A stretch of DNA of 31,717 nt from a virus. The translations under genes were made by a program, and so were the position numbers. The notes beneath the pieces were generated by a model that was not told the origin of the DNA, did not search any database, and was given only the letters and a program-made list of their open reading frames with translations. The stretch's first letter is position 1. Every line of letters begins with the position of its first letter. This document shows, in pieces, positions 1 to 31,717 of this stretch. The DNA is taken from positions 1 to 31,717 of IMG/VR virus record IMGVR_UViG_3300030329_000532; one strand, given 5' to 3'.

Positions 1-384
1 ATAAGAGAAGCAAATTTTAGAGAAATTGTATTAGATGAATTTAAAAAAGTGTTTATAAATGAAGATGAAAAGAACTATAATGATTTTTGTGATTACTGGA
101 CTGAATCAAATGATGCACCTAATAGTAAGCTAAGATTTGAAAAGCAAAGAACCTTTAGTATTAAAAGAAGATTAGCTAAGTGGATCAAGAATAATAAAGA
201 GTGGGATAAGAATACTAATACATCTACAGGTTATAAATCAGAAGATTATCCATTTGAACCTAATGGTTATAATAGAATGGGTTGGTGTGAAAAGTGTAAT
301 ATATGTGATTTTTATAATAAGTTTACAATACATAAAGAAGATAGCAGATGTTGTAATGCTAAAATATTACCTAAAAGAAAGTGA
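1..384 (+). CDS. Replication initiator, C-terminal part only (allele A copy)
   Basis: Open from the first base, this frame encodes the last 127 residues of the 266-aa winged-helix replication protein found whole at 29952-30752. The shared residues are identical in the two copies, although the DNA differs at 13-14 third codon positions. The C-terminal half carries a Cys-rich putative zinc site (C-x2-C-x2-C, later a CC pair). This copy stops with TGA after PKRK, whereas the other copy adds Glu-Val before its stop. The 5' truncation is an artefact of where the contig opens the circle, so the GTG at 49 is an internal Val codon and not a start. The stop overlaps the GTG start of the next gene (GTGA). 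Confidence 0.85.
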   Translation: MREANFREIVLDEFKKVFINEDEKNYNDFCDYWTESNDAPNSKLRFEKQRTFSIKRRLAKWIKNNKEWDKNTNTSTGYKSEDYPFEPNGYNRMGWCEKCNICDFYNKFTIHKEDSRCCNAKILPKRK

Positions 385-512
385 GAATAGATAAAGAAAC
401 ACAAGATAGACATTCTGATGAATTTCAGTATTTTGTAAGTGAAATAAATAGAGGAATGGAATTAATAAAAGAAGGTAAGTGGAACATAATAGATTATAGA
501 ATGAACATGATA
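1..512. repeat. Contig-end overlap, allele A (pairs with 30363-31717)
   Basis: Bases 1-77 are identical to 30363-30439 and bases 436-512 are identical to 31641-31717. First mismatches fall at base 78 (T against C at 30440) and base 435 (G against A at 31640). Between the anchors this copy is the short allele, lacking the Mom-like gene. Two exact 77-base anchors around a variable interior are what a de Bruijn assembler with k=77 leaves when it walks a circle and then the second arm of a strain bubble. I read this as an assembly overlap, not a physical terminal repeat. Confidence 0.8.
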
Positions 513-599
513 GAAGTTGCAGAAAAAATTAGATTGCCTTATCAAGATATATTAGAAATGAAACAAAAATTAAAAGATTTATTAGAGGAAACAAAGTAA
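381..599 (+). CDS. Hypothetical 72-aa early protein
   Basis: Not recognised. This small, highly charged, probably all-helical protein is rich in Glu, Lys, Ile and Met, with no membrane segment and no Cys motif. It starts at GTG, overlapping the preceding TGA (GTGA). The start is supported by the second copy at 31586, which has ATG at the same codon. Between copies the visible 44 codons differ by Ser to Ala, Val to Ile and two silent changes. It lies between the replication initiator and RusA, so a role in early DNA metabolism is only a guess from position. Its stop codon is part of the long hairpin that follows. Confidence 0.7.
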   Translation: MRIDKETQDRHSDEFQYFVSEINRGMELIKEGKWNIIDYRMNMIEVAEKIRLPYQDILEMKQKLKDLLEETK

Positions 600-658
600 T
601 GGCTCATCCTCTCCATAAAGTAAGTTTCTCACAACACTACTTAAAGGGTGGGCCATTA
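597..658 (+). other. Long RNA hairpin between the 72-aa gene and rusA
   Basis: Bases 597-609 can pair with 646-658 in a 13-bp stem (11 Watson-Crick, 2 G-T), beginning TAATGGC / GCCATTA. A second helix, AAGTA (618-622) with TACTT (638-642), lies inside. The stretch is visibly more GC-rich than its surroundings. The only purine-rich stretch that could act as a rusA ribosome site, AAAGGGTGGG, lies in or beside the 3' arm, so the fold could limit rusA translation. The same stretch also contains a 22-codon frame (ATG 599 to TGA 667) overlapping both neighbours by TAATG and ATGA. I cannot tell whether that is a peptide gene. Confidence 0.5.
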
Positions 659-663
659 TCCCT

Positions 664-1083
664 ATGAAAAAACTTAATCTAATAGTAGAAGAACAGCCAG
701 TAGCACAGAAAAGACACAGGCATCATAAGTTTGGAGTGTATGATCCAAGTAGTAAGGATAAGATAAGAATCAAGAGCATGTTATTAAATCAAGTAAGAAA
801 GTTTTATACAGATAAGCCAGTATCAGTAATAATTGCATTTAAAATACAAAGGCCTAAATCACATTTTAGAACAGGTAAGTATAGCCACTTATTAAAAAAG
901 AAAGTACCATTGTTCCCTACCTCAAAATCTACAAAAGATTTGGATAATCTGGTTAAAATTTATTTAGACATTTTGACCTTATTAAAAGTATGGGATGATG
1001 ATAGCCAAGTAATAAACTTATCTGCTAGTAAACAATATGTAAATGATAATCCAGCAACAGAAATAACTATATATAAGATATGA
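664..1083 (+). CDS. rusA: RusA-family Holliday junction resolvase
   Basis: This is a 139-aa protein of typical RusA length. The family core is visible: a basic N-terminal QKRHRH segment and YDPSSKDK, then KDLDNLVK (residues 91-98) and VWDDDSQV (109-116). The Asp residues at 92 and 94 and within 111-113 match the metal-binding acidic residues of RusA, and Lys98 sits where the family has its conserved Lys. RusA enzymes cut four-way junctions in recombination and replication intermediates; in a phage this would resolve branched DNA before packaging. It overlaps the following nuclease gene by ATGA. The preceding hairpin may control its translation. Confidence 0.9.
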   Translation: MKKLNLIVEEQPVAQKRHRHHKFGVYDPSSKDKIRIKSMLLNQVRKFYTDKPVSVIIAFKIQRPKSHFRTGKYSHLLKKKVPLFPTSKSTKDLDNLVKIYLDILTLLKVWDDDSQVINLSASKQYVNDNPATEITIYKI

Positions 1084-1529
1084 ATAAAGATTCACCATTT
1101 GATGAAAGATTAGAAGGTGGGAAAAAAACAGAAGATTTGTTTGTTGAATTTTGTAAGAATAATAAGATATTATGTTATAAGTATGAGAATGAAAGTTGTT
1201 ATGATAGAAAGAATAGAGTAGTTAGAAATGCACCAGATTTCATAGTTATAAATAAGAGGCTATCATTTGTTGAAGTTAAGGGTGGTTGGTATGCAATAAA
1301 TTTAAAGATAAAAGATTTTGAATCATATGAAGAATGGAATAATACACTAAAAGTATTTTATTGTTTTTATTTTTATAATGTTAAAAAGTTTATATCAGTA
1401 TCACATGATACATTAATAAAGTATATACCTCTATGTAAAATAGGGCAATATAAAAAGGATGTTAAGAAGTATGATGATAAAAAGTATTATATAATACCTT
1501 ATAAATGGTGGGAAAAAGGTTTAATATGA
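1080..1529 (+). CDS. PD-(D/E)XK superfamily nuclease
   Basis: This 149-aa protein carries the core signature of the PD-(D/E)XK nuclease fold: APDF at residues 51-54 (Pro52, Asp53), then FVEVKGG at 63-69 (Glu65, Lys67), with an acidic Glu-Asp pair near residue 18 in the first helix. The C-terminal third is rich in aromatic and Lys residues (KYYIIPYKWW), a possible DNA-binding surface. The gene starts on an ATGA overlap with rusA and ends in one with the methyltransferase, so all three are probably translated together. Family members include VRR-NUC, Hjc-like and restriction-type enzymes; the subfamily cannot be set by eye. Pairing with a methyltransferase leaves a restriction role possible but unproven. 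Confidence 0.75.
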   Translation: MNKDSPFDERLEGGKKTEDLFVEFCKNNKILCYKYENESCYDRKNRVVRNAPDFIVINKRLSFVEVKGGWYAINLKIKDFESYEEWNNTLKVFYCFYFYNVKKFISVSHDTLIKYIPLCKIGQYKKDVKKYDDKKYYIIPYKWWEKGLI

Positions 1530-2137
1530 TTGATTTAATATTAGATGATTGCATGAATGTTATGAGTAAGTATGATGATAATCATTTTGATTTGGCTATT
1601 GTTGATCCACCTTATGGAATAGATATAGCAGAATGGGATAAAAAAGAAATGAAACCAAATAAAAAGTATTTCAATGAATTGTTTAGAGTATCACAAAATC
1701 AGATTATATGGGGAGGTAATTACTTTGAACTACCACATAGTGAAGGTTGGTTATGTTGGGACAAAACATATAAATACAATCAAAAATTAAATGTTGGTGA
1801 ATTTAAACTTGCTTGGACATCTTTTGATAAAAAACATAAATTTATAAGATATACAAGTTGTGGAAATTTTCAAGGTTGGAATAATCCAAGAGCAGATTAC
1901 ACAAAACAAAAATCATTCCACCCAACAAGCAAACCTATACCAATTTATGAATGGCTGTTAAAAAACTATGTAGAAAAAGGACAAAAGATATTAGATACAC
2001 ATCTTGGTAGTGGTAGTATTGCAGTTGCCTGTCATTACTTTGGTGTTGATTTAGTTGGAATAGAAATAGATGAAGAATATTATAATAAAGCAAAAGAAAG
2101 AGTAGAAAAACTAACATTACAGAACACATTGTTTTGA
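1526..2137 (+). CDS. Class-beta DNA methyltransferase (N6-adenine or N4-cytosine)
   Basis: A 203-aa SAM-dependent DNA methyltransferase with circularly permuted (beta) motif order. The catalytic DPPY lies at residues 27-30, followed by HPTSKP at 132-137, then the SAM-binding DTHLGSGS at 157-164 and GIEID at 178-182. DPPY indicates transfer to an exocyclic amino group (A-N6 or C-N4), not C5-cytosine. I start it at ATG 1526, which makes an ATGA overlap with the upstream stop and follows a GGGAAAAAGG-like ribosome site; an upstream in-frame ATG at 1505 is less likely. It is short for the family, with a compact target-recognition part between residues 40 and 130. Its target sequence is unknown. 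Confidence 0.9.
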   Translation: MIDLILDDCMNVMSKYDDNHFDLAIVDPPYGIDIAEWDKKEMKPNKKYFNELFRVSQNQIIWGGNYFELPHSEGWLCWDKTYKYNQKLNVGEFKLAWTSFDKKHKFIRYTSCGNFQGWNNPRADYTKQKSFHPTSKPIPIYEWLLKNYVEKGQKILDTHLGSGSIAVACHYFGVDLVGIEIDEEYYNKAKERVEKLTLQNTLF

Positions 2138-2167
2138 TTTAAGTGTTTTTTAATTCTATTAATTGGT

Positions 2168-2173
2168 TATATT
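2168..2173 (+). promoter_or_regulatory. Possible -10 element before the terminase operon
   Basis: TATATT sits in the 49-bp gap before the small terminase, within a longer word TTATATTA that recurs in three other gaps (near 6343, 14110 and 27935). Seventeen bases upstream is GTTTTT, a poor -35. The gap also divides DNA-metabolism genes from late genes, a natural place for a promoter. In such AT-rich DNA the word also occurs inside genes, so support is weak. Confidence 0.3.
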
Positions 2174-2186
2174 ACATTACTAGATT

Positions 2187-2537
2187 ATGGATAAAAATAC
2201 ACAAAATACACCAAAGCCAACTAAAAAAGAAATATTCTTAAAGGCATTAGAAGCTAACTTAGGACACATTACAAAAGCCTGTAAGGCAGCAAATATACAT
2301 AGAAGAACATACTACTCTTGGATTGATAAGGATGATGAGTTCAGGGAAGAATGTGATAATGTTTCTGAATCATTGTTGGATCTAGCAGAGAATAAGCTAT
2401 TAAGTAAGATTAAAGAAGGTGATAACACCTGTATTATATTCTTCTTAAAAACCAAAGGTAGAAAAAGAGGATATAATGAATCAACACAATTAGAGATAAC
2501 TAAGCCTATATCAGAAATAAACTTTGATGAGATCTAA
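2187..2537 (+). CDS. terS: Terminase small subunit-like HTH protein
   Basis: A 116-aa protein with an N-terminal helix-turn-helix: the segment from about residue 27 (ITKACKAANIHRRTYYSWI) is the typical recognition helix pair of phage small terminases. It is followed by acidic helices and LAENKLLSKI, then an IIFFLKTKG segment common in phBC6A51-type small subunits. Small terminase binds the packaging start site on phage DNA and regulates the large subunit. It lies directly before and overlaps the large terminase, the standard arrangement. No strong ribosome site is visible before the ATG. Confidence 0.8.
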   Translation: MDKNTQNTPKPTKKEIFLKALEANLGHITKACKAANIHRRTYYSWIDKDDEFREECDNVSESLLDLAENKLLSKIKEGDNTCIIFFLKTKGRKRGYNESTQLEITKPISEINFDEI

Positions 2538-3810
2538 ACCACTAACACTACATAAAGATAACTACTTTGATTCCCAATGGAAGTTTCTAAGGAATCCTAA
2601 AAATGCAAGAATTAGTTGCTTTACAGGAGGAATGGGAAGTGGAAAAACTACTGTTCTGACCCATAAAATCTTTAAGTGTCTTTTAGAGAAGGTTAATCCA
2701 CAAACAGGAAAGAGTAATGGTTTAATATTATATCCTACCTTTTCATTGGCAGAAGAAGTGTTTGTAGAACCATTTATAGATATATTAGAAAGAAATGGAA
2801 TAGCATATACATATAACATAGCAGCACATAAGTTTAGAACAGTATATGGAGATTTAAAAATTTATATAACTAATCAGCCACATAAGATAGTAGGCTCAAA
2901 CTACACATATTGTGGTATAGATGAATTAGATATAGAAACATATAAAAATGCTGAAATGTCTGTACAAAAAGCACTTTCTAGGCTTAGAGGGTGTGATAAT
3001 GCTGAATTATTCATTACAAGCACACCAGAGGGTTTCCATTTCCTATATGATTTCATGGTGATTAATAATAATGATAATAAGTTCTTAGTGCATGGTAAGA
3101 CAACTGATAATAAGTATTTGCCTGAATCATACATACAATCATTAAAGGATAACTATGATGAGAATCTATTAAAAGCCTATTTATTAGGTCAATTTGTAAA
3201 TTTGCAAAAAGGAGCTACATATGACTTTGACAGAGAAATACACATTAAAGAATGCAAGTACAACAAACATAAGCCATTGTACATTGGACTGGATTTCAAC
3301 ATCCTTCCAATGGCAGCATGTATTATTCAAGAACAACAAAATAGTCCTCAAATCCAAGTAATAGATGAAATACTGTTATCACATCAAGGTGGTGGTGATT
3401 TAATGACAAGAAGAATGTGTGAAACTATAAGGCAAAAATATCCTAATAATATATATCATATGTTTCCAGATGCAACAGGTAAAGCAAGGGGATCATCATC
3501 TAGGTATAGTGATATAGAAATTATAAGGAGAGAACATGGATTTAATGTTCATGTTAGACATGCTAATCCATTAGTAATAAACAGAGTAAATAGTGTTAAT
3601 AATAATTTAAGTAAAAAGAATATAATAATAGATCCATCATGTAAGATGCTTATAAGAGATTTTGAGCAAGTAGTGAATAAAGAAGGCACAAGAGAGATTG
3701 ATAAATCAGGAATGAAATCTGATTTGAGCCATATTTCAGATGCTTTTGGGTACTACTGCAACTTTAGGCATCCTTCAATAAGACCAAAAATAGGAGTAAA
3801 ACCAAGATGA
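2527..3810 (+). CDS. terL: Terminase large subunit (DNA packaging ATPase/nuclease)
   Basis: A 427-aa packaging motor. The ATPase part shows Walker A GGMGSGKT (residues 34-41), a Walker B-like GIDELD (130-135) and the coupling motif TSTPEG (164-169). The nuclease part shows GLDFN (254-258), PDATG, and DLSHISDAFGYY near the C-terminus, which supply the RNase H-like acidic residues. The protein pumps DNA into the prohead through the portal and cuts it. I start it at ATG 2527; a TTG one codon earlier is in frame but a poorer start. It overlaps terS by 11 bases and meets the portal gene at an ATGA overlap. A circular map with no visible cos site fits headful packaging but does not prove it. Confidence 0.95.
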   Translation: MRSKPLTLHKDNYFDSQWKFLRNPKNARISCFTGGMGSGKTTVLTHKIFKCLLEKVNPQTGKSNGLILYPTFSLAEEVFVEPFIDILERNGIAYTYNIAAHKFRTVYGDLKIYITNQPHKIVGSNYTYCGIDELDIETYKNAEMSVQKALSRLRGCDNAELFITSTPEGFHFLYDFMVINNNDNKFLVHGKTTDNKYLPESYIQSLKDNYDENLLKAYLLGQFVNLQKGATYDFDREIHIKECKYNKHKPLYIGLDFNILPMAACIIQEQQNSPQIQVIDEILLSHQGGGDLMTRRMCETIRQKYPNNIYHMFPDATGKARGSSSRYSDIEIIRREHGFNVHVRHANPLVINRVNSVNNNLSKKNIIIDPSCKMLIRDFEQVVNKEGTREIDKSGMKSDLSHISDAFGYYCNFRHPSIRPKIGVKPR

Positions 3811-5144
3811 TCCCAAACTCAGGACAATTGGCTGTACTAATGTCAAAATTTGACATAAGTCAGCAAAGAAAAAACAAATGGAAAGATAGTAGATATAAAG
3901 CACTTGATTACTATAATGGTAGAACAAGTGAATATGTAAACAATTACTTTAGCACATCAATACTTAATAAAGTAGTTAAAGGTAATATTAACATAACTAA
4001 AAGAATCATAGATAGAATAAGTTTGGTATATATGGTTGCTCCTAAAAGATTATATAGTAGAGAAGATGTTACTGATTACTTCATTGATAAAGATACTAAG
4101 CTACAAAGGTTAGAAAGAATGACTAACTTACTTGATGCTGTACTACTTAAACCATGCTGGAGAACTAAAGAAGATGGTACTGGTTGCATTGAGTATGATG
4201 TTATTATGGACTATGAGCCTATCTTTGGTGAAGATCCATTAAAGTTTGAAGCTATTGTTTATCCTGTTACTAAAAAATCTACTGTGTTAGATACTACTCC
4301 TGAACTATGGGTTTATTGGGATGCTGAAAATACCTTTACTTTTGATAACAATGGTAAGGTATATACTGAAGATGATAATCCTGAAATGATTAATCCTTAT
4401 GGTGTATTGCCATTTGTTGAGTGCTTTAGAGATGGTAAGCCTGAGATGTCTTACTTAGATACTGATGCTTCAACTGATTTAATCAATACTAATCTAGGTA
4501 TCAATGTAGCAGAAACTAATAAGAATGCTAATGTAATGTTTCAATCATTTGGCTATCTATTTGTTAATGGATCTGGAATAGATATGGACACTATGGGGAT
4601 AGGACAGGACAAAGTTAATTATCTAGGGGTAGATGGTACAATCAGTATAGTTTCTCCTCCTAATGCAATTCCAGCATTAGATGAATCCATTAAATCATCC
4701 TATAAAATGCTATCACAAAACTACCATCTACCTACTTCTTTTGTTGAAGGAACTACAGCAGAATCTGGTGTTGCATTAAGACTTAGAAACCAAGAACTGC
4801 AAGATGATAGAAAATCAGATGTTACTAAGTGGAGAGATATAGAATATAAGTTGTTTGATTTAGAAAGATTGATAATAGCTGTTGAGCAAGGACAAGATGC
4901 AGGTGATTTAGAAGATGTGGACTTTGATGAATCAACAGAAATACTATCTAATCAAGAACAAAGAGAGAAGTGGGATTGGGAGTTATCTAAAGGACTAATA
5001 GATGAAGCTGATATAATGATGCAGATTAATCCTGATTTAACTAGAGAAGAAGCACAAGAACATTTAGAAGAAAGAAAAACAATAGCACCAGTAGAAGAAA
5101 CTACAAGTCCTTTATTAGAAGCATTAGCTAAACCTGTTGAATAA
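3807..5144 (+). CDS. Portal protein
   Basis: A 445-aa protein directly after the large terminase, overlapping by ATGA. Its layout is typical of portal proteins: a helical, basic N-terminus (YYNGRTSEYVNNYF), a beta-rich middle, and a long helical C-terminal part containing LPTSFVEGTTAESGVALRLR, the segment that in SPP1/HK97-type portals precedes the channel helices. The C-terminus is acidic and Glu-rich. Twelve copies form the ring at one head vertex through which DNA enters and to which the neck attaches. The identification rests on pattern and gene order together. The next gene starts in a TAATG overlap. Confidence 0.85.
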   Translation: MIPNSGQLAVLMSKFDISQQRKNKWKDSRYKALDYYNGRTSEYVNNYFSTSILNKVVKGNINITKRIIDRISLVYMVAPKRLYSREDVTDYFIDKDTKLQRLERMTNLLDAVLLKPCWRTKEDGTGCIEYDVIMDYEPIFGEDPLKFEAIVYPVTKKSTVLDTTPELWVYWDAENTFTFDNNGKVYTEDDNPEMINPYGVLPFVECFRDGKPEMSYLDTDASTDLINTNLGINVAETNKNANVMFQSFGYLFVNGSGIDMDTMGIGQDKVNYLGVDGTISIVSPPNAIPALDESIKSSYKMLSQNYHLPTSFVEGTTAESGVALRLRNQELQDDRKSDVTKWRDIEYKLFDLERLIIAVEQGQDAGDLEDVDFDESTEILSNQEQREKWDWELSKGLIDEADIMMQINPDLTREEAQEHLEERKTIAPVEETTSPLLEALAKPVE

Positions 5145-5881
5145 TGGCTGACCAGAACAAGATAGATCAAGCAGGAGCAAGTATTGCCTTATTAGTTGAT
5201 AAAGCAAGAAATGAACTGATAACTGATTTGACTATACTTGGTAATGAAATAGGTAACAATGAACAGTTTGTTGCTGCACTAAATGACTTAGATATATCAG
5301 AAACATTAAGAAGAAAGATACTTAAAGCCACATCATCATACACAGTAGCACATAGAGAAGTATTAGAAAGCACTATACAATTTGCTAACATAAAAGAATC
5401 AACACTAATAGGGTTCATACAACTAAACCAAGATGTATTTGATAAAACAGTTGTTAATACTGTTGCAGCACACATTAGAAATGAAGTTGCTAAAGGTGTA
5501 TTAGCAGGTGTACCAGCAAATGTAATAGCACAATCAGTAGCAAGTGCATCCATATCAACTGCTCAAATAGAAACATTAGTTAATACTACACTTAATTCAT
5601 ATTCCAGAAGCATGACTAACTCAATGATGGAAGTAGCTCCTGATAATACTGAATATGTTTACATAGGGCCTGTAGATGAAAAGACTAGACCAGAATGTAT
5701 TGAAATGTCAGCATCAGGCAGAAAAACTAAATCACAAATACTATCTCAATTCTCAAAGTTTGGTGATATACTGAACATAGGTGGTGGATTTAATTGCAGA
5801 CACAAATGGGAGATAGCATCTACTGAAGGTACTGGATTCCATGAACAACAGAAAGCTGAAAAGAGGTTGTCTAATGCTTGA
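5144..5881 (+). CDS. Minor head protein, Mu gpF-like
   Basis: A 245-aa protein with the C-terminal Mu gpF/SPP1 gp7 signature: YIGPVDEKTRPECIEMSASG, then GGGFNCRHKWEI near residue 222, the Cys and His being conserved in the family. The N-terminal two thirds is a long helical region. Members are minor head components, sometimes carried inside the capsid and associated with the portal. The start lies in a TAATG overlap with the portal gene. The family's usual place is between portal and scaffold, as here. Confidence 0.85.
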   Translation: MADQNKIDQAGASIALLVDKARNELITDLTILGNEIGNNEQFVAALNDLDISETLRRKILKATSSYTVAHREVLESTIQFANIKESTLIGFIQLNQDVFDKTVVNTVAAHIRNEVAKGVLAGVPANVIAQSVASASISTAQIETLVNTTLNSYSRSMTNSMMEVAPDNTEYVYIGPVDEKTRPECIEMSASGRKTKSQILSQFSKFGDILNIGGGFNCRHKWEIASTEGTGFHEQQKAEKRLSNA

Positions 5882-6317
5882 TAAGAAATTCTGGACTGAA
5901 GTAGGGCCTAATGTTAGAGATAAGTATAGAAAACATATATTTAGAAAAGCAAGAGATGTATATAGTAGAGCATTTAAAGGATACACATCTAGCTATAAAA
6001 AATTTAAACAAAAAGGAAATAACTTTAGACAGATGTCAGAATTTGCTAATAGCCATGCACCAGTATTTACAGGAGATTTACTAAAAGATTTTGGAACTGT
6101 TTATAAAGCAACAAACAATGGATTTACAATGGGTTGGAGTACATATGGTGCAAGAATAGAACAACTTGCTAAGAGAGGAAGGTTCTTATCTACAGATGAC
6201 CAGCCACTTCCAACAGGTATAATAAATTACATGATGGGTAGAGCTAAACCCTTCACAGATAAGAAGCTAAAAAGGATATTTCCTAAAAGTAAAACATTTA
6301 AGATAGGAAAAAAATAA
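5874..6317 (+). CDS. Putative virion morphogenesis / tail-completion-like protein
   Basis: A 147-aa basic protein. I start it at ATG 5874, just before the upstream stop and after an AGAGG ribosome site; longer in-frame starts would lie deep in the preceding gene. The middle has HAPVFTGDLLKDF and GWSTYGARIEQLAKRGR, resembling the 'APV.TGxLxxSF' and 'aRxhxxGR' layout of Mu gpG or HK97 gp10-like morphogenesis proteins. That similarity is by eye only. The C-terminus is strongly Lys-rich. It sits between the minor head protein and the scaffold and ends before a 73-bp gap. Confidence 0.45.
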   Translation: MLDKKFWTEVGPNVRDKYRKHIFRKARDVYSRAFKGYTSSYKKFKQKGNNFRQMSEFANSHAPVFTGDLLKDFGTVYKATNNGFTMGWSTYGARIEQLAKRGRFLSTDDQPLPTGIINYMMGRAKPFTDKKLKRIFPKSKTFKIGKK

Positions 6318-6342
6318 TACTTTTAATTAAGTATAAATAATT

Positions 6343-6348
6343 TATATT
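6343..6348 (+). promoter_or_regulatory. Possible -10 element before the scaffold gene
   Basis: TATATT within TTATATTA lies in the 73-bp gap before the scaffold/capsid genes, with CTTTTA 17 bases upstream. The gap is extremely AT-rich and otherwise holds only the AAAGGAG ribosome site of the scaffold gene. A promoter here would boost capsid expression. Only the recurrence of the word in the other long gaps supports it. Confidence 0.3.
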
Positions 6349-6390
6349 ATCATTAAGAATTTTCAATAAAAATCCACTAAAGGAGTTAAA

Positions 6391-6957
6391 ATGTCAGAAG
6401 AAAATAAAGTAGAAGCTCAAACTACCAGCACACAAGCTGAAACAAATGACAGCACTAAAGCTGAACAAAAAAATGTACCATATGATAGATTTCAAGAAGT
6501 AGTCCAATCAAAGAATGATATGGCAGGACAAATTGGTAAACTACAAGCACAGATAGATAAGATGAATAGTGATAATAAATCAAGAGCAGAAGCTAAGATG
6601 GTTGAAGATGGAAAGCTGAAAGAAGCACTTGATTTAGTTACTAAAGAAAGAGATACTTTTAAAGGTCAAGCAGAACAATGGAATACATATCAGACTGATA
6701 AAAGAGATTCTCTAATGTCTAAACTAACTGATGATACTGATAAATCTATTGCAGAAGGTTTGAGTGATTTAAATAAACTAGAAACTTATGTTAATAAAGT
6801 AGTTAATACAAATGCTCCATCTACTTCAAAAGCTAGGGCCACTACTGGTAAAGCAGGTGAAATGGGTGGTTATTCATCATGGCAAGAGTTTGCTATGAAA
6901 GATCCTAAAGGTGCTGAACAAGCAATTAAGGATGATACAACTAACTTTATTAAATAG
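6391..6957 (+). CDS. Head scaffolding protein
   Basis: A 188-aa, highly charged protein directly before the major capsid gene. Residues 1-30 are a disordered Thr/Gln/Glu-rich leader. Residues about 30-110 form a predicted coiled coil (VVQSKNDMAGQIGKLQAQI and on). A Gly/Ser linker follows, then a short basic C-terminal helix region, where scaffolds usually bind the coat. This composition and position are typical of phage scaffolds, which guide shell assembly and then leave. A strong AAAGGAG site precedes the ATG. Confidence 0.85.
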   Translation: MSEENKVEAQTTSTQAETNDSTKAEQKNVPYDRFQEVVQSKNDMAGQIGKLQAQIDKMNSDNKSRAEAKMVEDGKLKEALDLVTKERDTFKGQAEQWNTYQTDKRDSLMSKLTDDTDKSIAEGLSDLNKLETYVNKVVNTNAPSTSKARATTGKAGEMGGYSSWQEFAMKDPKGAEQAIKDDTTNFIK

Positions 6958-6997
6958 ATACTCAAAATGAAGGCTCTTTGAGCAGTTGAAAGAGTAT
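6958..6997 (+). promoter_or_regulatory. Capsid leader with mutually exclusive hairpins
   Basis: Three short segments can each pair with either of the others: ATACTC (6958-6963) with GAGTAT (6992-6997); CTCAAA (6961-6966) with TTTGAG (6977-6982); CTCTTT (6974-6979) with AAAGAG (6989-6994). The centre also forms GCTC-TTT-GAGC (6973-6983). The element ends 8 bases before the AAGGAG site (7005-7010) of the major capsid gene. Helices are short, so function is unproven, but the arrangement resembles an RNA switch or processing site. Confidence 0.35.
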
Positions 6998-7017
6998 AAA
7001 AATTAAGGAGTGTTACA

Positions 7018-7914
7018 ATGGCTAACACAGATGTAGGTGTTGCAGCAGGTGGTTTAGGGAAAACCATAGCAGCAGCAATAGTTCAATTCAATAAAGCAGC
7101 AGTTACTCCTGCAACTATCTCAATGGCAGCAGCAGTAAAAGGATCAAATACTGTTCAATTTCCTGTTTATTCAAAATTAGCTGTTACAGCAGTTACTAAT
7201 GAAGCAACAGGTGATGAAGATACAGAAGTAGCAGCAACAAGTATTACAACAGCAGCAACAAGTGTTGAAGTATTAAGAAACCATATTAATGCTAGAGTTA
7301 CTGATTTAGCAGCATATGGTAATTCAGATGCTTTAATGGTTAATGCTGGACAAGTGCTAGGAAATGCAGTAGCAGCAGAATTTGATGCAAATATATGTGC
7401 AAGATTTGATGCTTTTGCAACTTCTAAAGGTACTTCAACTGAGGGTTTAACTTGGGTTGATATAATGGATGCAGTAGCTTCATTAGAAACTAATGATGCT
7501 CCAAGACCTTATTCAGCAGTTTTACATCCTCAACAAATGTATGGTTCTTTTGGTTTATCCAATGAATTAGGACAAGTAGCAGCAGTTAATAATAGTAATG
7601 GTGCATTTGGTGCAGGTTCAAGTACAGCAGAACAATTTTTACAAGCTGGATTTGTTACTACATTAGCAGGTATCAATTTCTATACTTCACCTCAAGTAAT
7701 TGATGGTTCTGATAGTACAGAAAAGAAAGGTGCTATATATGCTAAGACAGCATTAGGCTGTGGTTACATTGATTTTGGTGGAGGTAGCTTCATTGAAATG
7801 AGAACTGAAAGAAATGAGCTAGGTGCTTCAACTAACTTAGTAGCTAATGGTTACTGGGCAAGTGCAGAGCTTGTTGATTTACATGGTGTTGAAATATTCA
7901 CAGAAATATCATAG
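7018..7914 (+). CDS. Major capsid protein (HK97-like fold)
   Basis: A 298-aa, Ala/Thr/Val-rich protein immediately after the scaffold, preceded by the strong site AAGGAG. It resembles P22 coat / N4 gp56-type capsid proteins: an N-terminal arm, an IVQFNKAAVTPATISMAA segment, a beta-rich DEDTEVAATSI region, the long spine helix around residues 88-130 (RVTDLAAYGNSDALMVNAG onward), and the late YSAVLHPQQMYG and GINFYTSPQVI segments typical of the P-domain. Hundreds of copies would form the icosahedral shell. It is followed by a strong hairpin. Confidence 0.9.
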   Translation: MANTDVGVAAGGLGKTIAAAIVQFNKAAVTPATISMAAAVKGSNTVQFPVYSKLAVTAVTNEATGDEDTEVAATSITTAATSVEVLRNHINARVTDLAAYGNSDALMVNAGQVLGNAVAAEFDANICARFDAFATSKGTSTEGLTWVDIMDAVASLETNDAPRPYSAVLHPQQMYGSFGLSNELGQVAAVNNSNGAFGAGSSTAEQFLQAGFVTTLAGINFYTSPQVIDGSDSTEKKGAIYAKTALGCGYIDFGGGSFIEMRTERNELGASTNLVANGYWASAELVDLHGVEIFTEIS

Positions 7915-7927
7915 TAAACAGTAAATA

Positions 7928-7956
7928 ATATAGGGGAGTGTCATGCTCCCCTATAT
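7928..7956 (+). terminator. Strong hairpin after the capsid gene (possible terminator)
   Basis: An uninterrupted 11-bp inverted repeat, ATATAGGGGAG / CTCCCCTATAT, with a 7-base loop lies 13 bases after the capsid stop. There is no clear T-tract, so it may be a leaky terminator or a 3'-end stabiliser that keeps capsid mRNA abundant. It overlaps an in-frame ATG at 7943, which argues for the later start (7964) of the next gene. Confidence 0.6.
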
Positions 7957-7963
7957 AATCCTT

Positions 7964-8224
7964 ATGAAAGATAAAAAAGATATAGGCAATTTAAATAATA
8001 AAGAATTTGGTGTAGAGTTAGATCCTAACAATGATTTGAAATTAGTAGAAGATGATGTTAAAGGACAGAAGGCATCTTATAAAGGAAGTGATATGAGTTA
8101 TACAGATTATATTGCTGAAGTAGGTAGTAGAATTAATAAAGGTAAAAAAGGGAAGGGGACAACAAATTTAGGTTCTTTTTCTGGATTTGGTAAAGGAACA
8201 TTAAAGAAACCATATAAGGAGTAA
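7964..8224 (+). CDS. Hypothetical 86-aa basic protein after the capsid gene
   Basis: Not recognised. A hydrophilic protein, acidic around residues 15-35 and Gly/Lys-rich in its C-terminal 30 residues (INKGKKGKGTTNLGSFSGFG), probably largely disordered. I start it at ATG 7964; a start at 7943 would fall inside the hairpin loop. Position suggests a small head accessory protein, but there is no sequence evidence. It ends in AAGGAGTAA, which supplies the ribosome site of the next gene. Confidence 0.6.
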   Translation: MKDKKDIGNLNNKEFGVELDPNNDLKLVEDDVKGQKASYKGSDMSYTDYIAEVGSRINKGKKGKGTTNLGSFSGFGKGTLKKPYKE

Positions 8225-8228
8225 TCAA

Positions 8229-8387
8229 GTGGGTAAAATCAAAAAAGAAGAAAAGAAAGTAGAAAAGAAAAAATCATCAGGCAAGTTTAAAATAACTAAG
8301 CCTAATGGAAATGTTATATATAGAGATGGATTAGGTGATTATGTTAAAATATATGAGTCTAAAGGTTGCAAAGTGGAGGAACTATAA
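8229..8387 (+). CDS. Small basic hypothetical protein (52 aa, GTG start)
   Basis: This frame runs from GTG 8229 to TAA 8387, preceded by a good AGGAG site inside the end of the upstream gene and ending in a TAATG overlap with the next. The first 17 residues are almost all Lys, Glu and Ser; the rest looks like a small beta unit (FKITKPNGNVIYRDGLGDYVKIYES). It fills what would otherwise be an unexplained 160-bp gap. Function unknown; a capsid-associated or connector accessory protein is possible from position. Confidence 0.65.
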   Translation: MGKIKKEEKKVEKKKSSGKFKITKPNGNVIYRDGLGDYVKIYESKGCKVEEL

Positions 8388-8701
8388 TGTCTAATATAAT
8401 TTTTACACCAACAACAACTGAAGCAGCATTAGGTACAAACACAGGAGCAGCATCTAATGTTGGCTCTAGTCAATATGTAAGATTACATAATACTGCTGCA
8501 ACAGGAACAGAATATTTAGTTACATTAGAAGAAAGTGGTGGAGATGATATTGGTACATTTTCTTTAGATGGTTCAGATAGTGTTATAATAAGAAAGAATG
8601 CTACTGATAAATTATTTGCTGCAAATGCAGCAGTTTTAGCTTGTGGGGTTCATGTAATATTTCCTGCACAGCCAAGAAAATACTCAAAATCTTCTGATTA
8701 A
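8387..8701 (+). CDS. Hypothetical 104-aa beta-rich protein, possible head decoration
   Basis: Not assigned to a family. The Thr/Ala/Gly-rich sequence with alternating hydrophobic strands (QYVRLHNTAATGTEYLVTLE, DSVIIRKNATDKLFAANAAV) reads as a compact beta sandwich with no membrane segment. Lys- or Asn-containing turns and a short basic tail end the chain. The start lies in a TAATG overlap and the stop in another with the lysozyme gene. Among late structural genes just after the capsid it could be a decoration or head-completion protein; this is inference. Confidence 0.55.
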   Translation: MSNIIFTPTTTEAALGTNTGAASNVGSSQYVRLHNTAATGTEYLVTLEESGGDDIGTFSLDGSDSVIIRKNATDKLFAANAAVLACGVHVIFPAQPRKYSKSSD

Positions 8702-9111
8702 TGTCCTTAATAGATGATATTAAGAGGATGGAAGGTTTTTCATCTGAAGTATATGCCTGTACTGCTGGATATGACACTATTGGTTATGGTAAAAGAGTAG
8801 ATTATCTTCATGTAACCAAGAAACAAGCAGAAGAATGGTTGAAGCAGGACCTGGAGGACCTACATGATGTAGTAGTGGCTACATTTGATTGGTTTGAGTT
8901 TATAGATTCAGAAGCACAAGACATTGTTATGAATATGTGCTATCAGTTAGGCATAAAGGGTTTTAGTAAGTTCAGAAAAACAATTCAATATTTAAAAAAC
9001 AAAAACTATAAAGCCTGTAGTGAAGAAATGCTAGATAGTAAGTGGGCCAGAACAGATTCCCCTAATAGGGCAAAAGAACTAAGTGATAGAATGGCTTCTA
9101 TAGATGGATAA
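8701..9111 (+). CDS. Endolysin, GH24 (T4-type) lysozyme
   Basis: A 136-aa muramidase that would cleave the N-acetylmuramic acid to N-acetylglucosamine bonds of peptidoglycan at lysis. Without gaps it aligns to T4 lysozyme at the active site: Glu11 in KRMEGF, Cys20 where T4 has Asp20, and Thr26 in YDTIGYG. Glu-8 residues-(Asp or Cys)-5 residues-Thr is the known GH24 triad, and Cys is an accepted variant. The C-terminal part has FRKTIQYLKNKNY and WARTDSPNRAKELSDR, matching the family. There is no signal peptide, so it needs a holin to leave the cytoplasm. It overlaps the next gene by 8 bases. Confidence 0.92.
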   Translation: MSLIDDIKRMEGFSSEVYACTAGYDTIGYGKRVDYLHVTKKQAEEWLKQDLEDLHDVVVATFDWFEFIDSEAQDIVMNMCYQLGIKGFSKFRKTIQYLKNKNYKACSEEMLDSKWARTDSPNRAKELSDRMASIDG

Positions 9112-9310
9112 AGAAGTCAAGCAATATAGAAACTTAGTATTAGTACACCTAGATTATATCAAAGAAAAAGTAGATCATAATGCAGATCAACTTAAAGCTA
9201 TTAATGGTAGATTAAGAACTGCTGAGAATAATATATGGTGGATTAAAGGTATAGGCTCAACATTAGCATTCATATTTACTATAGTGATGGGGATATTATA
9301 TAAGGATTAG
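9104..9310 (+). CDS. Holin-like / XhlA-type small membrane protein
   Basis: This 68-aa protein has an N-terminal amphipathic, coiled-coil-like segment (residues 8-45, with a heptad-like LDYIKEKVDHNADQLKAI) and one C-terminal membrane helix at about 48-66 (IKGIGSTLAFIFTIVMGILY). That layout is seen in XhlA/hemolysin-type phage proteins, which act with holins. It directly follows and overlaps the lysozyme, the normal site for a lysis partner. Whether it makes the pore or assists the second candidate at 10498 is open. Confidence 0.65.
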   Translation: MDKEVKQYRNLVLVHLDYIKEKVDHNADQLKAINGRLRTAENNIWWIKGIGSTLAFIFTIVMGILYKD

Positions 9311-9313
9311 TAT

Positions 9314-10498
9314 ATGTTCTGTACAAATTGCCACTCCTCTAAAATCATTAAATGTGGTTTGGATAGAGGAAGGCAAAGATATGAGTGTAATAAGTGTGGA
9401 TTTAAATCCATATATACTATTGAGAACTTAGAACTAATACAGGAAAATGTAAGACTAGCTAAACAAAAACAATCAGCACAAGACTTAAACAGAATAGAAA
9501 GAAAGTCTTTTAGGGAATATGCTAGGATTGAAAATGCAGTTAGTGAATATAATAAAAGATTAGTACAGCTTTTTGACAAATACAAACTATCTAAATATGT
9601 TAAGAAACATAAGGAAGATAATAAGTCAGTTGGTGTTATCCAGTTTAGTGATGTTCACTTTAATGAACTTGTTAATTTAGAACATAATAAATATGACTTT
9701 AGTGTAGCATCTGCAAGGTGTAAGCTGTTTACAGAAAGAGCTACTACATATTTCAAAGCTATGGGAATAACAAATGTATTAATGGTTCAATCTGGTGATT
9801 TGCTTAATAGTGATAGAAGATTAGATGAGTTATTATCTATGGCTACAAATAGAAGTAAGGCTACATTCTTAGCTGTTGATATACTACAACAAGTTATATT
9901 ACACTTAAATGAAAACTTTAATGTGTCAGTATGTATGGTTACTGGTAATGAATCAAGAGTTAAAAAAGATTGGGGATGGAGTACATTAATAGCAACTGAT
10001 AACTATGATTATACAATATTTCAAACACTTAGATATTTGTTTAGAGATTCTGATATAAAGTTTATAGATGGAGATCCAACTGAAGTTATAGTTGAGGTTG
10101 CAGGACAAAACTTATTAGTATTACATGGTAATGGTTCAATAAAGAAAACAGCAATAGAATCATCTATAAATCAAATCATAGGAAGATATAGATTAAGAGG
10201 AACTAAGATTGACTATGTTATCTTTGGACATATCCACTCTGCAAGAGTTGGTGATAATTACTCAAGAAGTTCATCAATGGTAGGTGCTAATGATTATTCT
10301 GAAAAAGCCTTGAATTTGGCTGGTAGAGCTTCTCAAAACTGCTATATATTCTATAACAATGGTAATAGAGATGGAATTAAAGTGGATCTACAGCATTATG
10401 GTGAAGGCTACAACATAGATAAATCATTAGAAGCATATAATGCTAAAAGCAATAACAAGTTGAATAGAGGAACAACAATATTTAAGGTGGTAGTTTAA
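9314..10498 (+). CDS. Calcineurin-like metallophosphoesterase with N-terminal zinc ribbon
   Basis: A 394-aa two-part protein. Residues 1-30 form a zinc ribbon (C3-x2-C6 and C25-x2-C28, with GRQRYECNKCGF) like those at the start of IS1-type transposases. Residues about 105-320 show metallophosphoesterase motifs in order: SDVH (112-115), GDLL (161-164), GNES (211-214, in place of the usual GNHE), LHGN (270-273) and GHIH (305-308). It probably hydrolyses a phosphodiester with two metal ions; substrate unknown. A nucleic-acid substrate is plausible because of the zinc ribbon. It sits between two holin-like genes, an unusual place for a nuclease-type enzyme. AAGGA precedes the start. Confidence 0.8.
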   Translation: MFCTNCHSSKIIKCGLDRGRQRYECNKCGFKSIYTIENLELIQENVRLAKQKQSAQDLNRIERKSFREYARIENAVSEYNKRLVQLFDKYKLSKYVKKHKEDNKSVGVIQFSDVHFNELVNLEHNKYDFSVASARCKLFTERATTYFKAMGITNVLMVQSGDLLNSDRRLDELLSMATNRSKATFLAVDILQQVILHLNENFNVSVCMVTGNESRVKKDWGWSTLIATDNYDYTIFQTLRYLFRDSDIKFIDGDPTEVIVEVAGQNLLVLHGNGSIKKTAIESSINQIIGRYRLRGTKIDYVIFGHIHSARVGDNYSRSSSMVGANDYSEKALNLAGRASQNCYIFYNNGNRDGIKVDLQHYGEGYNIDKSLEAYNAKSNNKLNRGTTIFKVVV

Positions 10499-10797
10499 TG
10501 GATTGGTTAAATATACTAGAAACATATGGTGTACCTTTGGTAGTAGCCTGTGCTTTTTGGGCATTTATACAAAAGAGAACACATTTTATTGAGAATGAGT
10601 TACAAAAAGAATTAAGAGAATCATTTGCTAGGCAAGAAATGATTGTAATTAAATTAATTGATCAACAGAAGTTGATACAGATAGAATTAAAGAAAATGGA
10701 AACAAGTTATAGAGTATTAGCAGAAACTATAGCTAGGTTATCAGGAAATGGTTTAAGAGAAAAGATGCTAAGAAGGCTAGAGAAAAATGAATATTGA
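10498..10797 (+). CDS. BhlA/UviB-like holin candidate
   Basis: This 99-aa protein has a single N-terminal membrane helix (about residues 8-25, ETYGVPLVVACAFWAFI) followed by a long charged coiled coil. The opening (short polar start, YG, hydrophobic stretch, then Lys/Arg and Glu repeats) resembles BhlA/UviB holin-like peptides, although it is longer than their usual size. A tail-to-cytoplasm anchor or spanin-like role cannot be excluded. It starts in a TAATG overlap with the phosphoesterase and overlaps the next gene by 11 bases. Confidence 0.5.
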   Translation: MDWLNILETYGVPLVVACAFWAFIQKRTHFIENELQKELRESFARQEMIVIKLIDQQKLIQIELKKMETSYRVLAETIARLSGNGLREKMLRRLEKNEY

Positions 10798-10996
10798 AGA
10801 ACTAAATACTGTATATGCAATTATAAAAGTAACTTTAGATGATGTTGAAAAAAGAATAGCTAAATTAGAAGATAACTCACATCCTCCTGTATTTACAAAA
10901 GATAAATCTGAAGAATTTGATGCAAGATTACAGGTGATTGAAGCATTTTATAATAATATTAAATTAATAACAACAGATGACAAGGAGATTCACTAA
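10787..10996 (+). CDS. Hypothetical 69-aa coiled-coil protein
   Basis: Not recognised. A soluble, acidic helical protein with heptad-like spacing in residues 8-30 (VYAIIKVTLDDVEKRIAKLE) and again near the C-terminus. It overlaps the membrane/coiled-coil gene upstream by 11 bases and meets the DUF2589 gene downstream at TAATG, so it is translated within this cassette. Tight coupling to a coiled-coil membrane protein makes a partner role possible, but nothing in the sequence shows it. Confidence 0.55.
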   Translation: MNIEELNTVYAIIKVTLDDVEKRIAKLEDNSHPPVFTKDKSEEFDARLQVIEAFYNNIKLITTDDKEIH

Positions 10997-11541
10997 TGGC
11001 AGATTCAAATCAAATAGCTAATCAGTTTTCTGGTTTACCAATAGAAAACTTAATTTCAGCACCACTATTAGCAGCAGCAGAAGGTCAAAAATCACTAGCT
11101 TCAACTACTGCTCAGTTCATAACAGAAGTAGGAATGGATAGTAGTGGAAATACTAAATCAGTAACATTTAACTATGAAGATGGAACAGAAGAAGTTAAAT
11201 TAGATGTACCATTATTATCTATTATAAACATACCTAGCTTATGTGTAGATAGTATTGATGTTGAATTTAATATGGAAGTATCTACTCAAAGTTCAACTAA
11301 ATCATCTACTGATTCAAGTGCTACTGTAAATGCTTCATGTGGATTTGCTTGTTGGAAAGCATCATTTGAAGGTAAAGTATCACATCATAGTGAAAGTAAT
11401 AGAAGCTCAGATACTTCTGCTAAGTACACAGTATCAGTTAAAGGTAAGCAAGAGAAACCAGAAGGATTGATGAAAGTTTTAGATATGTTAAATAGCTCAA
11501 TAGGTAAAGGAACTTCTACAGCAAAAGCTGATGGAAAATAG
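10996..11541 (+). CDS. DUF2589 family protein
   Basis: A 181-aa protein matching the DUF2589 pattern closely: FSGLPIENLISAPLLAA near the start, SLASTTAQFITEVG, then VPLLSIINIPSL, DSIDVEFNMEV, a Ser/Thr-rich middle around residues 97-145, and the C-terminal KYTVSVKGKQEKPEGLMKVL. DUF2589 proteins occur in many bacteria, often as neighbouring pairs, and have no established function. Here the following gene is a shorter relative, so the phage carries such a pair. There is no signal peptide or membrane helix. It lies between lysis-type genes and fibre genes in the late operon. Confidence 0.85.
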   Translation: MADSNQIANQFSGLPIENLISAPLLAAAEGQKSLASTTAQFITEVGMDSSGNTKSVTFNYEDGTEEVKLDVPLLSIINIPSLCVDSIDVEFNMEVSTQSSTKSSTDSSATVNASCGFACWKASFEGKVSHHSESNRSSDTSAKYTVSVKGKQEKPEGLMKVLDMLNSSIGKGTSTAKADGK

Positions 11542-12001
11542 TTATAAAAAAGGTTCTTTCCTTGACCATTTAACAAAGGGTTTATATGATGCTGTAGTTC
11601 AAGCACAAGCATTAGCTGAAAATCAACACATAGAAGCTCTTAAAAAGTTTTTTGATAAAGATGGTAAGCCTTTATGTATGGATATTAAAATTCCAAACAA
11701 TGAAGGTAAAGAACTAGATGTAAATGTTCCACTTGCAACTTTAGCTCCACAAAGTTCAATTAAGATAAAAGAACTTACAATGGAATTAAAAGTTAAGATT
11801 GGTTCATTTGGTAAAAGGAAATCAAGATTAGGTGGTGGAATCTTTTGTAAAGAAGATGCAGGAGCAATTAATGCAGACTTAGGTGCATCTATATTGCCTA
11901 AAAGAAACCATTATGCTAATTTGAAAATAACTTTTGAAGGAACTGACCCTCCAGAAGGGTTAGTTAGATTAAACAATAACTTAATTAAACAGATACCATA
12001 A
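11531..12001 (+). CDS. Second DUF2589-like protein
   Basis: This 156-aa protein follows the same plan as the preceding DUF2589 protein: an N-terminal helix with AVVQAQALAENQHIEALKKF, a strand set VNVPLATLAPQSSIKIKELT that matches VPLLSIINIPSL of its neighbour, and a C-terminal ANLKITFEGTDPPEGLVRLN matching VSVKGKQEKPEGLMKVL. The middle is shorter and basic. It overlaps its partner by 11 bases, so the two are likely made together and may form a hetero-complex. It reads as a diverged paralogue. Function unknown. Confidence 0.75.
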   Translation: MENSYKKGSFLDHLTKGLYDAVVQAQALAENQHIEALKKFFDKDGKPLCMDIKIPNNEGKELDVNVPLATLAPQSSIKIKELTMELKVKIGSFGKRKSRLGGGIFCKEDAGAINADLGASILPKRNHYANLKITFEGTDPPEGLVRLNNNLIKQIP

Positions 12002-12014
12002 AGGAGAAAACAAT

Positions 12015-12293
12015 ATGGATTTTTTAACAAATAATTTTACAATGTTAGTAGGTGGTGGTTCATCAGCAATAGCTCTATGGCTATTAAAAAAGATACCTAA
12101 TGAAGATATATATGATTGGGTTGAAACAGGTTCTTGTTGGTTAGGAACTGCTATGACTTTAGGATTAGGCAAATGGAAGTTAACAAAGAAACTATGGAAC
12201 TCAACAATAGAGCCTTATTTTATTGATTTAGTAGATAATACAATAGGTGCAGCAGTAAAAGGTTTCATTAAAGGATTAAGATCAGATAAATAA
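12015..12293 (+). CDS. Small membrane-like protein next to the DUF2589 pair
   Basis: This 92-aa protein has two hydrophobic stretches, about residues 8-24 (FTMLVGGGSSAIALWLL) and 37-52 (ETGSCWLGTAMTLGLG), separated by KKIPNEDIYDW, and a C-terminal amphipathic half ending in FIKGLRSDK. A clear AAGGAG site precedes the start, and the stop is in a TAATG overlap with the next gene. It could be a membrane protein linked to the DUF2589 pair, or a third holin-like candidate. I cannot assign a family with confidence. Confidence 0.55.
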   Translation: MDFLTNNFTMLVGGGSSAIALWLLKKIPNEDIYDWVETGSCWLGTAMTLGLGKWKLTKKLWNSTIEPYFIDLVDNTIGAAVKGFIKGLRSDK

Positions 12294-13417
12294 TGGGATT
12301 AAAATTATCACAGATAAGAAGGGCATTGGCTTCAGTATTTCAAAAGAAGCAAAGAAATAGTTTTCAATATGGAAAAGATAAGCCTTTAGATAAAGACTTG
12401 AAACCCTTTGATATTGGTGGTAAACAAACTATACTTGAATTATCTGAAAGTGAATTAAAAGTCAGAGGTACTATTGATGCTGAAGCTATTAGTGTCAATG
12501 GTGCTTCTGTGCAAACAGGAACAGATGCAGGTGCAACAGAATTAAATGAATTATCTGATGTAACATATTCAAGTGGTGATTTAACTATTACAGGTTTAGA
12601 TACTATAGTTGCTGATGGTTTAATATTTGATGTTGATGGAGGGATTGAAATAAATGCTGATAGAGGAGATATAGTATTTAAAGATGCTTCTGCAAAAATA
12701 GCTACAATAGTTAATGATTCAGGTTCAATGTTTTTTTTATATAATATTGCTGATACAGGTGATTATTTAACAATAGAAACAACTTCAAGAGGAGCTAGTA
12801 GAATAGCAACAGTAGATGGTAGTGGTTCTAGTTCAGGGCATTTAACATTAGATCCTAATGGAGATTTGATTGTTTCAGGAGCAGATACAAAAATAGATGC
12901 AGCTAAAAAAATATATTTAGATGGTGGTACACATACATATATAGTAGAATCTGCTGATGATATATTAGATGTTGTTGTAGGTGGGGATATGCCTATAAGA
13001 ATTTTGGAAAGTGATGATCAATGTTATACAAATTTTAGAGGTAGTGCAGCAGGATTTACTCAAAGTACAACAACCTACAATGCTACTGATACAGATGTTA
13101 ATTTCAGAGTAACAAATAAATCAATAGTTACTTTTGGAGCAGGAAATATAACTGATGTTCAATTATTTTTTCCAGCTGTTTCAGGAAATTTTTTATTAGT
13201 ATTAAAACAAGATGGTACAGGTAGCAGAACTGTTACTAATTGGAAGGCTTATGATAGTGCAGGTAATGCTGCAAGTGGAAGTGCAACAGTAAAATGGGCA
13301 GGAGGTTCTGCTCCCACATTAACAACAGATGCACATCATGTTGACATATTGAGTTTTTATTGGGATAATCAAAATGAAATAGCCTATGGTGTAGCAACAC
13401 TAGATTTTCAGTTTTAA
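12293..13417 (+). CDS. Tail fibre / virion appendage protein
   Basis: A 374-aa protein. The first 45 residues are basic and helical, a likely attachment end. The rest is repetitive Asp/Gly/Thr/Ser-rich beta structure (GDIVFKDASAKIATI, HLTLDPNGDLIVSGADTKI) typical of trimeric fibres. The C-terminal 90 residues (LLVLKQDGTGSRTVTNWKA, VKWAGGSAPTLTTDA) match a tip domain common in fibres of environmental phages. It probably takes part in host recognition. It is one of four adjacent appendage-type genes (12293-16690). Confidence 0.7.
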   Translation: MGLKLSQIRRALASVFQKKQRNSFQYGKDKPLDKDLKPFDIGGKQTILELSESELKVRGTIDAEAISVNGASVQTGTDAGATELNELSDVTYSSGDLTITGLDTIVADGLIFDVDGGIEINADRGDIVFKDASAKIATIVNDSGSMFFLYNIADTGDYLTIETTSRGASRIATVDGSGSSSGHLTLDPNGDLIVSGADTKIDAAKKIYLDGGTHTYIVESADDILDVVVGGDMPIRILESDDQCYTNFRGSAAGFTQSTTTYNATDTDVNFRVTNKSIVTFGAGNITDVQLFFPAVSGNFLLVLKQDGTGSRTVTNWKAYDSAGNAASGSATVKWAGGSAPTLTTDAHHVDILSFYWDNQNEIAYGVATLDFQF

Positions 13418-14079
13418 TGCCTAATATTTTTTCAGGAACAAATGATGGATGGTGTGCTACAGGATTGGTTAGTGGTTGGGCTACAGCAAGAAGTCATGCA
13501 GGGGCTTTAGTAGATCTAAATAATATAGCAGATGCAATAAGTGTCATAACTATTCCAGCTATAGGCAATATTGGAATAAGGAGAGCTTTTTTTGAATTTG
13601 ATACATCTGGAATATCTGAAGCACCTTCTGCTGCTTCACTTAATATATATGGTTATGTAGGAAATACAGCAGATGTTATTTTTGTAAGAGGAACACAAAG
13701 TTCTACTTTAGTAGCAGGAGATTTCAACTCTTTGCATAATTGTTCTACTGAATTAGCAGCTAGTGATGGCTCTGGAGCAGGAACTTTAGCAGGAGTATCA
13801 GGATTAGCATATTCTAGTGAGGTTTCAACTTGGAGCAATTCAGGTTATAATGAAATAACTTTAAATTCTACTGCTTTATCTGATATTGCTAGTTTAGATA
13901 CATTTAAAGTTTGTATGATGGAATATGATCATGATTATTTAGACATAACAGTAACAAGTAGAGTTCAAGTGGGAAATTATTGGGCAGATAATGGAGGAAT
14001 AACCAAAGATCCATATCTTAGTTATACAGCTGCTGTTACAGCAACAGACAATTCTGTGTTTTTTGGTTGCAATTTTTAA
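13417..14079 (+). CDS. Appendage protein with DNRLRE/jelly-roll-like domain
   Basis: A 220-aa beta-rich protein starting in a TAATG overlap. The stretch RRAFFEFDTSGISEAPSAAS, followed by LNIYGYVGNT, is the characteristic 'R.l..FDtsgI....A.L.iy' pattern of DNRLRE-type carbohydrate-binding jelly rolls found in secreted and phage surface proteins. No catalytic motif is visible. It probably forms part of a fibre or decorates the virion and binds a surface glycan. The family link is by eye. Confidence 0.55.
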   Translation: MPNIFSGTNDGWCATGLVSGWATARSHAGALVDLNNIADAISVITIPAIGNIGIRRAFFEFDTSGISEAPSAASLNIYGYVGNTADVIFVRGTQSSTLVAGDFNSLHNCSTELAASDGSGAGTLAGVSGLAYSSEVSTWSNSGYNEITLNSTALSDIASLDTFKVCMMEYDHDYLDITVTSRVQVGNYWADNGGITKDPYLSYTAAVTATDNSVFFGCNF

Positions 14080-14109
14080 AATTTATGTTTAATAAAACAA
14101 TTAATAGTT

Positions 14110-14115
14110 TATATT
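14110..14115 (+). promoter_or_regulatory. Possible -10 element inside the fibre block
   Basis: TATATT within TTATATTA lies in the 61-bp gap before the gene at 14141, with GTTTAA 17 bases upstream. The gap otherwise holds only the AAAGGA ribosome site. This is the third long gap with the same word. An internal promoter would let fibre and tail genes be read independently of the capsid block. Confidence 0.3.
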
Positions 14116-14140
14116 ATACTGAAAGATAAAGGACAAATTT

Positions 14141-14929
14141 ATGAGTTTGACATCAAAATCACCATCTGAAACATACAAAGACTTATTACATATGAACAAT
14201 AGTAATAATGGTATTGATGGTACAGTAAGACAAGTTAAATCAGGACAGGGTGATGCTTCACCAATATCTGTATCTACAAACAAACTTTTAGTTAAGCCTT
14301 CTTCAAATACAACTGCTACATTAGATGTTCAAAATTCAGGTGGTACATCTATATTAAGTGTTGATTCTACAAATACTAGAGTATTAGGGCCTAACAATGT
14401 CTATATGAATACTCAGTATGCTTATTTTGGTGTTGCAGATTCATTATCTACAAATTGGTCAGCAAACACACACTATCCATTACCTTATACATCTAACTCA
14501 CAAACTTCATCAGTAGAAGATAATATGACACTTGGAACAGGTACAGATCCAGCTACTACATTTACAACAGCAGATGGTTCTTCTACAGATGCTTCATTGA
14601 TTGTACCAAAGATGTGGCTTCTTCCTGATGCTATTACTATAGATGCTGTTTATTCATTAGAAGGTGGTGATAATGCAACAGGAGCAACAACTAGAATGCA
14701 CCTTATGAGTTATACTTTTACATCAGGTAGCACATCAGCATTGACAGAAGGAACATTACTAGCACATAATTCAGATGTAACTAATGCAGGTAGTGAACAA
14801 GCATATAAATCAACTTGGACTGTAGATAGTGCAAGTGTAGCAGCAGATAAAGTTATTTTAGCAACATTTTTAACAACAGATGTAACTGGTGACTATTCAG
14901 CATCAATAGTAGTTAAATATCACTTATAA
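14141..14929 (+). CDS. Putative fibre / virion structural protein
   Basis: A 262-aa, Ser/Thr/Asn-rich protein. Residues 45-85 (LLVKPSSNTTATLDVQNSGG, TSILSVDSTNTRVLGPNN) are the kind of repeating short beta strands seen in fibre shafts; the C-terminal half looks like a globular beta domain (RMHLMSYTFTSGSTSAL, ASIVVKYHL). AAAGGA lies at proper distance before the ATG. It is probably an appendage subunit with the neighbouring fibre genes. No enzymatic motif seen. Confidence 0.55.
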   Translation: MSLTSKSPSETYKDLLHMNNSNNGIDGTVRQVKSGQGDASPISVSTNKLLVKPSSNTTATLDVQNSGGTSILSVDSTNTRVLGPNNVYMNTQYAYFGVADSLSTNWSANTHYPLPYTSNSQTSSVEDNMTLGTGTDPATTFTTADGSSTDASLIVPKMWLLPDAITIDAVYSLEGGDNATGATTRMHLMSYTFTSGSTSALTEGTLLAHNSDVTNAGSEQAYKSTWTVDSASVAADKVILATFLTTDVTGDYSASIVVKYHL

Positions 14930-14947
14930 AATTAATAGGAGTAAAAT

Positions 14948-16690
14948 ATGGCATATGGAAATAATAGAGCAGGTAATGGAAATGGAAACAATAGAGGTAG
15001 TTTATCCAATGTTTCTGTTAATTTATCTATAGATGGTGAATCTAGTGTTGATTGTGAATCAATAAAAAATTATTCAGATTCTTTTTCAATATTACAAGAA
15101 GTAAGTGGTGGTTCAGATAGTTTTATATCATTAGTTAAAGCAAGTAAAGACCCAGCAGAAAGTAGTGTCCATAATGCTAAAGTAGTATTAGTTAAAAATG
15201 TAAGTAATATAACAGCAGAATTATTATTTAAAGTTCAAGCATGGAAAGATAGTAGTAGTGTAGATGCAGTTAATACTGATGCTTTAGGAATGTCTACTGA
15301 AACAAGGAATTTTAGATACTGGAGTACCATATTACCAGCAGGTGAGTTTTTATATTTACCAAATAGTAGATATGTTGCATATGAAAATGCTACAGCAGGA
15401 ACAGTTGAATCAGCAGCCTATGCTCCAGTAGGTGCTATAGCTATAGAGCCAAAAGATATTAATAGTGGTAATGAATTTAGTGCAGTAGCAGAAATAGGTT
15501 CTGGGCCTAAATATGGTAATGGAACAGCAGAATTACTTACTGAAGATGTTGCTCTTGATGAAACTGAAATAAATACAGATGATGGTGATTGGTATAAAGC
15601 AGGGGATTTAATTATGGTTGACAGTGAGGTTATGGAAGTTCTTTCTGTATCAGTAGAAACAATAACTGTTAAAAGGGGATTACTTGGTTCAACTGAACAA
15701 ACTCATGATGATGATGATCCTGTATTATATTTCTTTGGTAATGAATATTTACCATACAATGTAGGGAAGTGTATGTCAGATAAAGAAGGTAGATTCAAAC
15801 AAAGAGGAGCATTTTTTGGATATACTAGAACTACAGATGAGATTGTAGATGGGCTTGTGCCAGGTAGTGTGGCAATTAATATAGGCTATATAGAAGGAGG
15901 CTTCTTAGATTGGGGATTACAGGGAATAAAAGCCAATGATAAAACAGGTTTAGCAGCATCAACAGCATATGCAATAACCTTTGTAATAGATGAGTATAAT
16001 GTAGGTGGTATAGATAGCACATCCACTGAGCAGATAGTATCATTTACAACAGATGCTTCAGATACTACATTTGCTGGTAGTTCTAATGCTGTATTACCTA
16101 AAATACAAGATGCAATAGATGCTTTTTATTATGATGATGCTTCTGGATTAAGGAATAAAAAAGTAACTATAGGTTTACATAGAGGAGATGTTAGAGTTAA
16201 ATCACATTCAAATCATTCAGAAACAAGAGTTGGAATATCAAAATCAACAAGTGGCACATCACCATTTGATGTTGGAAGATTTCCAGCACTTAGTTCTAAT
16301 GTTCCAGTTCTTATGGGTACTCCACATGGTGGTGGAACAACAGATACAATAGTTTATGGGCCTAAATCTTCTTTAGCACTTGAAACTATAGATGATCCTG
16401 TAACAAATAAACAAATTACTAATACAAGTGCATTTATATTTGATGATGGTAATGGAAGATTAATGTATAAAGGTTCACAAGTAGGCAGTATTGACTATGA
16501 GAAGGGCCATTGTGAATGGCAAATACCAGAGCTGCCTGAAGCAGAATTTAAAGTATATGGACAATCACATTCAGCACATTCAGGTGGTTATAGTTATATT
16601 CCTTCTGGTTATAACTCAATACAAGAAATATCAGGCAGAAGTGTAAATGCAAAAGAAAAATCTAAATTACAAGTAGTTATATATGGTTAG
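14948..16690 (+). CDS. Large virion structural protein, fibre/baseplate type
   Basis: A 580-aa, acidic, beta-rich protein with a disordered Gly/Asn/Arg-rich first 18 residues (NRAGNGNGNNRGSL). The centre contains VMEVLSVSVETITVKRGLLG, a hallmark of phage structural proteins in which 'G.l..Vd.E.m.V.sv....tv.RG..GT' marks a small beta domain. Later segments (RKVTIGLHRGDVRVKSH-like region near 420 and HSNHSETRVGIS) look like a receptor-binding or capping domain. A strong AGGAG site precedes it. Its exact place in the virion cannot be told from sequence. Confidence 0.6.
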   Translation: MAYGNNRAGNGNGNNRGSLSNVSVNLSIDGESSVDCESIKNYSDSFSILQEVSGGSDSFISLVKASKDPAESSVHNAKVVLVKNVSNITAELLFKVQAWKDSSSVDAVNTDALGMSTETRNFRYWSTILPAGEFLYLPNSRYVAYENATAGTVESAAYAPVGAIAIEPKDINSGNEFSAVAEIGSGPKYGNGTAELLTEDVALDETEINTDDGDWYKAGDLIMVDSEVMEVLSVSVETITVKRGLLGSTEQTHDDDDPVLYFFGNEYLPYNVGKCMSDKEGRFKQRGAFFGYTRTTDEIVDGLVPGSVAINIGYIEGGFLDWGLQGIKANDKTGLAASTAYAITFVIDEYNVGGIDSTSTEQIVSFTTDASDTTFAGSSNAVLPKIQDAIDAFYYDDASGLRNKKVTIGLHRGDVRVKSHSNHSETRVGISKSTSGTSPFDVGRFPALSSNVPVLMGTPHGGGTTDTIVYGPKSSLALETIDDPVTNKQITNTSAFIFDDGNGRLMYKGSQVGSIDYEKGHCEWQIPELPEAEFKVYGQSHSAHSGGYSYIPSGYNSIQEISGRSVNAKEKSKLQVVIYG

Positions 16691-16700
16691 GAGAATATAG

Positions 16701-17684
16701 ATGGCAACAAATTTTAAATATGCAGGAATAGCAGATCTAACTAAATACTTTAATAGAGTTAATGATTTTGATTCTAAAGTTCAAATATTTCCAACTTTAA
16801 CATCAGGTAATCTTCATTTATTTAGAGATTCTGGTTATGTAGATAAACTATTTCTTAATAGTGAAGAACTTGCAGCAGCACAATCAACATCAGGAGCAGT
16901 TGATAGTAATGGTGAGTGGTTCTATAATGCAGACACAAATCAAGTAGAATATTATAATAGTAATTATTCATCAACTACAATAAATGAACAAGTATTTGAA
17001 GCAGGGCAAGATTTTACATCATTCTTAGAACAAACATTAGTTGATGCTTCTTTAGAGTTACATAATTATTTAGATATGAGGTACTCAACACCACTTGAAA
17101 AAATTAAACAAGTAGATACTGATACTGCTGCTGTATCAGCTGCTGAAGAATATGATCCAATTATAATTAAAGCAGTATGCTATATTGCAGCATCAAATAT
17201 GATAAGAGCAAAAGAAGGCTCTAGTGAAGAAGCAGATTATTTTCATAGCTTAGTAACTAATCCAGAAAGAACAGGAATAATAGATAAACTAAATGATGGT
17301 ATATATAAATTATCACATGAGGTAGATGCTAATGATAAAAAAGGTTCTATAAGACATAGAGCAGTTTCTGGAACTATGGATATAGTAGAACTTGCAGGTG
17401 AATATAATGGTGAATCTTATGATTTATTAAAAGTAGAAGTTGAAGCAACAGGTGCATATGGTACTGGAACATTTAAAGTTCATTATTTATCTAATGACCA
17501 ATTATTTGGAGGAACTACTACACCAGAAACTATTACAGGTGGATTACAACACATTCATGGTGGCTTATATGGTAGATTTCAAGGTGCAAGTGCAACAGAT
17601 GGTGATATATGGGAAATAGAAGTACATGGTTCACATAGGAAGCCAACAAATAAGAGCAATTTTACTATTGAAATGGTTAGATAA
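16701..17684 (+). CDS. Head-tail connector (adaptor) with extra beta domain
   Basis: A 327-aa protein. The N-terminal half has a connector-like helical bundle: FLEQTLVDASLELHNYLDMR, then YDPIIIKAVCYIAASNMIRA and a final helix, resembling the Mu gp36/DUF1320 adaptor that docks to the portal. The C-terminal third (VEVEATGAYGTGTFKVHYLS, GGLQHIHGGLYGRFQG) is a beta domain not usual for a simple adaptor. It begins the neck/tail series and overlaps the next gene by TAATG. The ribosome site is TTAGGAGAA. Confidence 0.65.
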   Translation: MATNFKYAGIADLTKYFNRVNDFDSKVQIFPTLTSGNLHLFRDSGYVDKLFLNSEELAAAQSTSGAVDSNGEWFYNADTNQVEYYNSNYSSTTINEQVFEAGQDFTSFLEQTLVDASLELHNYLDMRYSTPLEKIKQVDTDTAAVSAAEEYDPIIIKAVCYIAASNMIRAKEGSSEEADYFHSLVTNPERTGIIDKLNDGIYKLSHEVDANDKKGSIRHRAVSGTMDIVELAGEYNGESYDLLKVEVEATGAYGTGTFKVHYLSNDQLFGGTTTPETITGGLQHIHGGLYGRFQGASATDGDIWEIEVHGSHRKPTNKSNFTIEMVR

Positions 17685-18118
17685 TGGCAGTTACCTATGC
17701 AAACACTTGGAATAATATAAAAGTTGCTTTAATGAGCAAAATTAAGGCAGAGATGAAATGTCCTATATTCTCAGGAAGCTATACAGAATCAAAGGCAAAT
17801 CAGTTTATTAAGCTAATTTCTGTTGGATCTATTCAAGGTGATGTAACTAAATCATCAGAGCATAGAACATTTAATATTACTATTGAATATTATATTATGG
17901 ATAGAAAGAACTCAGAATTTGAAAAATATGTTGATAATCAAGTTAGCATATTAGAAGCATTAGTGCATGATAATCCTACATTATCATTAGCAGATTCTAC
18001 AACTGCTTATAATGTGATGATTGGAGATTGTACTAGAAATGTAGAAATAGAAGATCATGAGGAATACAATGTATCTACTTGGGATTTATCATGTGAGCAT
18101 TTAAGTAATTTAGGATAA
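17684..18118 (+). CDS. Tail completion / terminator-like protein
   Basis: A 144-aa protein of the size and make-up of phage tail terminators: N-terminal helix NTWNNIKVALMSKIKAEM, central strand pair FNITIEYYIMDRKNSEFEKY, and C-terminal VMIGDCTRNVEIEDHEEYNV leading to a final Trp strand. These proteins cap the tail tube or join it to the neck. The position between connector and tail tube fits. It starts on a TAATG overlap. Assignment is by pattern and place. Confidence 0.6.
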   Translation: MAVTYANTWNNIKVALMSKIKAEMKCPIFSGSYTESKANQFIKLISVGSIQGDVTKSSEHRTFNITIEYYIMDRKNSEFEKYVDNQVSILEALVHDNPTLSLADSTTAYNVMIGDCTRNVEIEDHEEYNVSTWDLSCEHLSNLG

Positions 18119-18128
18119 GGATAAAAAT

Positions 18129-18320
18129 ATGGCTAAATATAAAGCAAAGGCAAGTTATAAAGAGTTAGATGATAGTGAAAATTTTAAATCTTTAAAATCT
18201 TGTTCAACTCATTTAAGACTAAAAGCAGGATTAGTAGTTGAATGGAAAAATGAAATAACAGAAGTTTTAAAGAAGCATTTAACAGAAATAAAAAATACCA
18301 ATAAAGGAGGTAAAAAATAA
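18129..18320 (+). CDS. Hypothetical 63-aa basic protein in the tail operon
   Basis: Not recognised. A Lys-rich, mainly helical protein with a hydrophilic N-terminus (YKAKASYKELDDSENFKSL) and a helix rich in Lys and Glu at the end (EVLKKHLTEIKNTNKGGKK). AAGGA precedes the ATG. The stop is in a TAATG overlap with the tail tube gene, and the final Gly-Gly codons double as that gene's AAAGGAGG ribosome site. Small tail-operon proteins of this kind are common but have no known function here. Confidence 0.6.
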   Translation: MAKYKAKASYKELDDSENFKSLKSCSTHLRLKAGLVVEWKNEITEVLKKHLTEIKNTNKGGKK

Positions 18321-19324
18321 TGGCTTTAAGTACAGCTTTTCAAACAAGACAAAATACAAGAGTTATAATTGGAACAGAAGCTACTATGGGAACTGCTGCA
18401 TTAGCAACAGCAGATAGTATAGAAATGCCTGTAACAGATTATTCATTTGATGAAATACATAAACATTCATTAAGTGTAGCACCTCCAAGAACTGGTAGTG
18501 GTGCATTTACACAATCTGATGATATGGTAAAATGGCAAAGACATGATAGAATGTTTGATATATCTATAACATTTCATGGTACTGCACAAGCAATAAATAG
18601 AGTTTGTTTAACTTTATTTGAAGATGGTTCATCACCAAATGTATTACAAGGTGATATGCCAGATACTACTGATTTTAGAGATGGGCAAAGCAATACTGTA
18701 CCTGTAACATTATGGTTTGAAAATTCTGCTCATGCAGGGCATGGAACTGATTTGTATTTCACATCTTGTTTATGCACAGGATTAACATTAACTGGTGATA
18801 TAGCAAGTAATGGTGGTGTAGTTATGTGTACTGCTACATTCCAAACTGCTTATGCACCAACAGAAGGAGCATTAACATTTTCAGGTGGTGCTGGAGCACA
18901 TACTGTAATTAGTGATCAAACTACAATGTTTAATATGCATGACTTAACAGTTGAAACATTAAATGAGCAAGATTTACTATTGTATGGTTTTGATTTAGCA
19001 ATAGCAAGGCCTATTAATAGAATTGGTTTTGATAATGGTAGTAACTTTAAACCACATGGATATGCTTTGGGTGGATATGAAGTTACAGGCTCACTAACTT
19101 GTAAAAGAGATGCTGAAAGTTTAGAAGCTATAGATGCAGATATGGCTACACCACAAGCATTAGCTTTATCAGCAGGTGATGTGTTTCAAATTGATGCACC
19201 AAAATGTATAATTGATAGTGCAGGAATTAGTATGGATGATGATGGTTGGAAACAAACTATTCCATTTAGATGTACCTATTCTGGTGCAACTTCAAGCACT
19301 ATTGTTAGTATTAAAACAGCATAA
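18320..19324 (+). CDS. Major tail (tube) protein
   Basis: A 334-aa beta-rich protein placed between the tail completion protein and the chaperone/tape-measure genes, the standard site for the tail tube subunit. Its start (QTRQNTRVIIGTEATMGTAA), a repeated 'dTFq/ATFQTAY' strand (CTATFQTAYAPTEG) and the late GYEVTGSLTCKRDAE, followed by an Asp/Ala region, match siphovirus tube proteins with 'm.G...w.G.lt' strands. It has a very strong ribosome site (AAAGGAGG). It is moderately long, which may mean an added surface domain. Confidence 0.8.
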   Translation: MALSTAFQTRQNTRVIIGTEATMGTAALATADSIEMPVTDYSFDEIHKHSLSVAPPRTGSGAFTQSDDMVKWQRHDRMFDISITFHGTAQAINRVCLTLFEDGSSPNVLQGDMPDTTDFRDGQSNTVPVTLWFENSAHAGHGTDLYFTSCLCTGLTLTGDIASNGGVVMCTATFQTAYAPTEGALTFSGGAGAHTVISDQTTMFNMHDLTVETLNEQDLLLYGFDLAIARPINRIGFDNGSNFKPHGYALGGYEVTGSLTCKRDAESLEAIDADMATPQALALSAGDVFQIDAPKCIIDSAGISMDDDGWKQTIPFRCTYSGATSSTIVSIKTA

Positions 19325-19343
19325 TTAAAAACATGAGGTAAAA

Positions 19344-19601
19344 ATGAAAGCAAAGGTAAAAGGGGAAAACATTAAGCAGTTTAATGTTGAGATTAAACAA
19401 TTAACATTAGATGAGAGAGCAGAAATAAATGATATGATTATAGATACTGAAATGTCTAAAAACTTTTCATTTTGGTTAAAAATCATCAGAATAGGAACAG
19501 ATTGGACTGATGAAGAAATTAACAATTACTCTACAGATGAAATAATAGCAATAGCTGGGTGTATTATAGAGGAAACAAATAAAAAAAAATTGAAGAAATA
19601 A
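19344..19601 (+). CDS. Tail assembly chaperone G (frameshift donor)
   Basis: An 85-aa acidic helical protein after the tail tube gene, with a GAGG ribosome site. The sequence FNVEIKQLTLDERAEINDMI, followed by FSFWLKIIRIGTDWTDEEIN, is typical of siphovirus G-type chaperones that bind the tape measure. Near its end the codons AAA AAA AAA provide a slippery run (19581-19589); most ribosomes would continue to TAA 19601 and make this short form, some would shift to -1 and make the longer GT form. It is therefore the N-terminal part of two products. Confidence 0.8.
   Translation: MKAKVKGENIKQFNVEIKQLTLDERAEINDMIIDTEMSKNFSFWLKIIRIGTDWTDEEINNYSTDEIIAIAGCIIEETNKKKLKK
19581..19589 (+). promoter_or_regulatory. 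-1 ribosomal frameshift site (nine A's)
   Basis: Codons AAT AAA AAA AAA TTG near the end of the G gene contain A-AAA-AAA, the simplest X-XXY-YYZ slippery heptamer. Slipping back one base gives ATT GAA GAA ATA and an open frame that continues without a stop to 20008. The frame change is exactly -1 (frame class 0 to 2), the geometry of the lambda G/GT switch. No strong pseudoknot is obvious just downstream. Confidence 0.8.
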
Positions 19602-20008
19602 AATTTTTACTTAATATTTGGATTTCTATAAAGGGTTTAAAAAATAATGGTTATAATGGCTTTGTTTTTCCATATAAGGCATTAAGTCCAGTAACTAGAA
19701 AAAAGAAGCTATTTAATAGCATAGAGGATGTATATTTGGAACTTATTATATGTTATGATGAACTTGCTAATAAAAATATTGAAGCTATAGGTGAAACATT
19801 ATATATAGAACATTTTTTCTTTTGTAACACTTATGATTTAGTAGATTCAAAATATCAACAAAGAATAAAAGAATATAACTTTTCAAAAGCATTTAGTTGT
19901 CCTCCATATCCTTCATTAAAAGATACTCCAGCACAAGTTATTGATGAATTTCTAGCAATAGAAAATGAAATTGATTATATAAGAAAATCTAACAAAGGTA
20001 AAGAATAA
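19587..20008 (+). CDS. Tail assembly chaperone T domain, made as a G-T fusion
   Basis: This frame is open from the slippery run to TAA 20008 but has no good start: the first 130 bases lack ATG in frame, and the TTG near 19736 has no ribosome site. Joined to G by -1 shift it gives a protein of 221 aa (19344-20008). The T part has IKGLKNNGYNGFVFPYKAL, ELIICYDELANKNIEAIG and DTPAQVIDEFLAIENEIDYI, mixed helical and acidic, fitting GT chaperones that recruit tail tube subunits to the tape measure. It meets the tape-measure gene at TAATG. Confidence 0.8.
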
Positions 20009-21666
20009 TGGCAGGTGGAACAAAATATACAATAGATGTTCAAACAAGAGGTGCAAAACAATCTGAAAAACAGATTAAAGGTGTTAATGCTTCACTTGGT
20101 AACTTAGCTAAAAAGGCAGCAACAGCAGCAGGTGCTTACTTTGGTGCAAGAATGTTATTAGATGGTATTAAACAATCAATACTAGCATTTGGACAACAAG
20201 AGGAAGCTGAAAAGAAATTAAGATTTGCAGCAGGGGATATGACAGATGCTTTGATTAGACAAGCTGAAGCATTACAACAAAACACCAGATTTGGTGATGA
20301 ACAAATAATAGCTCAACAATCATATCTTGCTTCATTAGGATTAACACAGCAACAAATAGAAGATACTATATCAGCTTCACTTGATTTGGCAGCAGCTACA
20401 GGAATGTCTTTAGAATCTGCTGTAATGAATACAAGCAAAACATTAAGTGGTATGGCAGGTGAACTTGGTGAGAAACTAGGGCCAGGCTTTAGAGAAATAT
20501 CACAAGAAGCATTAAAAGCAGGTGAAGGTATTAAATTTATAGCTGAACAATTTGGTGGAACAGCACAAGCAGATGCTTCATCTTTTAATGGTCAACTGGA
20601 TCAAATGAAAAATGCAGTAGGTGATGCAGCAGAAGCATTAGGTGAATCACTTGCTCCTATAGTAACTAAAATAGCTAAAGGATTAAAGTCAGCAGCAGAA
20701 TCCTTCCAAACATTTATGAGAGCCACTACAGAAGGAGGATTAGAGCAAACTATAAGAGAAATGAAAGCATTAGGAATGAACACTAAAGAACTTGAATTAT
20801 CTTTAGTAAGGGAGAAACAATTAAGATTAGAATCTACTACTGCAATACATAACCAACAACTAGCAGCAGAAGGATATGCAGATGCAGAAGAATTTTTAAA
20901 TGATATAATGACCAATAGAAAACTTTTGTTACAATGGATGGAGCAGGAACAAAAGATAATGAACTCAGATGCAGATGAAGAATCTAAAAGAAAGGCCAAA
21001 GCAGATTTTGAAGAAGCACAAAGAATGCTTGAAACTAATACACAAAGAATTGATATGATACAGCAATTAGTTAAAGATCAAGAAAAACTAAATAGGTTAA
21101 AATTAGAAGAACAAGCACTTAATACTGAAATACATACAGATAAGCAAAAAGCAATAGATGAAGAAGAAAACAAATTAACTAAAAAAGAAAAAAAACTTGC
21201 TGGGCTTATTGCAGGAAACTTAGAAAAACAAACTGCAAACATATTAAAATCTAGTACAGTTAAAAAGGGAAGTGCTATACAAGAAGGTACAGAAAATGCT
21301 TACACTATGGCTCAAAATGCTTATAAGGCATTTGCTGATATAAAAATAGTAGGGCCTGTATTAGGTGCTTTAGCTGCTTCTGCTGCTTTTGCTTTGGGAA
21401 TGAGCCAAGTTCAAGGTATTAGGTCAGCACAATATGGTGCAGACTTTGTTACAGATGGGCCACAGATGATGATGGTTGGTGAGGGTAGTGGGCCAGAAAG
21501 AGTACAGGTTACTCCATTAGTAGATCCTAATCTGGAAGGGCCACAAGGTGGTGGTGGGGTAACATTAAATATAAGTGGAAATGTCCTTCATGAATCTTTT
21601 GTTGAGGATGAGATTATTCCTCAAATAAGGGAAGGTTTAAGAATGGGTGAGAACATGGGCATATAA
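20008..21666 (+). CDS. Tape measure protein
   Basis: A 552-aa helical protein after the chaperone genes. The start (KYTIDVQTRGAKQSEKQIKG, then NASLGNLAKKAATAAGAYFG) is a classic tape-measure opening. The middle is long Ala/Gln/Glu-rich helix (QAEALQQNTRFGDEQIIAQQ, KKEKKLAGLIAGNLEKQTAN). A hydrophobic stretch near residues 450-470 (VLGALAASAAFALGMSQV) fits membrane insertion during DNA injection. It sets tail length; at 552 aa it is short for a siphovirus, implying a fairly short tail. It starts and ends in TAATG overlaps. Confidence 0.9.
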   Translation: MAGGTKYTIDVQTRGAKQSEKQIKGVNASLGNLAKKAATAAGAYFGARMLLDGIKQSILAFGQQEEAEKKLRFAAGDMTDALIRQAEALQQNTRFGDEQIIAQQSYLASLGLTQQQIEDTISASLDLAAATGMSLESAVMNTSKTLSGMAGELGEKLGPGFREISQEALKAGEGIKFIAEQFGGTAQADASSFNGQLDQMKNAVGDAAEALGESLAPIVTKIAKGLKSAAESFQTFMRATTEGGLEQTIREMKALGMNTKELELSLVREKQLRLESTTAIHNQQLAAEGYADAEEFLNDIMTNRKLLLQWMEQEQKIMNSDADEESKRKAKADFEEAQRMLETNTQRIDMIQQLVKDQEKLNRLKLEEQALNTEIHTDKQKAIDEEENKLTKKEKKLAGLIAGNLEKQTANILKSSTVKKGSAIQEGTENAYTMAQNAYKAFADIKIVGPVLGALAASAAFALGMSQVQGIRSAQYGADFVTDGPQMMMVGEGSGPERVQVTPLVDPNLEGPQGGGGVTLNISGNVLHESFVEDEIIPQIREGLRMGENMGI

Positions 21667-24600
21667 TGATATTATCAGAAAACTTTTTAAAAGATACAAG
21701 TGGTAGAATTTATAATATAACTCCTATAGTTCTTATAACTTCTTATGATGCTAATAAAAATCATGTAATAGAACATTCATTTTCTACAGATAGGCTTATA
21801 ATACCAGTTGATGGAATTAATGTAAGTACACATCCTATTATACAAAAAATTAGTAATATTAAATCTGGTATTGATTATGATTCTAAAAAATTAAAAGTAA
21901 ACAGAATGAGATTTACATTATATAATTATTATGATGTAAATAATAAGTTTTTTGATGTTGCTAATGTTAATGATTTTACATCACTACATAATTTAAATAT
22001 ATTAATATATTATAAAACACAATCTACAACACAAATAGAATTACCTAATCCTGATGTAAATACATTTGCAGATAACTCCTGTTCTTTAATCTTTGTAGGT
22101 ACAATAACAAGAGTATCAACTACTTCTGATAATATTTCAATACAGGCTGAAGATTCAACTATAATACAAATTACTGATGAGCAAGTACCTTATAAAAAAA
22201 TTGATTATTTATCTAGTAGTGAAAAACATAAACTTCCTAAATATTCAGAAAAAGATACAGTACCTATGACTTATGGAGATGTAGATAAAGCACCTTGCTA
22301 TCCTATACATTCTTCTTCAGCAGGTGCTGATGCTTATATATTACATGATAGGCATTCATTATATGGGCCATTTATTACTAATCCTATACCACACAATATT
22401 AAATATCATAGGTATATAAGGTCATATCATAATACTAGCAATACATATAATGAATCATCAGAAATATATGGTTGGAATTATATTTATAAAGATGATAATG
22501 AAACATATTTAGCTTTAGACATGGCTTCAGCTTATGAACATCCTAATTCCCTTTCTGGTGCAGGTGGTGGTGTTAGCAATAGTAATGCTTATCATCCTAG
22601 TTTTAATCATGACAATTCAAACAAATATGCTAAAACAATTTATGATTTAAATAAAGCAAAATCTGTTGAAGGTAATACAAGTGCTGCTTATACTTATGTA
22701 TTTCCAGAAATTAGAGGTTCTTCAGCAATAAATTCTGAATCTTCTATGGATGAAGTTGCATGGTTAAAGTATTCATATCCAATAAGTGCTATAAGCACTA
22801 GCACAAGAAGCACTTACACACAATTAGCAGATTTAAAAACAACAGGCAGCAATATAATAGGTTCTGATGAAGAATATTGTTTTAGTAATAATGGTTTTGA
22901 AAGAGAATGGTATAGACATTCTGATTCTATTAATTATTACAGGAAAGATGAATATAAGTATTTAAAAGCACAGGGTGGCAGTAACCAATATGCTTCATAC
23001 TCTTATAATGATGAAGATGATTGGAAAGCATCAAGAAGGTTAAGAAAAAACAGGTTTACTGTTTTAACTCTTTCTGAAAGTATAAGACTAATAAATGGGC
23101 ATATGGATTTAAGAGCCATTAAAGATGGATCAACAGACAATCCACAAGCTCATGGTGATTGGCAGCATACTTGTTCTATAAGAATACTACCTATTGATAA
23201 GAATTTATTTAAGATTTTTGAAGATGAAGGTGGTGATGATGATGACATATTTGATACACTTGAAGAAACTTATGGTGATGAATTTGATTTAACAACAACA
23301 CTAGATGAAGCTAATGTTGATGATTTAGATGATTTTTATTATTGGTTTAAATGGTATGTTCAGCAACATTCAGCAGCATTACCATTAGGGCAATATGGTG
23401 GTTCAAAATATCACACAAGCTATAATGGTATTGAGATGTACCCTGATTGGCAAGGGTCACAAGATGAATATGTACCTTGGGCTGGAGACCCTTGGATAGA
23501 GCCTATTTCTCCTATTGTTTTTAATCAGCATTCCACATATGGCCAAGATGGATATGGTAATAGTGAAGGTATTTATGGTGGTAAAATATATGAAACACCT
23601 AAAAATATGTTACCATTTGAAACTGATAAAATTTTAGTTATAGCAACACCTGTTGGGTTTTTAGGTAATGAAGAAGATGCTTTAGGAGATAACAGAACAA
23701 TTACACTAGGCTATCAAATAGGACAATGTGCATTTACATCACATGAAAGAGATAGTTTATTTGGTGATAAATTATATGCTTCCATTACAGGTAGAGCTAT
23801 GAGCTTATATGCTAATCCACTTCAGTTTTTTGCACCAAACTTTAATATTACAGAATATTATACAAGTAGTTTTGGGTTAGGTTCAGCAGGTGGAGAAAAT
23901 GCAGGATTTAGATTATGGTATGAAGGAACAGATGGAGCAAGGCCTTCAAGTTATGAGGATATTTGTGATGATATAATGAAACAAGTTGGTGAACACTCAT
24001 TAGCATGGGAATATTATAATAATTGGAAAGCTACATATACAAACACTTCTACTCCAGCTAATGGTTATTATAGCTTACTTGAAGATTTGCATGATTTGTT
24101 ACAGCCACTTGATAGCTTTAGTTATAGACCAGATCCATCTTTAGATGATTCAGCTTTGTATTTATGTCCATTTATAGTTAATAAAATATTGATACCAAAC
24201 TGGAAAAGATATTTATACTATTTATTTAGAATGATTGTTAATAGAGAATTAGATTCAGATGGTAATTATTTAACAAGCAATTATCATTCAGGTGCTTATG
24301 ATAGAAACATACAAGAAGATTATGAAGATGGATTATCTGGTTGGTCTAAATTTAGGGAAGAATTTGAGTTTTTATTTCAACAAGTATTTAGTTACTATTA
24401 TAATACTAATGATATTGAAAATGAAATGGGTGCTTTTGCAAGATATAATAACACTTATAGTGTAAATACAGACCATTCAGTTGATACTTCTACTATTAAT
24501 GATTTTAATGATATAATGGATAATAACTTAGGTTTAGGTTATGATTTAAAAGATGATATGCTAGAAAGATATTCTTCTTATTGTAATGAAGATCATTTAA

Positions 24601-25922
24601 CATTTTATAATTATTCTGTTGAATTACCTCAAAAACATGAATTATATCAAGTTTGTGATGGTGCTTTAAGAATTTGGAAATTCAATGGCAATTTAGAACA
24701 ATTAGATATAGATTCTAATATTATATACAGACCATCTGATATTGTGGTACATATGTTAGCTTATGAAGTAGGCTATGGAATTACAGGAACACCATTTGGC
24801 TATGGTTCTAATTATCCTATGTTAGATATAAATAAATGGGATTATGATTCTATAGCAAAATCAAGAGATGCACATAAAGGCTGGGAAATGGGTTTTTCTA
24901 TTGATAGCCAAGAAAATATACAAGATTTAACTGAAGAACTATTATCAGAAACTAAATCCTACATTAAGTTTACACAAGAAGGAAAACTAGGATTTGTTAC
25001 TATTGATAATAGATATACAAATGATGATATAGATTTAACTTTAGATGTTGATGATGTTGTCAATTATAAAATTACTAAAAGCAGAATAGAAAATGTGTAT
25101 GCAAAATCAAGAACATTTTATAGGTATGATAATGGACATGATAAATATTTAAAAAAATTAGGAAACAGAGAAGCATCAGATTTTCTACCTTTATATACTG
25201 AAGATTATTATACTTTACCTGATTCAGCAAGAACAAAAGAGTTCAATCTTAGATATATAACTCATACACAAACAGCTAAAGAATTTCAAAAGCATCACCT
25301 ATTAAACAACTGTAACCAACATAATATTATAGATTTAGAACTTCCTTTATCCTATATAATGGAGATTGGTAATATTATACATATACCATTAATAGAAGAT
25401 TCAAAAGCATTTGGATTTGATTATAGTGTTTTAAACTTTGTAAATGGGCAATATATATATCCTTTATGGCTTGTAACAGATATAGATGTAGGACTAGAAA
25501 CCTTAAAAATTAAAGCATATCAATTACACTATTTAGATGCAGGAGATGATCATGGATATGTAGAAGCAGGTGTTGAGCAAGTAATATATGGTGTAACACA
25601 ACAATATTCTTCTATGAACTTTACAGATGGTTCTCCTATACCTATTAAAAATTATAATCCATATGCTACTACAAATATACTTCCTAATGGAAATGATGCA
25701 AATGATTTAGCTGTAAGTTATTTATCATTTGATAGTTCTGAAACTAATGTAGCAGATTTAGTTGATTTAGTAGATATGGTTTTAAATGATGAAGATCCAT
25801 CACCAGGTGTATTAGAAACCTTTAAATATAATTCTGATGGAAATATACAAAGTGGTTATAACAGACAGACAATAAACATTGTAGATGTTGTAAATGTTGC
25901 AAATGTAATATTAGGGCAATAG
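21666..25922 (+). CDS. Giant baseplate / tail-tip protein with dockerin-like C-terminus
   Basis: At 1418 aa this is the largest protein of the window. It follows the tape measure, where distal tail, hub and tip proteins lie. The first 200 residues (IQKISNIKSGIDYDSKKLKV, LIFVGTITRVSTTSDNISIQ) look like a distal-tail/hub beta domain. The centre is a very Tyr-, Asp- and Ser-rich region without clear homology. Residues about 1120-1330 return to a hub-like fold (GKLGFVTIDNRYTN, VVNYKITKSRIENVYAKS). The last 70 residues hold two dockerin-type half repeats, NVADLVDLVDMVL and INIVDVVNVANVILG, with worn calcium loops. Probably several virion functions are fused in one chain. Confidence 0.7.
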   Translation: MILSENFLKDTSGRIYNITPIVLITSYDANKNHVIEHSFSTDRLIIPVDGINVSTHPIIQKISNIKSGIDYDSKKLKVNRMRFTLYNYYDVNNKFFDVANVNDFTSLHNLNILIYYKTQSTTQIELPNPDVNTFADNSCSLIFVGTITRVSTTSDNISIQAEDSTIIQITDEQVPYKKIDYLSSSEKHKLPKYSEKDTVPMTYGDVDKAPCYPIHSSSAGADAYILHDRHSLYGPFITNPIPHNIKYHRYIRSYHNTSNTYNESSEIYGWNYIYKDDNETYLALDMASAYEHPNSLSGAGGGVSNSNAYHPSFNHDNSNKYAKTIYDLNKAKSVEGNTSAAYTYVFPEIRGSSAINSESSMDEVAWLKYSYPISAISTSTRSTYTQLADLKTTGSNIIGSDEEYCFSNNGFEREWYRHSDSINYYRKDEYKYLKAQGGSNQYASYSYNDEDDWKASRRLRKNRFTVLTLSESIRLINGHMDLRAIKDGSTDNPQAHGDWQHTCSIRILPIDKNLFKIFEDEGGDDDDIFDTLEETYGDEFDLTTTLDEANVDDLDDFYYWFKWYVQQHSAALPLGQYGGSKYHTSYNGIEMYPDWQGSQDEYVPWAGDPWIEPISPIVFNQHSTYGQDGYGNSEGIYGGKIYETPKNMLPFETDKILVIATPVGFLGNEEDALGDNRTITLGYQIGQCAFTSHERDSLFGDKLYASITGRAMSLYANPLQFFAPNFNITEYYTSSFGLGSAGGENAGFRLWYEGTDGARPSSYEDICDDIMKQVGEHSLAWEYYNNWKATYTNTSTPANGYYSLLEDLHDLLQPLDSFSYRPDPSLDDSALYLCPFIVNKILIPNWKRYLYYLFRMIVNRELDSDGNYLTSNYHSGAYDRNIQEDYEDGLSGWSKFREEFEFLFQQVFSYYYNTNDIENEMGAFARYNNTYSVNTDHSVDTSTINDFNDIMDNNLGLGYDLKDDMLERYSSYCNEDHLTFYNYSVELPQKHELYQVCDGALRIWKFNGNLEQLDIDSNIIYRPSDIVVHMLAYEVGYGITGTPFGYGSNYPMLDINKWDYDSIAKSRDAHKGWEMGFSIDSQENIQDLTEELLSETKSYIKFTQEGKLGFVTIDNRYTNDDIDLTLDVDDVVNYKITKSRIENVYAKSRTFYRYDNGHDKYLKKLGNREASDFLPLYTEDYYTLPDSARTKEFNLRYITHTQTAKEFQKHHLLNNCNQHNIIDLELPLSYIMEIGNIIHIPLIEDSKAFGFDYSVLNFVNGQYIYPLWLVTDIDVGLETLKIKAYQLHYLDAGDDHGYVEAGVEQVIYGVTQQYSSMNFTDGSPIPIKNYNPYATTNILPNGNDANDLAVSYLSFDSSETNVADLVDLVDMVLNDEDPSPGVLETFKYNSDGNIQSGYNRQTINIVDVVNVANVILGQ

Positions 25923-25923
25923 C

Positions 25924-26679
25924 ATGGAATATACTAATCAAATAGACAATATTAATTATAAACAAATAGTAAACAATGATGTTTTATATGTTGGAGAAAC
26001 AGTTGTTTCAATTAAGACAAATATTGATTTTAAAGCAATACTTATAAAACATAAAAATGATTTCTCTTGTTCAACATTACTTCCTAATAGTTTTATAATT
26101 AAAAAAACAGATAATAAAATTTTGATTTTAAAAATAAACAATGAAAAATATACTGATTTAGACTTATTTACATATAGAGGTGTTTTTACAGGACACCAAG
26201 TAGATGTATATGGTGATGCAGGTTTAATTACAAATCTACATATTAACAGAGATACTATAGTTAGCTGGGATAATTTAACACCTATAATAGATAAAGATGG
26301 AAACAAAACAGAACAAGCATGGGAAAATTTAAGCACTTGGTATGAAAAAATGTCTTTTGATGGTAGAAACAATTATATTAATGCTCTTGTATCAAGACCA
26401 ATTATATTAGATGAAGATGCTACACAAGATGTTATGTATAAGAAATTAGAATATAAAGAATATTATGAAAAACAAATACCACTAACAAATGGGTTAGATG
26501 AATATAGTGAAATAGTAGGTGGTTTATATACATCTGGAAATGCTTATAAAATTAAAGGTTCAAAAAATTCTTATAGTGGATTTTATCATTATCATATAAG
26601 AACAAAAAAAGTTATGACAGGTAAGCACCACACTCAAAGCTCAGAAGAATTAGTGAAATATAAAAGCAGAAAGGTTTAG
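25924..26679 (+). CDS. Tail-tip associated structural protein
   Basis: This 251-aa protein is beta-rich in its first half (ETVVSIKTNIDFKAILIKHK) and mixed in the second. The C-terminus has SGFYHYHIRTKKVMTGKHHT, a His-rich 'YHxH...MTGxxH' motif that may bind metal. It lies one base after the tip protein stop and two bases before the next gene, so it belongs to the tail-tip set. Function in attachment is likely but unproven. Confidence 0.55.
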   Translation: MEYTNQIDNINYKQIVNNDVLYVGETVVSIKTNIDFKAILIKHKNDFSCSTLLPNSFIIKKTDNKILILKINNEKYTDLDLFTYRGVFTGHQVDVYGDAGLITNLHINRDTIVSWDNLTPIIDKDGNKTEQAWENLSTWYEKMSFDGRNNYINALVSRPIILDEDATQDVMYKKLEYKEYYEKQIPLTNGLDEYSEIVGGLYTSGNAYKIKGSKNSYSGFYHYHIRTKKVMTGKHHTQSSEELVKYKSRKV

Positions 26680-26681
26680 TT

Positions 26682-27839
26682 ATGGCAACAGGTTACTATC
26701 AAACACCACAAGCACCAAGATTATATGTATCATATCTGTTATATGCTTATGCTACAGGAGGATTGGGTTCAGCTTATGGAGAAAACATTACAGATGAAGA
26801 AGCAATACAGTTGATACAACTTGATCCAACAAACTATTTAGAGATAGAACCTGCTGATGACAATCATGGCTTTTGGTATAAATTAGTTCCTGATTATGTT
26901 ATACATGGTGATACTGATTATGGAAAAGATTTTTGGAATTTTAATTATGCTATGGTGTTAGGGCATAATATGGCAGACTTAGGTGCTGGGTTAAGAATTT
27001 TTGCAGCAGAAATAGACCCAAACAATAAAGATAAAGGAGTTTGGAGCAATAAAACAGAATTATCATCTACTGGAGATGCAACTACTATTAAGAATTTTAC
27101 TCCATTTCCTAATGCTATACACTATAATGGTTGGTCAGCTTTAGAAATTAATCAACAGCCAACATCAGACCAGCCTTATTTTGTTAGTTTTAATTTTGAT
27201 AATGATGACTACCAAGAAACAGACCCTTACTTTTTTAATTCTGGTGATTCTATTAAAGTTGGAACTTTTATGCTAGGAAAATATTGGGATGCTCCTCAAA
27301 ATGTAGATTTAAATACATCATTATCATATTCATATGGTGTTAAACAAAAAACAACTAAATCTGGTAAATCATTAACAAATATAAACTGGACAAAGCCTAA
27401 CTCATGGGTAGATGGTAATGAACCATTTGGATTAACAGAACAATATACAATACCAAGAGGTGATAGCCATCACAGAAAAACAGGTAAAAGAACATGGAAA
27501 ATGAACTGGACTTCATTAGAACCTAAATATGTTATGAATCAAAATCCAATGTTAAATTCTTTAGGATGGGAAAATAAAGATAATTACCAAACAGATTTTC
27601 ATGATAATAGTTTATATAATATAAAAGATAGTAATGATGGTGATAGTTCACTTGGAGATTTCTATACAGATGTTATACATAAAACACTAGGTGGTAGTTT
27701 ACCAATGGTGCTACAACTAGATAAAAATGATGCTTCACCTTCAAACATGGCAATAGTTAAAATGACTAAACCTCCCACAATAACTCAGAAAAGTCCTAAT
27801 CTCTATAATATTTCAATTACCTTAGAGGAACAAATCTAA
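26682..27839 (+). CDS. Last tail-module structural protein
   Basis: A 385-aa Trp-, Tyr-, Asn- and Asp-rich beta protein with no family I recognise. Repeated aromatic and acidic strands (FGLTEQYTIPRGDSHHRKTG, KRTWKMNWTSLEPKYVMNQN) suggest a distal-tail or receptor-binding protein. The C-terminal part MVLQLDKNDASPSNMAIVKM resembles small structural repeats in tail-tip proteins. It is the last late gene; a strong intrinsic terminator follows 44 bases after its stop. Confidence 0.55.
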   Translation: MATGYYQTPQAPRLYVSYLLYAYATGGLGSAYGENITDEEAIQLIQLDPTNYLEIEPADDNHGFWYKLVPDYVIHGDTDYGKDFWNFNYAMVLGHNMADLGAGLRIFAAEIDPNNKDKGVWSNKTELSSTGDATTIKNFTPFPNAIHYNGWSALEINQQPTSDQPYFVSFNFDNDDYQETDPYFFNSGDSIKVGTFMLGKYWDAPQNVDLNTSLSYSYGVKQKTTKSGKSLTNINWTKPNSWVDGNEPFGLTEQYTIPRGDSHHRKTGKRTWKMNWTSLEPKYVMNQNPMLNSLGWENKDNYQTDFHDNSLYNIKDSNDGDSSLGDFYTDVIHKTLGGSLPMVLQLDKNDASPSNMAIVKMTKPPTITQKSPNLYNISITLEEQI

Positions 27840-27883
27840 CAACTCTCTCTCCTTCCCCTTACCTTAGACTGTAGAGAAAGATT

Positions 27884-27908
27884 AAGCCACTTTAATTAGT
27901 GGCTTTTT
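27884..27908 (+). terminator. Intrinsic terminator ending the late operon
   Basis: An 8-bp stem AAGCCACT / AGTGGCTT (27884-27891 with 27898-27905) with the 6-base loop TTAATT is followed by a T run (TTTTT then CTTT). This is a textbook rho-independent terminator, 44 bases after the last structural gene and before the early block. It separates late from early transcription on the circular genome. Confidence 0.9.
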
Positions 27909-27934
27909 CTTTGCTATAAAAATAATTGTTTGTT

Positions 27935-27940
27935 TATATT
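27935..27940 (+). promoter_or_regulatory. Possible -10 element of the early block
   Basis: TATATT within TTATATTA lies just after the terminator and 60 bases before the first early gene. Some -35-like T-rich sequence lies upstream but none is convincing. A promoter must exist somewhere between the terminator and 28000 if early genes are read separately, so position supports this candidate more than sequence does. Confidence 0.35.
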
Positions 27941-27999
27941 AATATTATTTTATATATTTATATGTGAGAAATATATTTAATAACAATATGGAGAATAAA

Positions 28000-28308
28000 A
28001 TGAAAACAATAAAATTAAAATTAAATAGAAAAGAATTTGAAACATTAGTTTTATTATATGAAACAAGTGATTTTATATATACAGATTATGATGCAGTTAA
28101 AATAGTTGAAGATACACATTATACAGGAACTATTGAAATTCAAGATACAGATAAGTTTATAGAGTTTTTAAATGATAAGATGGATATGGAATGGCTAAAG
28201 GTTGATAAATTTGGCAAAGGTGTTGATTTCATTCCAATTAAATATAGAAATACATTTAATATTATTAGATCTATTAAACAAAAACTTACTGATTTGGAGG
28301 TTAAATAA
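28000..28308 (+). CDS. Hypothetical 102-aa early protein
   Basis: Not recognised. I start it at ATG 28000, six bases after GGAG; longer GTG/ATG starts upstream lack a site. It opens with a basic strand (MKTIKLKLNRKEFETLVLLY) and continues as an acidic mixed alpha/beta protein, ending in helix IIRSIKQKLTDLEVK. No Cys motif or membrane helix. As first gene after terminator and putative promoter it may be among the earliest expressed, where host-takeover proteins are often found; that is inference only. A TTGGAGG site at its end serves the next gene. Confidence 0.65.
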   Translation: MKTIKLKLNRKEFETLVLLYETSDFIYTDYDAVKIVEDTHYTGTIEIQDTDKFIEFLNDKMDMEWLKVDKFGKGVDFIPIKYRNTFNIIRSIKQKLTDLEVK

Positions 28309-28466
28309 TGAATAAATATTTAATACACTCAATAACAATTATATTATCAGTAATAGTCTTAAATCACTATTATAGATACCTAAATTACCTTCCTTTCTTA
28401 GTTTTATTGGTTTTTTGGGTTATAGCATCATTTATAATAATAAGGCTAGAAAACAGCAAATTTTAA
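28308..28466 (+). CDS. Small membrane peptide (52 aa)
   Basis: Starts at ATG 28308 in a TAATG overlap, with GGAGG eight bases upstream, and ends at TAA 28466. Nearly the whole chain is hydrophobic: one helix at about residues 5-19 (LIHSITIILSVIVLN), a Tyr-rich turn, and a second at about 27-46 (LPFLVLLVFWVIASFIIIR). It is therefore a two-pass inner-membrane peptide. Early small membrane proteins of phages often act in exclusion of other phages or in host control; here there is no direct evidence. Confidence 0.65.
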   Translation: MNKYLIHSITIILSVIVLNHYYRYLNYLPFLVLLVFWVIASFIIIRLENSKF

Positions 28467-28479
28467 TAATAAGGAAAAT

Positions 28480-28617
28480 ATGCAAAATTTTATACAATTC
28501 TTAATATGGTTACATAAGGTTAAACAATTTGATACTATGGCTATTATTAGAGTAGTTGAGAATCCTGAATCTTATGATGAATTATATAAGAAATTCAAAG
28601 AATATATTAAAGAATAA
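28480..28617 (+). CDS. Hypothetical small protein (45 aa)
   Basis: Runs from ATG 28480, preceded by AAGGAA five bases upstream, to TAA 28617. The sequence is amphipathic and helical: an aromatic N-terminus (QNFIQFLIWLHKV) followed by a charged helix (ENPESYDELYKKFKEYIKE). It fills the gap before the annealing-protein gene and shares the spacing and ribosome-site style of its neighbours. Function unknown. Confidence 0.5.
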   Translation: MQNFIQFLIWLHKVKQFDTMAIIRVVENPESYDELYKKFKEYIKE

Positions 28618-28641
28618 CAAAAGGTAAGGAAGGAGAACAAA

Positions 28642-29328
28642 ATGCCAGTAAAAATACATGGTAAGGAATATCTAACTGTAGCAGAGAGGTTAGATATGTT
28701 AAATAAGAAAACAAAGGGTGATTACAGTATAATGACTGAGCTTCTTAAATGTGAAGATGGTATTGTTATAATGAAGGCTACCTTAAAAATAGGTAACAAT
28801 GTTTATACAGGCCATGCTTCAGAAGAAATTGGTTCATCACAGATAACAACTACTTCATACCTTGAAGTATGTGAAACAAGTGCTTGTGGTAGATCTTTAG
28901 CAATGGCCAATCTTCAGGGAGGGGAGATCAGTAGTGCAGATGAGTTAATCAATGCTTTAAAACAACAAGAATCTAAGCCTGTAGCTAAAAAACCTGTAAC
29001 TAAATCTAAACCAATAACTGTAGATGCTATTAAAGAAAAGTTTGGTGAAGATAGTGTTGAGGTTATTGATGATGGACTTGTTAAATATCCAGTTACTTTT
29101 GGTAAGCATAAAGGTAAGGAATGGAAAGATGTTGAAGAATCTTATGTTGTTTGGGTTGCTAATAATAGTAAAGTAGATTGGCAGGTTGATGAAGCTAATG
29201 CTGAACTACAAAGAAGAAATGGTAAACCAAAAAGAAAATCTGGTGGTGTTTCTGATGTTGCATATGAAATGCAAAGCAAAGATTCAGGTGATGAAGGTGT
29301 TAATTTACAATCTGAAATGCCAATGTAA
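28642..29328 (+). CDS. Putative ssDNA-annealing/binding protein with ExoX-C-like domain
   Basis: A 228-aa protein with a strong GGAAGGAG site. Residues 1-105 carry the pattern of a phage ssDNA annealing or binding family: GKEYLTVAERLDML, ATLKIGNNVYTGHASEEIGS, and LEVCETSACGRSLAMA with following SADEL. Erf/Rad52-like recombinases show the same 'TGHA.E....TS.lE..ETsA.GRaLa' signature. Residues about 145-190 (VTFGKHKGKEWKDVEESYVV) match the small DUF3820/ExoX C-terminal module, thought to bind DNA. The C-terminus is disordered with acidic residues. It probably works with RusA and the replication initiator in recombination-linked replication. Confidence 0.65.
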   Translation: MPVKIHGKEYLTVAERLDMLNKKTKGDYSIMTELLKCEDGIVIMKATLKIGNNVYTGHASEEIGSSQITTTSYLEVCETSACGRSLAMANLQGGEISSADELINALKQQESKPVAKKPVTKSKPITVDAIKEKFGEDSVEVIDDGLVKYPVTFGKHKGKEWKDVEESYVVWVANNSKVDWQVDEANAELQRRNGKPKRKSGGVSDVAYEMQSKDSGDEGVNLQSEMPM

Positions 29329-29339
29329 TGGAGAAGAAA

Positions 29340-29498
29340 ATGGCTGATAAAGTGAAAAATGCAAGAGTAATAGCAATAGATGCTCATACTCATAAAATTC
29401 TTAGGATCTATGCAGCACAGAATGATAAAGGTATTGCTGAGGTTGCAAATAAAGCTATACTTCAATATATAGCTACATCAGAAATGATTAAATCATGA
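29340..29498 (+). CDS. Ribbon-helix-helix-like small regulator (52 aa)
   Basis: Runs from ATG 29340, after GGAGA, to TGA 29498. The sequence ARVIAIDAHTHKILRIYAAQ followed by NDKGIAEVANKAILQYI has the plan of Arc/CopG regulators: one short strand, helix A, a turn, and helix B. Such dimers bind DNA through the strand. It could control the early genes. The stop overlaps the next start (ATGA). Assignment is by pattern only. Confidence 0.55.
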   Translation: MADKVKNARVIAIDAHTHKILRIYAAQNDKGIAEVANKAILQYIATSEMIKS

Positions 29499-29650
29499 TT
29501 TGTAATATTTGCAAAAAAGAGATTACTAAGGATAATGTTGTAAAGAATGGCCCTTATAAAACAAGAAAATGTAGGAAATGTTTAAACAAGATTATAAGGG
29601 CCTATAATGATAAAAGAAATAAGCAAAAAAAGAAAGATAAATGGTTCTAA
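29495..29650 (+). CDS. Zinc-ribbon micro-protein (51 aa)
   Basis: Starts at ATG 29495 in an ATGA overlap and ends at TAA 29650. Two CxxC pairs, MICNICKKE (C3, C6) and RKCRKCLNK (C26, C29), form a likely zinc-binding knuckle, followed by a very basic tail (NKQKKKDKWF). This layout suits a nucleic-acid-binding peptide, like the HNH-associated or 'CxxC...CRxC' finger proteins common in phage early regions; no HNH nuclease residues are present. Its 3' end overlaps the next frame. Confidence 0.6.
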   Translation: MICNICKKEITKDNVVKNGPYKTRKCRKCLNKIIRAYNDKRNKQKKKDKWF

Positions 29651-29819
29651 TATGAAAGACATAAGTAGTGAAATAGCAGACATCTTTAATAACAAATTTA
29701 AAACACAAGATGATATTATATCAGTAAAGGTTGAATATGTTATGGTAGATGGCAAGAAAGTTTATGACTTAGATGGAATGAGAAAGCAATTAGAAATTAA
29801 AATGGGTTCACTTAAATAA
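29607..29819 (+). CDS. Hypothetical 70-aa protein (start uncertain)
   Basis: Not recognised. From ATG 29607 (AGG seven bases upstream) it overlaps the zinc-ribbon gene by 44 bases; an alternative ATG at 29652, just after that gene's stop, would give 55 residues but has a weaker site. The conserved-looking part, ISSEIADIFNNKFKTQDD followed by VKVEYVMVDGKKVYDLDG, is alpha/beta and lies after either start. It ends in a TAATG overlap with the next peptide. Confidence 0.55.
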   Translation: MIKEISKKRKINGSNMKDISSEIADIFNNKFKTQDDIISVKVEYVMVDGKKVYDLDGMRKQLEIKMGSLK

Positions 29820-29941
29820 TGGATAAGTTTGACATACACAAGCAAATTGATTACTGTAAGTTAATTTTCTGGATTGTTTCAATATTTGTTTGTATTTGGC
29901 TTTGGCTTAAGGTTTTTATAGCATTAATTAAGTTTTTTTAA
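29819..29941 (+). CDS. Single-pass membrane peptide (40 aa)
   Basis: Starts at ATG 29819 in a TAATG overlap and ends at TAA 29941. After 13 polar residues (MDKFDIHKQIDYC) a single aromatic-rich membrane helix covers residues 15-40 (LIFWIVSIFVCIWLWLKVF and on). It directly precedes the replication initiator gene. It is the second tiny membrane protein of the early block. Function unknown. Confidence 0.5.
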   Translation: MDKFDIHKQIDYCKLIFWIVSIFVCIWLWLKVFIALIKFF

Positions 29942-29951
29942 GGGGAAAACA

Positions 29952-30752
29952 ATGGGTGGTTGGATTAGTTTAAATAGAAAGATATTGAAGAATCCTTTAT
30001 TACAAACTAGAGGAAAATATAGCAAAAGAGAAGCATTTATTTACTTGCTACTTAAAGCTAATTATGAACCTAGTAAGTTTAATATTGGATCTGATATTAT
30101 TGATGTTGCAGCAGGGCAAATAGTTACCAGTATTAAAGGGTTATGCAAAGAGTTTAAATGGGGAAATACTAGGCTTAGAAACTTCCTAAAACTACTTAAA
30201 AAGGATGGAATGATTGATTATATTTCAACTAACAAACTAACACTCATAACTCTATTAAATTATAGCACTTATCAGAATAACAAACATCAAACAAACATCA
30301 AACAAACATCAAACACACATCAAACACACACATCTAATAAGAATAATAAATTAAATAAAGAAATAAGAGAAGCAAATTTTAGAGAAATTGTATTAGATGA
30401 ATTTAAAAAAGTGTTTATAAATGAAGATGAAAAGAACTACAATGATTTTTGTGATTACTGGACTGAATCAAATGATGCACCAAATAGTAAACTAAGATTT
30501 GAAAAGCAGAGAACCTTTAGTATTAAAAGAAGATTAGCTAAGTGGATTAAAAATAATAAAGAATGGGATAAGAATACTAATACATCTACAGGCTATAAAT
30601 CAGAAGATTATCCATTTGAACCTAATGGCTATAACAGAATGGGTTGGTGTGAAAAGTGTAATATATGTGATTTTTATAATAAGTTTACAATACACAAAGA
30701 AGATAGCAGGTGTTGTAATGCTAAGATATTACCTAAAAGAAAAGAAGTATGA
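29952..30752 (+). CDS. DnaD-like winged-helix replication initiator / replisome organiser
   Basis: A 266-aa protein preceded by AAGGGG. Residues 1-100 match the N-terminal winged helix of phage replisome organisers: GGWISLNRKILKNPLLQ, REAFIYLLLKANYEPS, AAGQIVTSIKGLCKEF, then TRLRNFLKLLKKDGMIDYIS and TLITLLNYSTYQ. A Gln/Thr/Asn/His linker (about 111-135) is encoded by DNA iterons. The C-terminal half is acidic to basic and ends in a Cys-rich site (WCEKCNICDFYNKF, then RCC). Such proteins bind the origin and load the host helicase. The 3' end overlaps the Mom-like gene by ATGA. In allele A the protein ends two residues earlier. Confidence 0.75.
   Translation: MGGWISLNRKILKNPLLQTRGKYSKREAFIYLLLKANYEPSKFNIGSDIIDVAAGQIVTSIKGLCKEFKWGNTRLRNFLKLLKKDGMIDYISTNKLTLITLLNYSTYQNNKHQTNIKQTSNTHQTHTSNKNNKLNKEIREANFREIVLDEFKKVFINEDEKNYNDFCDYWTESNDAPNSKLRFEKQRTFSIKRRLAKWIKNNKEWDKNTNTSTGYKSEDYPFEPNGYNRMGWCEKCNICDFYNKFTIHKEDSRCCNAKILPKRKEV
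30281..30362 (+). other. Candidate replication origin: 11-bp iterons plus AT-rich stretch
   Basis: Three perfect copies of CAAACATCAAA (30281-30313), one with a single change (CACACATCAAA, 30314-30324) and a shortened fifth (CACACACATC, 30325-30334) lie head to tail inside the replication gene. The 11-bp unit is close to one helical turn and is not a multiple of three, so the protein sequence does not repeat in phase. Directly after comes a stretch almost without G or C (30335-30362). Iterons within the initiator gene next to an AT-rich unwinding region is the lambda O / P22-type origin plan. Confidence 0.65.
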
Positions 30753-31516
30753 AGGCACATCAAAAAATAATTAGAGAAAAAATGGAAATTGAAGAAACAC
30801 ATAATCTTTTTGGTAGTTGGTGGGATAATATAAACAAAAGCAAAAGCAATGCAAATGTTAAAGAAATAACCAGAGAAAAAGCACTTCCAATAATACTTAA
30901 ATATGAATGGTTAGGAACATTACCTGTTAATTTTATTAAATTTTGTGGCTTATATTTTGATGGTGCATTAGCTGGTGTAACTTGCTTTGTAGAGGTTAAG
31001 TTTGGTGGAAAATATACATTGTGGAATTATCCTGCTGTTTGTTTAGGTAGGGGTGCTTGTGTACATTGGTGTCCTAAATGGGGTGCTTCATATTTAATAC
31101 AAAAAAGTTTGAAAATATTATTTTCAGATAAAGACCCTTTATATGTTGTTGCTTTTTCTGATTGGAAAGCAGGAGAAATAGGAACTATATATCAAGCCTG
31201 TAATTGGTTTTATTTAGGACATAAAGGAACAAAGGAATGGATTGATAAAAATGGAAAAAGATATGATATAAACACACCTGCTGTTAGAGCTGTTACTGGG
31301 TTTCAAAGAAAAAATAACCCTAATTTAAGAGCAACTAAAAAGCAGAGAAAAAAAGAAGAACAAAAAATGATAAATGAAGGATATAAATTAGTATTAGGGC
31401 CAACAAGAGGGAAATATGCAACAGTTGTTGGGAAAAAAAATAAAACATATAGAGAAATGGTTAAATTATTAAAAAATAACAATAAACCATATCCAAAAAG
31501 AAATAGTGCCACATAG
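30749..31516 (+). CDS. mom: Mom-like DNA-adenine modifying acyltransferase
   Basis: This 255-aa GNAT-type protein resembles phage Mu Mom. The key block VVAFSDWKAGEIGTIYQACN (133-152), with following W153 and Y155-LG, matches the Mom-family pattern 'SfaD...GhiGtIYQAsnW.Y.G'. Upstream, FIKFCGLYFDGALAGVTCF (62-80) is the substrate-fold strand pair, and the C-terminal PYPKR also recurs in the family. Mu Mom converts adenines to N6-methylcarbamoyl adenine and so blocks restriction. An additional N-terminal 35 residues and a basic region at 195-210 are present. It starts in an ATGA overlap with the initiator gene, and is absent from the other allele of the same locus. It contains no CG, like the rest of the genome. 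Confidence 0.8.
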   Translation: MKAHQKIIREKMEIEETHNLFGSWWDNINKSKSNANVKEITREKALPIILKYEWLGTLPVNFIKFCGLYFDGALAGVTCFVEVKFGGKYTLWNYPAVCLGRGACVHWCPKWGASYLIQKSLKILFSDKDPLYVVAFSDWKAGEIGTIYQACNWFYLGHKGTKEWIDKNGKRYDINTPAVRAVTGFQRKNNPNLRATKKQRKKEEQKMINEGYKLVLGPTRGKYATVVGKKNKTYREMVKLLKNNNKPYPKRNSAT

Positions 31517-31579
31517 GTATCAAGAGAGATACACAATGCTACCAGTATTGAGGGTTCAGGGCAGTTCTGAAATGTGGCT
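31508..31579 (+). ncRNA. tRNA-shaped RNA, degenerate elbow (anticodon position ACC)
   Basis: The bases fold with exact tRNA geometry: acceptor GCCACAT / ATGTGGC (7 bp), two linker bases, D-like arm GTATC-AAGAGA-GATAC (5 bp), one base, anticodon-like arm CAATG-CTACCAG-TATTG (5 bp with one G-T, 7-base loop, T at 33, A at 37), a 4-base variable loop, T-like arm TTCAG-GGCAGTT-CTGAA (5 bp, 7-base loop), then the acceptor and one unpaired base. Loop centre ACC would read Gly GGU. But U8, the D-loop GG and the T-loop TTCRA are missing and no CCA is encoded. It may be a decayed tRNA, a decoy or a structural RNA. The Mom-like stop codon lies in its first arm; it is on allele B only. Confidence 0.5.
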
Positions 31580-31585
31580 CAAGAT

Positions 31586-31717
31586 ATGAGAATAGACAAA
31601 GAAACACAAGATAGACATGCTGATGAATTCCAGTATTTTATAAGTGAAATAAATAGAGGAATGGAATTAATAAAAGAAGGTAAGTGGAACATAATAGATT
31701 ATAGAATGAACATGATA
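31586..31717 (+). CDS. 72-aa early protein, N-terminal part (allele B copy)
   Basis: The first 44 codons of the gene seen whole at 381-599, cut by the contig end. It begins with ATG, where the other copy has GTG, which confirms the start codon position. Differences are Ser to Ala at residue 12, Val to Ile at residue 19 and two silent changes; the last 77 bases are identical. In this allele the gene is separated from the initiator gene by the Mom-like gene and the tRNA-shaped RNA, and no longer overlaps an upstream stop. Confidence 0.8.
   Translation, partial: MRIDKETQDRHADEFQYFISEINRGMELIKEGKWNIIDYRMNMI

Follow-up and report, generated by a model that had tools for sequence, protein, structure and literature searches.

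We find that an optional cassette in a CG-free phage pairs a gene for a Mom-family DNA modification enzyme with a tRNA-shaped RNA, and that members of this RNA family accompany Mom across divergent phages. We regard the RNA family and its link with Mom as secure. We propose, with a probability of roughly 0.7, that Mom and this dedicated RNA make up a two-part module, in which the RNA charged with glycine would act as Mom's glycyl donor and a glycinamide-type adenine product would result. The original prediction, made from the letters of the window (the whole stretch of DNA analysed, 31,717 nucleotides), had mentioned a tRNA-shaped RNA as a side detail. The RNA is indeed present in the insert, yet as a glycine-tRNA mimic partnered with Mom it is the main finding here.

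An optional cassette at a cargo slot

The window, an IMG/VR virus contig, is 31,717 bases long and its ends form an imperfect overlap; our allele comparison sets these two ends of one assembled metagenomic contig against each other. Performing the end-to-end comparison, we find that positions 1-380 repeat 30363-30742 and positions 382-512 repeat 31587-31717, both at 97% identity. In the left copy (allele A), AAAAGAAA runs directly into GTGAGAATAGA, and the initiator stop overlaps the GTG start of a 72-aa gene. In the right copy (allele B), the same two flanks enclose about 843 additional bases, with the Mom gene and the tRNA-shaped RNA as cargo. The original prediction had described one locus seen twice, with common flanking DNA, a direct initiator/72-aa gene join in allele A and an extra 0.84 kb without CG in allele B, and it was borne out on each of these points. 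The coordinates are collected in the table.

Table. Features of the insertion site and its surroundings in the window
Feature	Position	Strand	Basis and remarks
Initiator gene, 3' part, allele A, no insert	1..384	+	End-to-end comparison
72-aa gene following the site in allele A, with GTG start	381..599	+	Allele B copy has ATG at 31586 and runs off the contig end
RusA-like Holliday junction resolvase, which closes the cargo slot on the right	664..1083	+	phrog_140 E=7.1e-21
Putative DNA methyltransferase, DPPY motif (N6/N4 type), resident backbone	1505..2137	+	PF01555 E=4.8e-16
DnaD-like helicase loader / initiator gene, allele B	29952..30752	+	phrog_2514 E=1.5e-26
Optional insert, ~843 nt	30743..31585	+	Right-end allele only; missing between window 380 and 381; end-to-end comparison
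mom, predicted Mom-family DNA modification enzyme, 255 aa	30749..31516	+	PF25680, phrog_1384, 8BV8; ATG overlaps the initiator stop (ATGA)
Gly-tRNA-like RNA	31508..31579	+	Acceptor 31508-31514/31572-31578, discriminator U 31579; overlaps mom stop codon 31514-31516
D loop AAGAGA, without G18G19	31522-31527	+	Family alignment
Anticodon ACC (glycine)	31541..31543	+	U33 at 31540, A37 at 31544; C35, C36 in 34/34 family members
T loop GGCAGTT, without U55	31560..31566	+	Family alignment

The two copies of the initiator coding part differ at 13 positions, and all 13 changes are synonymous, which argues for two real alleles and not sequencing noise. Judging from these differences, we take the contig to record two alleles of one phage population. 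The single contig and its imperfect end overlap could also have come from an assembly chimera, with the module of another CG-free phage wrongly joined to the contig. We regard this as very improbable, since both insert flanks run on into resident genes at 97% with synonymous initiator changes only. Moreover, a CG-free relative (L001) independently has the same arrangement, and other relatives have an empty site or alternative occupants.

The whole window contains no CG dinucleotide against 716 expected, and the insert has none against 18 expected. Starting from RusA relatives, we found more than a dozen further CG-free contigs, with 0 CG over 4-12 kb stretches where ~70-250 are expected. This CG-free phage lineage (L323, L325-L331, L333-L335, L337, L338, L346 and the window) has DnaD-like, RusA and TerL genes in common. 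In the CG-free relatives, the interval between the initiator and RusA is empty or holds a C5-cytosine methyltransferase-like gene, an MT-A70 adenine methyltransferase gene, or Mom with the RNA; intervals that are either empty or hold an alternative DNA methyltransferase gene of C5 or MT-A70 type lie at L324:3240-4100, L327:3580-4500, L335:800-1500 and L337:760-1950. By gene content, the initiator-RusA slot is a swap site for predicted DNA-modification genes, and the Mom module is optional cargo there. The predicted presence/absence character of the module agrees with these same flanks found with and without the insert, and with relatives that are empty or otherwise occupied.

Comparing the window with L001, we noticed 83% DNA identity in the module and ~67% in the flanks and RusA, a difference that fits horizontal exchange. 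The insert had been suggested either to have come from another CG-free genome or to be a long resident, and this suggestion stands in part: a CG count of zero agrees with a long stay in CG-free genomes, the C3-G70 pair of the RNA avoids a CpG, and L001 is a CG-free phage that shares the module. The further idea that CG avoidance goes together with Mom was rejected, as most phages with the RNA-Mom pair have CG observed/expected ratios of 0.5-1.3. On these ratios, CG avoidance is a trait separate from the Mom/RNA module.

Some side observations concern the same genomes. The window genes that we counted encode Arg by AGA/AGG only. GATC is strongly avoided (observed/expected 0.02-0.17) in the Mom phages L010, L011, L177, L181, L200 and L313, which is perhaps a further layer of restriction escape. 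Upstream of the initiator (window 29495-29650) lies a gene for a 51-aa CxxC...CxxC zinc-ribbon-like protein, and comparable small proteins occur in relatives.

The Mom protein and its glycine tRNA-like neighbor

The insert protein matches the Pfam Mom family PF25680 (E=2.4e-17, 63.7 bits against a cut-off of 27.1) and phrog_1384, the PHROG of Mom-like proteins (E=2.4e-18). Its AlphaFold2 model (pLDDT 89.2, pTM 0.83) has a Mom/GNAT-like fold, and the best PDB fold match of the model is the phage Mu Mom 8BV8 (E=8.9e-11, probability 1.00), by its PDB title the inactive mutant S124A. A profile built from Mom relatives matches 8BV8 at E=1.4e-36. The Mu Ser124 is aligned with Ser114 of the insert Mom, a residue kept in 114 of 117 relatives; R101 is conserved in 115/117 and Y148 in 117/117. 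At its expected place, the acyl-CoA pyrophosphate-binding loop of GNAT enzymes, RxxGx[GA] (R/QxxGxG/A), was found in 0/117 Moms. Taking the Pfam and PHROGs matches, the predicted model against 8BV8 and the conserved catalytic residues together, we conclude that the insert gene encodes a true Mom, and the Mom-like identity proposed for it was upheld by both the family matches and the structure comparison. Despite a sequence identity of only ~20%, it resembles Mu Mom in fold, family profile, conserved Ser and the Tyr/Asn/Gly core. In contrast, Mu has Com and is without a detectable tRNA-like partner, whereas here mom overlaps the Gly-tRNA-like RNA.

The RNA folds into a cloverleaf with a 7-bp acceptor, U73, and D, anticodon and T arms (single-sequence fold z=-2.9). 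It scores 89.4 bits (E=1.8e-19) with our R1 covariance model, the window being part of the training set. The same RNA parts recur in the nearest relative, L001, whose anticodon and T stems differ by paired changes. Further members were obtained by pattern scans made without reference to Mom. Because some D-arm and T-arm positions were set in the retrieval pattern, the constancy of these loops is in part a product of selection; in the main scan, the anticodon, bases 8 and 73 and the end pairs of the acceptor were free to vary. A hand-specified cloverleaf applied to 14 members had 98.7% of cells paired. In the alignment of 34 distinct members, which was fitted to the model and hence leans towards the structure, 97.2% of cells were paired and 16 of the 22 pairs showed double changes; double-change cells numbered 223, versus 61 when shuffled, and covariation was 0.769 versus 0.172 shuffled and <=0.12 in slid-structure controls. 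ARAGORN and Rfam gave no match for the RNA on the window and its relatives, and BLAST of the RNA against isolate phages returned nothing credible. Running the pattern on 398 genomes of one bacterial phylum, we got one match, of the chance type; a D-arm 15-mer scan gave mostly chance matches, which were retained as negative controls.

The bacterial Gly determinants are U73, G1-C72, C2-G71, G3-C70, C35 and C36 (PMC9976931 Table 1). The pairs G1-C72 and C2-G71 and the bases C35 and C36 are each present in 34/34 family members, U73 in 33/34 and G3-C70 in 26/34. The family thus carries the bacterial glycine identity set, except that pair 3-70 is C-G in the window RNA. CG-free phages have C3-G70; a G3-C70 pair, the usual one, would introduce a CpG there, and the exchange looks like a sign of an RNA adapted to the CG-free background. 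The best matches of the RNA model in bacterial genomes include ordinary tRNA-Gly genes.

The cloverleaf and the Gly anticodon, together with GGT as the top Gly codon (255/481 in the window genes counted), would suit an ordinary phage tRNA-Gly for translation. This role is barely credible for an RNA that shares bases with a coding sequence and goes together with Mom. All 34 members have A8 in place of U8, the D loop is without G18G19 and the T loop without U55, and U33 is kept in 19/34 and replaced in 15/34, mostly in a CCC-anticodon clade. The family therefore departs from canonical translating tRNAs at U8, G18G19, U33 and U55 and in its detection by tRNA finders. It shares the cloverleaf, anticodon and discriminator base with the canonical tRNA genes of phages, but it is missed by ARAGORN and Rfam and lacks their tertiary-contact bases. 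Judged by sequence, a phage-encoded mimic of bacterial tRNA-Gly is the best explanation of the RNA. Separately, tRNA-like RNAs with the same odd D/T arms and a Thr anticodon (GGT) were seen at L186:6165-6232 and L189:1147-1214, in a large phage without Mom, just past the 3' end of an apparently normal tRNA; the unusual elbow thus seems to exist beyond the Gly/Mom pair.

Association of the RNA with Mom across phages

The RNA was present at ~70 bits or more in 42 viral records, 41 of which encode Mom above the Pfam cut-off, and the sole record without Mom is a 6-kb fragment. Control records with chance motif matches only had Mom in 0/30 cases (Fisher p=2e-19 against 41/42, the records being partly related and not all independent). 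RNA-bearing Moms spread over several deep clades of the Mom tree, where supported branches force at least 7 label changes. Three pairs of phages combine a divergent Mom with a nearly constant RNA: L001/L004 (Mom 28% identical, 1 RNA difference, flanks 90-93%), L092/L081 (32%, 0 RNA differences, flanks 85-97%) and L198/L020 (31%, 4 RNA differences). As read from these alignments, Mom was exchanged three times for a ~30%-identical Mom while the RNA was retained.

The layout of the two parts varies. AT-rich phages have the mom stop codon within the RNA or just past it. In GC-rich phages, the RNA is within the mom ORF, which reads through it; at L191:1304-2443, L195:2162-3091 and L173:7850-8659, where the mom frame crosses the RNA, the transcript may give either full Mom or processed RNA. 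Certain larger phages have the RNA at a distance from mom (~5 kb in L010; L046 and L048 are further cases), which implies that the RNA can act in trans. The overlaps raise the question of whether the RNA regulates mom, as a 3'-end structure or charging sensor that acts on mRNA stability or translation in a role like Mu Com control. Because the RNA overlaps the mom message, its processing would cut that message. However, a cis hairpin needs neither a conserved GlyRS identity set nor C35/C36, and the phages with distant RNA, these three among others, do not fit. We therefore consider a regulatory role improbable.

Looking from the side of Mom, the RNA is found in a minority. A Gly-cloverleaf finder located it near 30/121 Moms on the coding strand and 0/121 on the reverse, with no further variants, and 3/50 Mom records had an RNA match. 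Among loci picked by Mom alone, L243, L241, L002 and L240 have weak tRNA-like matches at the Mom 3' end. Such matches of ~20-38 bits (L002, L240, L241, L243, L281) count by their position beside Mom alone, as ordinary tRNA genes score equally. The RNA model had 0/14 matches on isolate phages with Mom, Mu among them. Since no copy of the RNA is detectable in the majority of Mom phages, Mu, Melnitz and RaK2 among them, Mom has to be capable of functioning in its absence, perhaps by using host Gly-tRNA. We also observed a second, different Mom gene directly 3' of RusA on a CG-free contig (L004:121-807), and several large phages with two or three Moms.

Glycyl-tRNA as the proposed donor

The Mu Mom product is purinyl-glycinamide, according to the title of Swinton 1983 as cited in PMC3874153. 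One published proposal for the donor is an acyl-CoA, for instance glycyl-CoA (PMC7824862), which counts against our reading of the RNA as donor. From the observed family, its fold, identity set and non-translating features, its association with Mom and its retention through partner exchange, we infer a course of charging, escape from translation, transfer, rearrangement and protection. After tRNA 3'-end processing and CCA addition, host glycyl-tRNA synthetase would charge the RNA with glycine. Owing to its non-standard elbow and anticodon loop, the charged RNA would be a poor substrate for EF-Tu and the ribosome, and hence be left for Mom. Mom, with its GNAT-like fold, catalytic Ser and no acyl-CoA P-loop, would then transfer the glycyl group to the adenine N6 of phage DNA. 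By chemical reasoning, acyl transfer alone would give N6-glycyl-adenine, and the carbamoylmethyl form would arise if the glycine nitrogen took over C6; such an intramolecular rearrangement from N6-glycyl to N6-carbamoylmethyl would yield the glycinamide-type product known from Mu. The modified phage DNA would resist restriction, and Moms without an RNA partner would draw on host Gly-tRNA. We think it rather probable that this is tRNA-dependent DNA modification, i.e. that the enzyme takes a group from an aminoacyl-tRNA and the phage supplies its own non-translating Gly-tRNA.

A parallel for a Gly-tRNA set aside from translation is found in S. aureus, where the non-proteinogenic tRNA-Gly feeding FemX has also lost G18G19, is thought to escape EF-Tu and the ribosome, and serves FemX/A/B as glycine donor to a modification enzyme (PMC4052509). 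Replaced G18G19 and weak EF-Tu binding mark the FemX type, and of these our RNA family shows the absence of G18G19. There the acceptor is a peptidoglycan precursor, whereas here it is proposed to be DNA adenine. The present RNA is moreover phage-encoded and further from tRNA, with no U8, no U55 and a free U33.

The toxins TacT and AtaT, the latter among the matches in the fold search with the Mom model, are likewise GNAT-fold proteins acting on charged tRNA, and TacT acts on Gly-tRNA through U73 and G71 (PMC9976931). They acetylate the charged amino acid with acetyl-CoA; unlike them, Mom is without the acyl-CoA P-loop and modifies DNA. The toxin precedent raises another role for the RNA, namely a counter-defence decoy or substitute for tRNA-Gly (against anticodon nucleases, aminoacyl-tRNA-acetylating toxins or similar) that travels with Mom as anti-defence cargo. 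Anti-defence genes do collect in phage cargo slots, and this site holds other modification genes too. Mere cargo-sharing, however, would give the RNA varied partners, and the Mom link in 41/42 records holds across deep Mom clades and also where the RNA is not adjacent. A decoy role is thus unlikely.

In the open-licence literature, this RNA look-alike was previously unlisted, and Mom's donor has so far only been guessed, although knowledge of the glycinamide-type product dates back to 1983. That a conserved mimic of glycine tRNA accompanies Mom in divergent phages speaks for Gly-tRNA rather than acyl-CoA as the donor, and the optional cassette gives a hint of how Mom-modified viral DNA could acquire its glycine-like decoration. 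If the donor reading is true, the RNA would be a new non-coding RNA family missed by current tRNA finders, and the two small parts would offer a compact DNA-tagging tool. Mu-type Moms without the RNA would then use host Gly-tRNA, so that the question of the Mom reaction's donor would be settled, and DNA would join the acceptors of aminoacyl-tRNA-dependent chemistry.
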